Part shown: positions 1 through 64,000 of the stretch, one piece after another | Layout of the letters: each line of letters begins with the position of its first letter | Position numbering within the stretch: position 1 is the first letter of the stretch | Assembly: GCF_000429325.1 (NCBI RefSeq) | Contig: NZ_AUBQ01000004.1 | Span: 248,001 to 312,000, forward strand | Source of the DNA: Fundidesulfovibrio putealis DSM 16056 | GTDB lineage: Bacteria > Desulfobacterota > Desulfovibrionia > Desulfovibrionales > Desulfovibrionaceae | Reading direction: 5' to 3' | Length of the DNA stretch: 64,000 bases | Notes under the pieces: model-generated | What the model saw: the letters and a program-made list of their open reading frames with translations, nothing else | What the model was told of the DNA's origin: nothing | Databases searched by the model: none | Translations under genes and position numbers: made by a program

Positions 1-730
1 TGGCCCCGCGCGAGTCGGGAGCGACATCGTAAATCACCAGCCCTCGAGCGCTGGCCTCGCGAAACTGGGTGTCCATGCCGACCACGGTGTCGAACATCTT
101 GCCCCCCAGCTTGTTCCTGAGCAGTTCCAGCACCCGGCGGCAGGCTCCTGCCCTGCGGTCGAACATGGTGGCCAGCGCCTTCCAGGCCACGGGCTTCGCG
201 AGCACCTTGTTCAAGAGCCGGATGGAGTCAAAGATCAGCCGCAGGCCGTGCAGCGCCAGAAAGTCCGTCTGGATGGGGATGATGAGCATGTCCGAGGCCA
301 CCATCGCGTTCACCAGCAGCACTCCCATGTTGGGCGGACAGTCCAGGATGACGTAGTCGTAGTCACCCGCCGCCTGCTCCAGAAGCTCCTTCAACAGCAC
401 GCCTTTGTTCTCGCGCGCCTTCAGGTCTATATCCAGCTCCGTCAGCCTGACGTTGCTGGCCACTACATCCATTTTGCCTTCAAGGGCCGGAAAGACGGCC
501 TGCTTCCAAAGCGACGCATCGTACGTGCCTTTCAGAAGCAGATCGTACGCGGAGACAGTCACATTCTCCGGAAAATATCCCAGATGCACCGAGGCGCATC
601 CATGGGGGTCCAGATCCATCAGCAACACGCGCTTGCCAAGTCTGGCCAGGGCCGCACCAAGCGAAAGCGCAGTGGTCGTCTTGCCCACGCCGCCCTTCTG
701 GTTGGCGATGGCCACAACTCTTACAGACAC
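1..730 (-). CDS. ParA/Soj-family partitioning ATPase (partial, C-terminus outside window)
   Basis: A P-loop ATPase of the ParA/MinD class, which forms ATP-dependent dimers on DNA and positions plasmids, chromosomes or protein arrays. The N-terminus carries the deviant Walker A NQKGGVGKTTTALSLG (residues 9-24) followed by MDLDPHG (residues 37-43). The last visible residues, GLVIYDVAPDSRGA, match the family's C-terminal region, so roughly the last 15-30 residues lie beyond the window. Start chosen as GTG at 730: a purine-rich GGGAGAGGA precedes it and an in-frame TAA lies a few codons upstream. It follows cheB, a HEAT-repeat gene and cheR on the same strand. That suggests a role in placing chemotaxis arrays rather than chromosomes, which is inference. 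Confidence 0.88.
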   Translation of the reverse strand, partial: MSVRVVAIANQKGGVGKTTTALSLGAALARLGKRVLLMDLDPHGCASVHLGYFPENVTVSAYDLLLKGTYDASLWKQAVFPALEGKMDVVASNVRLTELDIDLKARENKGVLLKELLEQAAGDYDYVILDCPPNMGVLLVNAMVASDMLIIPIQTDFLALHGLRLIFDSIRLLNKVLAKPVAWKALATMFDRRAGACRRVLELLRNKLGGKMFDTVVGMDTQFREASARGLVIYDVAPDSRGA

Positions 731-802
731 GTCCTCTCCCGTCTTTTAAGGCAACACGCAAGGAATCGCCAGTCGTCATATTCGGACAAAAAGGTGATTT
801 CT

Positions 803-1681
803 TTAACCTTCCTTGAGGTAGACGATGGCTCCCGGGTAGTGCTTGGGCTTGAACGCTCGGGAAATGTTGTGCAACGACTCGGAATGGCCGATCAGCATGA
901 ATCCGCCGGGCATAAGATTGTCGTAGAAGGAACCGATGACGTTCTTCTTCATCTCATCATCGAAGTAGATGATGACGTTGCGGCAGAAAACTATCTGTGA
1001 ACGGTCGACGCGTTTGAGCATCGCCTTGTCGCTCAAGTTTATCTGGCCGAAATTCACCAGACGTTTGACTTCCGGCTTCACCTTGAACTTGTCTTCCTCT
1101 TGAGTGAAGTACTTGGCGACGATTTCCTTGGGGGTGGTCCGCAGGGTGTAGTCGTTGTAGACGCCGCGCCGTGCCGAGGTCAGCACCGCTTCGGACAGGT
1201 CGTTGGCAGTGATCTTTATGTCCCAGGAGGCGATCTCGGATTTGAGAACCTCATGCAGGATGATGGCGATGGTGTAGGGTTCCTCGCCAGTGGAGCACCC
1301 GGCCGACCAGATGCGCAGTTTCCTGGCGCCCAGCTTGCGCTGCTTTTCTATCACCTCGCTCACCACGTTGTTCTGAAATACAGCCAGCTGAGGCGGGTTG
1401 CGATAGAAGCTGGTCTCGTTGGTGGTGACCACTTCGAAAAGGCGGTTCAACTCCAGGCGTTTGCTCGGGTCGTACTGAAGAAAGTGGTAGTACTCGGCAA
1501 AGCTCTTGAGGTTCAGCTCCTTGAGCCTGTTGGCCAGCCTGTTCTCCAGCAGGTACTTGCGGTTGTCCGCGATGTAAATGCCGGACTGCTGGTAGATGTA
1601 GTCCCGCAGTTGCACGAACTCGGAATCCGCGATTTTGAGTTCTTTGCGCAGGGATATGGTCTTTGAAAAAAGCGAGGACAT
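803..1681 (-). CDS. cheR: CheR chemotaxis protein methyltransferase
   Basis: SAM-dependent methyltransferase that methylates glutamates on methyl-accepting chemotaxis receptors in the cytoplasm. The 292-residue length is normal for CheR. It has the all-alpha N-terminal domain (to about residue 85), then the Rossmann domain with RIWSAGCSTGEEPYTIAI (SAM-binding motif I, near residue 125), and ends with IVFCRNVIIYFDDEMKK and GGFMLIGHSESL, both characteristic of CheR. ATG at 1681 lies directly after the upstream HEAT-repeat stop, with GGAGAGG as ribosome binding site inside that gene. Counterpart of the CheB esterase in the same operon. Confidence 0.96.
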   Translation of the reverse strand: MSSLFSKTISLRKELKIADSEFVQLRDYIYQQSGIYIADNRKYLLENRLANRLKELNLKSFAEYYHFLQYDPSKRLELNRLFEVVTTNETSFYRNPPQLAVFQNNVVSEVIEKQRKLGARKLRIWSAGCSTGEEPYTIAIILHEVLKSEIASWDIKITANDLSEAVLTSARRGVYNDYTLRTTPKEIVAKYFTQEEDKFKVKPEVKRLVNFGQINLSDKAMLKRVDRSQIVFCRNVIIYFDDEMKKNVIGSFYDNLMPGGFMLIGHSESLHNISRAFKPKHYPGAIVYLKEG

Positions 1682-3616
1682 TTAGTTATCCTCTCCGTGC
1701 TCTTCTTGAATTTTGGAAATGGCTGCTTCAGCCGCTTCCGCAAGCTCCTGATCCTCGGCATTGAGGATTTCCAGGAGCGCCCGGAAGGAGACTTTGCCGC
1801 CGATGTCGCCCATGGTCTCGATGACCTTCAAGGCGACGAGCTTGTTGGGGCTGTCCAATAGGCCCACCAGATCCGGGATGGCCTCTTTCGCGCTGCGCAT
1901 GGCCAAAGCTTCCATGGCGCGGATTTTGACCCAGTCGTCGGAATCGTTCAAAGCCTGGATGAGGTATTTCGTGCCTCCTCCGAGGGAGCAGTGCTGCCCG
2001 ATCTGTTCCACCACCGCCAGCCTGACCTCGCGGGATTCGTCGGACAGCCTCGATACCAGCAGATCCATGCCGTCCCCTCCTGGGGAGCACAGGGTTGCCA
2101 CGGCTTCCAGGGCGACTTTGCGGATGTCCGCAATCTCATCTTCAAGCGCGGCCTTGAGCACCTCGAGGTTGCCTTCGGGATCAATCTTGCCGAGCGCGTA
2201 GACGGCCATGAGCCGGTCCAGCGGCTCGCCGGACTGGGTCATGGCGCGGAAGCGGTCGTTCATGACGGAGTCGCCCAGGGCGATGCAGGCGTCCAGCGCA
2301 GCTTCCTTTACGTCGTCGTAAGGATGCTGGAGAAGTGCGAAGATGGCGTCCGCCGCCTTGCCCACCCGCATCTTCTGGCCCAGGAAGGCGAGCGCGCCCT
2401 TGATGACGGTGCCGTCGTCATGCCTGGACAGGACGTCCTGGAAAAAGTCGATGGATTCCGCCCCCCCGACTTTCAGGAGTGCGCGGGCGATTATTTCCCG
2501 CTGCACGTCCCTGTCGCAGTTCCAGAAGGCGTTCCGGAGTATCTCGGAGACCTCGCTCCCGCCGATGCGCGCCATTGCCTCCACGGCCACCATGGCCCGC
2601 GCGTGGTCGCCGACGGTCAGGGCGTTCTGCAGGGCGGGGTCGAGCCCCATGGCGCTCAGGGAATGAACGGCCAGCTCCAGGCGGTCCTGGTCGCGGTCCG
2701 GGTCCAGGGTGGCCGCCAGATTCAGGACGGCCTGGCTCGCATGCTCCACTCCCACGAAGGCCAGCCCGTGCATGGCTGCGTCCTGGATCTCGACGTCCTC
2801 GTCAGTCAGCGCGGCCAGCAGGTACTCGCCGAACTGCGCCCGCTGTTTCTCGGAGAGAAGGGCAAGGGATTTGCCGCCCAGGATGCGCACGACCGCCTTG
2901 CAGATCTTGTTGCGAAGCGCCGTGGGCGATTCGTCAAGGCGCTTGATGAGCATGGAAACGGCTTTGATGTTGCCGATTTCGCCCAGGGCGTCCACGATCA
3001 TGGAGGCCACCAGGTCTGTGGACTTGCCCAGGGCTCCCACCAGGGCGCTCACTGAGGATTCGTCGCGTATCTTGGCCAGGGACTCGATCACAGCGAACTG
3101 CACCCATTCGTCGTCGGCCAACGCCTGGTTGAGGCACGTGGCCGCCTCAGGCTTGCCAAGCGCCCCCAGGCTCACGGCGGCCTGATAGCGGACGTTTACC
3201 TCGGGGTCCTTGAGCAGGGCGTCGCACAAGGGGGCGACCGCCTGGAGCGTGTCGGTGGAGCCGAGAATGTCCGAGGCGAAAATGCGCATGTCCGGGTCCT
3301 GGTCGTGAAGAAGCGCAACCAGGGTGGAGAAGTCCTGGTGGCCCACCTCGCGCATGACGTCCATGGCGATGTTTCTGGCCGGGGGGTCGTCAGAGCGCAG
3401 GAGCGGCGCGACGGCACGCACCACGGAGGCTCCGCCTATCTGGCGCAGGGCTCGGTCGGCAGCCTCCTGGACTCCGAGGTTCTGGCTCTGCACCAGCCTT
3501 GCCAGGAGCGGCACGGCTTCCTCGACCCTGGCAGCCCCGGCGGCGAAAGCGGCTTCGCGTTCTAGTTCCACATCACCGGACTGAAGCTGGCTCAACAGTT
3601 CGTCGTGCTCACCCAT
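1682..3616 (-). CDS. HEAT-repeat protein of chemotaxis operon
   Basis: A 644-residue all-helical protein built almost entirely of HEAT/PBS-lyase-type repeats. Units of about 31 residues recur with the pattern L..aL.D....VR..A..aLg, for example DPEVNVRYQAAVSLGALG and DESREVRLAVVEQIGQ. No catalytic domain, signal peptide or membrane segment is seen, so a protein-binding scaffold is likely. It lies between cheB and cheR, and HEAT-repeat proteins in che operons may link receptors or adaptation enzymes (inference). An ATG at 3643 is possible, but ATG at 3616 has a good GGGGAG ribosome site and is preferred. Confidence 0.9.
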   Translation of the reverse strand: MGEHDELLSQLQSGDVELEREAAFAAGAARVEEAVPLLARLVQSQNLGVQEAADRALRQIGGASVVRAVAPLLRSDDPPARNIAMDVMREVGHQDFSTLVALLHDQDPDMRIFASDILGSTDTLQAVAPLCDALLKDPEVNVRYQAAVSLGALGKPEAATCLNQALADDEWVQFAVIESLAKIRDESSVSALVGALGKSTDLVASMIVDALGEIGNIKAVSMLIKRLDESPTALRNKICKAVVRILGGKSLALLSEKQRAQFGEYLLAALTDEDVEIQDAAMHGLAFVGVEHASQAVLNLAATLDPDRDQDRLELAVHSLSAMGLDPALQNALTVGDHARAMVAVEAMARIGGSEVSEILRNAFWNCDRDVQREIIARALLKVGGAESIDFFQDVLSRHDDGTVIKGALAFLGQKMRVGKAADAIFALLQHPYDDVKEAALDACIALGDSVMNDRFRAMTQSGEPLDRLMAVYALGKIDPEGNLEVLKAALEDEIADIRKVALEAVATLCSPGGDGMDLLVSRLSDESREVRLAVVEQIGQHCSLGGGTKYLIQALNDSDDWVKIRAMEALAMRSAKEAIPDLVGLLDSPNKLVALKVIETMGDIGGKVSFRALLEILNAEDQELAEAAEAAISKIQEEHGEDN

Positions 3617-3659
3617 AAGCTCCCCGGCTGCCGTCCAAACCATCTGGGCGGCCCGTTGA

Positions 3660-4739
3660 TCATTTGTACAAATTGGCCATGATGGCCTGCGCCATCTCTT
3701 CTATGTCCACTATCTCATCAGCCAGCCCTGCGTCCACGATTGCCTTGGGCATGCCGTACACGACGCAGGAGGCGTCCGACTGGGCCAGCGCCCGGCCCCC
3801 TTTCTGCTTGAGCACCTTGACGCCTTCCATGCCGTCGGAGCCCATGCCGGTCAGGATGACACCGAGAGCCCGCCTGCCCACTGCCTCGGCTGCGGAAGCC
3901 ACCAGCACGTTGGCCGAAGGCTTGTAGAGGGCCTCCACCGGATCCGTGGTGATTTCGATCTCCACGCGGCTTACTTTCTGGTGCAGCTTCAGGTGTTTGC
4001 CGCCAGGGGCGATGAACACGTGGCCGGGCATGAGCCGGTCGCCGGTTTCGGCCTCCTTGACGTTCACCTGGCAGACGCCGTCCAGGCGCTTGGCGAACGG
4101 CCCGGTGAACGCGGCGGGCATGTGCTGGGCGATGACGATGGCGGCGGGAAAATCCTTGGGAAGGCCGGAAAGGACCTTCTGGACGGCCGGGGGGCCGCCC
4201 GTGGAAACGCCGATTGCCACCAGATCGCGCACCAGGGAGCCGGAAGGCCGGACGATTTCCCGCCTGGCCTCGGTTTCTCCGGGTGGGCACGGGGAGGAAG
4301 ACGAAGGGATGCAGGGCTTGCGGGCAAGAATGGGAGGCCGGAATTTGCGCCGGGCGATCTGCTTCACCTTGGCCTGGAGATCCAGCTCGATCTTGACGAT
4401 GTCCAGCGACACCTTGGAGAGCTGCTTGGGGATGAAGTCAACCGCGCCCAGCTCCATGGCCTTGAGCGTGGCCTCCGCGCCTTCCACAGTGAGGGAGCTG
4501 ACCATGAGCACGGGCTTGGGCATCTCCATCATGATGTGCTTGAGGGCCGTCAGGCCGTCCATCCGCGGCATTTCGATGTCCAGGGTGATCACGTCTGGAT
4601 TATGCTTGCGGATGAGGTCAAGGCCTTCCTGGCCGTCTCTGGCCGTAGCCACGACCTTGATCTCAGGATCCTTCTCGAGCATGGACGAGAGCGCCTTGCG
4701 CATGAAGGCCGAATCATCAACGACAACAACACTGATCAC
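3660..4739 (-). CDS. cheB: CheB receptor methylesterase/glutamine deamidase
   Basis: Two-domain response regulator that removes methyl groups from chemoreceptors. Receiver domain at residues 1-120: VVVVDDSAFMRKAL (acidic pocket), phospho-acceptor in VITLDIEMPRMDG (about D55), VSSLT, and the lysine in DFIPKQ. A proline/serine-rich linker follows, then the esterase domain with VAIGVSTGGPPAVQ (catalytic Ser near 178), IAQHMPAAFTGPFA (His) and ILTGMGSDGMEG (Asp). All catalytic residues are present. GTG start at 4739. It is the first gene of the run cheB, HEAT, cheR, parA; 177 bases with no gene separate it from the tRNA-Pro. Confidence 0.97.
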   Translation of the reverse strand: MISVVVVDDSAFMRKALSSMLEKDPEIKVVATARDGQEGLDLIRKHNPDVITLDIEMPRMDGLTALKHIMMEMPKPVLMVSSLTVEGAEATLKAMELGAVDFIPKQLSKVSLDIVKIELDLQAKVKQIARRKFRPPILARKPCIPSSSSPCPPGETEARREIVRPSGSLVRDLVAIGVSTGGPPAVQKVLSGLPKDFPAAIVIAQHMPAAFTGPFAKRLDGVCQVNVKEAETGDRLMPGHVFIAPGGKHLKLHQKVSRVEIEITTDPVEALYKPSANVLVASAAEAVGRRALGVILTGMGSDGMEGVKVLKQKGGRALAQSDASCVVYGMPKAIVDAGLADEIVDIEEMAQAIMANLYK

Positions 4740-4874
4740 TATGGCGTCCTTTGGGTTTTGCGTGTCGGCCGGACAACCGACCAGATGAAGCTAGCAGCCT
4801 TACGTCTCGGGAACATGGCAGAACAGCATAAAATGTACTTGAAAAGACCTTCGCATGACAACAAAAATTCCTGC

Positions 4875-4903
4875 TTGCCAAACCCTCGTAAGTTGTCTAG
4901 AAG
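4875..4903 (+). promoter_or_regulatory. sigma-70-type promoter of tRNA-Pro
   Basis: TTGCCA (-35, 4875-4880), 17-base spacer, TAGAAG (-10, 4898-4903). The tRNA begins 14 bases after the -10, as expected. Confidence 0.6.
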
Positions 4904-4916
4904 CTCTTTCTCGCAT

Positions 4917-4994
4917 CGGGATGTAGCTCAGCATGGCTAGAGCGCTGCGTTCGGGACGCAGAGGCCGGAGGTTCGAATCCTCTCATCCCGACCA
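4917..4994 (+). tRNA. tRNA-Pro (anticodon CGG)
   Basis: Complete cloverleaf read by eye: acceptor CGGGATG pairs with CATCCCG, and the anticodon stem CTGCG/CGCAG encloses loop TTCGGGA with anticodon CGG. The T-arm GGAGG-TTCGAAT-CCTCT is present and CCA is genomically encoded. Decodes CCG. It is monocistronic, with its own promoter and terminator. Confidence 0.96.
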
Positions 4995-5001
4995 AGAACA
5001 A

Positions 5002-5040
5002 CGGGGGCTTACGACACAGTCGTAGGCCCCCGATTTTTTA
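5002..5040 (+). terminator. Intrinsic terminator of tRNA-Pro
   Basis: 14-bp stem (5002-5015 with 5019-5032, one G-T pair) with a 3-base loop, followed by a run of T at 5034-5039. Confidence 0.9.
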
Positions 5041-5151
5041 TTGCGGATAATGGTTTTGCCGCCGCTGCCCCCCCCCCCGATTTCCAGGGCCACGCGCTGC
5101 CGTACGCCCGGATGTATTTCCATATCACAGCCCTCGTGACCTGCCTGTACC

Positions 5152-5184
5152 GCAAAAAGCCCCCGCCAGTGATGGCAGGGGCTT
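5152..5184 (-). terminator. Intrinsic terminator of the rel/spoT operon
   Basis: Inverted repeat 5157-5184 (AAGCCCC-GCCA / TGGC-GGGGCTT with a GTGA-type loop). On the minus strand it continues into TTTTT, about 45 bases after the rel stop codon. Confidence 0.85.
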
Positions 5185-5229
5185 GGGTGAATCGTCGTCA
5201 GCTGCGATTGAGGCTAAATCCAAAGCGCC

Positions 5230-7416
5230 CTACCTCATTGTCTCGTCCACGTTGCGCTTCACCTCGATGACCTCGGGAAGCTTCTGCAGGTGGTCAATAG
5301 TGCGGTAGAGATGCCCGGAGTCTTTCACTTCGACCGTGAAAACGATCTCCGTGCGTCCGTCCACGCTGGAATTGAAGGTGCCGGAGTCGATGTTCACGCC
5401 ATCGTCGGAGAGAATTGCGGAGATCTTGGCCAGCACGCCTTTCTTGTTGCGGGCCAGAATGGCGATCTTGGCCGGATACGGTTTGTCCTCCTGCCCTTCC
5501 CAGGAGACTTGCAGCAGCCTTTCGGGCTCAAGGCTCGCGAGGTTCGGGCAGTCGTGGGTGTGCACGATCACGCCCCGGCCCCGGCTGATGTAGCCGATCA
5601 CCGGTTCGCCCGGCAGCGGCGTGCAGCAGCCCGCGAAGTTTACCAGCACGTTGTCCACGCCCTTGATGCGGATGGATTCCCCCACCTTGCCCTTGGCCGC
5701 TTCCGCCGCATGGGCGGCCTGGGCCGCCTGCGCCTCGGCGGTCTGGCCTTCGGTCTTGGCGGAAGCCTCCGGCTTGGGCAGGAAGGCGCGCAGCACGCGC
5801 CTCGGGGTCAGCTTGGAGTAGCCGATGGCCACCAGCAGTTCGTCCATGCCGGGGAAGTTGTACTCGGCCAGCACCGGGGCGAAGGCGTCCTCCTTGGTCA
5901 GGCGCGCCACGCTGAGCCCGTGTTTGCGGCCCTCCTTTTCCAGGAGTTCCTTGCCCAGGGCTATGGCCTCCTCGCGCTCCTGGGTCTTCACCCAGTGCTT
6001 GATGCGGGTGCGCGCCTTGGCGGTCTTGACGAACTTGAGCCAGTCCTTGCTGGGCTTGCGGTTCTTGTCGGTGATGATCTCCACGGCGTCGCCGTTTTTC
6101 AGCGGCGTGGAGAGCGGCACCAGCTTGCCGTTGACTTTGGCCCCGGTGCAGTGGCTGCCCACCTCCGTATGGATTGCGTAGGCGAAGTCCACGGGGGTGG
6201 CCCCCTCGGGCATCTCCTTCACGTCGCCCTTGGGGGTGAAGACGTACACCTCCTCCTGGAACAGATCGTAGCGTAGCGAGTGCATGAACTCCTTTGAGTC
6301 CGTGGCCTCGCGCTGCCAGTCCATGATCTGCCTAAGCCAGGTGAAGCGCTCGGCGTCGCGCGCGGCCATCTTCCCGGCCTTGCTGCGCTCCTTGTAGGCC
6401 CAGTGGGCGGCCACGCCGTACTCGGCCAGCTGGTTCATCTCCTCGGTGCGGATCTGTATCTCGATGCGCTCGCCGTCCGGGCCTATCACCGTGGTGTGCA
6501 GGCTCTGGTACATGTTGGCCTTGGGCATGGAGATGTAGTCCTTGAAGCGCCCGTGCACCGGCTTCCAGACCGAGTGCGCCAGGCCCAACACCGCATAGCA
6601 GTCCTTGAGGCTGCCCACGATGATGCGGAAGGCCACGATATCGTGCACCTCGTCCAGGGCCAGTCCCTGGGCCTTCATCTTGTTGTGCACGCTCCACAGG
6701 TGCTTCTTGCGCCCGAGCACCCTGCCCTTGATGCCATGCTCGTCCATGAGGTTCCGGATGATCTCAATGACCTTCTCGATGTAGGTCTCGTCCAGGACTT
6801 CATGCTCGTCCACGCCCTGGCGCAGCTGGTCGTAGATGTCCGGCTTCAGGTGCTTGAAGGACAGATCCTCAAGTTCCACTTTAAGTCTGTGCAGGCCCAG
6901 GCGGTTGGCCAGGGGCGCATAGATGTCCATGGTCTCCTGGCTGATGAGCTGGCGCTTCATGGGTTTCTGGAAGTCCATGGTGCGCATGTTGTGCAGCCTG
7001 TCCGCCAGTTTCACCAGGATGACCCGGATGTCCTCGGCCATGGCCAGCACCATCTTGCGGATGTTCTCGGCCTGGGCCTCCTCCTTGGACTCGAAGGACA
7101 TGAGGCTTATCTTGGTGACGCCATCCACGATGTCGGCCACTTCCTCGCTGAACTGCTCCTCGATCTCGTCGATGGTGGCGATGGTGTCTTCCACGGTGTC
7201 GTGGAGCAGTCCCGCCGCGATGCTGGGAGCGTCCAGGCGCATTTCCGCCAGGATGTTGGCAACCTCAAGGGGGTGCGAGAGATAGGGTTCGCCCGAAAGG
7301 CGCACCTGTCCGGCGTGCGCGGCCGCAGAATACACATAGGCCTTGGTGATGAGGTCCTGCCCGGCCTGGTCCATGTAGGGCGAGACCTTGTCCATGATTT
7401 CGTTGATGCGGATCAT
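5230..7416 (-). CDS. spoT: Bifunctional (p)ppGpp synthetase/hydrolase (Rel/SpoT)
   Basis: RSH enzyme that makes and degrades the stringent-response alarmone (p)ppGpp. The HD hydrolase domain is intact (AAAHAGQ, YLSHPLEVA, LLHDTVEDT with the HD pair near residue 72). The synthetase domain has RFKDYISMPKANMYQSLHTT; its RFKD is the RXKD form typical of bifunctional enzymes rather than the EXDD of monofunctional RelA. TGS (about 385-445) and a C-terminal ACT domain (LAILARNKKGVLAKISAIL-like) follow. 728 residues, the usual size. The start is ATG 7416, which overlaps the upstream lipoprotein stop by four bases (ATGA), implying translational coupling; a longer reading frame exists but lies inside the neighbour. 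Confidence 0.95.
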   Translation of the reverse strand: MIRINEIMDKVSPYMDQAGQDLITKAYVYSAAAHAGQVRLSGEPYLSHPLEVANILAEMRLDAPSIAAGLLHDTVEDTIATIDEIEEQFSEEVADIVDGVTKISLMSFESKEEAQAENIRKMVLAMAEDIRVILVKLADRLHNMRTMDFQKPMKRQLISQETMDIYAPLANRLGLHRLKVELEDLSFKHLKPDIYDQLRQGVDEHEVLDETYIEKVIEIIRNLMDEHGIKGRVLGRKKHLWSVHNKMKAQGLALDEVHDIVAFRIIVGSLKDCYAVLGLAHSVWKPVHGRFKDYISMPKANMYQSLHTTVIGPDGERIEIQIRTEEMNQLAEYGVAAHWAYKERSKAGKMAARDAERFTWLRQIMDWQREATDSKEFMHSLRYDLFQEEVYVFTPKGDVKEMPEGATPVDFAYAIHTEVGSHCTGAKVNGKLVPLSTPLKNGDAVEIITDKNRKPSKDWLKFVKTAKARTRIKHWVKTQEREEAIALGKELLEKEGRKHGLSVARLTKEDAFAPVLAEYNFPGMDELLVAIGYSKLTPRRVLRAFLPKPEASAKTEGQTAEAQAAQAAHAAEAAKGKVGESIRIKGVDNVLVNFAGCCTPLPGEPVIGYISRGRGVIVHTHDCPNLASLEPERLLQVSWEGQEDKPYPAKIAILARNKKGVLAKISAILSDDGVNIDSGTFNSSVDGRTEIVFTVEVKDSGHLYRTIDHLQKLPEVIEVKRNVDETMR

Positions 7417-9116
7417 TTGGCGTAGGTATTTCTTTGCTGGGACGCAGGAATCCACCAGCGGACGAAGTTCCAGGAAATTCCCGCCGGAGCCGGTTCCACG
7501 CCGTGGACGCGCTCCGTCAGGATGGGCAGTGCATAGGGGGTGTACAGGAAACAATACGGCTGGTCCTCGTGGAGGATTTCCTGAAACCGGTCATATATGG
7601 GCTTCCGGCCGGCCGGGTCCACGAGGTTTCGCCCCTGTTCCAGCAGCGCGTCGGCCTCTGGATTGGCGTAGCCCACGAAGTTGAGACCCGGCTTGGCTAT
7701 CTTTGAGGAGTGCCACACGTCGAAGGCGTCCGGGTCCTGCGGGATGGACCAGGCCAGCAGCACGGTCTCGTAGCGGCGCTGGTCCACGAACTCCTTGATG
7801 AACGTGGCCCACTCGATGGTGCGCACCTTCACCTGGATGCCGATGCGCGCCATCTGCGCCTGGATGATGGCGCAGGCCTTGATGCGTTGCTCGTTGCCCT
7901 GGTTGGTGATGATGGAGAATGCGAAGGGCTTGCCGTCCTTCATGAGCGGCCCTGTGGGCGTTTCGCGCTTCCACCCCAGCCGCGCCAGGAGCATCTGGGC
8001 CTTGCCCGGGTCGTACTCGTAGTCGGCGATATCGTGATTGTAGGCCCAGGAGTCCGGTTTATAATGGCCGATGGTCGGCACGCCCAGGCCCATCAGCGCT
8101 CCCTTGATGATCTCTTCCTTGCCTATGGCGTGGGCCAGGGCCTGTCGGACCGCCTTGTCCCTGAACAGGGGGTGCTCCAGGTTGTAGGCCATGTAGGCGT
8201 AGGACGAGGCCAGGTATTTGTACTTGCGGAAGTCCCGCTCCCACTGTTTGCCGCTGGTGAGGAACAGATACTGCGGCGGCGTCAGTCCGATGTAGTCCAG
8301 GTTTCCGGCCTTGAGCTCCATGAACTGGGTGGTCTGGTCCGGCACAATGCGGTAGACCACCTCGTCGATGTTGGGCCTGCCCTCGAAATAGTCCGGATTG
8401 GCCTCCAGGATGACCCGTTGGTTCTCCACCCACTGCTTCAGCTTGTACGGCCCGGCCCCCATGGGCTGGCGCGAGTACTTCGTGTTGGTCAGGTCCTCGT
8501 TCTCCAGGGCGTGCTTGGGCAGTATGTCCTGGGCCCAGGTGGACACGGCCCTGGCGAAGGGCTTCTCGTAGAACACCTCGAAGGTGTATTTCCCGGTCAG
8601 CCTGAATTCCTTGATGGCCATGAAGTCCCCGGCATAGGCCGTGGGCGTGTTGGGGTTCACCATGACCTTGTAGGTGAACTCCACGTCCTCGGCGGTGAGG
8701 GGCGTGCCGTCGAACCAGCGGATGTCTTCGCGCATCTTGAAGGTCAGGTGCCGTCCGCCGTCGAGTACCTGGAAGGATTCGGCGGCGTAGGGCTCGATGA
8801 CGATGTTCTTGTCGTAGCGCAAGGGCGATACGTAGATGAGCGAGGCCACCTCATGGGAGGCCGAGTCTGTGGACAACACTGAAATGAGGTTGGAGGGCTC
8901 GCCCAGCGTGGCCATGGTGATGCGCCCGCCCTGCTCCGGCTTCTCGTCTCCGGGCGCCGCACGGGCGGACGCGGCCGGGTCGCCCGTGAGCGATTCGCCG
9001 GACTTGGGAGAGTCGCATCCGGCCGCCAACAGGGCAAAAATACAGAACAAGACCGCTGGAAGTGTGAAATTCCGCCCAAGGCGGGAGAAATGCTTGCTTT
9101 GCTGTTGAAAATGCAT
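7413..9116 (-). CDS. Family-5 ABC solute-binding lipoprotein (oligopeptide/dipeptide-type)
   Basis: Periplasmic substrate-binding protein of the OppA/DppA class. Residues 1-33 form a lipoprotein signal with hydrophobic LPAVLFCIFALLAAGC; the lipobox LAAGC anchors it at the membrane. Family-5 hallmarks follow: AAESFQVLDGGRHLTFKMRE, WFDGTPLTAEDVEFTYKVM and VRQALAHAIGKEEI. No permease or ATPase gene is adjacent, so it is an orphan binding protein, and the ligand cannot be named. The stop overlaps the Rel/SpoT start, which is unusual company. ATG 9116 is chosen because it places the signal sequence correctly; no strong ribosome site is visible. Confidence 0.88.
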   Translation of the reverse strand: MHFQQQSKHFSRLGRNFTLPAVLFCIFALLAAGCDSPKSGESLTGDPAASARAAPGDEKPEQGGRITMATLGEPSNLISVLSTDSASHEVASLIYVSPLRYDKNIVIEPYAAESFQVLDGGRHLTFKMREDIRWFDGTPLTAEDVEFTYKVMVNPNTPTAYAGDFMAIKEFRLTGKYTFEVFYEKPFARAVSTWAQDILPKHALENEDLTNTKYSRQPMGAGPYKLKQWVENQRVILEANPDYFEGRPNIDEVVYRIVPDQTTQFMELKAGNLDYIGLTPPQYLFLTSGKQWERDFRKYKYLASSYAYMAYNLEHPLFRDKAVRQALAHAIGKEEIIKGALMGLGVPTIGHYKPDSWAYNHDIADYEYDPGKAQMLLARLGWKRETPTGPLMKDGKPFAFSIITNQGNEQRIKACAIIQAQMARIGIQVKVRTIEWATFIKEFVDQRRYETVLLAWSIPQDPDAFDVWHSSKIAKPGLNFVGYANPEADALLEQGRNLVDPAGRKPIYDRFQEILHEDQPYCFLYTPYALPILTERVHGVEPAPAGISWNFVRWWIPASQQRNTYAK

Positions 9117-9185
9117 AGAGTGTGTGGTTAGGCAATGGGTACAGGGTTTTTCACATTTTTGCGCTGCAACGGAGTATCGAGCGAC

Positions 9186-12100
9186 ATGGCCCTCACCAAC
9201 GAGGATGGTAAAGCCAAACAACTCCTCCAGGAGTTTGTCCGGGAGACGATCCCTGAGTATATCATTGACGGCTCGCATTCAATCGTCGCGCAGGACGGCG
9301 TCCAGAAAATCGACGTCAAGAAGCGGGAACATTACTGGGATTTGGAGGGACAAGTCCAGGGGGATGATTTCCAGGTTTACACTTCCGAACTGGGGTTGAA
9401 CCTTGAGGAAGAAACCGTAACATTCTTCTGCAACTGCCCCGATTCCTTTTCCGGAGTGTGCCGCCACGTAGGCGCGACCGCACTCAAATTCCTGAAATCG
9501 CTCGACGGCAAGAAGAGCCAGGAGCACGACGCCCAGGCCAAGCAGAACGTGGAATGGCGTCAGAGCTTCCGCCACTTTTTCTCCACCGCCTTCGAACCGG
9601 AGGCCGGGAAGCACTACATCATCTACAGGTTCTTCCCCGAACCGGGACGCCTGCAAGTCGCCTTCTTCAGGGGACGCCAGAACAAATCCGGCCTCTCCCA
9701 GGTGCACACCGAGATAACGCTCGAGCAGATCATCCAGAACCCCGACTGGTGCGAGACCGCGCCCAGCCTGCCCCTGCTGGCCGAACAGATCGGGCATTTC
9801 CTGGATTATCGCGGCCACCGGGTGGACATCCCGGCAGGACTCATTTCCTGGTTCTTGTGGTCCATCGGCAAGGAATATTATCTCTACTGGCAGGACACCG
9901 AGCATCCGGTGCGCATCGAGCGCTCCACCATGCGCCTGCAGCTTCGCCCCATCATGGACGAGGAACAGGGCCTGCGCTTCGACATCTACCTGGCGCGCCC
10001 CGGCAAGGCCCCCTTCTCCATTCAGGGCCAGGAGACCTATTTCTACGGCCAGCTGCCCCTGTGGGTGTGCTGGAACAAGAGCTTCTATCCCGTGCAGACC
10101 GGCCTGCCCGCGCCCTTCATCCGGGAGATGGTGGAGAATCCGCCGGTAATTCCCGGAGCGGACGTGTCGGAGTTCCTGGACCGCGTCTGGACCAAGTTCC
10201 CCACCTCGGACCTCCACGGCCAGCAGGAATTCCTGGAGCGCATGAAGCCCAATTTCCTGCCAGCCAACTACAATCCCAAACTCTACCTGGACGAAGAAGG
10301 AAGCCTGCTGACCCTCCAGGTGCAGAACATCTACGAGACCGAGCACGGCGACATCTTCCAGGAAGGCCCCAACCCCGAGCTCCAGACCGGCTCCTACGCC
10401 TTCGAGGGCAAGAGCTTCCTCCTGGCGCGCGACCAGGACGCCGAGGCGGCCCTCATCGCCCAGCTCCAGGAGATGGAGTTCCAGCCGCGAAACAACGCCA
10501 ACTGGTTCCTGGAGCCGGAAGAGGCCATCGTCTTCCTGTTGGACGCCTACCCCAAGCTGGTGGAAAAGTACCGCGTCTACGGCGAGAAGAACCTCACCCG
10601 CTACAAGGTGCGCCTCTCCCAGCCGGTCATTGTGGCCGAGGTCGAGTCCGACGAGAAGGAAAAGTGGTTCGACCTGGAACTGGCCGTGCAATACGACGAC
10701 CAGCGCGTGCCCATCGACAAGATCTGGAAGGCCTGGACCCAGGGCAAGCGCTATGTGCAGCTGAAAGACGGCTCCTACACCAGCCTGCCCGAGAGCTGGC
10801 TCAAGCGCATCGGCCACAAGCTGCGCGCCCTGGGCTACGACCCGGACAAGCCGCCCCAGAAGCGCTTCAAGCAGTTCGAGGCCCCGGTGCTGGACAAGAT
10901 CCTTGAGGATCTGCCCGAGGCGCACACGGACTCCTTCCGGAACAGCCTGCGCGAAAAGATCCATAGTTTCGAGGAGATAAAGCCCATCAAGCAGCCCGCC
11001 GAGCTGAACGCGCAGCTGCGCCCGTATCAGCTCCAGGGCCTGGCCTACCTGAACTTCCTGCGGGAGTACGGTTTCGGCGGCATCCTGGCCGACGAAATGG
11101 GCCTGGGCAAGACCGTGCAGACGCTGTCCTTCATCCAGCATCTGTCCGACAAGGGAAACAAGGCCCCCAACCTGATCGTGGTGCCCACCTCGGTGCTGCC
11201 CAACTGGGACCGCGAGGCCGAGAAGTTCGTGCCGAACCTCAAGCGGGTCATCGTGTATGGGGCCAAGCGCGAGGGGATGTTCAAGAAGATCGCCGAGTCG
11301 CAGCTGGTGGTCACCACCTATGCCCTGCTGCGGCGCGACCTGGATGAGCTTTTGAACTTCGAGTTCAACTCCATCATCCTGGACGAAGCCCAGAACATCA
11401 AGAACCCCAATACGATAACTGCGCGGTCCGTGCGGCGCCTCAACGGCAAGATGCGCCTGTGCCTCTCGGGCACGCCCATTGAGAACAACCTCTTCGAGCT
11501 GTGGAGCCTCTTCGAGTTCCTCATGCCCGGCTTCCTGGGCAGCCAGAACTCCTTCCAGCGCGGCATAGTGAAGCCCATCAAGGACGGCGACGAGGAAACC
11601 CTCGACTACCTGCGCGGTCGCGTGAAGCCCTTCATCCTGCGCCGCACCAAGTCCGAGGTGGCCAAGGACCTGCCGCCCAAGGTGGAGAACGTCCAGTACT
11701 GCGCGCTCATCGACGAGCAGGCCGAGCTGTACTCGCAGCTGGCCAAGAAGCTGCGCGATCAGGTGCTGCGCGACGTGGACGAAAAGGGCATGGCCAAGTC
11801 CCAGATGTCCATCCTGGATGCGCTTTTGAAGCTGCGCCAGATCTGCTGCCACCCCAGGCTTCTCAAGCTGGACATGCCCGGCGTGAACACCAACCTGCCC
11901 TCCGGCAAGTTCGACACCTTCAAGGACCTCGTCACCGACGTGGTGGAGGAAGGCCACAAGGTGCTGGTGTTCTCGCAGTTCGTGCAGATGCTGCACATCA
12001 TCCGCAGCTGGCTGCAAATCAACCAGACGCCCTTCTGCTACCTGGACGGCTCCAGCAAGGACCGCTTCGAGCAGGTGGACCGCTTCAACAACACCCCGGA

Positions 12101-12407
12101 AATCCCGATCTTCCTGATCTCGCTGAAGGCGGGCGGCACGGGCATCAACCTGACCAGCGCGGACTACGTCATCCACTATGACCCGTGGTGGAACCCCGCC
12201 GTGGAAAATCAGGCCACGGACCGCACGCACCGCATCGGCCAGAAGCGGCAGGTGTTCAGCTACAAGCTGATCTGCTCGAACACCGTGGAAGAGAAGATCC
12301 TGAAGCTTCAGGAAATGAAGAAGGGAATCGCGGATGCGATCATCCCTGGGCAGGACGCCTGGAAGAGCTTGACCAGGAACGATCTGGAGATGTTGTTTGA
12401 GGTGTAG
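9186..12407 (+). CDS. SWIM zinc-finger SNF2-family DNA translocase/helicase
   Basis: 1073-residue Swi2/Snf2 ATPase that moves on double-stranded DNA or remodels nucleoprotein. An N-terminal SWIM zinc finger is visible as CNCPDSFSGVCRHVGA (near residue 80). A long middle region follows, then the SNF2 core: ADEMGLGKTVQTLSFI (Walker A), IILDEAQNIKN (Walker B, DEAQ), LSGTPIENNL, and a helicase-C half ending in DRTHRIGQKRQV. ATG 9186 is chosen over an in-frame ATG at 9135 because GGAG lies 11 bases upstream. Divergent from the lipoprotein gene. The SWIM plus SNF2 architecture is common in bacteria but its role is poorly known. Confidence 0.94.
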   Translation: MALTNEDGKAKQLLQEFVRETIPEYIIDGSHSIVAQDGVQKIDVKKREHYWDLEGQVQGDDFQVYTSELGLNLEEETVTFFCNCPDSFSGVCRHVGATALKFLKSLDGKKSQEHDAQAKQNVEWRQSFRHFFSTAFEPEAGKHYIIYRFFPEPGRLQVAFFRGRQNKSGLSQVHTEITLEQIIQNPDWCETAPSLPLLAEQIGHFLDYRGHRVDIPAGLISWFLWSIGKEYYLYWQDTEHPVRIERSTMRLQLRPIMDEEQGLRFDIYLARPGKAPFSIQGQETYFYGQLPLWVCWNKSFYPVQTGLPAPFIREMVENPPVIPGADVSEFLDRVWTKFPTSDLHGQQEFLERMKPNFLPANYNPKLYLDEEGSLLTLQVQNIYETEHGDIFQEGPNPELQTGSYAFEGKSFLLARDQDAEAALIAQLQEMEFQPRNNANWFLEPEEAIVFLLDAYPKLVEKYRVYGEKNLTRYKVRLSQPVIVAEVESDEKEKWFDLELAVQYDDQRVPIDKIWKAWTQGKRYVQLKDGSYTSLPESWLKRIGHKLRALGYDPDKPPQKRFKQFEAPVLDKILEDLPEAHTDSFRNSLREKIHSFEEIKPIKQPAELNAQLRPYQLQGLAYLNFLREYGFGGILADEMGLGKTVQTLSFIQHLSDKGNKAPNLIVVPTSVLPNWDREAEKFVPNLKRVIVYGAKREGMFKKIAESQLVVTTYALLRRDLDELLNFEFNSIILDEAQNIKNPNTITARSVRRLNGKMRLCLSGTPIENNLFELWSLFEFLMPGFLGSQNSFQRGIVKPIKDGDEETLDYLRGRVKPFILRRTKSEVAKDLPPKVENVQYCALIDEQAELYSQLAKKLRDQVLRDVDEKGMAKSQMSILDALLKLRQICCHPRLLKLDMPGVNTNLPSGKFDTFKDLVTDVVEEGHKVLVFSQFVQMLHIIRSWLQINQTPFCYLDGSSKDRFEQVDRFNNTPEIPIFLISLKAGGTGINLTSADYVIHYDPWWNPAVENQATDRTHRIGQKRQVFSYKLICSNTVEEKILKLQEMKKGIADAIIPGQDAWKSLTRNDLEMLFEV

Positions 12408-12431
12408 AGCGACCAATCCCGACGCATAATA

Positions 12432-12464
12432 AAAGGCCGGTCCGCAACACGCGGACCGGCCTTT
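12432..12464. terminator. Bidirectional intrinsic terminator between SNF2 and usp genes
   Basis: Perfect 14-bp inverted repeat (12432-12445 with 12451-12464) with a 5-base loop, bounded by A-rich and T-rich ends. Serves two convergent genes. Confidence 0.88.
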
Positions 12465-12525
12465 CAAATTTCAGGACAGGACTGCGTGTGCCGCAGTCCC
12501 AATTCATGCAGCGTCTCCGAGACTC

Positions 12526-13416
12526 CTAACCACCAGGCATCTGGAACTTCCGGTTGATGCTCACCACCGGGCACAACGCCCGAAACGCCACATGGACCAC
12601 GGTCGATCTCTCGAACGCGCAGTCCAGGTCCGCCTCGCGGGTGTGGTGGGCCATCACGATCACATCCACCCCGCGCAGCCGGGCAAGCTTGAGGATCTCC
12701 ACCGCCGTCTGCCCTTCATAACAAACGTACTCCACGTCCTTCACGTCCTTCACCATGTCGCCGTACTCGACGTTCATCCGGGTCATGCGCTCCCCGGCGA
12801 TGCGGCCGATTTCCTCCTGAGGCAGGTTCGCGGCCCCGGCGTCGGCATCCAGGACGCTGAACACCGTGAGCTTCGCCCCGCACTTCCTGGCCAGTTGGGC
12901 GGCGTACTCCACGCAGAAGCTGTCCTTTCCCGAGAGGCCCGTGGCGGCCAGCACGTGCCGGAATATCTGCCCATCCGAGGAAACGGGGTGGGTGACCAGC
13001 ATCACGGGGTGATGTGCGTTTTGGATGACGCGCTCCAGAGTGTGTCCGACCCTGGTCCAGAGCAGATCCTTCATCTGCGGTAACTCCCTCCTGTACGGGC
13101 ACATCAGGATGAGGTCGGCCTCCATTTCGCGCGCCATGCGCAGTATCTCCACATGGGGGACCCCCTGGGCCACGACTATCTTGTGCCCCGGCACCCCAGC
13201 GAGCCTCCCGGCGAAGTGCCTGGCCATGTCGGTTTCAATCTTCTGGAGTTCCTCCGGTCTGTCCAGCAACTCCGCCTCGCCCCACTTATGCTCGAAACCC
13301 TGGACGTTCAGGAGCACCAGATTCGATTCAAAACGCCGGGCGAAGGTGATGGCTACATCGGCAGCTTGTTCGCAGGACTTCGAGGACGTGACGGGGGCCA
13401 GGATGTTCTTGAACAT
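12526..13416 (-). CDS. Tandem-domain universal stress protein (UspA family)
   Basis: 296-residue cytoplasmic protein with two UspA domains. The first starts MFKNILAPVTSSKSCEQAADVAI and the second near HVLAATGLSGKDSFCVEYAAQLA. The second repeat contains VDVIVMAHHT and FERSTVVHVAFRALCPVVSI. The usual ATP-binding glycine pattern (G-2x-G-9x-G-S/T) is degenerate in both halves, so nucleotide binding is uncertain. Monocistronic. UspA proteins generally respond to stress or starvation; no specific partner is seen here. Confidence 0.9.
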   Translation of the reverse strand: MFKNILAPVTSSKSCEQAADVAITFARRFESNLVLLNVQGFEHKWGEAELLDRPEELQKIETDMARHFAGRLAGVPGHKIVVAQGVPHVEILRMAREMEADLILMCPYRRELPQMKDLLWTRVGHTLERVIQNAHHPVMLVTHPVSSDGQIFRHVLAATGLSGKDSFCVEYAAQLARKCGAKLTVFSVLDADAGAANLPQEEIGRIAGERMTRMNVEYGDMVKDVKDVEYVCYEGQTAVEILKLARLRGVDVIVMAHHTREADLDCAFERSTVVHVAFRALCPVVSINRKFQMPGG

Positions 13417-13598
13417 GAGGCGCCTCCTTTAGGGATGATGGTCGTTGCGTATTTCGGGCGGATATCCGGCTTTTTCCTTCAACCAATAGCATGGCCTGGG
13501 ACGCCTGGGAATATTATTCGGATTGTGGAAGACGAATTTTCCAGAGGGAATCCGTCAAGTCGGGCGGCGACACATTTCATGATCAGCGAAAAAGCAAA

Positions 13599-13630
13599 AG
13601 GCCGCGCATGCTTGCAGGCATGCGCGGCCT
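13599..13630 (-). terminator. Intrinsic terminator of the cbpAB operon
   Basis: 13-bp perfect inverted repeat (13599-13611 with 13618-13630). On the minus strand it is followed by TTTTGCTTTTT. It lies about 50 bases after the radical SAM stop codon. Confidence 0.88.
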
Positions 13631-13681
13631 ATCAAGGGCCAAATGCGCTGGAATGAAAATCTTCCAGTCGGCAAGGTCCCA

Positions 13682-15139
13682 TTACAACCCCGTCAGCTCG
13701 AACACCGTCTCAGCCTCGCTGTCCCAGCCGTCCCACAGGAAGTCGTCGGCCTTGCCGTCGGCTATCAAGCGCAGCGCGTAGCGTGTCTGGTCTTCGTAGA
13801 ACCCGCAGAACGCTCCCATGCGGTTCATGGCCCCGTTCATTTCGATGGCCTCAGCCGGGCACGGCGATCCGCAGAAGTGGCGGATGGCGCAGCGGTTGCA
13901 CGGTGTGATGTCCTCCACCTTGCGGCCCGTGACCTGGGCGAAGGGGGCGCTTTGCAGCACGTCGCCGATGGCGTCCGTGAACAGATTGCCGCCCTTGAAG
14001 TGCGGCAGGCCGATGAACTCGCTGCACGGGAACATGTCACCGTTGGGGGCCAGGGCGAAAAAGCAACGCCCGCCGCCGCAGGGGGAGATGTCGCACATCA
14101 GCCGCCGGGCCGTGGGGGCCATGATGGCCAGCAGGATGTTGGCGAAGTTGGCCACCACCAGTTTGCGCCCGGTCTCGCGGTACAACTCGTGGCTGCGCTC
14201 CAGGGCCGAGACGAACTGCCGACCGGCGTCCTGGTCGCCTGGCATGATCTCTCTCGCGCCGGGCAGTGTGCAGCGCACGATGTTCAACAGGCAGGTCTCC
14301 ACTTCGTTCGTGTGGAAGAACTCCACCACCTCGGGCAGCGTGGCGATATTTTTTGCGGTCACGGTGCAGATGACGTTGAACCCGGAGTAGCCGCGCAGCA
14401 TGTCCATGGCCCGGCGCACCAGATGTGATACGCCCTCCCCGCTCCAGGTCTTGCGAGTACTGTCCGCGATTGCGGCGTCCACGCCGTCCAGAGAGATACC
14501 CACGCCCACGTTGCGCTCGGTCAGGAATTCCACGGCCTGTTCGTCCAGCAGGGTGGCGTTGGTCTGCACGCCGAAGCGGAAATCATCCTTGAAGGCCTCG
14601 ATGCCCTGGAATACGGCTTCGCGGTTCATGAGGGGCTCCGCCCCGTGGAAGATGATCTGTGGCTTGCGGCCCTCAGGCATCGTGGCTGTGAAATGGGCCT
14701 TCAGCCTGGAAAGCGCGTCCAGCAGCGTATCGGGGCTCATGTGGATGCCCTTGGAGCGCATGTCGCCGGGGATGTAGCAGTAGGTGCAGTTCAGGTTGCA
14801 GCGCTCGGTGGGGTTGAAGTAGACCGCCGAGGGCGTGAGCCCGAAACGCAACCCATCCATTTCCTCGCGAAAGCGGCCCGCCTTGGCGCGGTAGGCGTCC
14901 AGGAACGAGGAGTCCGTCAGCGCATGGCCCAACTTGTCCTTTTTCACCAGGGACCAGAAGGCGCTGTCGGGCTCGATAAGGGCCAGATAGTCCGAGTGGC
15001 CGATGTCCACGGGCTGAAAGGTGGGGCCATGGCCGGTATTGATGAAGCGCGGCGAAGCCTCCGATGCTGGACCATGGACTGTATCAATGAAGCGGCCCCC
15101 GGTGGAGGCCGCTTCCGAGGCGTTGTGGTCGGGATTCAT
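13682..15139 (-). CDS. cbpB: Peptide-modifying radical SAM/SPASM enzyme (CbpB-like)
   Basis: 485-residue radical SAM enzyme. The canonical cluster motif is CNLNCTYC (Cys114, 118, 121). A C-terminal SPASM region carries extra cysteines in CDISPCGGGRCF, MFPCSEF and CNRCAIRHFCGSPCPAE for auxiliary Fe-S clusters, as in RiPP maturases. ATG 15139 overlaps the stop of a 35-residue peptide gene by four bases, so the two are translationally coupled. The pair sits behind a cobalamin riboswitch, which fits my recollection of the CbpA/CbpB peptide-maturase family. The N-terminus contains an imperfect duplication (RFIDTVHGP near 16-24, RFINTGHGP near 31-39). The modification is unknown, but Cys17 of the peptide is an obvious target. 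Confidence 0.85.
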   Translation of the reverse strand: MNPDHNASEAASTGGRFIDTVHGPASEASPRFINTGHGPTFQPVDIGHSDYLALIEPDSAFWSLVKKDKLGHALTDSSFLDAYRAKAGRFREEMDGLRFGLTPSAVYFNPTERCNLNCTYCYIPGDMRSKGIHMSPDTLLDALSRLKAHFTATMPEGRKPQIIFHGAEPLMNREAVFQGIEAFKDDFRFGVQTNATLLDEQAVEFLTERNVGVGISLDGVDAAIADSTRKTWSGEGVSHLVRRAMDMLRGYSGFNVICTVTAKNIATLPEVVEFFHTNEVETCLLNIVRCTLPGAREIMPGDQDAGRQFVSALERSHELYRETGRKLVVANFANILLAIMAPTARRLMCDISPCGGGRCFFALAPNGDMFPCSEFIGLPHFKGGNLFTDAIGDVLQSAPFAQVTGRKVEDITPCNRCAIRHFCGSPCPAEAIEMNGAMNRMGAFCGFYEDQTRYALRLIADGKADDFLWDGWDSEAETVFELTGL

Positions 15140-15243
15140 TTCGCTTTCTTGTCCATGAGGATGTAGTGCGACAGGCCTGTGCCGTCGGCGTTGCAGGATT
15201 TGCGGATGGCGATGACGTCCTTGTTTTCCTTCTTCTTTTCCAT
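15136..15243 (-). CDS. cbpA: Precursor peptide of modified-peptide (RiPP-like) system (CbpA-like)
   Basis: 35-residue peptide with a lysine-rich leader (MEKKKENK), then VIAIRKSCNADGTGLSHYIL and a basic tail. It has a single cysteine at position 17. An excellent ribosome site (AGGAGGA at 15249-15255) precedes ATG 15243. The stop codon overlaps the start of a SPASM radical SAM gene, the standard arrangement for a substrate peptide and its maturase. It lies downstream of a cobalamin riboswitch and terminator, so expression should rise when cobalamin is scarce. No homology beyond the CbpA-type context is claimed, and the mature product is unknown. Confidence 0.75.
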   Translation of the reverse strand: MEKKKENKDVIAIRKSCNADGTGLSHYILMDKKAK

Positions 15244-15266
15244 GTGTTCCTCCTGTGGTTGGCAAC

Positions 15267-15307
15267 AAAAAAAGGGTTCTGACAGGCTAAGCCCGTCAGA
15301 ACCCTTT
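15267..15307 (-). terminator. Riboswitch expression-platform terminator
   Basis: Long stem (AAAGGGTTCTGAC... pairing with ...GTCAGAACCCTTT, 15271-15307) followed on the minus strand by a run of seven T. It lies between the cobalamin aptamer and cbpA, as expected for transcription attenuation. Confidence 0.88.
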
Positions 15308-15330
15308 ACCTTCGGATTCCGATAGAGAGA

Positions 15331-15485
15331 CGTACGACAGGTCTTCTGGCTCACGGATCGTCCGCTGGGGGGCAAGCCTTCCCAACGGAGAATATCCGCC
15401 AGTGGCCGGCAATGCGCCATGCCCTCCCGCGTCCCCGCTTACAGTGGTGGGTCCGCCACGGATTCGCACCGTGTTCCGAGATGTC
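15331..15485 (-). ncRNA. Cobalamin (adenosylcobalamin/B12) riboswitch
   Basis: Read on the minus strand, the conserved cobalamin-aptamer elements occur in order: GGTGCGAATCCG, GCGGACCCACCACTGTAAG, GGCCACTGG, TTGGGAAGGC, and the B12 box GAGCCAGAAGACCTG (complement at about 15337-15352). A promoter sits just upstream and an intrinsic terminator just downstream. The likely effect is reduced cbpAB transcription when cobalamin is bound. Exact ends are estimated. Confidence 0.93.
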
Positions 15486-15493
15486 GTTCAATA

Positions 15494-15522
15494 AAATTAG
15501 CCAGATCGGATGGTGCTGTCAA
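15494..15522 (-). promoter_or_regulatory. sigma-70-type promoter of riboswitch-cbpAB
   Basis: On the minus strand, TTGACA (15522-15517), a 17-base spacer and TAATTT (15499-15494). It is a near-consensus promoter whose predicted start lies immediately before the riboswitch core. Confidence 0.8.
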
Positions 15523-15654
15523 TGCACGTCCGCCCTTTCAGGCAGCTCGTGCTCAATCCGGTTCCCCTGGCTGCGGAAACAACACCAAAACGATTTGCGC
15601 CGCCGCGATTGCCGCATTTCATCCGCACGACCCATTTCCCTGGGAAATGGAGCC

Positions 15655-16866
15655 CTACTCCATGTCCCTGTCCCTGAACCCCAGCAGGTAGAGCACTGCG
15701 TCCAACCCAAGGGTCGAGATGGCGTGCCCAGCCCCTTCCTTGACCACGGGTTTGGCCCGGAAGGCGATGCCAAGGCCAGCCAGGTTCAGCATGGGAAGGT
15801 CGTTGGCGCCGTCGCCCACGGCGATAGTCTGCATGAGCGAGATGTTCTCGTTGCGGGCGATGCTCTGCAACAACTCCGCCTTGCGCTGGGCGTCCACGAT
15901 CTCACCGTCCACCTCTCCGGTGAGCTTGCCTTCCACGATGCGCAGCTTGTTGGCGTGAACATAGTCGATGCCGAGCTTGGCTTGCAGTTTCTCGCCGAAA
16001 TAAGTGAAGCCGCCGGAGATGACCGCCGTCTTGTAGCCGAAGCGCTTGAGGTTTCGCACCAGCTTCTCGGCGCCGTCGTTCAGGGGAATGTGCTCCGCAA
16101 CTTTTTCGAGCATTTCAGAGGGCATGCCTTTCAGGAGGCTCAGGCGTTTAGCCAGGCTCTGGCGGAAATCTAGTTCGCCGCGCATGGCCGATTCGGTGAT
16201 GGCCGAGACCTGTTCGCCCACGCCCCAGGCCTTGGCAAGTTCGTCGATGACCTCCACCCGGATGAGCGTGGAGTCCATGTCGAAGGCCACCAGCCTGCGG
16301 TTGCGCCGGAAGGCGTTGTCCTCCTGCAGGGCGATGTCCACGCCCATGTCGGCGGCGATGGCCAGGAAGGCCATGCGCATGGCGCGCACGTCGCCGGGAT
16401 TTCCGCGTACCGAGAATTCAATGCAGGCCGGGCGTTGCGGATCGGCGTCGTCCAGGGGCGGGCGGCCCGTGAGGCGGTTGACCGATTGGATGTTCAGGCC
16501 GTTGGCGGTGAGCACCTGGGCCACGGCGGCCACCTGGCCGGCGCTTATGGTGCGCCCCAGCAGGGTGACTATCCAGCGGGGCTTCCCGGCGGCGTCCACC
16601 CAGTGGCTGTATCCCTCGGAGCTGACCGGAGTGAACTTGCAGCTTATGCCCATCTCATGGGCCTGGTAGAGCAGGTCCTTGACCACGGCAGCGGCCTCGC
16701 CGCCCTCGGGGATGCGGATCAGCATGCCAAGCGACAGGGCGTCGTGGATGACGGCCTGTCCCATGTCCAGTATATCCACGCCGTATTGGGCCAGCAGGCT
16801 CGAGACGGCAGAGGTGATGCCGGGGCGGTCCGCCCCGAAGATGTGTACGAGCATGAGGTCTTTCAT
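15655..16866 (-). CDS. serB: Phosphoserine phosphatase with N-terminal ACT domains
   Basis: Last step of serine synthesis, O-phosphoserine to serine. 403 residues. The N-terminal half has two ACT-like regulatory domains (MLVHIFGADRPGITSAVSSLL; WIVTLLGRTISAGQVAAVAQVL). The C-terminal HAD phosphatase has FDMDSTLIRVEVIDELA (nucleophile Asp), TAVISGGFTYFGE and VGDGANDLPMLNLAGLG. All four HAD motifs are intact. ATG 16866 starts directly at the first ACT domain; a longer in-frame extension to 17025 is not supported. Monocistronic as seen. Confidence 0.95.
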   Translation of the reverse strand: MKDLMLVHIFGADRPGITSAVSSLLAQYGVDILDMGQAVIHDALSLGMLIRIPEGGEAAAVVKDLLYQAHEMGISCKFTPVSSEGYSHWVDAAGKPRWIVTLLGRTISAGQVAAVAQVLTANGLNIQSVNRLTGRPPLDDADPQRPACIEFSVRGNPGDVRAMRMAFLAIAADMGVDIALQEDNAFRRNRRLVAFDMDSTLIRVEVIDELAKAWGVGEQVSAITESAMRGELDFRQSLAKRLSLLKGMPSEMLEKVAEHIPLNDGAEKLVRNLKRFGYKTAVISGGFTYFGEKLQAKLGIDYVHANKLRIVEGKLTGEVDGEIVDAQRKAELLQSIARNENISLMQTIAVGDGANDLPMLNLAGLGIAFRAKPVVKEGAGHAISTLGLDAVLYLLGFRDRDME

Positions 16867-17090
16867 GAATGATCCTTGCGTACGGAAAGTCGGCGGATGT
16901 TTCCACAAAACGCGTCCGGGGTAAATGGCGGAGTGCGGGCTTTGCAGGGAGGTGCGCGCCATAGCATACCGCCCCGCTCCGGGCGGCGGCACGCAAAATA
17001 TTGCATGCCGGAACCCCGCCGACACGCGCCGGATGTTACTGAAACTCGCGCGATTGAAACAACGAACCGACCAAACAACCGGGAGACACC

Positions 17091-18134
17091 ATGCGATTTC
17101 TTCAGTATTGTCTGGCTTTCATCGCCCTCATGACACCCATGTTGGAGGAAGCAGCCATGGCGGCATCCAAGGCCCCCATCGTCATCGGCCATCGCGGCGC
17201 CTGCGGCTACCGCCCGGAACACACCCTGGCGTCCTATGAACTCGCCATCGAGATGGGCGCGGACTTCATCGAGCCCGACCTCGTCTCCACCAAGGACGGC
17301 GTGCTGGTGGCCCGCCACGAGAACGAAATTTCGGGCACCACGGACGTGGCCGAGAAGTTCCCGGCCCGCAAAGCGACCAAGACCATCGACGGCCAGAAAG
17401 TCGAAGGCTGGTTCACCGAGGACTTCACCCTGGCGGAACTGAAGACCCTGCGCGCCAAGGAACGCCTGGAGTTCCGGGACCACTCCCACGACGGCAAGTA
17501 TGAAGTGCCCACCTTCCAGGAAGTCATCGACCTGGCCAAGAAGCAGAGCCAGGCAAAGGGACGCACCATCGGGATCTACCCCGAAACCAAGCACCCGAGC
17601 TACTTCCGCTCCATCGGGCTGGGGCTCGAGGTGCCACTGGTCAAGGCGCTCAAGGCCGCGGGGTGGGACAAGGCCGATTCGCCTGTGTTCATCCAGTCCT
17701 TCGAGATCCAGAACCTCAAGGACATGCACACGATGATCAACGTGCCCCTGGTCTTTCTCTACGACGAGCCCGACATGCGCCCCTACGACTTCGTCGTGGC
17801 CAACGACAAGCGCACCTACGCGGACCTCACCAAGCCCGAGGAACTCAAAGCCATCGCGGCCTTCGCCAAGGGCATCGGCCCCTGGAAGCGGCTCATCGTG
17901 GGCGAGAACCCGGACAAGACCCTGAAAGCCGCAGGCAGCCTGATCGAGGACGCCCACAAGGCCGGACTGGTGGTCCACCCCTACACATTCAGGAACGAAC
18001 CGCGTTATCTCGCTCCCGAATACAAGGGCGATCCTGAAGCCGAATACATGCAGTTCTTCAAACTCGGCGTGGACGGAGTGTTCTCGGACTTCTCCGACAC
18101 GGCGGTGAAGGCGCGCGACAAGTTCCTGAAATAA
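17091..18134 (+). CDS. glpQ: Secreted glycerophosphodiester phosphodiesterase (GlpQ type)
   Basis: Periplasmic enzyme that cleaves glycerophosphodiesters to glycerol-3-phosphate and alcohol. A cleavable signal peptide (CLAFIALMTPML to about residue 24) is followed by VIGHRGACGYRPEHTLASYELA, with catalytic His and Arg, then DFIEPDLVSTKDGVLVARHENEISGTTDV with metal-binding Glu/Asp. The TIM-barrel ends with VDGVFSDFSDTAV. 347 residues is the GlpQ size, longer than the cytoplasmic UgpQ class. Ends at a strong terminator. Confidence 0.92.
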   Translation: MRFLQYCLAFIALMTPMLEEAAMAASKAPIVIGHRGACGYRPEHTLASYELAIEMGADFIEPDLVSTKDGVLVARHENEISGTTDVAEKFPARKATKTIDGQKVEGWFTEDFTLAELKTLRAKERLEFRDHSHDGKYEVPTFQEVIDLAKKQSQAKGRTIGIYPETKHPSYFRSIGLGLEVPLVKALKAAGWDKADSPVFIQSFEIQNLKDMHTMINVPLVFLYDEPDMRPYDFVVANDKRTYADLTKPEELKAIAAFAKGIGPWKRLIVGENPDKTLKAAGSLIEDAHKAGLVVHPYTFRNEPRYLAPEYKGDPEAEYMQFFKLGVDGVFSDFSDTAVKARDKFLK

Positions 18135-18144
18135 TACCTGCTGC

Positions 18145-18173
18145 GGGGCGTGGCGGGAACGCCACGCCCCTTT
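18145..18173. terminator. Intrinsic terminator after glpQ
   Basis: 11-bp GC-rich inverted repeat (18145-18155 with 18160-18170) and CTTT. It lies at the convergence of glpQ and the SGNH hydrolase; T-run weak. Confidence 0.7.
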
Positions 18174-18765
18174 AGAAGTACGGCTTCAGCAATGAAGACC
18201 AGAGCTCATATCCCGCACGGTTGAGGTGCAATCCGTCGGAGCTCAGCTCTTTTCTCAGGTTTCCCAACACGTCGGAAAATTGTTGCGTAAAATCAAGAAA
18301 CGTTGTGTTGGGATGCAACGATACAATTCTTGAAATTTCCTGATTATATGTTTTTACAGTCGAATTTGTAAAATCGTAACTTTTCGGGAAATCCACGAAG
18401 TTGGAAGGAAATATGGCATTTACATAGACCTTTGTCTGTGGCGACACGTCTTGAATTGTCTGCAATGCCAGATCGTAGTTTGCGGATAGTTGCTCAAATG
18501 AATTCTTTCCTATGTCGTTTACTCCAGTTTCTATAAATATTGCCTTTGGTTTCGATGCAGACGCCGATCCTGCGACCTGTACGACATACGACGAGACTGA
18601 CATGGTCAGTCCCAAGTTTATAGTGTCTTGCGGCAGCATGTAGAGGAAGTTGTCAAATCCATACATCATGGAATCACCAACAAGAACATATGATTGCGCG
18701 TTGCATTCAACAGTACTGGATACCTGAAAAAAAATGAGAATCAGGGCGGGCATCAAACGCTTCAT
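18172..18765 (-). CDS. Exported SGNH/GDSL-family hydrolase
   Basis: 197-residue protein with a signal peptide (MKRLMPALILIFFQVSSTVECNA). The SGNH blocks are visible: VLVGDSMMYGFDN (block I Ser), ETGVNDIGK (block III GxND) and DGLHLNRAGYELWS (block V Asp/His). The family includes esterases, lipases and carbohydrate O-acetylesterases; the substrate cannot be told. Start ATG 18765 has AGGAGG six bases upstream. The gene is distinctly AT-richer than its neighbours, suggesting recent acquisition. It lies between a GDPD and a membrane acyltransferase of the HGSNAT class. Confidence 0.85.
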   Translation of the reverse strand: MKRLMPALILIFFQVSSTVECNAQSYVLVGDSMMYGFDNFLYMLPQDTINLGLTMSVSSYVVQVAGSASASKPKAIFIETGVNDIGKNSFEQLSANYDLALQTIQDVSPQTKVYVNAIFPSNFVDFPKSYDFTNSTVKTYNQEISRIVSLHPNTTFLDFTQQFSDVLGNLRKELSSDGLHLNRAGYELWSSLLKPYF

Positions 18766-18840
18766 AGGTTCCTCCTCGTTTTCAGAAAGTTTCATATCGG
18801 ATAACGACTGAATGCATACACAAACAGTGGCGCTTTCCAT

Positions 18841-19326
18841 TATTCACAACTGCAAACGACCTATAAAGCGGATTGACGTATTGATAACTTGAAGTGTGAC
18901 GGGAAATCAAGTCAGACGGCATGCGCACATTAAATACACAATGTGTAAGATTAAATATGCCATGTAGTCTGGTTATGAAGATAGCATGCCTGTATCTCTA
19001 TCTGCAACAAGCTTGTGCTTGTTCATATGCATCCCAGTGCAATTCCCAATGACGTACAGCGCCAAGGGCAGCGCGCCTCCCCAGGGCATCCTGGCTGAAC
19101 GCAGGGATTGCACTTGCGCAGGCACGACGGTGACGGGTCCCTCCCTTATGTGCGGCATCGCCGCCGGGATGATCGGGCCATACGGGTACGTCTTCCGATG
19201 CAAGCAGGGCGCATTTCATCCATCCTACTGTCGACAAATTGATCCGCCGACACCCACCACCCAAGCGCGGCAACTTTAGTGCACCGAGGCCTTGAGCAAA
19301 CCTGTCAAGTGCCCTATGGCGCAGGT
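18841..19326. other. Intergenic stretch without a supportable gene
   Basis: About 490 bases, AT-rich in the first third. Short reading frames on both strands (18973-19279) lack a ribosome site and domain-like composition. Only a weak inverted repeat CACATT-N8-AATGTG (18926-18945) was noticed. It probably contains the promoters of the two flanking divergent genes. Confidence 0.5.
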
Positions 19327-20433
19327 ATGAGTGCGAAATGCGCCAACCGGATCGTTTCTGTTGATTTCCTGCGGGGCCTGACCGTGGCGTTCATGGTGGT
19401 CGCCAACAACCCTGGTGACACCGAGAACGTCTACCGGGAGCTTGTCCATGCGCGCTGGCACGGCTGGACTGCCGTGGACTTCATATTTCCCATGTTCTTG
19501 TTCCTGGTGGGCGTTTCCGTTGCGCTTGCCGTCCGGACAGATGCGGTCCCCTCGGATCTACTGCCCAGAGCACTCAAGCGCGCGGGCATCATCTTCCTGC
19601 TGGGTCTTTTCGTGAACGGATTTCCCTTTTTCAACCTGGATACACTGCGTATTCCCGGCGTGTTGCAACGCATTGCCGTTGTCTATCTTGCTGCCTTGTG
19701 GCTGCACATGAAATTGACGAGGTCCGGCATCGTGCTCACGGTGCTGGGCATTCTGGTCGGCTACTGGCTGCTCTGGACATTCGTGCCGGTTCCGGGCCTT
19801 GGCCGTCCCAGCATGGATATGGAGTACAACCTTGAAGGCTGGCTGGATCAGACGCTGCTCCGGGGACACATATGGGAATATGACACACCCTGGGACCCTG
19901 AGGGGCTTCTCAGCACCGTACCGTGCGTGGCCATGGCCCTGTTCGGGGTTCTCGCCGGACGCTGGCTCAAGAGCGGAGACGGACCGGGTTGGACAGTGGT
20001 CGTGCTCATGGGACTTGGCCTGCACCTGACGGGATTGGCCTGGAACGAGTGGTTCCCCATTAACAAGCTGATCACCACCAGTTCCTTCGTTCTTTTCGTA
20101 GGCGGCGTCGGAATCATGCTGACTGCGACGGCTCACCGCCTGCTCGACGGTAAAGTCCATGGTCCCTGGATCGCGCCATTTCTGGCATTGGGCAGGAACG
20201 CCCTGTTCGTTTACGTGACGTCGCAACTGCTGACGCGGGTGCTTTATGTCACCACGCTCCCCGAACTGTTCTGCGACGGGAAAACCCTGCACTTTTGCCT
20301 GTTCGACCGCTTCTTCGGCATGGTGGGGGACAAATACGTGGCGTCCGTCTTCTGGGCAGTCGCTCTGCTTGGGGTGTTGACGGCTGCGGTGATGCTGTTG
20401 GGCTGGCTGCGACAACGAAGAGTTGTGAGGTGA
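19327..20433 (+). CDS. HGSNAT/NagX-like multipass membrane acyltransferase
   Basis: 368-residue integral membrane protein with about ten hydrophobic helices. The N-terminus RIVSVDFLRGLTVAFMVVANNPGD matches the signature of heparan-alpha-glucosaminide N-acetyltransferase-like proteins (also annotated DUF5009/NagX). Next comes WHGWTAVDFIFPMFLFLVGVSVAL; the first loop histidine of WHGW is the acetyl carrier candidate in this family. It likely transfers an acyl group onto an amino sugar across the membrane, but the substrate is unknown. ATG 19327 is preferred to an upstream GTG. Confidence 0.86.
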   Translation: MSAKCANRIVSVDFLRGLTVAFMVVANNPGDTENVYRELVHARWHGWTAVDFIFPMFLFLVGVSVALAVRTDAVPSDLLPRALKRAGIIFLLGLFVNGFPFFNLDTLRIPGVLQRIAVVYLAALWLHMKLTRSGIVLTVLGILVGYWLLWTFVPVPGLGRPSMDMEYNLEGWLDQTLLRGHIWEYDTPWDPEGLLSTVPCVAMALFGVLAGRWLKSGDGPGWTVVVLMGLGLHLTGLAWNEWFPINKLITTSSFVLFVGGVGIMLTATAHRLLDGKVHGPWIAPFLALGRNALFVYVTSQLLTRVLYVTTLPELFCDGKTLHFCLFDRFFGMVGDKYVASVFWAVALLGVLTAAVMLLGWLRQRRVVR

Positions 20434-20445
20434 GTCTTTTCAGCC

Positions 20446-22557
20446 TCAGCTGGAAGACTCATCGTCGCCTGTGGCAAGAGAAGCTTGAAACGGCAGACGG
20501 ATTATGAATCTCGTCCCATGGCCTGGTTTCGACTCCACTTCGAACGTCCCCCTATGGTTGGACGTGATGATGTAATACGACACGGATAGGCCCAGACCGG
20601 TACCCTCCCCCGGCGGTTTGGTGCTGAAGAATGGCTCGAACACACGCTTGCGGATATTCTCGTCCATCCCTGGCCCATTATCCTCCACTTCAATGCGCGC
20701 GTAGCCGTCTTCGCGCCGCGTGCGCAGCACAAGGCGTGCCTGCGGCATTCCGGGCGTGCAGCACTTCATGGCCTGGGCGGCGTTGCGTAACAGATTCAAG
20801 ACCACCTGCTCGACTTGGTTTGCCGTGCACTCGACCGGAGGCAGCCCAGGCTCGTACTCCCTTAATATTTCTACCTTCCTGAAGTCGTATTTCTTTTTCA
20901 GATCGTAGTCGTTCAGGCTCAATTCTATGGCCTTGTCCAGCAGGTCGTTCAGGTCGGCTGAAACAATCTCGCCGCCGGTCTTGCGGCTGAACGCCAGCAT
21001 GTTGACCACGATGTTCGAAGCCCGCTTCGCCGAGTCCCGGATGCCCTGCAGCAGGGCGTAGCCGTCGCGGCGTTCCATGTAGCCCCAAATGTTCTCCAGG
21101 GCGCATCCGGCCTGGACGGCGGCCTCCCGGTTGACCTGCGTGTCGTCCCTCATGCGGCGCATCAACACCTGGCAGCTTTGCAGGATGCCGCTCAGCGGGT
21201 TGTTGATCTCGTGTGCCATGCCTGCGGCAAGCCCGCCGAGGCTCATCATCTTTTCTGTCTGGATCATGATTTCCTGCATGCGCGCCTTCTCGGACATGTC
21301 CGAGGCAATCAACAGCAGATGTCTGGCCTTGTCCACGTCGAACCGGGCAAGGAGGCAGTCGAGCGCCACATCCTTGCCGAAGGTCGTGGTCATGCGCAGA
21401 TCCATCCTGCGCGGTCCGCCCTGGGTCAGCGCCTTCTGTGCAAGCTCGAACATTCCGGTGCTTTTCCAGGATTCGATTTCCAGGAAATTCTGTCGAAGCA
21501 CCTGTTCCAGGTCAGCGCCTATCAAGGAGGCAATGGCCTCATTGGCGGCAACGCACTGCCCGGTGTCGGCCATATAAACAGCGATGCCCACAGGAGAATG
21601 TTCCAGGATCATCCTGAACCGCTTCTCGCTCGCGGACAGGGTCTTGATCCATTGGCGGTCCTTCCATTGCAGGTACGCCGATGTCGCAAGCAGCAGCGCC
21701 ATGCAGGTCAGGATCCAGTACGTTTCCGGATGTGACCGGAAATAATCAGCGAGCGAGACGTTTCTGGGCGTCAGCGAAACCATGGTCAGCCCGCTGCTGG
21801 ATGACTGCACGACCCCTGCGACATACTCCACCCCGTCGAATACCGTTACGGGAGTCCCTCCTTTGGGGTGGATGGCGTGCAGCGGCCCCGCCCTTCCGTT
21901 CAGCCCTTCTCCCGTCAGGGAGGTAAAATTTCCGGAAGCGTAATGAACCACCCCGGACTGGCCGTAGACCACCAGGGCAAGATCGGAAGATTCGACCAGT
22001 TCGTCCCAGCGGACGCTCAAGGCGGAAAATGCGATGGATGCTCCGACGATGCCCTCGAAACGACCGTCCTTTCCTGGTATCGGGACCACGACGCCGGTGA
22101 CCAGCTCGCCGGTTATGGGGCCCTGGTGAGGTTGCATGACCGCCAAGGGCGCACCCGAAGCCAGCCGCTGGAAAAATTCCCTTGAGCTGATGCATGGGGT
22201 GGAATTCGTGAGCGGTCGTGCGGACGCGAAGAAACAACCCTCGATCCCGGTGGCGGCGATGTTCTCGCAAGCGGGGAAGGCTGTGGAGAGTTCCCTGAAC
22301 AGCTCCGAGGAAGCTGCCGCATCGTGCCGCTGTACGGCCTGCACCCTGGCAACCCCCTGGAACAGGGCGACGTACCGATCCACGAAGGCCAAGGCGGCCT
22401 TGTCGGCCATTCGGCTCAAGGCCAGGCATTCGTCGGCCCTGCGGGCAACCCTGTCCTGCCTGTACCAATTCACGCTGTAGGCGACATACGCGGCGATCCC
22501 CAAGGCCAGAGCCAGGAGCACTGTCAGTATCAGTCTGCTATGCGAACCTTTGGCCAT
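20446..22557 (-). CDS. Membrane sensor histidine kinase (Cache-like sensor, PAS, HisKA, HATPase)
   Basis: 703 residues. An N-terminal TM helix ([19 protein letters not shown]) and a second near residue 290 bracket a periplasmic domain of about 260 residues, Cache-like by arrangement ([32 protein letters not shown]). A PAS domain follows ([22 protein letters not shown]), then H-box [15 protein letters not shown]-box [14 protein letters not shown] and ATP lid [33 protein letters not shown] (quoted motif abbreviated: DNGPGMD ... GTGLGLS). No response regulator is adjacent, so it is an orphan kinase. ATG 22557 is preferred over TTG 22584. Confidence 0.9.
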
Positions 22558-22752
22558 CAGTTTTGCCGCCTGCGTGCCACGCAATATCTCTCAATGCCGT
22601 GCTGCTGCCCGGACACTCCGTACATGGCGAATAGATGCCGGACGGACGAGACTCTTATGGACTGTACCTCATGCCGGGAAGCATTGCCAGCGGCTTGGCC
22701 TCTTCTCGCGAGTGCGATATGGGGATATGAACCTGTCGAATGGAGACTCTTT

Positions 22753-23136
22753 ATGTGCGCAAAACAGATCGTTGAGACCACGAACGCCCCCGCCGCCATC
22801 GGCCCGTATTCCCAGGCCGTCTGGGCTGGCGACCTGCTGTTCTGTTCCGGCCAGATACCCATAGACCCGGCCACGGGGCAGCTCGTCGAAGGCGACGCGG
22901 CCACCCAGGCCAGGCAGGTCCTCACTAACGTGAAGGCCGTGCTGGAGGCCGCTGGCCTTACCATGGCCGACGTGGTGAAAGCCACGGTGTTCTTCAAGAG
23001 CATGAACGATTTCCAGGCGGTGAACGAAGTGTACGCATCGTTCTTCCCTGCGCCCTGCCCTGCCCGCTCCGGCGTGGAAGTGGCCCGGCTGCCGCGCGAC
23101 GTGCTGGTTGAGATCGAGGTGATAGCCAAGAAATAA
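22753..23136 (+). CDS. ridA: RidA/YjgF reactive-intermediate deaminase
   Basis: 127-residue cytoplasmic enzyme that hydrolyses reactive enamine/imine intermediates made by PLP enzymes, protecting branched-chain amino acid metabolism. Motifs: [24 protein letters not shown], the conserved Arg in [20 protein letters not shown], and Glu near the C-terminus. TGGAG lies nine bases before ATG 22753. Single gene ending at a strong terminator. Confidence 0.95.
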
Positions 23137-23139
23137 TAA

Positions 23140-23169
23140 AACGCCCCCGTCCTCTCGGACGGGGGCGTT
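23140..23169. terminator. Bidirectional intrinsic terminator after ridA
   Basis: Perfect 13-bp inverted repeat with loop TCTC between convergent ridA and the NAD(P)H oxidoreductase. Confidence 0.88.
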
Positions 23170-23194
23170 AGAAGAGCATTTGCAGGAACAGACC

Positions 23195-23788
23195 CTAGTT
23201 CCTGGCGAATACGCGCCTGATGGTGGCCTCCGCCTCGTCCAGCCACGCGGCGCGCACCTCTGGAGTGGAGGTGACCACCACGGAAAACGTGCGGCGGTGA
23301 AAATCGTTCACGCCGCACAACCCGAACACGCAGTCCTTCCAGATGCGCTCCAGCGGATCGCCGAACACCTGCGCTTCCCGCTCTGGGCTGGTGTTGGCGG
23401 TGTTGAACACCACCGCGCTCGCCGCTTTCAGAAGCCCTTGCGGGACTCCCTCGCCACTGTCGCCTTCCAGGAACTCGTAAGCAAGCCCCGGTCGCATCAC
23501 CCTGTCCACCCAGCCCGTGAGCACCGCCGGGGGCATGCCCCACCAGTTGGGATGCACCACCACGATGCCCGAGGCCTCGGCTATCTCGTTGCAGTGCCGG
23601 GCCACGAAATCCGGGACGAACCCGTCCCGGGCGACCTCGATGGCGGGCAGCACCGGAGCGAAGCGTTCCGCGTACAGGTCGTGGTAGGCAACCTCGTGCC
23701 CCATGGCCTCAAGCGTTGATTTGGCCCGATCCGCGATGGCATGGTTGAAGCTGCCCGGGGTTGGATGGCACAGGATGAGGGAAATCAC
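23195..23788 (-). CDS. Flavodoxin-fold NAD(P)H (quinone) oxidoreductase
   Basis: 197-residue protein of the NQO1/MdaB/KefF flavodoxin-like family. It begins ISLILCHPTPGSFNHAIADRA (FMN/FAD phosphate-binding loop), then VHPNWWGMPPAVLTGWVDRVM (family signature around the isoalloxazine) and VFNTANTSPE. GTG 23788 overlaps the dxs stop (GTGA), so it is the last, translationally coupled gene of the isoprenoid operon. Possible roles are quinone reduction or redox protection; the exact substrate is unknown. Confidence 0.85.
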   Translation of the reverse strand: MISLILCHPTPGSFNHAIADRAKSTLEAMGHEVAYHDLYAERFAPVLPAIEVARDGFVPDFVARHCNEIAEASGIVVVHPNWWGMPPAVLTGWVDRVMRPGLAYEFLEGDSGEGVPQGLLKAASAVVFNTANTSPEREAQVFGDPLERIWKDCVFGLCGVNDFHRRTFSVVVTSTPEVRAAWLDEAEATIRRVFARN

Positions 23789-25695
23789 TTGTCGCCTCCC
23801 GCCAGCGTTTGCACCGCTGTTTTGATCCCTTGTTTATGGATGCCCAGCATCTCGCGCAGGGCCTTCTGCGGGCCGTGCTCCACGAAGTGGTCCGGGATGC
23901 CCAGACGCTTTACGGTCTGGCCAGTCAAGGCTCCGGCATCGCTCAAGAATTCCAGGACGGCAGAACCGAATCCGCCCTGCAACGCATTTTCCTCGACGGT
24001 AAGGATTTTGTCGAAGCGTCCGGCCAGATCCAGCAGGTCGGCCTCGGGAAGAGGCTTCACGAAGCGGGCGTTGTACACGGCCACGGACAGCCCTGTTTCG
24101 GCCTCCAGTTCCGTGGCCGCCTGGAGGGCAGGCAGCACCCGGCTGCCGATGGCGATGATCACGGCGTCCTTGCCGTCGCGCAACAGTTCGCCGTGGCCAA
24201 TGGGCATGGGGGCCGGATTCTCGGACAATTCCGCGCCGATTCCCACGCCGCGCAGGTAGCGGATAGCCACCGGGCCTTCGTGATTCATGGCTGTTGCCAG
24301 CATGCGCTGCATTTCGGCCTCGTCCTTGGGAGCCATGACCACAAGATTGGGGATATGGCGCAGGAAGGAGATGTCGAACACGCCGTGGTGCGTGGCTCCG
24401 TCCTCGCCCACCAGCCCGCCCCGGTCCAGGCACAGGGTGACGGGCAGGTTCTGCAGGCAGACGTCGTGGACGATCTGGTCGTAGGAGCGCTGCAGGAAGG
24501 TGGAGTAGATGGCCACCACGGGTTTGAGCCCCTGGGTGGCCAGGCCCGCCGCGAAGGTGACGGCGTGCTGCTCGCAGATGCCCACGTCCACGAAACGGTC
24601 CGGGAAGAGCTGGGAGAAGCAGGACAGGCCGGTGCCTTCAGGCATGGCGGCGGTGATGGCCACGATGCGAGGATCCTTGGCGGCCATCTTGCACAGGGTG
24701 TCGCCGAACACGTCGGTGTAGGTGGGCAGTTTGGAGGGGGAGAGCTTTATTATCTCGCCGGTTTCCGGCTCGAAGGAGCCGACCCCGTGGTAGTAGGTGG
24801 GGTTTTCTTCCGCCGGGGTGTAGCCGCGCCCCTTCTGGGTGAGCACGTGAACCAGCACCGGGCCGCTCATCTCGCGCACTTCCTTGAACACGGAGATGAG
24901 CTTTGGCAGGTCGTGGCCGTCGATGGGGCCGACGTAATTAAAATGGAAGGCTTCGAAGAGCATGCCCGGCGTAAAGAAGCCTTTGAAGGACTCCTCGCCG
25001 CGCTTGATTATCTCCACCATCTCCTGGCCGAAGGGCATGAGCTTGGCCACGGACTCGAACTCCCGCTTGGCGCGGGTGATCCAGCGGTTGGAGAGCTTGC
25101 GCGACAGAAACAGCGACAACGCGCCCACGTTCTTGGAGATGGACATCTTGTTGTCGTTCAAGACCACGACAAGGTCGCGCTCGTCGCCTCCTGCCTGGTT
25201 CAGGCCTTCGTAAGCCAATCCGGCGGTCATGGAGCCGTCGCCGATGATGGCCAGTACCTTGTTGGACCTGCCCAGCACGTCGCGGGCCATGGCCATGCCC
25301 GAGGCCGCCGAGATGGAGGTGCTGGAATGCCCGGTACCGAAGTGGTCATAGGGGCTCTCGGCCATGCGGGGAAAACCGCTGACCCCGTGCTGGGTGCGCA
25401 GGGTGTGGAAGGTGTCGCGCCGTCCGGTGAGGATCTTGTAGGCGTAGGCCTGATGGCCAACGTCCCACACGTACTTGTCGGTGGCGGGGTCGAACACCTT
25501 GAGCATGGCCAGGGTGAGCTCCACCACGCCGAGCGACGGGGCCAGATGTCCCCCGTTCTCGGAGACCGTGCCGATGATGAGTTCGCGTACATCGGCAGCC
25601 AGCAGGGAGAGTTCCTCGGTGGAAAGTCCGGCCAGATCCGAAGGTGAATTCACGCGCGAGAGCATGGTCAGGGGATGTCCATCGAGCAGAGACAT
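23785..25695 (-). CDS. dxs: 1-deoxy-D-xylulose-5-phosphate synthase
   Basis: First enzyme of the MEP isoprenoid pathway: pyruvate plus glyceraldehyde-3-phosphate to DXP, thiamine diphosphate dependent. 636 residues, normal length. Visible features: VWDVGHQAYAYKILTGR, thiamine motif GDGSMTAGLAYEGLNQAGG, and in the transketolase pyrimidine half GICEQHAVTFAAGLA and DRGGLVGEDGATHHGVFD. ATG 25695 is chosen over the longer frame. It follows ispA, placing DXP and prenyl diphosphate synthesis in one operon. Confidence 0.97.
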   Translation of the reverse strand: MSLLDGHPLTMLSRVNSPSDLAGLSTEELSLLAADVRELIIGTVSENGGHLAPSLGVVELTLAMLKVFDPATDKYVWDVGHQAYAYKILTGRRDTFHTLRTQHGVSGFPRMAESPYDHFGTGHSSTSISAASGMAMARDVLGRSNKVLAIIGDGSMTAGLAYEGLNQAGGDERDLVVVLNDNKMSISKNVGALSLFLSRKLSNRWITRAKREFESVAKLMPFGQEMVEIIKRGEESFKGFFTPGMLFEAFHFNYVGPIDGHDLPKLISVFKEVREMSGPVLVHVLTQKGRGYTPAEENPTYYHGVGSFEPETGEIIKLSPSKLPTYTDVFGDTLCKMAAKDPRIVAITAAMPEGTGLSCFSQLFPDRFVDVGICEQHAVTFAAGLATQGLKPVVAIYSTFLQRSYDQIVHDVCLQNLPVTLCLDRGGLVGEDGATHHGVFDISFLRHIPNLVVMAPKDEAEMQRMLATAMNHEGPVAIRYLRGVGIGAELSENPAPMPIGHGELLRDGKDAVIIAIGSRVLPALQAATELEAETGLSVAVYNARFVKPLPEADLLDLAGRFDKILTVEENALQGGFGSAVLEFLSDAGALTGQTVKRLGIPDHFVEHGPQKALREMLGIHKQGIKTAVQTLAGGDK

Positions 25696-25814
25696 GCGTT
25701 GGCTTTCTCCCAGGTGCGTTTCAGGAGCCGGGACTCCGGCTGCCGGAAAGGCTGGCATTGTTGCGGCACGACAAAATACTGCGTGCCGGAAGCAAATTTA
25801 CTGAAAAACTGGCG

Positions 25815-26702
25815 TCAACTGACGCGGTCGATCATGTATTGGGCCAGATCGCGCAGGAACTGGGCCTCCTCGCCCTCGAAAGGCGAAAGGCTCTCCACGG
25901 CCTGGGCCACATGGCGGCGCGCCAGATCCATGCTGCGGTCCACGCCGATGAGCGCCGGGTAGGTGGTCTTGCCCTGCTCCTCGTCGGAACCCACGGGCTT
26001 GCCCAGGGTCTTCTCGTCACCCACAACGTCCAGCACGTCGTCCACTATCTGGAAGGCCGCCCCTAAGGACTGGCCGTAGCTCCTAGCGCGCAGGAGCTGG
26101 TCGTCGCCTGCTCCGGCCAGCTCGGCCCCGCAGACGCAGGCCGCCGTGATGAGCGCCCCGGTCTTCAGGGCCTGCATCTCGCGCAGCTCTTCCAGACTCA
26201 CGCCCGCCTTGGCGGTGTAGGCCATGTCCAGGGCCTGTCCGCCCACCATCCCGGCGGCTCCGGCCGCGTGGGCCAGCACGCCTATGGCCCGGACCACCCG
26301 GTCGGACGGCAAGCCGCATGCAGACTGGGCCATCAGGCCGAAGGCTTCCGTGAGCAGCCCGTCTCCAGCCAGAATGGCCATGGCCTCGCCGAAGACCTTG
26401 TGGTTGGAGGGGCGTCCGCGCCGCAGGTCGTCGTCGTCCATGGCCGGGAGGTCGTCGTGAATAAGCGAGTAGGTGTGGATGAATTCGAAGGAAGCCGCGA
26501 AGCCCAGCACGGATTTGGACTCTGCGCCGAGCATCCTGGCGAAGCACAGGCACAGCACCGGGCGAAGGCGCTTGCCGCCAGCCAGCAGGCTGTATTCCAT
26601 GGATTCAAGAAGGCCAGGGGGGATGCACCGCCCCTTGAGGGAACCGCGAAGGAACGACTCGACCTCGCCAGCGTAATTCATCAGACGTTGTTTGACCGGC
26701 AC
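25815..26702 (-). CDS. ispA: Polyprenyl (farnesyl/geranyl) diphosphate synthase
   Basis: Condenses IPP with allylic diphosphates to make farnesyl diphosphate. 295 residues. FARM region LIHDDLPAMDDDDLRRGRPSNH (first DDxxD motif), GGKRLRPVLCL, and second Asp-rich motif FQIVDDVLDVVGD. GTG 26702 is chosen because AGGAG inside the upstream xseB 3' end gives suitable spacing; an ATG at 26681 is an alternative. Between xseB and dxs in an operon order common in Proteobacteria. Confidence 0.94.
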   Translation of the reverse strand: MPVKQRLMNYAGEVESFLRGSLKGRCIPPGLLESMEYSLLAGGKRLRPVLCLCFARMLGAESKSVLGFAASFEFIHTYSLIHDDLPAMDDDDLRRGRPSNHKVFGEAMAILAGDGLLTEAFGLMAQSACGLPSDRVVRAIGVLAHAAGAAGMVGGQALDMAYTAKAGVSLEELREMQALKTGALITAACVCGAELAGAGDDQLLRARSYGQSLGAAFQIVDDVLDVVGDEKTLGKPVGSDEEQGKTTYPALIGVDRSMDLARRHVAQAVESLSPFEGEEAQFLRDLAQYMIDRVS

Positions 26703-26703
26703 T

Positions 26704-26934
26704 TCAGTTCTCCTCGATCGAATCCGCATTGAAAGGCGACAGGCCGTCCGGGGTAACCTGGCTCACTACCAGCCTGGCTTCGCTCAGCTGCTTGCGGCAG
26801 GCTCCGGCCAGGGTCTGTCCTTCCTTGTACAGGGCGACGCCCTTCTCAAGAGGCAGCTCTCCCGACTCCAGCTGGTCGACTATCTGCTGCAACCTGTCCA
26901 TATTCTTTTCGAAACTCTCTTTTCGAGCGCTCAT
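26704..26934 (-). CDS. xseB: Exodeoxyribonuclease VII small subunit
   Basis: 76-residue, all-helical subunit. Contains FEKNMDRLQQIVDQLESGELPLEKGVALYKEG, the family signature (shortened here: LQQIVDQLESGELPLE). It binds several-fold to XseA to form ExoVII, which degrades single-stranded DNA. ATG 26934 overlaps the M23 peptidase stop (ATGA). The large subunit is two genes upstream in the same operon. Confidence 0.95.
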   Translation of the reverse strand: MSARKESFEKNMDRLQQIVDQLESGELPLEKGVALYKEGQTLAGACRKQLSEARLVVSQVTPDGLSPFNADSIEEN

Positions 26935-27836
26935 GAGCCCCCCTTGGCCTGCCGGTCGAACGCTCCTCCTGCCGTGAAAAGGGGCATGGGGTCAACCGAC
27001 TGGCCGAGAATCTTCAACCCGAAATGCAGATGCGGCCCGGTGGAGCGCCCCGTTGAGCCCACGAGGCCCACCAGATGCCCCCGCTCCACGTGCTGTCCGG
27101 GCGTCACGTCGATGCGCGAGAGGTGGAAATACATGGTGTACACGCCCTGCCCATGGTCCAGGAACACCGACTTGCCGTTGAAGTAGAAATCACCGGTGAG
27201 CGCCACGCGCCCCTGGTTGGCGGCAAGCACCGGGTCAGCCATCATGGCGTCGAAGTCGATGCCGGAGTGCGGGCTCCTGGGCTGGCCGTTCAGGATGCGG
27301 CGCAGGCCGAAGGCGCTGGTCACTTCGCCGGGAACAGGCCGCAGGAAGGGGAAATTCCAGAATTTCCTGGGGCTGGCCACGGCCAGGACCGCATTGACCT
27401 GCTCCTGCTCGCGCTTGATGCGGGCCAGATTTTCCTTGGACGGCGTGACCATGGACGGCGGCAGGTTCAGGCGCTGTTCCGGAAAGGCCACGGCGGTCAC
27501 CGCGATCTTGCCGAGCACCATCTCGCGCCGGTTGGGACGCAGCGCCTCCACCAGGATGGTCTGGGGGGCGTGCCTGGTTCCAAGGCCCGCGCCAAGGAGC
27601 AGCTCCCCCTTGAAGACGTTGCCGCGCTTGGTCATGGTCACCTCGGTGGCGCGGCCCATCCACTCCACCAGGACGGTCTCCACCTGGTTTTGCAGGCTCA
27701 CTTCCACCAGGAACACCTGCCCCTCGCCCACGGACTCCGGCACGGTGACGGACAACGGACCTTCCGTCAGCACGGCGGCCTGGACCGTCGCGGTGACGGC
27801 CAGCAGAAGGAGGGCAAGCAGCGCGCGAAGGATCAT
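26931..27836 (-). CDS. Secreted M23-family metallopeptidase (LytM-like)
   Basis: 301-residue exported protein. A signal peptide (MILRALLALLLLAVTATVQA) leads into a beta-rich N-terminal region of about 130 residues, then the peptidase domain. Zinc ligands are complete: HSGIDFDA (HxxxD) and GPHLHFGL (HxH). It is therefore predicted to be an active peptidoglycan endopeptidase. ATG 27836 overlaps the xseA stop and the stop overlaps xseB, so it is locked between both ExoVII subunits by translational coupling. Confidence 0.92.
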   Translation of the reverse strand: MILRALLALLLLAVTATVQAAVLTEGPLSVTVPESVGEGQVFLVEVSLQNQVETVLVEWMGRATEVTMTKRGNVFKGELLLGAGLGTRHAPQTILVEALRPNRREMVLGKIAVTAVAFPEQRLNLPPSMVTPSKENLARIKREQEQVNAVLAVASPRKFWNFPFLRPVPGEVTSAFGLRRILNGQPRSPHSGIDFDAMMADPVLAANQGRVALTGDFYFNGKSVFLDHGQGVYTMYFHLSRIDVTPGQHVERGHLVGLVGSTGRSTGPHLHFGLKILGQSVDPMPLFTAGGAFDRQAKGGS

Positions 27837-29299
27837 GATGAATGTCGCTCCACTGAGGTGACGCCGGTTTTCACCGTGCCGTCCTGGACGATGATGTCCA
27901 GGGCATCGCCGGGACGGACCTCGTCCACCCGGCGCAGAAATGTTCCGTCGGCCTTGCGGGCCAGGGCGTAGCCCCGCTCCAGGGGCTTTCGCGGGTCCAG
28001 GCCCGCGAGGCGCGCGTCCAGAAGCGCAAGGCGCGCCTGCGTCCGCTCCCCGGACAGGGATGCTGCCGCGTCCAGGCGGCGCGAAGCCTCTCCCAGCCGG
28101 GACTCCAGTCCGTCCAGCCAGCCGGGGCCGAAAGCGTCCAGGCGATGCGTGAGCCCATCCAGGCGCATGCCCGCCCTCTCCGGGATCGCGCGCCCGGTGC
28201 GAGACAGTCTGGCAGAGGCATCGGCCAGGACGCGCTCCGGCTGCTGCGTCATGGCCTGCCCCGCCCGCGAAAGCCGCACTGCCGCCAACTCCAGACGCTC
28301 TTCCAGGCGGCGCACCTGCCCGGCCGGGGACAGCCAGCCAAGCGCCTTGTCCAGGCGCGACAGGGCCTGCTCCCTGGCGGCCAGAAATCTCGCGAACACC
28401 CGCGACAGGGCCATCTCGGCCTCGTCGGCGCGCTGCGCCAGCACGGTCCGCTCCGGCCAGAGCAGCTGGGCCGCGTGGCTGGGCGTGGCCGCTCGCACGT
28501 CGGCCACCATGTCTGCGATGGTGGTGTCCACCTCGTGGCCCACGCCGCACAACACCGGTACCGGGCAGCGCTCTATGGCCCCGGCCACGGCCTCTGTGTT
28601 GAAAGCCCACAGATCCTCAAGGGAGCCGCCGCCGCGAATGAGCACCACCACCTCGGGCCAGTCGTCCGCACAGGCCGCGTCGACCGCCTGGGTGATCTCA
28701 CGCGGGGCGGCCTCGCCCTGCACCAGGGCCGGGAAGATGCGTATCTCGCAACCCGTGCCGCGCGCACTACCCACGCGCAGAAAATCCCTGATGGCCGCGC
28801 CCGTGGGGGCCGTGATCACGGCCACGCGCGTGGGGTGCGTGGGCAGAGCGCGCTTGCGTTCTGGAGCAAACCAACCGCGTGCGGCCAGCGTGCGCTTCAG
28901 GGCCTCGAACTCCTGGTAGAGCTTGCCCAGGCCCATGTCCTGAACCAGCTCGGCCACCATCTGGTAGGCCCCGCGCGGGGCATACACCGTCAGCCTCCCG
29001 GCGCAGAGCACCTCCAGGCCGTCCGCCAGCCAGGCCGAGCCGCCCTCCCCTTCCTGCATGACTTCGCCGGTGAGGGGATCGTAGCGCTCGGTCTGGTTCA
29101 GGGAGACGCCGGACTGGCTGCCCTTGAACCAGACCACGTTCAGGAGCGCCTCTTCGTCCTTCAGCGAGAAATAGACGTGCCCCGAAGCGGGGCGCGCCAG
29201 GTTGGACACCTGGCCGCGCACCTGCACAAAGGGGAACTGTCCTTCCACCACGTCCTTCAGGGCGCGGGTTATCTCGCCGACGCGGAAGATATGCGGCAT
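27833..29299 (-). CDS. xseA: Exodeoxyribonuclease VII large subunit
   Basis: 488 residues. OB-fold at the N-terminus (FPFVQVRGQVSNLARPASGH, YFSLKDEEALLNVVWFKG), then the catalytic core with VAVITAPTGAAIRDFLRV and VLIRGGGSLEDLWAFN, CGVGHEVDTTIADMVAD. A long coiled-coil region (about 270-430) binds XseB, and a GYALA C-terminal motif closes it. ATG 29299 is chosen as the start of the conserved region. Stop overlaps the M23 gene. Confidence 0.95.
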   Translation of the reverse strand: MPHIFRVGEITRALKDVVEGQFPFVQVRGQVSNLARPASGHVYFSLKDEEALLNVVWFKGSQSGVSLNQTERYDPLTGEVMQEGEGGSAWLADGLEVLCAGRLTVYAPRGAYQMVAELVQDMGLGKLYQEFEALKRTLAARGWFAPERKRALPTHPTRVAVITAPTGAAIRDFLRVGSARGTGCEIRIFPALVQGEAAPREITQAVDAACADDWPEVVVLIRGGGSLEDLWAFNTEAVAGAIERCPVPVLCGVGHEVDTTIADMVADVRAATPSHAAQLLWPERTVLAQRADEAEMALSRVFARFLAAREQALSRLDKALGWLSPAGQVRRLEERLELAAVRLSRAGQAMTQQPERVLADASARLSRTGRAIPERAGMRLDGLTHRLDAFGPGWLDGLESRLGEASRRLDAAASLSGERTQARLALLDARLAGLDPRKPLERGYALARKADGTFLRRVDEVRPGDALDIIVQDGTVKTGVTSVERHSS

Positions 29300-29304
29300 G
29301 GCTG

Positions 29305-31029
29305 CTAGCGGGCGTTCCACCCGGCCTGCACCGCTTCGCGCCATTTCGTGAAGGCTTCCTGGAAGCCTTCCACGGGCAGCTCGGATTTCTCGCCCGTGCG
29401 GCGGTCCTTCACTTCCACCACGCCGCGCGCCAGTCCCTTGCCGCCGATGACGATCTGCATTGGCATGCCCATCAGGTCCACGTCCTTGAACTTGACGCCG
29501 GGGCGCTCGTCGCGGTCGTCCAGCAGGGCGTCCACGCCCTGGTCCTGGAGCCAGCCGTAGATTTCCTCGGCCTTGCCCATGGCCTCGCCCTTGGGGTCCA
29601 GGCAGAGTACGGCCACTTCATACGGGGCCAGGGCGGGCGGGAAGGCGATGCCGTTGGCGTCGTGGTTCTGCTCGATGCAGGCCGCCACCACGCGCGACAC
29701 GCCGATGCCGTAGCAGCCCATGTACAGGAGCCTGTCCTTGCCCTGCTCGTCCAGGAAGGAGGCCTTCATGGACTCGGAATACTTGTAGCCCAGCTTGAAC
29801 ACGTGGCCGACCTCGATGCCTCGCGTGAGCGTAAGCCCCACGCCGCACTTGGGACAGGGATCCCCGGCGGTGACGGAGCGCAGGTCGGCGTAGCCGGTGA
29901 TCTTCGCATCACGGTCCAGGTCCACGTGCTTGAGGTGCGCGTCCGCCGCGTTGGCCCCAACCACCCAGTCGGTGCCCTGCGACAGCTCACGGTCGGCCAG
30001 GATGGTCTCCACGCTAAGGCCCACAGGACCGGCGAAGCCCACAGGAGCCTTGGTCCAGGCCTGGACCTGCTCCGGCGTGGCCAGGGCGACATTCTGGGCG
30101 TTGAGGGCGTTTTTCAGCTTCACGTCGTTCAGTTCGCGGTCGCCGCGCACCAGGGCGGCCACGGGCTTGCCGTCCACGTCGAACAGCAGGGTCTTCACCA
30201 CGGCGCGGGGTTCCACGGACAAAAACGCGGCGACCTCCTCAACCGTGTGCTGGCCGGGAGTGGCTACCTGCTCGAAGGCCTGGCAGACCGGGGGCTTCTT
30301 GGCATCAGGCAGCACGGCCTCGGCTTTTTCCAGGTTTGCGCCGTATTCGCAGGCCGGGCAGGCGGCGATGGTGTCTTCGCCGGTGTCTGCCAGCACCATG
30401 AACTCGTGCGAGTAGTTGCCGCCGATGGAGCCGGTGTCGGCCTCAACGGCCCGGAAGTTCAGACCCAGGCGGGTGAAGATGCGGCAGTAGGCGTCGTACA
30501 TGCCCTTGTAGCTGGCCATGGCGCCTTCCTCGTCCTTGTCGAAGGAGTAGGCGTCCTTCATCAGGAACTCGCGCCCGCGCATCAGGCCGAAGCGCGGCCT
30601 GATCTCGTCTCGGAACTTGAACTGCACCTGATACAGGTTCAGGGGGAGCTGGCGATAGGAGCGCACCTCGTTGCGTACAAGATCGGTGACGACCTCCTCG
30701 TGCGTGGGTCCCAGGCAGTAGGCGCGGCCGTGGCGGTCCTCGAAGCGCAGGAGCTCCTTGCCGTAGAACTCCCAGCGGCCCGTTTCCTGCCAGAGGTCGG
30801 CGGGCTGGACGCCGGGCATGAGGATCTCAAGCGCCCCGGCGCGGTCCATCTCCTCGCGCACGATGCGGGCGGCCTTGTTCAGCGAACGAAGCCCCAGGGG
30901 AAGAAAGGTGTAGATGCCCGAGGTGAGCTTGCGGATCATGCCCGCGCGCAGCATCAGTTTGTGGCTGACGACTTCGGCGTCCGCGGGGTCTTCCTTGAGG
31001 GTGGGGGCGTAGTATTTGCTCAGGCGCAT
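29305..31029 (-). CDS. proS: Prolyl-tRNA synthetase (bacterial type)
   Basis: 574-residue class II aminoacyl-tRNA synthetase. N-terminal catalytic part has [42 protein letters not shown] and [25 protein letters not shown] (motif 2, shortened: [17 protein letters not shown]). The YbaK-like editing insertion spans about 230-390, and motif 3 is [11 protein letters not shown]. An anticodon-binding domain ends the protein. Its start overlaps the ispG stop by 10 bases. Confidence 0.97.
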
Positions 31030-32135
31030 CTGTCTTCAAACTCCCTGATTGTCTGATCGAGTTCTTTCATGAATTCCGTCAACACGTTGGCCTCGCCGCG
31101 CACCTTGCGCACCACCTCTCCCTTGCGGAAGATGACGGCGCAGTCGCGGCCCCCGGCTAGGCCGATGTCGGCCTCGCGGGCCTCTCCCGGCCCGTTCACC
31201 ACACAGCCCATCACGGCGACCTTGATGGGCGTCTTCACGTCGCGAAGTTTCTTTTCCACGGCCTCGGCAAGCCCGGCCAGATCGATCTCCGTTCTGCCGC
31301 AAGTGGGGCAGGAGACGATCTCCGGGCCGCGCTCGCGGATGCCCAGGCAGCGCAGGATCTCCCAGGCGGCCACCATCTCGGTCAACGGATCGCCGGTGAG
31401 CGAGACGCGCAGCGTGTCGCCAAGGCCCATCCACAGGAGCACACCCAGCCCCACGCCGGACTTGGTCGCGCCGCGAAGCGGAGTCCCGGCCTCGGTGACG
31501 CCGATGTGCAGGGGGTAGTCCACCTCTTTGGCCAGCAGCGAATAGGCCGCGATGGTAGCTGGAACCGAGGAGGACTTGAGCGAGATCTTTATCTGGTCGA
31601 AATTTTCGTCCTCGAGCATGCGCACGTGCTCCAGGGCGCTCTCCACCATGGCGGCTGGCGTCGGCCCGCCGAACTTCTCCAGCAGGTGCTTCTCCACCGA
31701 CCCGGAGTTGACCCCGATGCGGATCGGTGCGCCGTGGTCCCTGGCGGCGCGCACCACCGTGGCCACCTTGTCCTGGCCGCCGATGTTGCCTGGGTTGATG
31801 CGCAACCCGTCCACACCGGCTTCCAGCGACTTGAGCGCCAGCCGGTAGTCGAAGTGGATGTCCGCGATGATGGGCACGGGCGAAGCGGCCTTGATGGCCT
31901 TGAGCGCCACGGCGGCCTGTTCGTCGGGGACTGCCAGTCGGACGATCTCGCACCCGGCGGCGGCCAGGGCCAGCACCTGCGCGGTGGACGCGTCCACGTC
32001 GCGGGTGTCGGTGTTGGTCATGGACTGGACGCGAATGGGGTTGTCGCCGCCCAGGAACATGTCCCCGAGGCGGATGACCCGCGTGGCGTGCCGGACGATG
32101 GTCGATGCGGCGTTTGTGGTATGATGGTGGTTCAT
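31020..32135 (-). CDS. ispG: 4-hydroxy-3-methylbut-2-enyl-diphosphate synthase
   Basis: Iron-sulfur enzyme of the MEP pathway converting MEcPP to HMBPP. 371 residues, short bacterial form without the plant-type insertion. TIM barrel: [43 protein letters not shown]. The 4Fe-4S ligands sit in [12 protein letters not shown] and [19 protein letters not shown] 32135 agrees with the family start; the much longer open frame upstream is not coding. First gene of the operon that ends with dxs and an NAD(P)H oxidoreductase. Confidence 0.96.
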
Positions 32136-32175
32136 GGGAGGCAGGAATTCTAGCGGATTTCCCTGCCAAAGCCAA

Positions 32176-32856
32176 TCAGAAGTAGCCAAGCGCCCTGAGT
32201 TCGGCCATGCGGGCCTCCTTCTCCTGATCGCGCCCATCGCGCTCGCCCTGACCCTCCCCGGCAACCCTGGTCGTGCAGGGCATGCAGCCGAGCGACCGGT
32301 AGCCCTGGTCGTAGAGCGTGCAATAGGGCAATGCGCGTGTGGTCGTGTGCGCCCAGACGTCCATTTCGGTCCAGTCCAGGATGGGGTTGGCCTGTGTGTA
32401 CCCCTGGCGGTCCTCCAGGTGGGACAGGTCGGTGCGGCTGGGGTTTTCGTCGGCCCGTATTCCTGTAAGGAGCACCTCAATACCGAGTTCGGCCATGGTC
32501 CGCCTCAAAGGCCGGACTTTCAACGCGCCGCAGCAGGCCAGCTTGTCGTCGGCGATCCCGGCGGGGATGTCCTCAAGCAGAGGCCGCGCCACGTGGAGGG
32601 TTACCCCCCACTCGACCGCCAGTCTGTCGCGCAGTGCGAGTATCTCGGGGAACTTGCACCCGGTGTCCAGGTTGATGGCCGTGACGGGGCCGCCCAGAAC
32701 CTCGCGCCAGAGGTCCAGGACCACTGTGGAATCCTTCCCGGCGGTCCAGGCTACGGCTATGCGGGCGGGGTTGTGTCTGGCTGCGAGCGAAGTCAGGAAC
32801 TGCCGCGACGCGGCAAGCTTTTCTTGTAGGCTGTGCATGGTTTCTGGTAGAATCAT
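32176..32856 (-). CDS. PAPS reductase-family (adenosine nucleotide alpha-hydrolase) protein
   Basis: 226 residues. VAWTAGKDSTVVLDLW is the PP-loop (usual form SGGKDS; the first residues differ). Cysteine motifs CCGALKVRPL and GCMPCTTR, with the latter in the CysH-like C-terminal position, support a phosphoadenosine/adenosine phosphosulfate reductase fold. In a sulfate reducer it may serve assimilation, but other PP-loop functions (sulfurtransferase, tRNA thiolation) are possible. Short length compared with CysH. Start uncertain: ATG 32856 or 32838. Confidence 0.75.
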   Translation of the reverse strand: MILPETMHSLQEKLAASRQFLTSLAARHNPARIAVAWTAGKDSTVVLDLWREVLGGPVTAINLDTGCKFPEILALRDRLAVEWGVTLHVARPLLEDIPAGIADDKLACCGALKVRPLRRTMAELGIEVLLTGIRADENPSRTDLSHLEDRQGYTQANPILDWTEMDVWAHTTTRALPYCTLYDQGYRSLGCMPCTTRVAGEGQGERDGRDQEKEARMAELRALGYF

Positions 32857-32889
32857 TTTGAATCGTTACGAATATTCACGGAGGACTGC

Positions 32890-33342
32890 ATGCCCATCCC
32901 CGAAGAGATGGCCCAGATGATCCGCGAGCGAGACCTGTGCGTACTGGCCACCAGCGCAGGCGACCTGCCGCACGCTTCGCTCATGAGCTACGCCGTGGAG
33001 CCGAACCTGCAATACATTCATATGGCCACGCCCGCAAACACGCGCAAGTGGGCAAACCTGAAAAGAAACCCAAACATGGCCCTGCTGATCGACGAGCGGG
33101 AGAAGGCCCTGGCCGGAAATACCACCCAAACCAGGGCCCAAACCAGAGCCCTGACCGTGGGCTGCGAACTGTTTCCAGTGGATGATGACCAGGAGAAGGC
33201 AAGAATCCTGGGAATCCTTGCCGCCGCACACCCCCACCTGCGGGACTTTCTCACAGCCCCTGAAATTGTGATAATCCGTGGCAAGCCGCTCTGGCTCTTG
33301 CTTCTGACGGGTGCTGAACATTCCGAGTTCATAAATTTATAA
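32890..33342 (+). CDS. Pyridoxamine-5'-phosphate-oxidase-like flavin/heme-binding protein
   Basis: 150-residue split-barrel protein. LCVLATSAGDLPHASLMSYAVEPN and LQYIHMATPANTRKWANLKRNPNMALLID are typical of the PNPOx-like family, which binds FMN, F420 or heme. Not a true PdxH (too short and lacking the C-terminal dimer segment). GGAGG seven bases before ATG 32890. Divergent from the PAPS-reductase-like gene. Substrate unknown. Confidence 0.85.
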   Translation: MPIPEEMAQMIRERDLCVLATSAGDLPHASLMSYAVEPNLQYIHMATPANTRKWANLKRNPNMALLIDEREKALAGNTTQTRAQTRALTVGCELFPVDDDQEKARILGILAAAHPHLRDFLTAPEIVIIRGKPLWLLLLTGAEHSEFINL

Positions 33343-33359
33343 AAAATTCAAAAGAGTGC

Positions 33360-33388
33360 TTGACGCGGGGGCCTGAAATCCCTAGAAC
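33360..33388 (+). promoter_or_regulatory. sigma-70-type promoter of tRNA-Arg
   Basis: TTGACG (33360-33365), 17-base spacer, TAGAAC (33383-33388), 15 bases before the tRNA. Confidence 0.7.
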
Positions 33389-33403
33389 GCCTTTCTCGAC
33401 GAC

Positions 33404-33479
33404 GCGCCCGTAGCTCAGCGGATAGAGCGCCGGACTACGAATCCGTAGGCCGCAGGTTCAAATCCTGCCGGGCGCACCA
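33404..33479 (+). tRNA. tRNA-Arg (anticodon ACG)
   Basis: Acceptor GCGCCCG pairs with CGGGCGC; anticodon loop CTACGAA with ACG; T-arm GCAGG-TTCAAAT-CCTGC; CCA encoded. One mismatch at the top of the anticodon stem. A34 would be deaminated to inosine to read CGN codons. Confidence 0.96.
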
Positions 33480-33487
33480 AGAAATCA

Positions 33488-33522
33488 GGGGTTTAGGACA
33501 ACGGTCCTAAGCCCCTTTTTCT
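33488..33522 (+). terminator. Intrinsic terminator of tRNA-Arg
   Basis: 12-bp stem (33488-33499 with 33504-33515) and T5. The same layout as behind tRNA-Pro. Confidence 0.88.
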
Positions 33523-33668
33523 TTGCCTTCCGATTTTGTCCCGCCCTTGCCCCTTTTTTAAGCGCTGACTGAACGTCCGCATTTGATTGTCCTGCTTCAG
33601 ACCGGGGCAAATCATGCTGATGCCTGCTAATGGTTTTAAGGCAGTTTGAGAAATAGGAGGAGGATGCC

Positions 33669-33731
33669 ATGGCCGTGAGAAGGCGCATGGACATTAGCTT
33701 TCAGGAGGATTTCCAGGAGAATCAAGTTTGA
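33669..33731 (+). pseudogene. Host gene 5' remnant interrupted by the prophage
   Basis: A consensus ribosome site (AGGAGG at 33655-33660) leads into ATG 33669 and 20 codons beginning MAVRRRMDISFQ. The frame closes on a TGA whose T and G are the proposed terminal nucleotides of the phage. A good ribosome site on a 20-codon frame ending exactly at a phage end suggests the start of a real host gene split by insertion. The identity of the gene is not recognisable from 20 residues. Confidence 0.55.
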
Positions 33732-33785
33732 GAAAAAATGCCGAATTTGCCGCGAAAATTCAGAATAGAATGAGAAAAATGCCGA
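33729..33785. repeat. Mu-like prophage left end with two transposase-site-like repeats
   Basis: TGAGAAAAAATGCCGA at 33729-33744 and TGAGAAAAATGCCGA at 33771-33785 differ by one A and are spaced 42 bases (about four helix turns). The outer copy begins with TG, as Mu-like ends do. Position matches the first leftward phage gene, 57 bases inside. The right end and the 5-bp target duplication are outside the window. Confidence 0.6.
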
Positions 33786-34160
33786 TCAATCGTCCGTTCC
33801 GGTAACAACCTCGCGCTGCCACTCCATCGCCCATTCCCATATCCGCCTGACCACTTTCAAAGACGCAGTGTTCAAGTCGCATACACCGAACAGATCCATA
33901 AGCACATCGCTGAATTGGTTCTTGTGAAAGTAGCGTCCAGCATTGGCATGAATGGCTTCGATCATCTCGCGACGTGAAACCGTCCTGCGGGTGTCTTTCT
34001 GTTTACTTGTGGGCTGGCGATCGTGCGGGGAATGAATGTGAACATCCCCGCCTACGTTGATCGTCAGATTACGAATGGAGATGCCAGCGGCTGATTGCTG
34101 GGGTTGATCAGCGTGGTGCTTTAGAGCATTGACGAGTTTGTACGTAAGATCGTCATCCAT
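33786..34160 (-). CDS. Phage protein of unknown function, left-end leftward operon
   Basis: 124 residues, no recognised domain. The N-terminal part includes a short beta segment (IRNLTINVGGDVHIHS), the C-terminal half is helical (SRREMIEAIHANAGRYFHKNQ; IWEWAMEWQREV). It follows the repressor with a 3-base gap on the same strand and is therefore probably expressed in the lysogen. A role in repressor control or exclusion is possible, but not shown. Confidence 0.65.
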   Translation of the reverse strand: MDDDLTYKLVNALKHHADQPQQSAAGISIRNLTINVGGDVHIHSPHDRQPTSKQKDTRRTVSRREMIEAIHANAGRYFHKNQFSDVLMDLFGVCDLNTASLKVVRRIWEWAMEWQREVVTGTDD

Positions 34161-34163
34161 GTT

Positions 34164-34616
34164 CTAAACAGTCAGAGCCCTAACTAAATTCTCCGCCTTC
34201 TTTTTCAGCTCTTCGCGTATAATGCTGACAAGAGCTGCTTTCTGTTCGGAGTTTACGAGGCAACCTGACGCCTTCACAGCTTCATCCACGAGTTCAACCG
34301 CACTGTCAATATATAAAGGTTTACGCTCGGCAGCCGGAGAGGGCGAGATCTCGCCTGGAGTGTTACGGCCAAGCAATATTACGTCTAAACTTAAATTTTG
34401 CCTTCGTGCGAGGCGAAGCGCCCAGCCAAGAGGGAAAACCCCTCGTTTCTTCGCATCAGCAACAGACGCGTCGGAGATTCCCAGCGTCGCCGCAAGGCTG
34501 CGCTGCGTCTTGATCCCCGTACTCCGCTTGATCCGCTCCCAGACTTCGTCCCAAGCAGGACCGGTTGCATTCTCGTCAGTGGAATTAGCAACCAATTCGC
34601 AACCCTCCTCGCACAT
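34164..34616 (-). CDS. Putative CI-like prophage repressor
   Basis: 150-residue DNA-binding protein. An N-terminal HTH is visible: DEVWERIKRSTGIKTQRSLAATLGISDASVADAKKRG (key part QRSLAATLGISDASVADAKK), matching the bacteriophage CI-type HTH family that keeps a conserved VFP-W after the HTH (GVFPLGWALRLA). C-terminal helices (LVDEAVKASGCLVN, KAALVSIIREELKKKAENL) may oligomerise. Leftward transcription from the left end and divergence from the early operon match the Mu c repressor location. Confidence 0.8.
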   Translation of the reverse strand: MCEEGCELVANSTDENATGPAWDEVWERIKRSTGIKTQRSLAATLGISDASVADAKKRGVFPLGWALRLARRQNLSLDVILLGRNTPGEISPSPAAERKPLYIDSAVELVDEAVKASGCLVNSEQKAALVSIIREELKKKAENLVRALTV

Positions 34617-34799
34617 GGTAACTCGCTAATATTGCTGATCTTAGCGAAACCTCGTACAAAATACGTTTGCAACTAACCTTTAAGTCTTGACTTGAATTAC
34701 GCCCAAGACTAATTCTGAATCCATGAATTCACGGCGACGCTACCCGACAACCCACCGGCCCACAATATCCAGGGCCGGACAAATTTCGGACATGCCGTC
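34617..34799. promoter_or_regulatory. Divergent early control region (operators and early promoter)
   Basis: Between repressor (minus) and early genes (plus). It holds an inverted repeat TCGCTAA-N11-TTAGCGA (34623-34647), and a promoter TTGACT (34687-34692), 17-base spacer, TAATTC (34710-34715) on the plus strand. The promoter overlaps a second dyad, GTCTTG-N14-CAAGAC (34684-34709). AT-rich relative to the flanks. Operator function is inferred from position and symmetry. Confidence 0.55.
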
Positions 34800-35222
34800 A
34801 TGAGCACCCACCAGTTTGGCCTCTGGCACAATCCCAGTCTGGATGTGACGTTGCGCGTCAAAGCCGCCCTGCGCGAGGTTCTTTCGGAATGTCCGAAGAG
34901 CCGCGAAGCCATCGCCGAGCTCATGTCGGCGGCCGCGCGTAAGGAAGGGCTGGCCGAAGAAGGCCGGACGCCTGTCTCGCCCGACATGCTGGACAAGTGG
35001 GTGTCGTCCAGCGCCACCGCGCACCGCATGCCGTACCACTACCTCACCATCTTCTGCTTTGTGACCGATTCGCTCCTGCCCATCCAGGCGATGCTCGCCC
35101 CCCTGTGCGCCAGAGCCGTCACGGGTGAGGACATGGATCTTCTCGAACTCGCCCGGATCAAAGCCCAAAAAGACGAACTCGCCCGGCAGGAACGGGCCAT
35201 CAAGCAAAGGCGCAAGAAATGA
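34800..35222 (+). CDS. Early phage DNA-binding-type protein (Mu Ner-region neighbour)
   Basis: 140 residues. Helical; segments SLDVTLRVKAALREVLSECP and ISPDM-like VSPDMLDKWVSS suggest DNA binding, ending in a basic RRKK tail. First gene of the rightward early operon; its stop overlaps the next start (ATGA). Proteins of this shape occur before the transposase in Mu-like phages, but I do not assign a named family. Confidence 0.7.
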   Translation: MSTHQFGLWHNPSLDVTLRVKAALREVLSECPKSREAIAELMSAAARKEGLAEEGRTPVSPDMLDKWVSSSATAHRMPYHYLTIFCFVTDSLLPIQAMLAPLCARAVTGEDMDLLELARIKAQKDELARQERAIKQRRKK

Positions 35223-35413
35223 ACACCAGGGCCATCAAGCGCTGGGCGCTCACCCACGACGTCACCTGGGTCATGGTCGCTCAAGAAGCGGGCGTCAGCA
35301 GGCAGCAGGTCAGCAACGTCATCCACAACCGCCGCGCGGACGAGTCCGTCTCGCGCGCCCTGTGCTGGCTTGGATGTCCGACGCGCCTCATGGCTGCGCG
35401 AGTCGCGAAATGA
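35219..35413 (+). CDS. Small HTH protein (Cro/Ner-like)
   Basis: 64 residues with a compact helix-turn-helix: WALTHDVTWVMVAQEAGVSRQQVSNVIHNR is a Cro/XRE or Ner-type HTH (recognition helix SRQQVSNVI). Coupled by ATGA overlaps to genes on both sides. Likely negative regulator of early transcription by analogy to Mu Ner. Confidence 0.75.
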   Translation: MNTRAIKRWALTHDVTWVMVAQEAGVSRQQVSNVIHNRRADESVSRALCWLGCPTRLMAARVAK

Positions 35414-37449
35414 AGGACGCCTATTCCACCAAGGAGCTGATGACCGTCCTGGGCAAGTCCAGACAGGCCATCGAGAAGGAAGCCGACCGCAAGGGATGGG
35501 CCTTCAGGGAGATCCCCGCGCCCGGACGCAACGGCAAGCTCAAGCTCTGGCTGGTGGACGGCATGGATGAACAGAACCGGATCGCCATGGGCATGCGCCA
35601 GCGCACGGCGTTGGCTGTCATCACCGGCGGCAAGGCCGGATGTGCGCCTGCCGTCCAGGACCATGCACCGGATTCCTGCCGACTGTCCGTGGCCGAACTC
35701 CCGCCCGAACAGCTCCGTAAGGCAGCTCTCAAGGCCGACCTGGTGCGCCACTATCTGAACGCCAAACGCGACGCCAAGCGGAAAGGATTCAAGATCGAGG
35801 AAGCCCGCGACGCGTTCATCACGCTCTACAACACAGGCGTGGCCTACACGGCCATCCTGGCCGAACTGGGTGAGACTTCCTGGAAGACCCTGGAGCGCTG
35901 GGCCGTGACCCTCAAACAGGCCAACTACGACTGCGCGGCCCTGGCCGAGCGTTACGGGCAGCACCGCAAAGGCGAGTCCAAGGTGACGGAGGCCGAAAAG
36001 GCCATCCTGCTCAAGCAGCTGCTCAACCAGAACCAGATCAAGATCGCTACGGCCATTGGGTACTGCAAGCTGTATCTGGAGCAGCAAGGCATCCACTCGC
36101 CCAGTTCGCCCAGCACACTCCGGCTTTTCGTGAATGAGTTCAAGGCGAGGTACGCCGACATCTGGACCTTGGCGCGCGAGGGCGAGAAGGCCCTCACGGA
36201 CAAGATCGCTCCCTACTTTGAGCGCGACATCTCGCTCCTCGAAGTGGGCGACGTGCTGATCGCGGACGGCCATCGCTGCAACTTCACGGTCATCAACCCC
36301 TTCACCGGCAAGGCGGTGCGCCCGACGCTCATCGCCTTCCTGGACTGGGCCAGCCGCGACATCATGGGCTGCGCCTTCATGCTCCAGGAGGACATCCAAG
36401 GCATCCATCTGGCCCTGCACCGGGCCATCCTGCGCCTCGGGAAGATGCCCAAGGTGGTCTACCTGGATAACGGAAAGGGCTTCAAAGCCAAGGTCTTCAC
36501 CCAGGATCTGGACTTGAGCCAGACGGGAATGGCGGGCCTCTATGGCCGCCTGGGCATCCTGACCGTGTTCGCCAAGCCCTACAACGCCCGTTCGAAAGTC
36601 ATCGAACCCTTCTTCAAGACCTACGGCGATCACTGCGAACGCTTCATGCCCAGCTATTCGGGTGCATCCATCATGGACAAGCCTGCCCGCATGCGCCGCA
36701 ACGAGAAGTTCATGCAGAGTCTCGCTCCCGGTGCGCCCATCAGCCTCGAACAGGCCGCGAACGCCTTCGAATCCTGGCTCGAACTCTACTACCGACAACG
36801 CCCGCACTCGGGCCTGGGCAAGCGCTCACCGGGTGAAGTGTTCATGGCCGGGCGCGGCGAGGGCGTGGACGCTTCGGATCTGCGTTTCCTCATGATGCAC
36901 GAGGAAGTGGCGCACCTGGAGAACAACGGCGTGCCCCGCTTCGGCGGCCACTACTGTCACGACGCCCTCTATGGCCTGCGCACTCGGGTGCTCATCCGCT
37001 ACGACTGGCACGATCTGCGCTCGGTCCACGTCTACGACATGGACGGCAACTACATCTGCGAGGCCAAACGCACTCAGGGCGTGCATCCCATGTTCGCGTT
37101 GATCGGGGGCAAGAACGCCCCTGGCTATGCGGAATTCCGAGAGCAGAAGAGGGCTCAGGAGGCGCTCAAGCGGGGCACCAAGAAGATCGTGGCCGAGGCC
37201 GCGCGCCTGGGCAAACTGGACGGAATCCGCGAGGTGCTGCCCATCGCCGCCGACCCGCGCATGCTCGCGGATCTGGAACGCATCGCAGCCGAGAACACGC
37301 CTGCCGCGCACCTGCCGGACATCGAATTTCCCGAAGAAACCCTCCCAGCGAGGCCGGGCAAGCTCATCGACCCGACCTCGCTGGATTGGCTTGACCAAAC
37401 CGACCTGGACGACGCCTGCCAGCGCGCCCAGGCAAGCACAAGGAGGTAG
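35410..37449 (+). CDS. MuA-like DDE transposase
   Basis: 679 residues, close to MuA (663). N-terminal Mu-type DNA-binding domain AYSTKELMTVLGKSRQAIEK (about residues 4-23), end-binding region, then RNase-H-like catalytic core with VGDVLIADGHRCNF (first Asp), VVYLDNGKGFKAK (second Asp) and SKVIEPFFKTYG (Glu), followed by a Mu C-terminal beta-barrel part (RVLIRYDWHDLRSVHVYD). Cuts and joins phage ends for integration and replicative transposition. ATG 35410 is chosen because it overlaps the upstream stop and begins the conserved domain. Confidence 0.95.
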   Translation: MKDAYSTKELMTVLGKSRQAIEKEADRKGWAFREIPAPGRNGKLKLWLVDGMDEQNRIAMGMRQRTALAVITGGKAGCAPAVQDHAPDSCRLSVAELPPEQLRKAALKADLVRHYLNAKRDAKRKGFKIEEARDAFITLYNTGVAYTAILAELGETSWKTLERWAVTLKQANYDCAALAERYGQHRKGESKVTEAEKAILLKQLLNQNQIKIATAIGYCKLYLEQQGIHSPSSPSTLRLFVNEFKARYADIWTLAREGEKALTDKIAPYFERDISLLEVGDVLIADGHRCNFTVINPFTGKAVRPTLIAFLDWASRDIMGCAFMLQEDIQGIHLALHRAILRLGKMPKVVYLDNGKGFKAKVFTQDLDLSQTGMAGLYGRLGILTVFAKPYNARSKVIEPFFKTYGDHCERFMPSYSGASIMDKPARMRRNEKFMQSLAPGAPISLEQAANAFESWLELYYRQRPHSGLGKRSPGEVFMAGRGEGVDASDLRFLMMHEEVAHLENNGVPRFGGHYCHDALYGLRTRVLIRYDWHDLRSVHVYDMDGNYICEAKRTQGVHPMFALIGGKNAPGYAEFREQKRAQEALKRGTKKIVAEAARLGKLDGIREVLPIAADPRMLADLERIAAENTPAAHLPDIEFPEETLPARPGKLIDPTSLDWLDQTDLDDACQRAQASTRR

Positions 37450-37451
37450 CC

Positions 37452-38144
37452 TTGCGCAAGCAGTTCGCCATGACGGCCAACGTAAAACGCTACGTGACAG
37501 CGGTCAACAATGCGGTGGCCAGCCCGCCGGGCATCGACAAGTTCGTGATCGTCACGGGCGAGGTGGGCCAGGGCAAAACTGAGACGAGCCTATGGTGGAA
37601 GAACCATCACAGCCCGCATTCGGTGCTGGTTCGCGTGAAAAAGGCCATGGGTCCCAAATGGCTGCTTTCCGACATCGCCAGCGAATTGGGGCTGATGCCC
37701 GCAAAAACCAGCCAAGCGCTCTTCGACCAGATCGTGGAGACGCTCATGGGGTCCGACCGGGCGCTGATTCTCGACGAGGTGGACTACGTGGCGGACAAAA
37801 ACACGCTGGTGGAAACCATCCGCGACATCGGCGACATGGCGGGCATCCCCATCATCCTGATCTGCATGCCCTGGGCCGACCAGCGGCTCAAGCGCTACCC
37901 GGCGCTCATGCGCCGCGTGAGCCAGCGGGTCGTATTCCAGAACCTCGAATTCGAGGACATGCGCATGGTCATGGACCAGATCTGCGAGGTCAGTGTGTCG
38001 GATGACGCTCTCCATGCCATCCTGGCCAGCGAGAAATCCATGCCGGTCTATAGCCTCTACCGCTGGGCGCAGGCATGCGAAACGCTGGCCCGCAAGCACA
38101 CCGTGTCCGAAGTCCGGGCCGAGCACCTGGCCCGCAAGGGGTAG
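37452..38144 (+). CDS. MuB-like AAA+ ATPase (target capture)
   Basis: 230-residue AAA ATPase with Walker A VTGEVGQGKTETSL, Walker B ALILDEVDYVADKN and a sensor region (IPIILICMPWADQRL). In Mu, MuB polymerises on DNA, delivers targets to MuA and gives target immunity. This one lacks the extra N-terminal HTH domain of Mu MuB. TTG start at 37452 is supported by AGGAGG at 37441-37446 (an in-frame ATG occurs seven codons later). Follows the transposase with two bases between. Confidence 0.9.
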   Translation: MRKQFAMTANVKRYVTAVNNAVASPPGIDKFVIVTGEVGQGKTETSLWWKNHHSPHSVLVRVKKAMGPKWLLSDIASELGLMPAKTSQALFDQIVETLMGSDRALILDEVDYVADKNTLVETIRDIGDMAGIPIILICMPWADQRLKRYPALMRRVSQRVVFQNLEFEDMRMVMDQICEVSVSDDALHAILASEKSMPVYSLYRWAQACETLARKHTVSEVRAEHLARKG

Positions 38145-38147
38145 GAC

Positions 38148-38696
38148 GTGACCAACCTGACCGTGCTTGGGCCGGTGAAGGCCCTTCTGGCGGAACTGAG
38201 CGTGAAGGACGGGACCTTCAGGCCAGGGGCGGAAGTGAGCCTGGAACAGGCCATGGACCGCCTGACCGGGCTCAAGCGTTCACCGGTCTTGCGAGTGCTC
38301 GAACGGCTCCGCCGGGAAGGAGACCTTGAGCTGGTTGAGGAGACGAAAGCCGACGTCAAACCAGGGGAGAATGGTCCGCGCCGCCGCAATCCGACGTTCA
38401 AAGTCGTTCGAGACATCCGACAACGCCGGGATGCCCAGGCCAAAGGGGAAGTCACCTGCCGCGACAAGGTTTGGGGGACGCTCCGAGGGCTTCGCCCACG
38501 GGCCACGACCATATCGGAACTAGTTCGCTTGACCGGCTGCGAGGAACAGACCGTCCGTGAATCGATCAAGGCTCTGGAGGCGGGGGGCTTCGTTAAAGCC
38601 AGGGGCAAGATCGGACGGGAAAAAGCCTGGATTCTCATGAAAGACGCCGGGGTGAAACGCCCTGAGATTCCCGAAACGGAACTGAGGTCGGCATGA
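38148..38696 (+). CDS. Winged-helix-type phage early protein
   Basis: 182 residues in two helix-rich halves: LEQAMDRLTGLKRSPVLRVLERLRREGDLELV and TTISELVRLTGCEEQTVRESIKALEAGG both read like winged-helix DNA-binding units (recognition helices SPVLRVLERL and EEQTVRESIK). A basic linker joins them. GTG start at 38148. Function not known; a regulatory role is inferred. Confidence 0.7.
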   Translation: MTNLTVLGPVKALLAELSVKDGTFRPGAEVSLEQAMDRLTGLKRSPVLRVLERLRREGDLELVEETKADVKPGENGPRRRNPTFKVVRDIRQRRDAQAKGEVTCRDKVWGTLRGLRPRATTISELVRLTGCEEQTVRESIKALEAGGFVKARGKIGREKAWILMKDAGVKRPEIPETELRSA

Positions 38697-39067
38697 ACTG
38701 GCTCTCCATCCTGAACGAGGCCGTGCAGGCTCAGGGCATGGCCACGGTGGCCGCCGCGCTGGGCTACCGTTCCAAGTCAGTGATCTGCGAGGCGCTCAAG
38801 GGCACCTACAAAGGCAATCTGGAGCGTCTGGAGGCGCGGGTGCTGGAAGCCTTCGGCCAGCCTGAATCCGCTTGTTGCCCTGTTCTCGGCACGATCACGG
38901 GAGAAGCCTGCGCCACCAACCGCGACCTGGCCAAACGCCTCGGCGTGCGTGGTGGCAACGCCCAGACCATCATGCTCCGCAAGGCGTGTCTGACGTGTCC
39001 GAACAACGATTCGAACGCCCGTTCGAACGGGAAAACCACAAAGGAGGTGGTGCATGCTGGTGCTTAG
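38693..39067 (+). CDS. Small phage protein with HTH-like N-terminus
   Basis: 124 residues. MATVAAALGYRSKSVICEALKG resembles a Cro/XRE-like HTH. Four cysteines in GEACATN, ACLTCPNN and SACCPV suggest possible metal binding. Overlaps the previous gene by four bases and the next by 14. No defined family assigned. Confidence 0.65.
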   Translation: MNWLSILNEAVQAQGMATVAAALGYRSKSVICEALKGTYKGNLERLEARVLEAFGQPESACCPVLGTITGEACATNRDLAKRLGVRGGNAQTIMLRKACLTCPNNDSNARSNGKTTKEVVHAGA

Positions 39068-39278
39068 CGTCGAGCAAAGCGCGGCACTCGTCGAATCGGC
39101 CATTGGTGATCTGGGCTCGGTCGTCGGCAGTCACGATCCGGTCGAGATCAAGGCGAAGTCCTATGCCGCTTGGAAGAAGCTGGGAGAAGCCAGGGCTCTG
39201 CTGCGCAGGCCCGACCTGTTTTCCCCTCAACCCGCTCCGGTCACTCCGGGGGCTTGCCCGGAGGTGCCCCGTGGCTAG
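39054..39278 (+). CDS. Small phage protein, unknown function
   Basis: 74 residues, helical (SVEQSAALVESAIGDLGSVV; AAWKKLGEARALLRR). Preceded by an AGGAGG-type site at 39043-39049, and it overlaps the next gene. A tightly packed early-operon member without recognisable domains. Confidence 0.6.
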   Translation: MLVLSVEQSAALVESAIGDLGSVVGSHDPVEIKAKSYAAWKKLGEARALLRRPDLFSPQPAPVTPGACPEVPRG

Positions 39279-39807
39279 GCGTAAACCTGATGAAACGCAG
39301 GCCATCACCAGCCTGGACGCGGCTGATGCCGCCCTGGTGGAGCTGGCCAAGCTCGATCGCGAAATGAGGATGATCGAGATCTGCCTGAACGAGGACATTG
39401 AAGCCGCGCGAAAGCGCGCCGACGAATTGGCCGCTCCCTTGCGCGAGAAGCGCAGGCTGTTGGAATCAGCGCTGACCACCTACGCGACCGCCAGTAAGGA
39501 GGCCCTGTTCAAGAAGGGCAAATCCATCAAGCTGACGCATGGCGTCTTCGGCTTCAGGGCCTCTGACGAACTCAAACCTTTGCCCAAGGGCACCTGGAAG
39601 GAGGTGCTCGGCAAGCTGAATGGCATGGCGGCCAAGCTGGCAAAGTTGGAACTGCCCGGCTGCATCCGCATCAAGGAGGAGCCGGACAAGGAAGCGCTGC
39701 GGAAGCTGCCCGAAGATCTGCGCGCCGAGGCAGGCGTGCGCATCGTGGGCAAGGACACGTTCTACTACGAACTGAAAGACGAAAACGTCGCCGTGAAAGC
39801 GGCCTGA
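39271..39807 (+). CDS. gam: Mu Gam-like host-nuclease inhibitor
   Basis: 178 residues, the size of Mu Gam. Gam binds DNA ends like Ku and shields them from RecBCD-type exonucleases. Seen: an N-terminal coiled coil (LVELAKLDREMRMIEICLNE, KRADELAAPLREKRRLLESAL) and a C-terminal LPGCIRIKEEPDKEALRKLP and YELKD. Start GTG 39271 with GGAGGTG upstream; the longer open frame reaching to 38872 belongs to another gene. Confidence 0.85.
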   Translation: MARRKPDETQAITSLDAADAALVELAKLDREMRMIEICLNEDIEAARKRADELAAPLREKRRLLESALTTYATASKEALFKKGKSIKLTHGVFGFRASDELKPLPKGTWKEVLGKLNGMAAKLAKLELPGCIRIKEEPDKEALRKLPEDLRAEAGVRIVGKDTFYYELKDENVAVKAA

Positions 39808-39881
39808 ATGCGAAACCGCCCTCCAGGGCGGTCGCCGGGACGTGGTGGTCCCGGCCTGATGAGCAGCCGAAGGAGTCACCC

Positions 39882-40058
39882 GTGACCATCGCCTACGCAG
39901 AACGCCCCAAAGACGCGCCTACGCAGTGCCCATGCATCACCTGCCACGACCACGGGTCTTACTGCGCCGTGAGCTGCGCCCTGTTTGAAGCCTGGGAACG
40001 CGCCGGGAAACCAGGGCGCACGTCTTCGACGCAACCTGCACAGCCGCAAGGAGCATGA
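39882..40058 (+). CDS. Small cysteine-rich phage protein
   Basis: 58 residues, not previously boxed by longer frames. Start GTG 39882 after AAGGAG (39869-39874). It contains a cysteine/histidine cluster CPCITCHDHGSYCAVSC (residues 16-32), with five Cys and two His, a plausible zinc or Fe-S site. The stop overlaps the GemA-like start (ATGA). Two GC-rich hairpins lie between Gam and this gene (39810-39863). Confidence 0.65.
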   Translation: MTIAYAERPKDAPTQCPCITCHDHGSYCAVSCALFEAWERAGKPGRTSSTQPAQPQGA

Positions 40059-40510
40059 CCATGGAGATGATCACCTCGGGACAGATCACGAAGATCCACG
40101 CGCTGAAGAACGCCATCGGCCTGGACGACGCGGCCTATCGGGACATGCTTGATGAACGCTTCGGCGTGTTTTCCAGCAAGCAGCTCACCGCCAAGCAGGC
40201 CGCTTTCATCATCGGCGACTGGGAGAAGAAAGCCACCGACGCCGGATCATGGAAGCCCCACCCTGGCCGCAAGCGCTACCAGGAGTTCAAGGGACGCTCG
40301 CCGCACCTGGCCTCGCCCAGGCAGCTGCGCATGGTGCGGGCCATGTGGGACCAGGTGGCCCGCGCGCCCAAAGATCAGCGCGACGCGGCGTTCGACAAAC
40401 TTCTGCGCCGTGTCGTGAAGCGCGACTCCATCAATTTCCTGCGCAAGACCGACGTAGCCGCCGTGGTCGAGGCCCTGGAGGCCATGGGCGCGAAGAAAGA
40501 GGCTGCGTGA
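40055..40510 (+). CDS. GemA-like regulatory protein (DUF1018, Mu gp16-like)
   Basis: 151 residues. The conserved DUF1018 pattern is visible: ITKIHALKNAIGLDDAAYRDML, LTAKQAAFII, LASPRQLRMVRAMWDQVAR, then FLRKTDVAAVVEALEAM. Family members are Mu middle/early genes; Mu GemA alters host gene expression and DNA supercoiling. The stop overlaps the Mor start. Confidence 0.88.
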   Translation: MTMEMITSGQITKIHALKNAIGLDDAAYRDMLDERFGVFSSKQLTAKQAAFIIGDWEKKATDAGSWKPHPGRKRYQEFKGRSPHLASPRQLRMVRAMWDQVARAPKDQRDAAFDKLLRRVVKRDSINFLRKTDVAAVVEALEAMGAKKEAA

Positions 40511-40809
40511 TGGCCATCCATCCCGACGTGCTGGCCCTGGTTACGGTTGATGACCTGGAGGGCGACCTGAAGCTGGTGGCGGAGCAGTGCGGCCTGAACG
40601 TCGCCCTGAGCCTCTTTGAGGGCATGGCGGGATGCGTGGTGAACGTGCGCAAAACGGCGTTCAAACGAGCGCTCGATCGGTACGTGCGCGAACACTACGA
40701 TGGCCGCAACGCCAACCTGCTGGCCATGCGTTGCGGCCTTACCGAACGGGCGATCTACCAGATTGTGGAGAAGGCCCCCATCAAGAACGACCAGCATCTG
40801 CTGGTGTGA
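40510..40809 (+). CDS. mor: Mor-family middle-operon transcription activator
   Basis: 99 residues. Ends with an HTH in LAMRCGLTERAIYQIVEKA, characteristic of Mor/C activators, preceded by the dimerisation helix region. In Mu, Mor activates the middle promoter. ATG 40510 shares a base with the upstream stop. No separate C (late activator) gene is seen in the window, so Mor may act on all late promoters here (inference). Confidence 0.88.
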   Translation: MAIHPDVLALVTVDDLEGDLKLVAEQCGLNVALSLFEGMAGCVVNVRKTAFKRALDRYVREHYDGRNANLLAMRCGLTERAIYQIVEKAPIKNDQHLLV

Positions 40810-40842
40810 CTCGACCAGCATAAACAATTGTTGCTTGCCACA

Positions 40843-40858
40843 TGTGACGCGTGTCACA
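40843..40858. promoter_or_regulatory. CRP-consensus-like palindrome
   Basis: TGTGA-N6-TCACA at 40843-40858, with a 6-bp extended dyad TGTGAC/GTCACA. It lies downstream of mor and downstream of the convergent cargo gene, so what it would regulate is unclear. Confidence 0.35.
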
Positions 40859-40882
40859 AGAGAATCTTCATACACCACAACT

Positions 40883-41602
40883 TTAAATTTCGTCACCGTT
40901 GTCAGGTATTGACCATTTTATATTGACAGATCGTATGCCATTCCATGCGACACAAAGCTGTATAGCAGAGAGAATGCTGGCAACAGAAATAGACCCTATC
41001 AGTTTTGACAGTTGATCGAGAGACCAAGTGGCAAACCACCACGTTTGCTTCTCGTCTTTTGTCGTGTATGTCCAATACAAACTAATTGCTACCAATAGAA
41101 TAAAAGTGAGTCCACCAACTATGGAAACCCAAAATTCGACATGCCGCTTACGCTTCACTTCAGCCCACATGTCTTTTTTAATCACAAGAACTTTGCCAAA
41201 GATAATGGGGCGACGAAGCTTCATTTCCAGGATGGTTACAGGTCTTACAAATTGCAAGTCTTTCCCATTTCGTTTGCAATAATCTGCAATATGTCCAACG
41301 AGTGCTTCGCATGTCTCCCTTAACGAATATATACCTTCATTCTTTACACGTATTACGTATTGTCCGTCTTCAACGGACACAAAGCCGTAAGACTCGTGCA
41401 TGGGATAAAAAAAGACAAACAAAGCACCTTCGTGTGCCTTGGGACGATCTTCGTCAGCAACATAATCCATCAATTCATCCAGAATCCTAGTGCCTTCTGA
41501 ACCAACCGTGAGATCCCAAACTATAGTCTTATTGTTGTCAGGGAAGATTGCTTTAATAACATCACTCTTTAGGGTACTCGTTAAGACAATCTTTGCACGC
41601 AC
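40883..41602 (-). CDS. AT-rich cargo gene: two-TM membrane protein of unknown function
   Basis: 239 residues, no family recognised. Residues about 1-150 are soluble with mixed strands and helices. Two C-terminal hydrophobic spans follow: FWVSIVGGLTFILLVAISLY and LIGSISVASILSAIQLCVAW. GC content is clearly lower than in flanking phage genes. It faces opposite to the early operon and next to a modification/ATPase cluster. A soluble sensor fused to a TM pair is a common shape for abortive-infection effectors, but this is only a resemblance. Confidence 0.7.
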   Translation of the reverse strand: MRAKIVLTSTLKSDVIKAIFPDNNKTIVWDLTVGSEGTRILDELMDYVADEDRPKAHEGALFVFFYPMHESYGFVSVEDGQYVIRVKNEGIYSLRETCEALVGHIADYCKRNGKDLQFVRPVTILEMKLRRPIIFGKVLVIKKDMWAEVKRKRHVEFWVSIVGGLTFILLVAISLYWTYTTKDEKQTWWFATWSLDQLSKLIGSISVASILSAIQLCVAWNGIRSVNIKWSIPDNGDEI

Positions 41603-41815
41603 ATTAACACCTCCGAATTATTGAAAAACGACATCCGGCTCCGCCGTAATCGAAAATCTAATAAATTATATCGCGAATCAAGAGCTTCGGCAATAGGTGG
41701 GAAACGGCATCTTGAGATAATACCCTGAAATAACATACACACTCAACCAAGTTGAAACTTGCCCTTAGACAACGCATGGTCTATTCAAGGCAATAGGATA
41801 ACGTGGGGAGACAGC

Positions 41816-42766
41816 ATGGTTGCGTTTGCAGATTTGTTTTGTGGGGGCGGACTGGGGGCGAGAGGCGCTGTTGCCGCCGGTTGCCGCCCCCTTTTGGCCG
41901 TGGACGCATGGACTCCCGCCGCGACGACCTATGCCGCCAATTTCCCTGAAGCCAAGGTGTTCAACGGCAAGGTCGAGGAGATCGACCCCCTTGAAGCCCT
42001 TGAGGGCCAAAAAGTCGATTTGCTTCTTTCCTCCCCGGAATGCACCAACCATTCCCCGGCAAAGGGCGCGAGGGAACGCAGCGAAGCCAGTCGCTGCACG
42101 GCTTTGCAAACCATCCGATGGGCCAAGGCGCTCAAGCCCAGGTGGATCGTCCTTGAGAACGTCCCTCAGATAGCCTCCTGGCCGCGCTGGTCCGAGATGG
42201 TCGAAGAATTGAAAAACACCGGCTATCAGATCGAGCAATACATCCTGGATTCAGAGAAGTTCGGCGTGCCCCAATCCCGCCGCCGCCTCTTCATGGTCGG
42301 CGATCTGGAAAAGACCCCTCCCGTTTGCATCAAGGGCAACACTACGTCTTCAACTGTCGAATCAATCCTAGACCCTCCTGGAAGGTGGAAGACGACGCTT
42401 CTTTACCGTGCCGGACGTGCCGAACGCACCCTGAAGCATGCCGAGCGGGCTATGGCTGAGAAAGGCCAGGATGCTTCGTTTTTGGTTGTTTATTACGGGT
42501 CGGACGGCTCAGGCGGCTGGCAATCACTGGACATGCCTCTCAGGACAGTGACGACGCTCGACAGATTCGCATTGGTAGTCCCCTCCCCGGACGGGCACCG
42601 CATGAGAATGCTCCAACCTTCCGAACTGGCTCGCGCGATGGGACTTCCACCGGAACACAAGTTGGTCGCTCCCACACGCAGGGACAGAGTCAAACTCTGC
42701 GGCAACGGAATCTGCGCCCCGGTCATGAAGGCCGTCATCGAGCAGGCCGTACTGGCTTCTCGCTAA
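41816..42766 (+). CDS. DNA (cytosine-5) methyltransferase
   Basis: 316 residues. C5-MTase motifs in order: FADLFCGGGLGARG (motif I, SAM), LLLSSPECTNHSPAKG (motif IV with the catalytic Cys; the usual PPC is replaced by SPEC), WIVLENVP (motif VI ENV), GVPQSRRRLFMVG (motif VIII), and C-terminal LCGNGICAPVMKAVIE (motif X). It should methylate a specific cytosine; the recognition sequence is unknown. Start ATG 41816 follows GGGGAGA. The 3' end overlaps the convergent vsr gene by 32 bases. Confidence 0.93.
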   Translation: MVAFADLFCGGGLGARGAVAAGCRPLLAVDAWTPAATTYAANFPEAKVFNGKVEEIDPLEALEGQKVDLLLSSPECTNHSPAKGARERSEASRCTALQTIRWAKALKPRWIVLENVPQIASWPRWSEMVEELKNTGYQIEQYILDSEKFGVPQSRRRLFMVGDLEKTPPVCIKGNTTSSTVESILDPPGRWKTTLLYRAGRAERTLKHAERAMAEKGQDASFLVVYYGSDGSGGWQSLDMPLRTVTTLDRFALVVPSPDGHRMRMLQPSELARAMGLPPEHKLVAPTRRDRVKLCGNGICAPVMKAVIEQAVLASR

Positions 42767-43172
42767 GGACGTCCCTGACCCGCGTAACGCAATCCTGAAG
42801 AGCCTTTTCCACCTCGTGCTCCCAAAATCTGAGAACAACCCAGCCTTCCTTCTCCAGCCTTGCGTTTGTCTCCCTGTCCCGCTCGATGTTTCTGCCGATC
42901 TTGCGACTCCAGAATTCTTGATTGGTGCCGGGCATGACTCCGTGCAACGGACAGCCGTGCCAAAAGCAGCCGTCCACGAATATGGCAACCTTCCGGGAGA
43001 TGAACGCTATGTCTGGTTTTCCCGGCAAGGCGGGGTGAGTACGGTATCGCAGGCCGGAAGACCACAATGCCCGGCGCAAAGCCAATTCGGGGCCGGTATC
43101 GCGGCCTCGAATTCGTGACATCACCTCACTCCGTTTCTCAGGAGTGAAACAGTCGCCTTTGCCTTTTTTCAT
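42735..43172 (-). CDS. vsr: Very-short-patch-repair (Vsr) DNA mismatch nickase
   Basis: 145 residues, normal Vsr size. TPEKRSEVMSRIRGRDTGPEL, VDGCFWHGCPLH (active-site Asp and zinc-site residues) and WSRKIGRNIERDRETNARLE are intact, followed by VLRFWEHEV. Vsr nicks T:G mismatches produced by deamination of 5-methylcytosine. It therefore fits with the adjacent methyltransferase. Transcribed convergently with a 32-base overlap. Confidence 0.93.
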   Translation of the reverse strand: MKKGKGDCFTPEKRSEVMSRIRGRDTGPELALRRALWSSGLRYRTHPALPGKPDIAFISRKVAIFVDGCFWHGCPLHGVMPGTNQEFWSRKIGRNIERDRETNARLEKEGWVVLRFWEHEVEKALQDCVTRVRDVLSEKPVRPAR

Positions 43173-43270
43173 GTCGAAGACGGTTTTATCGGCATGCGCC
43201 TGTTTGAAGGTATTGCGAATCCCTTGGCTTTCGGCTTACGAAAAGCGCGGCAAAAAGAGGCAAATCACGT

Positions 43271-45382
43271 ATGCAGGACACCACCAAGAATACCGGCGAA
43301 GCACAGATGCGCCCAAGGGCTCGTCTCGTCAAACTGATCGGGGATGAACTGATCAGCGACGAACCGGTCGCCCTCGTCGAGCTCGTAAAGAACGCCTATG
43401 ATGCTGACGCGAGCGTCGTCAATGTCGTCTTTGAGGGAGCAGACCCGGACAGCCTGGACAGGATCATCGTTGAGGATGACGGTTTCGGGATGTGTCTAGA
43501 TGATATCCTTAACAAATGGCTGGAGCCAGGGACCATCTCCAAGCGGGGCAAGGAAATGACGCCCAAGGGGCGCATCCTGCAAGGTGCCAAGGGGATTGGT
43601 CGATTTGCATCTGCAAGACTCGCGGAACGCCTCATCCTCGAAAGTAAAATGCTTGATCATCCAGGCGTCGTAATCATCATCGATTGGGGTGTTTTCGACG
43701 ATGATAAATATCTTGAGGAAGTCATTGTTGAATGGGAGGAGGCCGACCCGACTAGCTTACCGCACGGGACACGAATCACCTTGGAAGGGCTTCGGAAAAA
43801 TTGGAATGCAAAAGATTTCACGCTACTGCACTCACGCCTTGGCAGCCTTATTTCGCCATTCAATGACGTAGTCGACTTTGACATTCACATTGCCATTCCA
43901 GGGAATTTCACGGGACATGTTACACCACCTGAAATAATCATGAGCCCGCGCTATAGACTGGAAGGATGCTTAACTGATGATGGCATGTTCACCGGTCAAA
44001 TAGAGATAGAAGGAAAGGACGTTCATTTTTGCCATGATCTGCGGATACGAGACAAAAATACTAGCGTACTTTGCGGGCCGTTCATGGTTGAAATCAGAGC
44101 ATGGGACAGAGACACAGAGAGCCTAAAGCCACTTGCGGATAGATTTGGTCAAAGTGTAACCAAGCTACGATCTACTTTGAACGAATACTGCGGTGTAGGT
44201 ATTTATCGTGATGGATTTCGTGTTCACCCATATGGACAAAAAGGTGAAGATTGGCTTAACTTGGATTTAAGAAGTAGACAAAACCCATCAAAGAACCTTG
44301 CGAATAACCAGATAGTCGCCTCAATCCGAATAGGACGGGATCGGAATCCCAATGTAATTGACCGAAGCACACGGGAAGGCTTGGTCATCAATGACGAATT
44401 CAAGGATCTCCAGCAATGGTTCGAGCACATATTGAACGTGCTTGAAGGTCATCGATACAAAGCAAAGCCTCGATCCAATGATGTCCGAGCTGATGCTGCA
44501 TTTTTCGATGGACTCGATCTCAAGGATGAAGTCCAGGCCGCACAGAAAAGCCTTGGTCCAGACCATCCGGTAGCAAAGTTGATGGTCCAGGCCGACAAAA
44601 GGGTTCGGGATAGAGCAGAGAGAATTCAAGAACACCTGAACAGACTTTTAACTCTTTCCGGACTTGGTCAGATGGTGGACCTTGTGATGCATGAAATCGG
44701 TGCTCCACTCGGCAAGATAAACCGCCGAATTGAAATATTCGAAAACAAACTATTGCCATTTGTATCAGGAATGCCTGGTTCATGTCATGGTTCTGAATCA
44801 AAGTGGTTTCGCGATCAGGTGCCTTCGAACATCCGCGACATAAAAGAGTGGTGTGAACAAATCAATCTTCTGAGAGACAGACTTGACACACAAACGCCGG
44901 CAAAGCGTGGAAAGGCAACTGCATTTGACGTACGAGAAGAGATTGCTAATACACTTGACCTGTTTTCTATGCTCATTGATCGCCAAAAAATTGTTGTCAA
45001 GTGCGACATCCCAACAGAACCATTTATGGTAAAAATGTCCAGAGCCAGTTTAGGGCAGGTCATGTCTAACCTTGTAGACAACGCATTATACTGGCTGACC
45101 AAACACCACGGCAAAGGATCAGGTGGCCTACTACAAATTGACTTAGACCCACTTCCATCTGGATTTAAAATCATTGTTGCCGACAATGGTCCTGGGATTT
45201 CAGAAGAAGACAAAGAAAGAATCTTTGATTCATACTACACAACGAAACCGGCTGGGATGGGACTTGGACTTTATGTTGCGAGGCTAGCTATGGATAGTTA
45301 TGGAAAATTGCTTTGCTCAGACAACTGCGACCAGCCGGGAGCATGCTTCGAAGCTATATTCGAAAGGAGTATTGGGCGATGA
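43271..45382 (+). CDS. Dual GHKL-ATPase protein: HSP90/MORC-like N-terminus plus histidine-kinase-like C-terminus
   Basis: 703 residues with two Bergerat-fold ATPase modules. N-terminal: VELVKNAYDADASVVNVVF (N-box), VEDDGFGMCLDD (G1), GAKGIGRFASARL (G2), typical of HSP90/MutL/MORC-type HATPase. C-terminal: LGQMVDLVMHEIGAPLGKIN (H-box-like His), LGQVMSNLVDNALYWL (N-box), VADNGPGISEEDKERIFDSYY (G1, shortened VADNGPGIS), PAGMGLGLYVARLAM (G2). No membrane segment. AT-rich. It overlaps the next gene by four bases (ATGA), a receiver-domain protein, suggesting a phosphorelay pair. Confidence 0.88.
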   Translation: MQDTTKNTGEAQMRPRARLVKLIGDELISDEPVALVELVKNAYDADASVVNVVFEGADPDSLDRIIVEDDGFGMCLDDILNKWLEPGTISKRGKEMTPKGRILQGAKGIGRFASARLAERLILESKMLDHPGVVIIIDWGVFDDDKYLEEVIVEWEEADPTSLPHGTRITLEGLRKNWNAKDFTLLHSRLGSLISPFNDVVDFDIHIAIPGNFTGHVTPPEIIMSPRYRLEGCLTDDGMFTGQIEIEGKDVHFCHDLRIRDKNTSVLCGPFMVEIRAWDRDTESLKPLADRFGQSVTKLRSTLNEYCGVGIYRDGFRVHPYGQKGEDWLNLDLRSRQNPSKNLANNQIVASIRIGRDRNPNVIDRSTREGLVINDEFKDLQQWFEHILNVLEGHRYKAKPRSNDVRADAAFFDGLDLKDEVQAAQKSLGPDHPVAKLMVQADKRVRDRAERIQEHLNRLLTLSGLGQMVDLVMHEIGAPLGKINRRIEIFENKLLPFVSGMPGSCHGSESKWFRDQVPSNIRDIKEWCEQINLLRDRLDTQTPAKRGKATAFDVREEIANTLDLFSMLIDRQKIVVKCDIPTEPFMVKMSRASLGQVMSNLVDNALYWLTKHHGKGSGGLLQIDLDPLPSGFKIIVADNGPGISEEDKERIFDSYYTTKPAGMGLGLYVARLAMDSYGKLLCSDNCDQPGACFEAIFERSIGR

Positions 45383-46671
45383 ACGTCTCAGTATCGCGCC
45401 TCAAGTGCATAATGATTGATGATGACCATGACTACTGTAAACTGTTTGAAGAAAATCTACCAACTGCTGACGGGATAGAATTAGAGTGGGATGTGTGCAA
45501 TGCATTTGACATCGCATTGAAAAAAATAGAGTCAAATCATTACTGTATAATTGTGTCAGACATTTACAATGGTGACCCCAGCCGCCGAGACACTCGAGGG
45601 GCTTCGGTCTTGACAGAGATCCGAACTAAAAGTTTCACTCCAGTCATCCTTACAAGCACCAGTCCAAAACCTCCTAACATTACAGAATCGAGCTTCGTTA
45701 GATTTGTTAAAAAGGTTGGCACACAGAATGATTTAAAACAGGCTATTCAGTCTATAGTTGATACTGGGATACCGCAACTGAAAGAGCGACTCCGAATGGA
45801 GATTGACCGTGATGCAAGCGGATTCCTATGGCAATTTCTTGATCAGGAATGGGACAAAATTAAAGAATCTGACATTGTACAACCTGAAAAATTATATGGA
45901 TTCATACGGAGAAGAACTGCCCAATCCCTTGGACGACTAAAGCAAGGACCCGGTGCAGCTGAGCAATCAACTGTCGATGCGACAGATTACTACATATATC
46001 CATCTATCTCAGGTGATGTCCTTAGGATGGGACAAATCATTCGTGAAACCACAACGTCCAAATACTATATTGTTTTAACACCTCACTGCCTTCTTGAGAA
46101 CCAAACTAGTGTCGGTGTTCGCGCTGACTACATCCTGCTTGCCCCCCTTCGGAAAGCAAAAGATGTATGCAAAGAGCAAGGGGCACACGTCAACGAAATT
46201 CAACAATGGGTCGCTCACCCTTGTGGTAAAGGCAAGCCTTCAGGAAGATATTTCTTCCTCCCACGTTTTCTTGAAATGGAAGACATGTATGCAGACATTC
46301 TTGCGATTACAAGCATTGCAGGGAGATGGCCACTTACTGATTTTGAAAGACTTGCATGCCTGGATGCGCCATATGCTGAAGCATTGCAGTCGCAATTCTT
46401 AAAACTGTATTCAAGTGTCGGCCTCCCTGTTCTTGCCCATACTCAATATGCGGAACTTGCGGCTTTGCGAGATGAAATTTTTTCTGCAAACGACCTAGGC
46501 GTACAGGCTGTTGAAAAAAAGACCATGATCAATCAAATAACCATATCAAGAATCCCGACTGATGTATCTCGGAAAGAAGTTGAATTTTGCATAAAAGACG
46601 CCGGGATGGCCCTAAATAAACCTACAATTTCCTGGAGTGACTTGAAAGGCAGGTGCAAGAAGCAACAATAG
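45379..46671 (+). CDS. Receiver-domain protein with unknown C-terminal effector-like region
   Basis: 430 residues. N-terminal receiver-like domain (about 8-130): IMIDDDHDYCKLFEENL (acidic pair), CIIVSDIYNGDP (phospho-acceptor Asp), PVILTSTSP, and FVKKVG (Lys). The remaining 300 residues lack a DNA-binding output domain. They contain YYIVLTPHCLLENQ, RADYILLAPLRKAK and KGKPSGRYFFLPRFLEM; a histidine/cysteine-bearing stretch PHCLLEN resembles small effector-like proteins of unknown function. Translationally coupled to the upstream dual ATPase. AT-rich. Confidence 0.8.
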   Translation: MNVSVSRLKCIMIDDDHDYCKLFEENLPTADGIELEWDVCNAFDIALKKIESNHYCIIVSDIYNGDPSRRDTRGASVLTEIRTKSFTPVILTSTSPKPPNITESSFVRFVKKVGTQNDLKQAIQSIVDTGIPQLKERLRMEIDRDASGFLWQFLDQEWDKIKESDIVQPEKLYGFIRRRTAQSLGRLKQGPGAAEQSTVDATDYYIYPSISGDVLRMGQIIRETTTSKYYIVLTPHCLLENQTSVGVRADYILLAPLRKAKDVCKEQGAHVNEIQQWVAHPCGKGKPSGRYFFLPRFLEMEDMYADILAITSIAGRWPLTDFERLACLDAPYAEALQSQFLKLYSSVGLPVLAHTQYAELAALRDEIFSANDLGVQAVEKKTMINQITISRIPTDVSRKEVEFCIKDAGMALNKPTISWSDLKGRCKKQQ

Positions 46672-46717
46672 CGCAATTATATCTCGGACAACGTGCGAGC
46701 ATGATGGCTTAATCAAC

Positions 46718-47209
46718 ATGAAACTTGGGCTCTTCACAGTATTTTTCTTAATGCTACTGACGACATCTGCCGCAGCCAGGCCAGTCAACGACTTCACAGT
46801 CAAGGACGGCCAGGGTTCGTATCCGTTTGCCCTGTCGGACACGGAGATGAAGCTCTTTTTCTACAATTCCCAGCGCCAGGATTTCGGCGACATGCGCAGC
46901 AAGGTGTTCAGCTACAAGCCGATCGGCCCCGCGCCACTGGACAGCGCCCTCGCACGCGAGGAGATTGCCAAGATGGTCAAATGGCTGTTCTTCAACGAAA
47001 CGGCCAGGGTTGATGCCGCCCGACCGATGGAGTTGCCCGGCGGCATCATCTGCTACCCCGTTGTCATGATAGCTGACGGTTCAGGCATGGATGGGTTGGG
47101 CCTGCGCATAACGGTGGAAAGCGGGGCTATCCGCATGGTGGAGGTGGCTGCATGCATGACCTGCGGGGTGATGGGCAGTCTCATCAAGGATTATGAAGGC
47201 AGGAAGTGA
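46718..47209 (+). CDS. Exported protein of unknown function
   Basis: 163 residues with a signal peptide (KLGLFTVFFLMLLTTSAAA). The rest is soluble: SRKVF-like FSYKPIGPAPLDSALAREEIAKMVKWLFF and two cysteines in VAACMTCGVMG near the end, plus GGIICYPVV. GC content returns to the host/phage level, unlike the upstream cargo pair. Lies between the cargo and the inverted structural block; a superinfection-exclusion or fitness (moron) role is possible. Confidence 0.7.
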   Translation: MKLGLFTVFFLMLLTTSAAARPVNDFTVKDGQGSYPFALSDTEMKLFFYNSQRQDFGDMRSKVFSYKPIGPAPLDSALAREEIAKMVKWLFFNETARVDAARPMELPGGIICYPVVMIADGSGMDGLGLRITVESGAIRMVEVAACMTCGVMGSLIKDYEGRK

Positions 47210-47235
47210 TTTCGAAAACCATGCGAACGCATTCA

Positions 47236-47268
47236 AAAGGGCGGCTCCCCTGCGGGTAACCGCCCTTT
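47236..47268. terminator. Bidirectional intrinsic terminator
   Basis: 9-bp inverted repeat AAAGGGCGG / CCGCCCTTT (47236-47244 with 47260-47268), between the exported protein (plus) and the repeat protein (minus). Confidence 0.75.
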
Positions 47269-47278
47269 CTCATGCTCT

Positions 47279-47626
47279 CTATTTTACTTTTATGCGCCCG
47301 CTAGCGTCCTGACTGGAGGTTTTTCCCGGCGGAATGGCTACGACTCTTCCATCCTTGCCTTCGCGGGAGGTTCCACCTGGAGGAATGGCTACAACTCTAC
47401 CATCTTTGCCTTGGCGAGAGGTGTAGCCTTTGGGGATGGCCACAACACGCCCGTCTTGGCCTTCGCGAGAGGTTCCACCTGGTGGGATGGCTACAACTCT
47501 TCTATCCTTGCCTTCGCGAGAGGTCCCACCTGGTGGGATGGCTACGACATGTCCATCTTTACCTTGACGAGAGGTATACCCCACTGGAATTTCGACTGCT
47601 TCACCATCTGCTCCTGTTCTTTTCAT
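47279..47626 (-). CDS. 17-residue tandem-repeat protein of unknown function
   Basis: 115 residues with five near-identical 17-residue repeats, unit GGTSREGKDGRVVAIPP (variants GY/GG, RE/RQ), flanked by degenerate half-units. At DNA level they are 51-bp tandem repeats, nearly in register. Strong ribosome site AAAGGAG before ATG 47626, so it is expressed. No signal peptide or known family. Repeat count is likely variable between isolates. Last gene of the minus-strand structural block. Confidence 0.75.
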   Translation of the reverse strand: MKRTGADGEAVEIPVGYTSRQGKDGHVVAIPPGGTSREGKDRRVVAIPPGGTSREGQDGRVVAIPKGYTSRQGKDGRVVAIPPGGTSREGKDGRVVAIPPGKTSSQDASGRIKVK

Positions 47627-47730
47627 ATAATTCTCCTTTTTTGAATCCCTGCCACAACGGCTTTGGACATGGACGAGATAAATATGGCCGAGGTGAATAA
47701 TGTCAAGACGAGTCTTGATATTTTTATGCC

Positions 47731-48174
47731 CTACCGCAAGTCATCGAATATCGCCTTGACCACCCGCTCAAGCCGCCTCTCGTCATCCTCGCCGAGCTTC
47801 ATGAACTCGCGCGCCGGTACCTCCACCTTCTTGCCCCTCCCGGCTTTGCCGCCAAGGTTCTGGATGGCCGCGTAGATCTTGTTGGTGCCGACCGAGGCGG
47901 ATGTGTCGTCATAGTGGCGGCTGATGGAGCTGGCCAGTTGGCCGGAGCGCTGAAGCATCTTCCCCGGCCAGTTGCCCCTCCGCTCCCGGTCCTTGATGGT
48001 GGCAGCTGACAGGGACGGCCAGCGTGGGCGGCCTTCCTCCTCGAAGTTCTCCTCCACGGCGTCGGCCATGATGCCTGCGGCCTTCCTCATGAACGGCTCC
48101 AGGATTCGGCCCTTGGCCGCCAGTTGCCTGAGTTTGTCCAGGCCCTCGGTGTTCGTGACGCGGATCTCGATCAT
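47731..48174 (-). CDS. Mu G-like virion morphogenesis protein
   Basis: 147 residues. VEENFEEEGRPRWPSLSAATIKDRERRG and GKMLQRSGQLASSIS match the phage virion-morphogenesis (Mu gpG, tail completion/neck) family. In Mu this protein follows F. In this window it is also next to F but on the minus strand. Confidence 0.88.
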   Translation of the reverse strand: MIEIRVTNTEGLDKLRQLAAKGRILEPFMRKAAGIMADAVEENFEEEGRPRWPSLSAATIKDRERRGNWPGKMLQRSGQLASSISRHYDDTSASVGTNKIYAAIQNLGGKAGRGKKVEVPAREFMKLGEDDERRLERVVKAIFDDLR

Positions 48175-48322
48175 CTCTTGCCACCTCCGCCCGTGGGCGT
48201 TATGTAATTCTCGTATTTGAAAGTCGGCGGGGTCTGAATCCTGGAGCGTCCGGGCGCTGAGAAGGGAGGAGGCACTGTCGTGGGTCCCAGGAACCCACGG
48301 GGGTCGGACCCCCGCCGATTTT
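48175..48322. other. Non-coding gap with two hairpins between Mu F- and G-like genes
   Basis: The gap contains CGTGGGT-N7-ACCCACG and CGGGGGTC/GGACCCCCG. No gene fits. They may serve as RNA processing or partial termination signals between F and G. Confidence 0.4.
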
Positions 48323-49642
48323 TCATTTTCCGTGCAGCAGTTTCCCGACGCGCTGCTTGTTCATGCTCTTGTCGTCCGCCTGCATCATGTTCCAGAACAG
48401 GCTCCCGTCTTGGTTGACCCTGGCCACCACCATCAGATCGTTCTTGCCCTTGAACAGCCCCAGATAGCGCTCACGGAAACCGTCCTCGTATTCGGTCAGG
48501 TAGACCTCGAACGGATTTTCGAACGTGGGCAGGATGAAGTTCGCGTAGCGTTCGCGTCCGTGCTCGGTCTTTTCCACCATGTGCGCGAGCAGCTCGTGGC
48601 GCATGAACAGCTTGCCCACCGGCGTCTGGACCGTGACCAGCGGTTTCGCGTCCAGTCCCAGAGCCCTGGCCATCATGTCGCGGGCCTCAGCCTGGGTTGC
48701 AGCGCGCGGCAGAAGCTGCGGCGCGTCCTGGCGTTGACTGGCCGCGACGGTTCTCAGATCCTGGCGGCCCTGGCTCTTCCAGTCGGGCTGGCCCGCCACG
48801 ATCCTGATGCAGCCGGTCTTGCCGTCCTTTTCAGCGAAGGATGCACCCGTGCAGTCCGGCAGATGCCCGGCCTTGTCGAACAGCGGCCATTGCTGGCCGG
48901 GGTTGTAGGCCCAGCCGGGGTCTGTGCGCACTTTTGCGCCCTCGGGCGTGGTATAGACCGCCGCCGTGGTCGGGCGGAGATCGCGCCCCACCGGCACTTC
49001 CACTAGCTCCATGCGCCCGTTCGAATCCTCAACAGTGAGGCCCTTGGACGCCACGTGCTCGCCGTCCATGGCCCGCACCCGGCAGCGGCAGTTCCATCCG
49101 TTGGGCGGGTACATGGAACCCCAGAGCGGATCGCCATGATGGAAGACGCGCCCGTTGAGCACCCGGTGCGCCGGGCGGGTGCGGGCGTCCATCACGGCCA
49201 CGTACTGCCAGTATGGCTGGTTGTCGGCGTTGGCCTTCTGTTCGCGGTAGCGCCCGGCCATGTAGGCCGTTTGCAGGTTGGTCTGGTAGATGGTCTTGAG
49301 GCGGCGCGGGCTGCCGAGCTGGACCTTCTTCACCTCGCCGGTGAGGGGGTCGGCCATCTCCTGCTTGCCCCACCAGCCCAGGGACTTCAGGCGCGGTTCG
49401 AGGGATTTTCGGAACTGGGAGAGGGTCAGGCCCTGGTCCAAGGCGCGTTGGGTTTCCTCGCGGATGGCCTGGAGCACGTCCAGCTTCATGGCCTTAGCCA
49501 CAGTGAAGGCTTTGGCGTGGGCTTCGGCCAGCATCTCGCGCCAGTCGAAGGTGATGGCGTAGCCCTTGGCCTTGAAGTAGGCGATGGCCCGTTCTGGCGG
49601 CAGGCCCAGGGCGAAGGAGAGGTCAACGTCCTTCGGCGGCAT
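48323..49642 (-). CDS. Mu F-like head morphogenesis protein with C-terminal toxin-like domain
   Basis: 439 residues. The MuF/minor-head domain has TIYQTNLQTAYMAGRYREQ, VMDARTRPAHRVLNGRVFHHGDPLW and PPNGWNCRCRV, the metal-binding CRCRV signature. The C-terminal ~120 residues (MARALGLDAKPLVTVQTPVG; NFILPTFENPFEVYLTEYED; FLWNMMQ-like FWNMMQADDKSMNKQRVGKLL) resemble the PBECR2-type ribonuclease-like module often fused to MuF proteins. Starts inside the portal gene 3' end (20-base overlap). Confidence 0.87.
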   Translation of the reverse strand: MPPKDVDLSFALGLPPERAIAYFKAKGYAITFDWREMLAEAHAKAFTVAKAMKLDVLQAIREETQRALDQGLTLSQFRKSLEPRLKSLGWWGKQEMADPLTGEVKKVQLGSPRRLKTIYQTNLQTAYMAGRYREQKANADNQPYWQYVAVMDARTRPAHRVLNGRVFHHGDPLWGSMYPPNGWNCRCRVRAMDGEHVASKGLTVEDSNGRMELVEVPVGRDLRPTTAAVYTTPEGAKVRTDPGWAYNPGQQWPLFDKAGHLPDCTGASFAEKDGKTGCIRIVAGQPDWKSQGRQDLRTVAASQRQDAPQLLPRAATQAEARDMMARALGLDAKPLVTVQTPVGKLFMRHELLAHMVEKTEHGRERYANFILPTFENPFEVYLTEYEDGFRERYLGLFKGKNDLMVVARVNQDGSLFWNMMQADDKSMNKQRVGKLLHGK

Positions 49643-51128
49643 TCAGCATCCCCCAGAGGTCTGCGATAAAGATGGCCATGGTCAGGCGCTTCTCGAACTC
49701 CTCCGTGTCCAGGTCCGGGAAGGCATCCACCAGCCCGGTCATGATGTCCTCGATCGAGGCCGCCTCGCGGCACAGCGCCAGCACCGGCCCAAGCAAAGCC
49801 TCGGCCTGGGCTTGCAACTGCTCTGGCGGGATATTCCCGGCCAGCATGTCGATGGCCGTCTGGTCGGAGATGTCCTCGCCCTCGTTGAATTCGGCGGGGG
49901 GCTGGCCGGGCGGAAGGCTTGAGGCGGGCTTTTCCTCCACCAGCTCGATGTCGTCCTCTTCGAAACCGTAGGTGCGCATCCAATACTTCTTCGAGAACCG
50001 GAGCTGGCCGGTGTCCGCGAGAGTCTTGTCCCGCTCGGCCTGCTTCTGGTCCACGTCCTCCTCTTCGAACAGCACGAACTCAGGGCGTTCGCAGTCACCA
50101 AAATTGAAGTGGCAGATCCAGTCGATGAGGCGGTTGAACGCCTTGGCCACGATCTTCTTGTCGCCGTCCTTGATCTCGCGGCGCACGCGCTCGTGGACCT
50201 CGGCAGCAGCCAGGGAGCCGCCCGACACGTTGGTGGTCAGGTTCTGGCCCAGGATGGAAATGGCGATGTCCTCGTCGCAGGAATTCTTCAGGTCCCGATA
50301 GAGCGCGGAGCTGCCGGACTTGCCCGCCGCCTCCTTGAGTTCCACCGAGGCGTCGTCCGGCACCACGATGACCGCGTCCTGGACCGCCGCCTCCAGGGCT
50401 TCGGCCAGCTCGCGGATCTCCTTGTCCTCGCAGCCGCGCGGGTGCCGCCCCATCAAATAGGGCATGCCGAACTTCTCCACGAACCGGACCCAGAACTCCA
50501 TACCGCCGCGCTTGAACACCACGGGCCAGAACACCCGCGAAAGCACGCGCTCACCGTAAGGATCATCAAACGTGGCGTTGTAGCGCGGCAACAGGAACTT
50601 GCGCTCCGGCAGTTCCTCGCCCTCAAGCAGGTTGTCCCTGGTGCGCAGGCGCAGGTTGTTGTCCGCATCGAACACGAACCAGCGAAGCGGTTTGCCCACC
50701 ACGTCCACCGGCACCACGGACCCGCCTACCTTGCCCCAGTCCACTTCCATGGGCTGCATGCCGAAAAGCGGCGCGTCCAGAATCTCGCGGATAATGCGGT
50801 CCAGGTCGAGATCCTTGAACACCCCCTCTACGAACTTGGCCTGGCGGCTCTTGGCCCGGCCTCGGCCTATCTCCCATTCCATGGAGATGACGGCGGCCTT
50901 GCGCGACTCCACGCAGGGACCGACGCGCGGGTCGGAGAGCAGCTCCTTGTAGACGGACACGTCCTGCCCCAGCTTGCGCAGCACCGGATCGGGGTCCGGG
51001 ATGGTCTTCAGAAGGCCGGAAAAGTCCGGCGACCGCTCGCGTGTGGCGAACTGATCGAACAGGGACCGGCGCGGCGAGGCCGAGGCGAAATTGACCGCTT
51101 TGCGGTTCCGGCGTGGATGTCGGGTCAT
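49623..51128 (-). CDS. Mu gp29-like portal protein (DUF935)
   Basis: 501 residues. Family landmarks: LSDPRVGPCVESRKAAVISMEWEI, WVRFVEKFGMPYLMGRH, and a helical C-terminus. Forms the dodecameric DNA entry ring of the capsid vertex. ATG 51128 has AGGAG upstream and is preferred over an in-frame start at 51179 inside the terminase gene. Confidence 0.9.
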   Translation of the reverse strand: MTRHPRRNRKAVNFASASPRRSLFDQFATRERSPDFSGLLKTIPDPDPVLRKLGQDVSVYKELLSDPRVGPCVESRKAAVISMEWEIGRGRAKSRQAKFVEGVFKDLDLDRIIREILDAPLFGMQPMEVDWGKVGGSVVPVDVVGKPLRWFVFDADNNLRLRTRDNLLEGEELPERKFLLPRYNATFDDPYGERVLSRVFWPVVFKRGGMEFWVRFVEKFGMPYLMGRHPRGCEDKEIRELAEALEAAVQDAVIVVPDDASVELKEAAGKSGSSALYRDLKNSCDEDIAISILGQNLTTNVSGGSLAAAEVHERVRREIKDGDKKIVAKAFNRLIDWICHFNFGDCERPEFVLFEEEDVDQKQAERDKTLADTGQLRFSKKYWMRTYGFEEDDIELVEEKPASSLPPGQPPAEFNEGEDISDQTAIDMLAGNIPPEQLQAQAEALLGPVLALCREAASIEDIMTGLVDAFPDLDTEEFEKRLTMAIFIADLWGMLNAAEGR

Positions 51129-51175
51129 GGCAACTCCTGGACAACGCCGTTTTGGCGTTCGAAAGGCGTTCGAAT

Positions 51176-52615
51176 TCAACGATGAAGCATTCGCCGCGCC
51201 AATGCCTTGAGAAAGGCCCCTGCGCGCGTTCCTGGGGCATTCTCGCGCGAAGCGGTCAGAATGCCTCCGCGCGGCGCGGCGGTGACAATGGTGGGCATGC
51301 TCCCGCCGTTGCCTGCGGCGTGGTTGGCCAGGGCCGCAGCCCAGAACCGGTCGGCGTGTCCCTTGGCCTCGGAGGCGGTCACGTCGAACCGGATGTTCCC
51401 GGCGATGGTGGTGGACTTGCGTACGCTATGCAGGTCCTCGCGGATCTCGTGGTCGGGCGGGATGAGGAAGGCGCGGTCCTCGATGGTGGTCCGCAGCCCG
51501 AAGGCCATATCCTCCTTGACCTTGGCCGAGAAGGTCACGGCCTCCACGCGGCTTTTGCCGAACTTCGTCTGGGATTCCTCGGCGAGCTGCATGCCCAGGC
51601 CCGTGGCGTCGATGCAGGCCCGGCGCATGCGCGGATGGGAGAGCACGTCGAACAGGATGCGGCGCTGCTCCGCGAAAGGCATGCGTTCCAGGACGATAAC
51701 CTGGCGGGTGATCCTGACGGGACCCACGGCCTGGATCACCCAGATCACCGTGAGGTCCTTCTTGCGGCCTATGTCCACGCCCGCGAACAGCTCGCCGCCG
51801 GAGACTTCGGAAAGAGGGGCGAGGATGCTCTCGCGCTCCACGGTGGCCAGCATCTCATAGGTGAGGAAGGCGGCTGCCTCGTCCACCGGGACGCAGCAGT
51901 ATTCCTGAAGCCAGGTTTCTTCGTCGCCTGTGTCGGCGCGCTCCTCGGCCAGCCACGCCTCGCGCTCGGCCTCGGTGAGCGTGCGGCCCGCGATGCGGTC
52001 GGCCAGGCCCTCGGCCACGGCCAGTTGGATGGGCGTGGAATGCAGGCTCCACTTGAGCTTGCCCTTTTTCACGTCCTCCACGAAGCGGTAGTAGCGCCCA
52101 GCTCGGCCATTGTAGGTGGAGAGTATGCGCAGCGGGAAACCCCAGGTGATGCAGGGGCGGGCCGCCTTCCACATGGCGTCGGGGTCGTCGTGGAAGGCGA
52201 ATTCGTCCAGCACGGCCTTGCCGCCCTTGGAGCGGAATCCCTTGGGATTCGAAGACAGGGCGTTGATGCGCGCGCCATTCTTGAACGTGATGGAGTAGAC
52301 CCGGACGTCCTTGTCGTCGAGCAAGGGCATCTCCAGGTAGTCGGCAGCCACCTTGAACAACCCGGCCCATTTCTGACCGTATTGGATGTACTCGCGCGCG
52401 GCAGAGTCGTCGGCGGAGGTGAACCACACTGCGGGCACGGCTCCGGTGACGCAGTCCTCCACGTCTTCGTAAGCCTGGACGTAGGTCGCGCCGATGCGGC
52501 GGGACTTCTCCCAGATCTTCACGCGGGCGCGGTCGGCCAGCCAGCGGCGCTGGTAGGGCAGGAAGTAGGGATCAGGAGGGGCCAAGGAGCTGACTCCGTA
52601 TAAGATCCACGACAT
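51176..52615 (-). CDS. Terminase large subunit (Mu gp28-like)
   Basis: 479 residues. ATPase with Walker-A-like WEKSRRIGATYVQA and Walker B KAVLDEFAFHDDPD, then the RNase-H-like nuclease with AGVDIGRKKDLTVIWVI and CIDATGLGMQLAEES. Packages phage DNA into heads with the portal. Overlaps the upstream DUF1804 gene by 44 bases; the ATG at 52615 has AGGAGG upstream, though a GTG at 52594 is an alternative. Confidence 0.92.
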   Translation of the reverse strand: MSWILYGVSSLAPPDPYFLPYQRRWLADRARVKIWEKSRRIGATYVQAYEDVEDCVTGAVPAVWFTSADDSAAREYIQYGQKWAGLFKVAADYLEMPLLDDKDVRVYSITFKNGARINALSSNPKGFRSKGGKAVLDEFAFHDDPDAMWKAARPCITWGFPLRILSTYNGRAGRYYRFVEDVKKGKLKWSLHSTPIQLAVAEGLADRIAGRTLTEAEREAWLAEERADTGDEETWLQEYCCVPVDEAAAFLTYEMLATVERESILAPLSEVSGGELFAGVDIGRKKDLTVIWVIQAVGPVRITRQVIVLERMPFAEQRRILFDVLSHPRMRRACIDATGLGMQLAEESQTKFGKSRVEAVTFSAKVKEDMAFGLRTTIEDRAFLIPPDHEIREDLHSVRKSTTIAGNIRFDVTASEAKGHADRFWAAALANHAAGNGGSMPTIVTAAPRGGILTASRENAPGTRAGAFLKALARRMLHR

Positions 52616-52997
52616 CCTCGGGCCTGGCCCCTCCTGCGGGATGATCCTGCCTTGCCTTGGCCACGGCCTCGTAGTCCTTCACGTGGACCAGCTGCGGCAG
52701 CAGCCGGGCCAGGAAGTTCATGCGGCTCGGGGACACCTCGCGTTTTTCCTTGATGTCCTCCCGGATGGACGCGGCGATGTCGCGAGCCAGGTCGTAAAGC
52801 TCTTCGTGAAAGGACTGCTTGCTGGCCAGCAGGTTCTGGCGCTTGAGTTCCCAGTCGCCGCCCTCCGCCTTGGCTTTTTCCTTCCAGTTGCGAAGCGTCC
52901 TCTCGGCCACGTCCAGGCGCTTGGCGATCTCGGCCAGCGTGCATTGCTCGTTGACGTAAAGGTGCTCCACCAGGGGGAGCAGATCAGTCCTGGCCAA
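52572..52997 (-). CDS. DUF1804 / Mu gp27-like protein (putative small terminase)
   Basis: 141 residues. HTH at the N-terminus: LYVNEQCTLAEIAKRLDVAERTLRNWKEKA (recognition helix AERTLRNWKE), then FLARLLPQLVHVKDYEAVAKAR, the DUF1804 hallmark. Located just before the large terminase, as expected of a packaging-recognition protein. Confidence 0.87.
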   Translation of the reverse strand: MARTDLLPLVEHLYVNEQCTLAEIAKRLDVAERTLRNWKEKAKAEGGDWELKRQNLLASKQSFHEELYDLARDIAASIREDIKEKREVSPSRMNFLARLLPQLVHVKDYEAVAKARQDHPAGGARPEDVVDLIRSQLLGPS

Positions 52998-53235
52998 GGA
53001 AGCGCTCCAGGTCCTTGATTTCGCGATTGGCCGTGAGAAGCTCCTCGCGGATAGCCTCCAGATCCTTCAGGTGCAGCCCTGCGGCCTCGATGTCATATTC
53101 GCCGATGTCCTGGGTGAACTGGGACAGGGCTTGACGGATCAGCGCGGCATTGGCCTTGCCCCGGATCTGAAGCTCCTTGACCCGCCGTTTGGCGTCCGCC
53201 AGCCGGAATCTCGCTTCCTGGACTTCGCTAGCCAC
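52984..53235 (-). CDS. Small coiled-coil phage protein (Mu gp26-like position)
   Basis: 83 residues, almost entirely helical with heptad pattern (EVQEARFRLADAKRRVKELQI; LKDLEAIREELLTANREIK). Overlaps genes on both sides. Matches the position of Mu gp26-type proteins; function unknown. Confidence 0.7.
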   Translation of the reverse strand: MASEVQEARFRLADAKRRVKELQIRGKANAALIRQALSQFTQDIGEYDIEAAGLHLKDLEAIREELLTANREIKDLERFLGQD

Positions 53236-53503
53236 GGGCCTGCCCCCTGTCCTTCTGGTTCGGGCTCAAAAGGCAGAACATCTGCCGGTGCTGTTCCTCC
53301 AGTTGCGTGGTCTTCACCACCAGGGCCTGAGTGGCCTCCAGGAGCCCCAGGTAAAGCTGGTGCTGCTGCCCTTCACGGGTCATGTCGTCCGCGCGCCGCT
53401 GTTCCCAGGCTTTCATCTGGTCCCGATGGTAGATGAAGAAGATGAGGAAGATGAGCCCCGTGACGCCGTTGTTCACGACTACCTGCGTGATGATTTCCTG
53501 CAT
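53228..53503 (-). CDS. Small one-TM phage protein (DUF2730-like position)
   Basis: 91 residues. One TM helix near the N-terminus (VTGLIFLIFFIYHRD), then a helical tail. Begins at ATG 53503 after GGAGG; the longer open frame upstream is not coding. First gene of the minus-strand structural block. Could be a spanin-like or envelope-attached protein; undetermined. Confidence 0.68.
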   Translation of the reverse strand: MQEIITQVVVNNGVTGLIFLIFFIYHRDQMKAWEQRRADDMTREGQQHQLYLGLLEATQALVVKTTQLEEQHRQMFCLLSPNQKDRGQARG

Positions 53504-53567
53504 TCCGGCTACGCCTCCGACTTTACTGCGTTTGATTCCATGAGCATGACCTAGCCGCACAAACAAG

Positions 53568-53600
53568 AAAGCCTCCACTGAACCGTTCAGTGGAGGCTTT
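53568..53600. terminator. Bidirectional intrinsic terminator between divergent late operons
   Basis: 14-bp inverted repeat around GAACCGTTC (AAAGCCTCCACTGAA ... TTCAGTGGAGGCTTT). It lies between two divergent genes rather than after them, so it may insulate the two late transcription units. Confidence 0.75.
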
Positions 53601-53627
53601 TCGCGTTGTTCCCCTAGGGTGCGCAAC

Positions 53628-54326
53628 ATGAACGCAAACGTCAATACCGGAGCGCAGTACAAACTGCCCCTGCTCGGCAAGGTCATCACGCTCGCTGGCG
53701 GCGACGCCTTCGAGCGCATCATTCCCTTCACCCAGGCCTACGAGGGCGGCGAGTCGGACGACGCTGACGATCCCGGCGGCTGGACCCGCTACGGCTGGAC
53801 CCTGGCCACGTTCCTGACGCTGGCCCCGTCCCTGGCCGACTTCGACGGCGACCACGATGTGGACCTGGAGGACTTCCACCAGCTCAGCGTGACCAGGTCG
53901 GTGCCTCTCTACAGGGCCGTGTTCTTCGACAAGTACGCCCTGGGCAAAATCGGCGGGCGCACGGCTGCCGTCACTTTCGACGCCTCCGTGAACACCGGGC
54001 CGGGCCGTGGGGCGCGCTTCCTCCAGCAGGCGTTCAACGACCTGCCGCTCTCCGTTCGGGAGTTCGCGCCTGTTCTCAGCCTCACGGCGGACGGCGCGCT
54101 CGGCCCCAAGACCCTGACTGCGGTGGCGAACGTCTGCGCCCGCCCTGGCGTGGACGCCGAGCTGGCCCGCAAGGCGCTGAAACACCGGCTCGCCTACTAC
54201 GACTCCATCAAGGACGCGCCCGTCACCAAGAACGGCGTCGTCACCTATCCGTTCCGCAAGTTCCACGGAGGACTCACCAACCGGGTGATGGACCTGGCTT
54301 CCTTCCTGGAGCGGGTCTTCCAATGA
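53628..54326 (+). CDS. Endolysin: GH108-type N-acetylmuramidase
   Basis: 232 residues. TQAYEGGESDDADDPGGWTRYGW carries the EGGxxDDPxDPGGxTxxG signature of glycoside-hydrolase 108 (catalytic Glu in EGG). A middle LTADGALGPKTLTAVANV peptidoglycan-binding-like segment follows. No signal peptide; release needs a holin. ATG 53628 is preferred over GTG 53619. First of the plus-strand lysis genes. Confidence 0.9.
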   Translation: MNANVNTGAQYKLPLLGKVITLAGGDAFERIIPFTQAYEGGESDDADDPGGWTRYGWTLATFLTLAPSLADFDGDHDVDLEDFHQLSVTRSVPLYRAVFFDKYALGKIGGRTAAVTFDASVNTGPGRGARFLQQAFNDLPLSVREFAPVLSLTADGALGPKTLTAVANVCARPGVDAELARKALKHRLAYYDSIKDAPVTKNGVVTYPFRKFHGGLTNRVMDLASFLERVFQ

Positions 54327-54424
54327 TGTCCAGGATCGTGACCGTTGCCGCCGCCCTGGCGCTGGCCGCCGTCCTGATCCTGCTTTCCAATGAACTCGTA
54401 ACGGCCCTGAACTGGAATCGATAA
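54323..54424 (+). CDS. Small one-TM phage membrane protein
   Basis: 33 residues, too small for most gene callers. Start ATG 54323 overlaps the endolysin stop. A single hydrophobic span VTVAAALALAAVLILL is flanked by a basic N-terminus. Likely a small holin/lysis accessory (inference). Confidence 0.6.
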   Translation: MMSRIVTVAAALALAAVLILLSNELVTALNWNR

Positions 54425-54450
54425 CCCGACCGACAACCCAAAGGAGACTT

Positions 54451-54849
54451 ATGAAACGCCTTCCCGTCCTTCTCCTGCTGCTGGCGCTCCTGGCCCTGGG
54501 GGCCGCCTGCACCGTGCCCGCCGGTCCGTCCGGCGAGGCCGTACCGGACAGCTCCAAGCTGTCCATCGCCGGGCATGTCCTTGATCTTTCCGTGATGGCC
54601 CTGGAAAGCGGCGTCGGCCAGCTGAAGGCCAGCCACCCGGACAAGGCACAGGCCCTGGATGAAAAGACCGCCCCGGCCCTGGCGGGCGCGAAGATCGCGC
54701 TGGCCGCCTACCACGCCGCCGTGGCGGCTGGCGATTCCACGCAATCAACCGATGCGCGCTGGGCTGCGGTGAAGAGCGCCTTGGGCGAGGTCATCGACGC
54801 CGCCATGCCCATCGTGGGCGGGGCTGCCATGGCCGCGCTGGGGCTCTGA
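54451..54849 (+). CDS. Phage lipoprotein (lysis-cassette position)
   Basis: 132 residues. Signal peptide with lipobox RLPVLLLLLALLALGAAC. Helical remainder rich in Ala. In a lysis cassette, an outer-membrane lipoprotein after the endolysin may serve as a spanin component (Rz1-like), but the length (about 110 mature residues) exceeds classical Rz1. Confidence 0.7.
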   Translation: MKRLPVLLLLLALLALGAACTVPAGPSGEAVPDSSKLSIAGHVLDLSVMALESGVGQLKASHPDKAQALDEKTAPALAGAKIALAAYHAAVAAGDSTQSTDARWAAVKSALGEVIDAAMPIVGGAAMAALGL

Positions 54850-54950
54850 CAGTCTGACGTGAATCAACAGGCGTGATCCCAGGGGGCCGCGTGAGTGCGG
54901 CCCCCATCCCAACACCATGCCCAACACCATGCCCAACACATGGAGGTCCC

Positions 54951-55157
54951 ATGAATTTCAACGGCGCATTGGCCGGACTCGGATGGAAGACCATCCTGGG
55001 CGGCGTTCTCTACGCGGCGGGGCAGCTGGCCCCCATGATCCCGGTCCTGGCTCCCGCCGCCCCGGTGTTTCTGGCCGCTGGCGCGGTCCTTGGCGGGGTG
55101 GGCGTGTCCCACAAGGTGGCCAAGGTCATCACCATCTTGAAAGAGCCGAGGGCCTAG
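54951..55157 (+). CDS. Small two-TM protein, putative holin
   Basis: 68 residues. Two hydrophobic stretches (KTILGGVLYAAGQLAPMIPVL; AAPVFLAAGAVLGGVGV) separated by a short turn, basic C-terminus. TGGAGG lies six bases before ATG 54951. Two copies of CCCAACACCATG and a partial third directly precede it. Holin-like by size and location. Confidence 0.65.
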   Translation: MNFNGALAGLGWKTILGGVLYAAGQLAPMIPVLAPAAPVFLAAGAVLGGVGVSHKVAKVITILKEPRA

Positions 55158-55159
55158 CC

Positions 55160-56284
55160 ATGTCCAAGGCCATGTTCAAGGCCGTTGAGGTCTTTCGGGC
55201 CGGTTCCCACGTCGATTCCAAGGGGCAGCCGCACGTCTTCACCGAGGCGGATCTGGACAGGATCGCCGCCAGCTACGACCCGGCGACCCACGAAGCCCCC
55301 GCCGTCATCGGCCATCCCAAGGACAACGATCCGGCCTACGGCTGGGTGGAAAAGGTCTGGCGCGACGGGACGGTGCTCAAGGCGGACTTCACGGACGTGG
55401 CCCCGGAGTTCGCGGACCTGGTTTCAAACAAACGGTTCAAGAAGCGTTCGATCAGCCTCTACCCGGACGGGACGCTTCGCCATGTGGGCTTCCTGGGGGC
55501 CGTGCCCCCGGCGGTGAAGGGCCTCAAGGACGTGAGCTTCGCCGAGGGTGAGGCCCTCACGTTCGAGTTCAGCGAGGACTACCGCGTCAGCGCCCTGAGC
55601 CGGATCATGATCCGCCTGCGGGACTGGATCATTTCCAAGTTCGGCCAGGAGGCCGCCGACACCATCATGAACACCTGGGACGTGGAACAGGTGCTCGAAA
55701 AACCGGAGGACCCGACGTCCTTCGAGGAGGAAGTGATGCCTGGCAATCCCGACATCATGAAGCAGCTCAAGGCGCTGCAAGACCAGGTGGCCAGCTTCAG
55801 CGAGAAGCTGACCGCTGTGGAGAAGGAAAACGCGGACCTGAAGCAGGCCAACGCGGACCTGTCCGGCAAGGTGAACGCCCAGGCGGACAGCCAGGTCGCG
55901 GCGTCCTTCGCCAGCTTCGCCGAGGGGCTTGTGAACACGGGCAGGATGACGCCCGCCCAGCGCGACAAGGCCCTGGCGCTGCTCCCGTCCTTGTCAGGGG
56001 CCAAGCCCCTGGAGTTCGCGGAGGCCGACGGCAAGACCACGTCCGTGCCCGCCGTGGACGCCCTCAAGAGCTTCCTGGAAGGCCTGCCGGTGCAGGTCGA
56101 TTTCAAGGATCGGGCCACCCGTGACCGCTGTGCCGAGCTGCCGCCTGGCGTGAGCGACGGCAAGGCTTTCTCGGAGAAAATCGAGAACGTCATGAGCGAG
56201 CACGCCAAGAACGGCAAGGCCATCAGCTTCTCCGAGGCCGCCGAGATCGCGGAACGCCAGCTGAAGCAGGAGGGCTCCAAATGA
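55160..56284 (+). CDS. Mu I-like head maturation protease with scaffold domain
   Basis: 374 residues. The N-terminal part (VEVFRAGSHVDSKGQPHVFTEADLDRIAASY, PAVIGHPKDNDPAYGWVEKV, SISLYPDGTLRHVGFLGA) matches the Mu-like prophage protease I family. A coiled-coil (LKALQDQVASFSEKLTAVEKENADL) forms the scaffold (Mu Z). ATG 55160. Confidence 0.88.
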   Translation: MSKAMFKAVEVFRAGSHVDSKGQPHVFTEADLDRIAASYDPATHEAPAVIGHPKDNDPAYGWVEKVWRDGTVLKADFTDVAPEFADLVSNKRFKKRSISLYPDGTLRHVGFLGAVPPAVKGLKDVSFAEGEALTFEFSEDYRVSALSRIMIRLRDWIISKFGQEAADTIMNTWDVEQVLEKPEDPTSFEEEVMPGNPDIMKQLKALQDQVASFSEKLTAVEKENADLKQANADLSGKVNAQADSQVAASFASFAEGLVNTGRMTPAQRDKALALLPSLSGAKPLEFAEADGKTTSVPAVDALKSFLEGLPVQVDFKDRATRDRCAELPPGVSDGKAFSEKIENVMSEHAKNGKAISFSEAAEIAERQLKQEGSK

Positions 56285-56655
56285 ACCGTGGACTCGTGAA
56301 GGTCTACACCGCCGAGGGGACCATCGCCCCCTGCCGCATCGTCAAGCACGGAACGGCTGACGGCGCAGCTGCGCTGGCCGCTGCCGCCACCGACGCCATC
56401 ATGGGCGTTTCCGACACCCAGATCACCCGCGACGCCGGGCAGCGCCTGGACGCCGTCAAGAGCGGCATCGCCGCCGTGGAGCTGGGCGGCACCGTGGCCA
56501 GGGGCGAACCCATCACCTCCGACGCCAACGGCAAGGGCGTGAAGGCAGCCCCCGCAGCCGGAGCGAACGCCCGCATCGTGGGCTTTGCCGAGGTGTCCGG
56601 CGTTTCCGGCGACATCATCGACGTGGCCATCAGCCTGGGCCAGATCCAGGGATAA
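56281..56655 (+). CDS. DUF2190-type capsid decoration/stabilising protein
   Basis: 124 residues. GIAAVELGGTVARGEPITSDANGKGV and AAAATDAIMGVSD are typical of the DUF2190/head-decoration family that coats icosahedral heads. The start overlaps the protease stop (ATGA). Located directly before the major capsid gene. Confidence 0.82.
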   Translation: MNRGLVKVYTAEGTIAPCRIVKHGTADGAAALAAAATDAIMGVSDTQITRDAGQRLDAVKSGIAAVELGGTVARGEPITSDANGKGVKAAPAAGANARIVGFAEVSGVSGDIIDVAISLGQIQG

Positions 56656-56667
56656 GGAGTAGTTTTC

Positions 56668-57600
56668 ATGCCTGGCAGTTATCCGTTTCCGGTCGACCCG
56701 GTCCTGACCGGTCTGGCCATCGCCTACCAGAACCGCAAGTGCATCGCCGACGAGGTGCTGCCGCGCGTTCCCGTGGGCAAGAGCGAATTCAAGTGGTGGA
56801 AGTACGACTTCGCCGAATCCATCACCATCCCCGACACCCGCGTGGGGCGGCGTTCCAAGCCCAACGAGGTGGAGTTCTCGGCCACCGAGCAGACCAGCTC
56901 CACCGATGACTACGGCCTGGACGATCCCATCCCGCAGAAGGACATCGACAACGCGCCCCCGAACTTCAGCCCGGTGAAGCGCGCGGTGGAGGGCATCACC
57001 GACCTGATCGTGCTGGATCGCGAAGCGCGCGTGGCCTCGCAGGTGTTCAACCTGAACGCCTTCCCCGCCGGGCAGCGGACTACCCTTTCCGGCGCGTCGC
57101 AGTTCTCGGACTACACCAACTCCGACCCCATCACGGTCATCATGCAGGCCCTGGACATCCCCATCATGCGTCCGAACATCCTGGTCTTCGGTCAAGGTGC
57201 CTGGACCGTGCTGCGCATGCATCCCAAGGTTGTCTCCTCCGTGAACAAGAACAACTCCAACGCGGGCGTCGTGTCCCGCGAGGAACTGGCCGACAAGCTG
57301 GAGGTGGACGAGATCCTGGTGGGCATGGCCCTGGTCAACAACGCGCGCAAGGGTCAGGCCCCCAGCATCGTCAAAGCCTGGGGCAAGGACATGGCCGCCC
57401 TCTACCGCAACAGGCTGGCCACCAACACCAGCGGCGTGACCTTCGGCTTCACCGCCCAGCACGGCGACCGCGTGGCAGGCCAGTGGGAGGACAAGGACAT
57501 CGGCCTGAAGGGCGGCGTCCGGGTTCGCGCCGGTGAAGAGGTGAAGGAAGTGATCTGCGCGCCGGATTGCGGCTACCTGTTCAAAAACTCCGTGGCCTAG
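56668..57600 (+). CDS. Major capsid protein
   Basis: 310 residues. Begins after GGAG with FPVDPVLTGLAIAYQNRKCI, IADEVLPRVPVG and SFKWWKYDFAE-like EFKWWKYDFAE, followed by QTSSTDDYGLDDPIPQKDID, all as in coat proteins of Mu-like Desulfovibrio and pseudomonad phages. The following 101-residue gene starts 12 bases after. Confidence 0.85.
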   Translation: MPGSYPFPVDPVLTGLAIAYQNRKCIADEVLPRVPVGKSEFKWWKYDFAESITIPDTRVGRRSKPNEVEFSATEQTSSTDDYGLDDPIPQKDIDNAPPNFSPVKRAVEGITDLIVLDREARVASQVFNLNAFPAGQRTTLSGASQFSDYTNSDPITVIMQALDIPIMRPNILVFGQGAWTVLRMHPKVVSSVNKNNSNAGVVSREELADKLEVDEILVGMALVNNARKGQAPSIVKAWGKDMAALYRNRLATNTSGVTFGFTAQHGDRVAGQWEDKDIGLKGGVRVRAGEEVKEVICAPDCGYLFKNSVA

Positions 57601-57611
57601 GAGGGAATCCC

Positions 57612-57917
57612 ATGAGCTTCAAATATCAGGTGCTCGACACCCTGGACCACGACGGCAGGCGCTTTGAGCCCGGCGAATTCATCGAACTGGAGGACGGGCA
57701 GGCCACGAATCTGTCCAGGATCGGCGTCGTCTCGGACACCCCGGTCGAGATGGATGACTCCGGCCTGACCGTCAGCGGCGGTTCCTCGCCCCGCGCCGCC
57801 TCCGGCGCTGCCAGGAAGGCCAAGGACAAGCCCGCGACCGAAGCCGGGAAGGACCAGGCTCCCGAAAACGCCGACGCCAACGAAGCCGATGGCGGCGACA
57901 CCGGGGCCAAGGAGTAG
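57612..57917 (+). CDS. Small head-associated phage protein
   Basis: 101 residues. N-terminal part (VLDTLDHDGRRFEPGEFIEL, LSRIGVV) looks folded; the C-terminal half is low-complexity Ala/Asp/Lys. Begins after GGAGGG. Typical of the small protein between coat and gp36-like genes; function unknown. Confidence 0.7.
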   Translation: MSFKYQVLDTLDHDGRRFEPGEFIELEDGQATNLSRIGVVSDTPVEMDDSGLTVSGGSSPRAASGAARKAKDKPATEAGKDQAPENADANEADGGDTGAKE

Positions 57918-57920
57918 CGC

Positions 57921-58370
57921 GTGGCCTACTGCACCCAGGCGGACATCGAACGCACGCTGCCCAGGCAGCTCCTCGTGCAGCTCACCGACGATTCGGACAT
58001 GCCCGAAACCGTCGACCAGGTCGTTCTGGACGGCCTGATCGAGGACGCAGGCGAGGTGATCGAGGGCTATCTGCGCGAGCGTTACGTCCTGCCCCTGGAG
58101 CCCGCGCCCAAGCTGCTCACGAAGCTCGCCGTGGATCTGGTGGTCTTCGCCCTCTACGGGCGCAGGCCGGAGACCCACGGCGAGCCTCCCAAGCAGGTGC
58201 TGGAAAGCTGGCGGCAGGCGTTCAAAACCCTCGAACACATCCAGAACGGCAAGGTGACGCTTGGGGCGACCGGCCAGCCGGACCCCGAAGTTAAATCCGC
58301 CGTGATCCGCGTGAACAAGACCCCCGAGGACCGCATCTTCGGCGGCGGCTTCCTGGAGAAGTACCGGTGA
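57921..58370 (+). CDS. DUF1320 protein (Mu gp36-like)
   Basis: 149 residues. YCTQADIERTLPRQLLVQLTDD, DGLIEDAGEVIEGYLRERYVLPL and the terminal RVNKTPEDRIFG match DUF1320. GTG start. Head-tail joining protein by position in Mu. Confidence 0.9.
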   Translation: MAYCTQADIERTLPRQLLVQLTDDSDMPETVDQVVLDGLIEDAGEVIEGYLRERYVLPLEPAPKLLTKLAVDLVVFALYGRRPETHGEPPKQVLESWRQAFKTLEHIQNGKVTLGATGQPDPEVKSAVIRVNKTPEDRIFGGGFLEKYR

Positions 58371-58870
58371 TCAAGCAGATCGAGGACGCAATTCTCGCCC
58401 GGTTGAAGGCTGAAATTCCGGGCTACGAAGTCAGGAGCTTTCCCGAGAAGCCCGGCGAATTCCGCCTGACCCACCCCAAGGGCGCGGTACTGGTGGCCTA
58501 CAGCCGGGGCACGTTCGGGCGTTCGGAGAGCACGGACGACACCTCGCGCCAGCAACGGCGCATGGAGTTCGACCTGTTCATGGTGGTCAGGAACCTGCGC
58601 GAACACGGCGGTGCCTACGATCTGTTGGACGCGGTGCGCCTGGCTCTGACCGGCTGGGGGCGCGATACGCTCGGCGGGGCGTTCTTCCCGGTGTCCGAGG
58701 GCTTTCAAGACGCGGCCAACGGCGTGTGGACCTACCGGCTTACCATGGCCGTGATCATCCCGGCCCAGGCGCTGGAAACCGACCTCACCCGAGCCGTTGC
58801 CGCCGCGCCCACGGCCTCGGAGATCCGGGCGGCCAACCTTGGCGAACTCATCATCGTCAACAACCCGTAA
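58367..58870 (+). CDS. Mu gp37-like protein (head-tail connector family)
   Basis: 167 residues. KQIEDAILARLKAEIPGYEV, AYDLLDAVRLALTGW and FDLFMVVRNLREH show the gp37 family pattern. Overlaps the previous gene by four bases; the next gene (58882) follows. Confidence 0.85.
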   Translation: MIKQIEDAILARLKAEIPGYEVRSFPEKPGEFRLTHPKGAVLVAYSRGTFGRSESTDDTSRQQRRMEFDLFMVVRNLREHGGAYDLLDAVRLALTGWGRDTLGGAFFPVSEGFQDAANGVWTYRLTMAVIIPAQALETDLTRAVAAAPTASEIRAANLGELIIVNNP

Positions 58871-58881
58871 GCGAGCGCAAC

Positions 58882-59091
58882 ATGGACAAAATCTACATCT
58901 ACAGCGGCCCGCCCTCGGGCGTCACCCTGCCGGACGGGCGCGAGACCATGCTCCACCCCGGCCAGGATGCGACACTGCCCGAGGACAACGCCTGGGTGCG
59001 CACCAATCTGGCCCTGGGCAACCTGACCGAGGCCCCGGAGCCGGAGAAGCCCGCCCGCAAGCGCAAGGAGGAACCCACCGATGCCAGCTAA
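58882..59091 (+). CDS. Small phage protein before tail sheath (Mu gp38-like position)
   Basis: 69 residues. IYIYSGPPSGVTLPDGRETML and an acidic/basic tail. It overlaps the sheath gene by 11 bases. Position equals Mu gp38; function unknown. Confidence 0.68.
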   Translation: MDKIYIYSGPPSGVTLPDGRETMLHPGQDATLPEDNAWVRTNLALGNLTEAPEPEKPARKRKEEPTDAS

Positions 59092-60571
59092 CTTCCTGCA
59101 CGGCGTCGAGACCATCGAAATCGACTCCGGCCCGCGCCCGATCCGGCTGGTGAAGACCGCCGTCATCGGTCTGGTGGGCGTCGCGCCCATCTATCAGCTG
59201 GCCGACGCCGACCGCACCGTGGACAAACCCACGCTCATTTTAAATGACAAGGCCGCCGCGCAGTACGGCGGCGCGGTCACGCCCGGCTTCACCATCCCCC
59301 AGGCCATGGACGCCATTTTCGACCAGCAGTTAAGCGGCAGGGGCAGCGGCGCGGTGATCATGGTCAACGTGTTCGACCCGGCCCGGCACAAGACCTCCGT
59401 GGCCGCAGCAAACAAGACGTTCGACGCCGACGGCCTGGTCGAGCTGGGGCACGCGGGCGTGGCCGCCGTGGTGGTCAAGAGCCAGGACGGCGCGACCACC
59501 CACATTGCCGGAACCGATTACACGCTGGCCCCCGCCACGGGCGTGATCACCCGCGTCGGGACCGGGGCCATCGCGGCAGGGGCCACCGTCCAGGTGTCCT
59601 ACGACTACGCAGACCCCTCCAAGGTGACGCCTGCGGACATCATCGGCGAGGTGGACCCGGTCACGGGCAAGCGCACCGGCATGCAGGCTCTGCGCGACTG
59701 CTTCGGCCTGTTCGGCTTCAAGCCCAAGATCCTCATCGCGCCGGGCTTCGGCGCGCTGGCCTCCGTGGTCGCGGAGCTGGACGTGATGGCCAACGCCTTG
59801 CGCGCCTTCGCCTACGTGGACGCCCCCATCGGAACCACCTTCCAACAGGCCATCGAAGGGCGCGGACCCTCCGGCGCCATAGCCTTCAACACCTCCAGCA
59901 AGCGTCTCATGCTCTGCTACCCGCACGTGAAGGTATACGACGAGAGCCAGCCGGACAGCACGCGGCTCCAGCCCTATTCGGCCATCCTGGCGGGCATGCG
60001 CGCCGCCGTGGACATGGAGAAAGGCTACTGGTGGAGCAGCTCCAACCAGGAGATCAAGGGCGTCATCGGCATGGAGCGCCTGCTCACCGCCGACATCGCC
60101 GACCCCAACTCCGAAGTGAACCTGCTGAACGAGTCGGGCATCACCACCATCTACAACGCCTGGGGCACGGGGCTGCGCACCTGGGGCAACCGCTCGGCGG
60201 CCTGGCCCACGCTGACGCACCCCCGCAACTTCGAATGCGTGCAGCGCACGGCGGACGTTATCGCCGAATCCATTGAGTATTTCGCGCTCCAGATGATCGA
60301 CGCGCCCATCACCAACGCCTGGATCGACGCGGTCACGGAGTCAGTCAACGCCTTTATACGCACACGCATGGCCGAGGGCGCGGTCATCGACGGGCGCTGC
60401 TGGTACGACAAGGGCCACAACGAGGCCACGGAGCTGGCCGCCGGGCACGTCACCTTCGACTACGACTTCATGCCGCCCACCCCGGCGGAGCGCATCACGT
60501 TCCGGCAGATCGTCAACATCGAATACCTGAAGTCCCTGGGCAACAAGACCTGGGCGCGCGAGGAGGCGTAA
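59081..60571 (+). CDS. Tail sheath protein (Mu L-like)
   Basis: 496 residues. GLVGVAPIYQLADADRTVDKP, INTSSKRLMLCYPHVKV-like sequences, KSLGNKTWAREE and VTFDYDFMPPTPAERITFRQ are typical of contractile tail sheaths. Establishes the phage as a myovirus. Confidence 0.94.
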   Translation: MPANFLHGVETIEIDSGPRPIRLVKTAVIGLVGVAPIYQLADADRTVDKPTLILNDKAAAQYGGAVTPGFTIPQAMDAIFDQQLSGRGSGAVIMVNVFDPARHKTSVAAANKTFDADGLVELGHAGVAAVVVKSQDGATTHIAGTDYTLAPATGVITRVGTGAIAAGATVQVSYDYADPSKVTPADIIGEVDPVTGKRTGMQALRDCFGLFGFKPKILIAPGFGALASVVAELDVMANALRAFAYVDAPIGTTFQQAIEGRGPSGAIAFNTSSKRLMLCYPHVKVYDESQPDSTRLQPYSAILAGMRAAVDMEKGYWWSSSNQEIKGVIGMERLLTADIADPNSEVNLLNESGITTIYNAWGTGLRTWGNRSAAWPTLTHPRNFECVQRTADVIAESIEYFALQMIDAPITNAWIDAVTESVNAFIRTRMAEGAVIDGRCWYDKGHNEATELAAGHVTFDYDFMPPTPAERITFRQIVNIEYLKSLGNKTWAREEA

Positions 60572-60574
60572 GTC

Positions 60575-61096
60575 ATGGCCATCACAACGAACCAGCTGAC
60601 CAACGCCAACGTCTTCCTGGAGGGCAAGGGCCTTCTGGGGTGCGCGGAAGAGGTCAAGTGCCCCGGCCTCAAGCACCTCATGACCGAAAAGAAGGCCCTG
60701 GGCATGGTGGGCAAGACTAAGCTGCCCAGCGGCTTCGACGTCATGGAGGCCGAGTTCAAGTGGAACGGCTTCTACGCCGACGTGTTCGCGGCAGCGGCCA
60801 ACCCCTACAAGGTGTGCGCCATCCAGGTGCGCTCCTCCAACGAGACCTGGAGTGGCCAGGGCCGGGAAAAGGAAGTGGCTCTTGTGGTCCACATGCGCGG
60901 GCGCTTCGAGGAGATCGCCCTGGGCTCGTTCAAGCCCCACGACAACGCCGAATACCCCAGCAAATTCATCTGCGACTACATAAAGGTCGTGGAGGACGGC
61001 ACGGAGATCCTGGAGGTGGACGTGCTGGCCAACATCCACAAGGTGAACGGCGAGGACATGCTCGCCACCTACCGCCAGAACATCGGCCAGCAGTAA
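60575..61096 (+). CDS. Tail tube protein
   Basis: 173 residues. TNQLTNANVFLEGKGLLGCAEEVKCPGL, VQVRSSNETWSGQGREKEV-like QVRSSNETWSGQGRE and VVEDGTEILEVDVLANIHKVNG are the tail tube (FII-like) pattern. Sheath-tube order matches Mu (L, M). Confidence 0.93.
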   Translation: MAITTNQLTNANVFLEGKGLLGCAEEVKCPGLKHLMTEKKALGMVGKTKLPSGFDVMEAEFKWNGFYADVFAAAANPYKVCAIQVRSSNETWSGQGREKEVALVVHMRGRFEEIALGSFKPHDNAEYPSKFICDYIKVVEDGTEILEVDVLANIHKVNGEDMLATYRQNIGQQ

Positions 61097-61109
61097 AAGG
61101 AGCTGATTC

Positions 61110-61502
61110 ATGAGCGAGAAGAACATCACCGGCGCTGCCGGACAGAATGGGGCCGGTGCCGCCGGGCAGAACGGGGCTGGCGCTGCCGGATTGGCCGGGG
61201 CTGCCGGACAGGATTCGAACGAAGCCGCGAACGCGCCGCAGGACAAGGAAATCACGCTTTCCGACGGGCGCAAGGCCATCGTGCGCAGGGGCAAGGGACG
61301 CGATCTGCGCGAGGCCATGCGTCGCGGCAAAATGGACCCGACCCAGATTCAGTTCGAGCTGATCGCCGTGCTGTCCACCATCGACGGCAAGCCGGTCTTC
61401 TCGGACGAATTGATGGACATGTCCATCGAGGACGTCACGGCCCTGATGGGGGGCGGAGAAACGCCGGATTTTACCCTGAAGACCGTCACCTCCTCCACCT
61501 AG
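61110..61502 (+). CDS. Tail assembly chaperone, unshifted product (Mu gp41-like)
   Basis: 130 residues. N-terminal part is low-complexity Gly/Ala with repeated GAAGQNGAG; the folded part (EITLSDGRKAIVRRGKGRDLREAM, FELIAVLSTIDGKPVF) matches the phage tail-assembly E/gp41 family. Terminates at TAG 61500-61502. A -1 frameshift yields a longer chaperone. Confidence 0.88.
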   Translation: MSEKNITGAAGQNGAGAAGQNGAGAAGLAGAAGQDSNEAANAPQDKEITLSDGRKAIVRRGKGRDLREAMRRGKMDPTQIQFELIAVLSTIDGKPVFSDELMDMSIEDVTALMGGGETPDFTLKTVTSST

Positions 61503-61615
61503 CCTCGGTATCCGGCTGGACCCTGGAGCAGCTCCTGAACATGGAGGCGCGGGAGCTGTGCCACTGGGTCAAGGAGGCGGTGAACTACCACAACTCGATG
61601 CACAAGGCGGAATGA
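61110..61615 (+). CDS. Tail assembly chaperone, -1 frameshift extended product
   Basis: After slippage at GGGGGGC (61448-61454) the -1 frame is open to TGA 61613-61615, adding FYPEDRHLLHLASVSGWTLE and LLNMEARELCHWVKEAV. This has the helix-rich pattern of gpGT-type extensions. It lies just before the tape measure, as in lambda G-GT and Mu gp41-42. Confidence 0.78.
61448..61454 (+). promoter_or_regulatory. Programmed -1 ribosomal frameshift slippery site
   Basis: G GGG GGC heptamer (X XXY YYZ) in the zero frame ATG GGG GGC, 46 bases before the zero-frame stop. Slippage lets both P- and A-site tRNAs re-pair in the -1 frame. Confidence 0.75.
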
Positions 61616-61619
61616 CGAT

Positions 61620-63872
61620 ATGAACACCTGGCAGCTCGGCATGGTCCTGATGGCCATAGACAAAATGTCCGGCCCCATCACCCAGGCGTGCAGCACAGCC
61701 TCTCGCGGCCTTGGCGGTCTTCAGGCCAAGGCCATGGAGACCGCCAGGAAGATGGCCGAGATCGGCACCGCCGCCAGTCTGGCCGGGCATCAGATCCTCC
61801 AGGCCATGCAGACCCCCATCACCGCCTTCGCCGACCAGGACGCCGCCTTCAACAACCTAGGCGTGGCCCTCATGGACAACCTGGGGCGCATCCCGCCCCA
61901 ATTCGCGGAAATCAAGAGCCAGGCCCTGGAGCTGGGCAACCTCCTGCCCGGCACCACGGCGGACATGATCAACGCGGCTGCCGCCCTGTCCGAGAAGGGC
62001 GCGGGGCTGGAAGCCATCGTGGGCGGGGGCCTCAAGGCCTCCGCCTACCTGGCCGTCCTCCTCAAGCAGACGCCTGCATACGCCGCTGAAATGGTGGCCA
62101 AGTTCCGCGAAGCCTACGGCCTGAGTGAGAACGAGCTGGTCAAGATGGCGGACCTGACCCAGAAGGCCAAGTTCGCCTTCGGCATGGCTCCAGACGAGAT
62201 CAAGGCCGCCGCGTCCTATTCCGGTGCCATGCTCAACACGCTCAAGCTCACCGGAGCGGAGAACGCCAAGATGATGCTGGCGTTCCAGGGCGCTGCCAGC
62301 CAGCGCATGCTGGAGGGCAGCCAGTTCGGCACCAACTTCTCCATGATGCTCTCCCAGATCGGCCAGCTGGACTCCAAGCTGGGGCGAAACTCCAAGGCGA
62401 TGAAGCAGGTCAACGCGGAGCTTGATCACTACGGGATCAATCTCCAGTTCTTCAACAAGAAGGGAGAGTTCGGCGGCCTGGAAAACCTGTTCAAACAGAT
62501 GGAAAAGCTCCGGGTGCTCTCCCAGGAAGAGCGGCTCCTGGTTCTGACCAAACTGTTCGGGCAGGAGGGCATGCGCCCGGCCAGCCTCGCCGTGGACATG
62601 GGAGTGACGGGGCTGCACGAGGCGGTGGCCACCCTGGACCGGCAGGCCGACATCATGCAGCGCATCGACCACGCCACCAAGTCGGCCAAGAATACCTGGG
62701 AGGCTTTCACCGGCACCCTCACGAACCTGGCGGCTGCCCTGGGCGGCCCCATGGTCACGGCCTTGTACCCCCTGCTGAACAAGCTCAACGAGCTGACTGG
62801 AGGCCCGCTCATGCTTTGGGTGGAGCAGAACCAGGATCTTGTGAAGTGGTTGGGCATCGGCGCGCTGGCCACGGGAGTGCTGCTCATCGGCCTTGGCGGC
62901 CTGGGCATCGCCGCATCGTTTGCGGCGCGCGGATTCGCGGTGGCCGCCGGGGGCCTCAAGCTGCTGGCTGGCGGCATCGGCTGGGCCGTCACGGCGGTCA
63001 GGGGGCTTTCCCTGGCCATGCTTTCCAACCCTGTCGGGCTGATTGTGGGCGCGCTGGTCGTGGGAGCGCTGCTCGTCTACAAGTACTGGGTTCCCATCAA
63101 GAACTTCTTCATCGGCTTCTGGGAAGGGCTCAAGCAGGGGCTCGCGCCGGTCCTGCCGCTTTTCGCGCGTCTGGGGGCGGTGTTGTCCTGGGCGGCCACG
63201 CCTCTCAAGATGCTGTGGCGGTGGTTCATGAACCTGCTCACGCCCGTTGACGATGCCGGAAACAAGGCGCTGGCGTTCGGCCAGAGAGTGGGTTTGGCCC
63301 TGGGAAAAATCGGCCACTACGCGATCGCCGCCGTGACCGGTCTGGCGGAGCTGCCGAAAGTGTTTTTCGAGGCTGGTTCGAACATCATCACCTCGATCTA
63401 TCAGGGTGTGCAGTCCAAGGCGCAGATGCTGCTGGACAAGGTCAAGGAGATCGCGGGCAAGGTCCGCGCGTACTTCCCGTTCAGCCCGGCCAAGGAAGGC
63501 CCGCTGCGCGACATCCACAAGATCAAGTTCGTGGAGACCATCGCCGCAGCCATGCAGCCCGGCCCGCTGGTCAAGGCCGCGTCCGGCGTGGCGGCTGCGG
63601 GCATGCTGGCCCTGGCCCCTCTTTCGACCCCGAACGCCCTGGCCATGCCGCGCCCGGCCCCGACGCTGGCCTCTGGCTCTGCGGCCCATGCCCCTGGAGC
63701 AGGCGGAGCTGGCGGACAGATCACCGTCAACTTCTCGCCCCAGATCACCGTGAACGGCCAGGGCGGGCAGGAAAGCGCCGACCAGGTGCTTGCCGCCCTG
63801 CGCTCCAAGATGCCCGAGCTTCTGCGCATGATCTCCCAGGCCCAGGCCGTCCGGGACAGGAGGGCCTTCTAA
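61620..63872 (+). CDS. Tail tape measure protein
   Basis: 750 residues. N-terminal helical region; central hydrophobic segments (LGIGALATGVLLIGLGGLGIAASFAARG, VGLIVGALVVGALLVY) typical of tape measures; C-terminal FPFSPAKEGPLRDIHKIKFVETI. Length sets tail length. ATG 61620 follows the frameshift product stop by four bases. Confidence 0.92.
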   Translation: MNTWQLGMVLMAIDKMSGPITQACSTASRGLGGLQAKAMETARKMAEIGTAASLAGHQILQAMQTPITAFADQDAAFNNLGVALMDNLGRIPPQFAEIKSQALELGNLLPGTTADMINAAAALSEKGAGLEAIVGGGLKASAYLAVLLKQTPAYAAEMVAKFREAYGLSENELVKMADLTQKAKFAFGMAPDEIKAAASYSGAMLNTLKLTGAENAKMMLAFQGAASQRMLEGSQFGTNFSMMLSQIGQLDSKLGRNSKAMKQVNAELDHYGINLQFFNKKGEFGGLENLFKQMEKLRVLSQEERLLVLTKLFGQEGMRPASLAVDMGVTGLHEAVATLDRQADIMQRIDHATKSAKNTWEAFTGTLTNLAAALGGPMVTALYPLLNKLNELTGGPLMLWVEQNQDLVKWLGIGALATGVLLIGLGGLGIAASFAARGFAVAAGGLKLLAGGIGWAVTAVRGLSLAMLSNPVGLIVGALVVGALLVYKYWVPIKNFFIGFWEGLKQGLAPVLPLFARLGAVLSWAATPLKMLWRWFMNLLTPVDDAGNKALAFGQRVGLALGKIGHYAIAAVTGLAELPKVFFEAGSNIITSIYQGVQSKAQMLLDKVKEIAGKVRAYFPFSPAKEGPLRDIHKIKFVETIAAAMQPGPLVKAASGVAAAGMLALAPLSTPNALAMPRPAPTLASGSAAHAPGAGGAGGQITVNFSPQITVNGQGGQESADQVLAALRSKMPELLRMISQAQAVRDRRAF

Positions 63873-64000
63873 ATGTGGGCGCAACTGGGCGAAGTCGTCT
63901 TCGACATCCTCACCGCGCCTGATTCGTTCGAAGGCTCGAACAGCTGGGACTACGCTGAGCACAAGGTCGTCGGGGGCAAGCCCAAACTTCAGAGCACCGG
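63873..64000 (+). CDS. P2 GpU-like tail protein (partial, C-terminus outside window)
   Basis: 42 residues visible: MWAQLGEVVFDILTAPDSFE and YAEHKVVGGKPKLQSTG match the start of P2 gpU-family tail proteins, which in phages of this order follow the tape measure. Truncated by the window end. Confidence 0.78.
   Translation, partial: MWAQLGEVVFDILTAPDSFEGSNSWDYAEHKVVGGKPKLQST

Follow-up and report, generated by a model that had tools for sequence, protein, structure and literature searches.

CteB, the anaerobic sulfatase-maturating enzyme (anSME), ChlB, TigE and SuiB are SPASM-type enzymes that work on peptides or proteins. CteB forms thioethers; we take it to belong with the SCIFF-type maturases, and its N-terminal part is presumably a RiPP recognition element. 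In the ranthipeptide system of PapB, the spacing in PapA is CX3D. PQQ and mycofactocin are redox cofactors produced by radical SAM chemistry on a peptide, from which they are cut. To our knowledge, the known parts of the B12 pathway are enzymes and transporters.

NCBIfam also holds a peptide and enzyme pair, CbpA (TIGR04164) and CbpB (TIGR04163), whose names carry no function. Their short names, cobo_pep and rSAM_cobopep, suggest to us that the curators saw a link to cobalamin. Our literature search found no paper on the function of either protein. Cobalamin regulation in related bacteria has been described, with cbiK-cbiL, btuCDF and nrdDG under B12 elements, and the accessible sections of that paper mention no such peptide among the B12-element genes (PMC545781).

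The pair studied here lies in a stretch of 64,000 nucleotides from Fundidesulfovibrio putealis DSM 16056, which we call the window. Judged by sequence scores, the pair is a member of the named family: both proteins pass the NCBIfam cut-offs and we see no difference in kind. What we consider the useful part of this work is the link between the family and cobamide operons.

The cbpAB unit in the window

An initial annotation had proposed a compact unit of about 1.85 kb, made up of a near-consensus promoter, a cobalamin aptamer, an attenuator terminator, a small peptide with a cysteine at position 17 and a SPASM enzyme, with no exporter or protease beside it. We measured 1,841 bp, from 15522 to 13682 on the minus strand, and the order on that strand is a TTGACA -35 element, the cobalamin riboswitch, the terminator, a Shine-Dalgarno sequence, cbpA and an overlapping cbpB. 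All of these parts were borne out apart from one half of the promoter. The -35 element (15517..15522, minus strand), read directly from the sequence, is a perfect TTGACA and is retained in the closest relative, L035. It is followed after 17 nt by a weak -10 element, TAATTT (15494..15499, minus strand), with 3 of the 6 consensus bases; its counterpart in L035 is TAGATT. Because the -10 element is weak, a consensus scan that required at least 9 of 12 bases called no promoter at the unit.

The aptamer matches Rfam RF00174 at 15319..15525 on the minus strand with 69.2 bits (E 5.6e-15), above the gathering threshold of 31.5 bits. At its 5' end this match overlaps the promoter, so the transcribed aptamer probably begins near 15487. 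Downstream is the expression platform, an intrinsic terminator stem-loop (15271..15307, minus strand) with a 17-pair stem, a run of T's after it and a fold energy of -28.3 kcal/mol. When the leader was folded without the 3' arm, GGAATCC/GGGTTCT appeared 5' of the terminator as a weak candidate antiterminator. The Shine-Dalgarno sequence of cbpA, AGGAGG (15249..15254, minus strand), was read directly.

The cbpA gene (15136..15243, minus strand) encodes a precursor peptide of 35 amino acids that scores 63.9 bits against TIGR04164 (cut-off 35). Its residues include Arg14, Cys17 and Gly23-Leu24-Ser25-His26-Tyr27. The stop codon overlaps the start of cbpB as ATGA, and a small precursor gene is in this way joined to a maturase gene, the gene coupling looked for in RiPP systems. 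The cbpB gene (13682..15139, minus strand) encodes a SPASM radical SAM enzyme of 485 amino acids with 710.3 bits against TIGR04163 (cut-off 375). It has the Pfam domains Radical_SAM (PF04055) and SPASM (PF13186), and both the CX3CX2C cysteines (C114, C118, C121) and those of the SPASM cluster (C349, C354, C372, C414, C417, C423, C427, C445) are invariant in 36 sequences. The domains and the cluster cysteines place CbpB among the radical SAM/SPASM enzymes.

Between L035 and the window, the -35 element, aptamer, terminator and peptide are conserved, and the DNA 5' of the -35 element is less similar. Examining the window's open reading frames by eye, we recognized no exporter or protease directly adjacent to the pair. 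The pair stands alone in the window, as it does in most loci of the window's phylum. The unit is real and far above chance, because the aptamer, the peptide and the enzyme each score over a curated cut-off and the three are found together again in other phyla.

Relation to known maturases

An AlphaFold2 model of CbpB had a mean pLDDT of 84.2 and a pTM of 0.85. The closest folds to this model were CteB (PDB 5why/5wgg; Z 33.5), anSME (30.9), ChlB (30.3), TigE (27.7) and SuiB (24.4). Of the proteins with solved structures, CteB is also the one that CbpB matches best in sequence (E 2.2e-34), although it shares only 18–19% identity with CbpB and acts with another precursor. The structural alignment with CteB takes in model residues 37–462 and so extends into the N-terminal part of CteB, although the region outside 95–462 was barely tested by the tool; CbpB may carry a recognition domain of this kind.

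CbpB stays below the cut-offs of the other maturase models compared here. The SCIFF maturase model TIGR03974 gives 90.2 bits against a cut-off of 425. The next-best NCBIfam match after its own family, the PapB-type ranthipeptide maturases (NF047865), gives 132.1 bits against 340, and CbpA is missing the spacing of PapA: 66 of 71 peptides have a single cysteine, and an aspartate at a fixed distance from it is not conserved. For the anaerobic sulfatase maturases (TIGR03942) the score is 113.5 bits against 349.45, and we recognized no sulfatase near cbpAB when we read the window's open reading frames by eye. The likeness to PQQ and mycofactocin is one of organization: a short conserved precursor with a SPASM enzyme, and a core that is conserved rather than variable. 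CbpAB differs from them in score (TIGR03962 58.5 bits against 265) and in that we recognized no linked peptidase or oxidoreductase.

Conservation of the precursor

In 71 of 77 loci we found cbpA 5' of cbpB, and upstream sequence is missing in the remaining 6. Our extraction called for the pattern G[LIV][SAT]H[YFW] and an upstream cysteine, and did not call for the arginine. Comparing conservation around Cys17, as the initial annotation had proposed, we found that the arginine, the cysteine, the Gly-Leu pair and the histidine are invariant in all 66 distinct CbpA sequences, with the cysteine, glycine and histidine also being search criteria. The motif residues are thus partly fixed because the search demanded them, yet 71 of the 77 loci matched. 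The serine is kept in 65/66, the tyrosine in 63/66 (phenylalanine in the other three), and the distance from the cysteine to Gly-Leu differs by two residues in length among the sequences. The cbpA of L010/L080 was recognized once alanine was permitted within GLSHY. A different pattern, C..D[GA], overlooks most cbpA loci. An invariant core of this kind is what one would expect of a cofactor-like or ligand-binding product and not of a variable antibiotic, so far as peptide sequences can tell.

Association with cobalamin riboswitches

We collected loci in two ways. Among 395 genomes sampled from the window's phylum, 36 had CbpB over the cut-off. Full-length copies scored 601–723 bits and two fragmentary ones 442 and 407; below the cut-off, the highest score was 123. 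We also scanned the proteins of 84,980 species genomes, a search that detects close relatives only, and obtained 41 CbpB loci. The genome of L044 and L068 was already represented by L011 (also L081, L110), which leaves 39 further loci, and L059, L066, L070 and L071 are without upstream sequence, which leaves 35 cross-phylum loci that could be assessed.

A cobalamin riboswitch lies upstream on the same strand in 62 of the 71 assessable loci: 34/36 in the window's phylum and 28/35 across phyla, with L036 barely over the threshold at 33.4 bits. Eight of the nine loci without one are within cobamide operons (L008, L010, L049, L050, L054, L055, L074 and L075, where L008 and L010 are the loci called L079 and L080 in the neighborhood count), and at L010/L080 a riboswitch precedes the pair on the same strand at a distance of about 7.9 kb. 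At the ninth, L047, we found neither a riboswitch nor cobamide neighbors. The link between a RiPP-like product and B12 made in the initial annotation therefore extends well beyond the window.

Where the riboswitch could be placed relative to cbpA (29 loci, L044 included), the gap was at most 275 nt in 26, with a median of 97 among these, and the riboswitch was 1.9–6.0 kb 5' of cbpA in the other three. A terminator-like hairpin was found 5' of cbpA in 48 of 58 riboswitch-led loci, compared with 62 of 580 shuffles, and in none of 12 other loci, in which the pair is embedded, is far from the riboswitch or has none. We consider it very probable that cbpAB is under B12 control.

The other three cobalamin riboswitches in the window's genome precede cbiK-btuC-btuD-btuF-cbiL, nrdG-nrdD and cobT (identified by eye, except for CbiK). 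The nrdG-nrdD pair encodes a B12-independent enzyme, so control by a riboswitch is not by itself proof of a biosynthetic role.

Cobamide gene neighborhoods

Neighbors were annotated partly with NCBIfam, and otherwise by eye and by their similarity to the proteins so annotated. As a raw count, 20 of 74 loci, with L096 a marginal case, have two or more cobamide genes within 9.5 kb of the pair; these 20 are not independent of each other, as they include the close relatives L036/L039/L040, L049/L050 and L063/L065/L075. Five further loci have a single cobamide gene; in two of them, L084 and L097, the match is a weak one to a methyltransferase and could represent another enzyme. The remaining 49 had no cobamide gene in the available flank, which is short in some.

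The arrangements differ. In L056, L060, L063, L065 and L075 the pair leads or lies within cobC-cobU-cobT-cobS operons that also carry btuF or btuFCD; one order is cbpAB-cobC-cobU-cobT-cobS and another is cobS-cbiB-cobD-asnB-like-cbpAB followed by btuFCD. In the Planctomycetota loci L036, L039 and L040 the pair is divergent from cobC-cobU-cobT-cobS and a second riboswitch is present. In L054, L055, L079 and L080 the order is cbiC-cbpAB-cbiMNQO.

This last arrangement suggests that the mature peptide could be a cobalt chaperone or cobaltophore that supplies CbiK or CbiX, the chelatase of the ring stage, with Co(II). The pair is directly 5' of CbiM-type cobalt uptake genes in those four loci (partly by eye), a CbiX chelatase lies between them in L079 (G326) and L080 (G140), and in G354 the pair adjoins a second riboswitch and cbiK. 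Cysteine and histidine are natural cobalt ligands and would suit such a peptide. The genome counts weigh the other way. Among genomes with CbiD, 57/58 have CbiK or CbiX and 57/58 have CbiM, with or without CbpB, and for this reason we reject cbpAB as a substitute for either a cobalt chelatase or cobalt uptake. In addition, 18 of 40 cross-phylum genomes with CbpB have neither CbiD nor CobM/CbiF over the cut-off. Some of these are probably incomplete, and where the absence is real, most credibly in seven Omnitrophota genomes, B12 needs no cobalt insertion. We think a cobalt chaperone unlikely.

CobO, near cbpAB in several loci, points in another direction. With PQQ and mycofactocin as precedents, the modified peptide might be a redox cofactor or a regulator, for example in the reduction of Co(II) to Co(I) before adenosylation or as a signal of cobamide shortage. 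In the minority of neighbor clusters that were annotated we recognized no linked oxidoreductase or receptor, which counts weakly against the idea. A redox cofactor or regulator is in our judgment quite unlikely.

The conserved, non-variable core and the nearness of cobT, cobU and cobS in several loci would also suit a peptide that is consumed to yield a small molecule needed for assembling cobamides, for instance an unusual lower ligand, in the way that peptides are cut to give PQQ and mycofactocin. In family f91, BzaB-like enzymes were found in G296 and G371, which are without CbpB, and not in G255 and G390, which have it, nor in G276, which is without it. Against consumption of the peptide, tyrosine is replaced by phenylalanine in three of the 66 peptides, we recognized no linked protease, and in L080 the operon of cbpAB also contains a ThiC-like gene that may encode a lower-ligand enzyme. 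Two or more ThiC/Bza copies were present in 1/34 genomes with CbpB and 3/24 without in the window's phylum (p = 0.30); this anticorrelation is not significant, and the counts lend no support to the idea that cbpAB replaces a missing lower-ligand enzyme, nor do they dismiss a lower-ligand role. The ThiC/Bza search also took in 8 cross-phylum genomes, which are outside of the 34 and 24. A role as raw material for a small molecule strikes us as very unlikely.

Ring synthesis and apparent salvage in genomes with CbpB

We compared genomes with and without CbpB for CbiD, which we read as ring synthesis, and for CobS, which we read as completion of the cobamide. Two genomes, G005 and G042 (79% and 67% complete), were excluded from the CbiD, CbiK/CbiX, CbiM, CbiJ, ThiC/Bza and CobS counts. 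In the window's phylum, CbiD was present in all 34 genomes with CbpB, though in two the match was partial and below the cut-off, and in 24 of 36 genomes without it; the p value for this comparison, 1.7e-4, is descriptive because the genomes without CbpB were hand-picked. Across phyla, CbiD was present in 21 of 40 genomes with CbpB. Confinement of CbpB to ring makers thus holds in the window's phylum and fails across phyla.

CobM/CbiF was over the cut-off in one of the 19 CbpB genomes without CbiD, and in 3/3 genomes with CbiD that served as controls for this search. The 18 that have neither come from cross-phylum genomes that are mostly MAGs of unstated completeness, so a salvager here is a genome that we infer to be one. 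Incomplete bins, G395 and G400 among them, probably account for some of the 18: CbiD is present in the window's genome, to which G395 is closely related, and in G396 and G399, the sisters of G400. Many of the 18 are apparently salvagers, and this reading leans most on the seven Omnitrophota genomes (G407, G416, G419, G420, G423, G425 and G428), where CbiD was found in 0/7 and CobS in 6/7.

CobS was present in 33/34 genomes with CbpB in the window's phylum (three under the cut-off). Among genomes without CbiD, it was present in 15/19 with CbpB (one a partial match under the cut-off) and in 4/12 without CbpB, so cbpAB seems to track the capacity to complete a cobamide more closely than the capacity to build the ring. 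The presence of the pair in both makers and apparent salvagers weakens a role purely in cobalt insertion and points instead to uptake, adenosylation or the nucleotide loop. CbiJ was found in 3/34 genomes with CbpB and 2/24 without, which is uninformative on whether the pair substitutes for CbiJ.

The initial annotation had also raised the possibility of a B12-sparing factor, that is, a system resembling the B12-independent isozymes controlled by riboswitches. The riboswitch before nrdG-nrdD in the window's genome is an example close at hand, and riboswitches before genes of this type are known as a sparing arrangement in the sections of the literature accessible to us (PMC545781). A sparing system would be expected chiefly where a genome lacks the synthesis or salvage of cobamides, and we see the opposite: CbpB accompanies ring synthesis (all 34 genomes in the window's phylum) or completion of the CobS type (15/19), and in other phyla the pair is found within cobamide operons. 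We did not place cbpAB in the B12-independent isozyme class, and find the sparing reading barely credible.

Proposed role of CbpA and CbpB

Starting from the computed switch, terminator, gene pair, family, fold and genomic link to cobamides, we propose that cbpAB is a cobamide-repressed RiPP operon that is accessory to cobamide acquisition or assembly. We hold this reading about as firmly as we doubt it; that the pair has a role of some kind in cobamide metabolism we regard as likely. When cobamide is plentiful, the riboswitch would favor the terminator and cbpAB would be off, and when it is scarce the leader would be read through, a direction of switching that we take from the usual logic of cobalamin switches. 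CbpB would then bind CbpA, perhaps through its N-terminal domain, and modify it by SAM-derived radical chemistry, probably at Cys17. It is highly likely that CbpB modifies CbpA.

The mature peptide would remain in the cell, since we saw no adjacent exporter, and would act as an accessory factor at a stage common to ring makers and salvagers, such as the uptake of corrinoids, adenosylation or the assembly of the nucleotide loop. A cobalt- or corrinoid-binding product, as first suggested in the initial annotation, deserves consideration because the arginine, cysteine and histidine are invariant and because some relatives adjoin genes for corrinoid uptake, cobalt uptake or the nucleotide loop. 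At that stage, the peptide would most likely use Cys17 and His26 to bind corrinoid or the cobalt within it. We put mature CbpA forward tentatively as a putative corrinoid or cobalt ligand. We would treat with similar reserve the reading in full, in which a RiPP modified at one invariant cysteine is made when cobamide is short, binds corrinoid or cobalt through cysteine and histidine in ring makers and salvagers alike, and is a working part of cobamide metabolism.

If this reading is right, CbpA would be, as far as we know and from a literature search that found no paper on it, the first component of the B12 pathway derived from a RiPP. A peptide-derived B12 accessory that occurs in eleven phylum-level groups, in makers of the ring as well as in apparent salvagers, would be an unforeseen type of part. 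It would also give a named, uncharacterized RiPP family its first functional anchor.

Spread of the family

CbpB was found in just 2 of the 17 genomes of the window's family that were among the 395 sampled, while all 13 tested genomes of the family without CbpB have CbiD; cbpAB is therefore dispensable in this family. The CbpB proteins compared share 51–66% identity with the window's protein, apart from L035, which shares 95%. The 36 sequences in the CbpB tree fall into eleven phylum-level groups by the titles that submitters gave them, with two rows in no group, and the groups are intermixed on the tree. This mixing fits horizontal spread of CbpB, as far as the sequences go, and long branches and bin errors may contribute to it. 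One carrier, Rhodoblastus acidophilus DSM 137 (L051), is listed as a strain and not as a MAG.

Unusual cbpAB loci

One locus, L047 (CbpB at 8001–9389), had neither a riboswitch nor cobamide neighbours, and it was the only such case among the 71 cbpAB loci with enough upstream sequence for a riboswitch call. By eye, we identified permease-like and thioredoxin-like ORFs in its upstream flank, and these may resemble arsenic-resistance genes.

In L069, another cbpAB locus, the riboswitch is at 5717–5921 and cbpA is at about 7.8 kb. Because a transposase-like ORF (6228–7133, minus strand, identified by eye) lies between the two, the arrangement suggests that an insertion split the riboswitch-cbpA unit.

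L115 ends with its contig (G016:C14), where a 172-aa ORF matches the C-terminal region of NCBIfam TIGR04163, which models CbpB, at 98 bits, below the cut-off of 375 bits. This ORF is probably a truncated CbpB or a close relative.

Neighbouring genes and other RNAs

Three loci (L063, L065 and L075) have a gene for an asparagine-synthase-like ATPase immediately 5' of cbpA, and in L063 and L075 cbpB is followed by a gene for a diphthine-ammonia-ligase-like ATPase. Both ATPases are of amide-forming types and are sited within cobamide operons.

A cobalamin riboswitch (about 5246–5419, minus strand) also precedes a cobT gene, named by eye, in L112, a locus from the window's own genome. Elsewhere, a TPP riboswitch (L048, 7697–7792, plus strand, 76.5 bits) follows cbpB by ~250 nt, ahead of genes that by eye are of thiamin type, and an Acido-Lenti-1 RNA match (L006, 1237–1281, minus strand, 46.2 bits) sits between cbpA and cbpB on the opposite strand.

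The window itself also carries a Type II hammerhead ribozyme at 39808–39872 on the plus strand (RF02276, 75.3 bits), a hammerhead on a bacterial chromosome.
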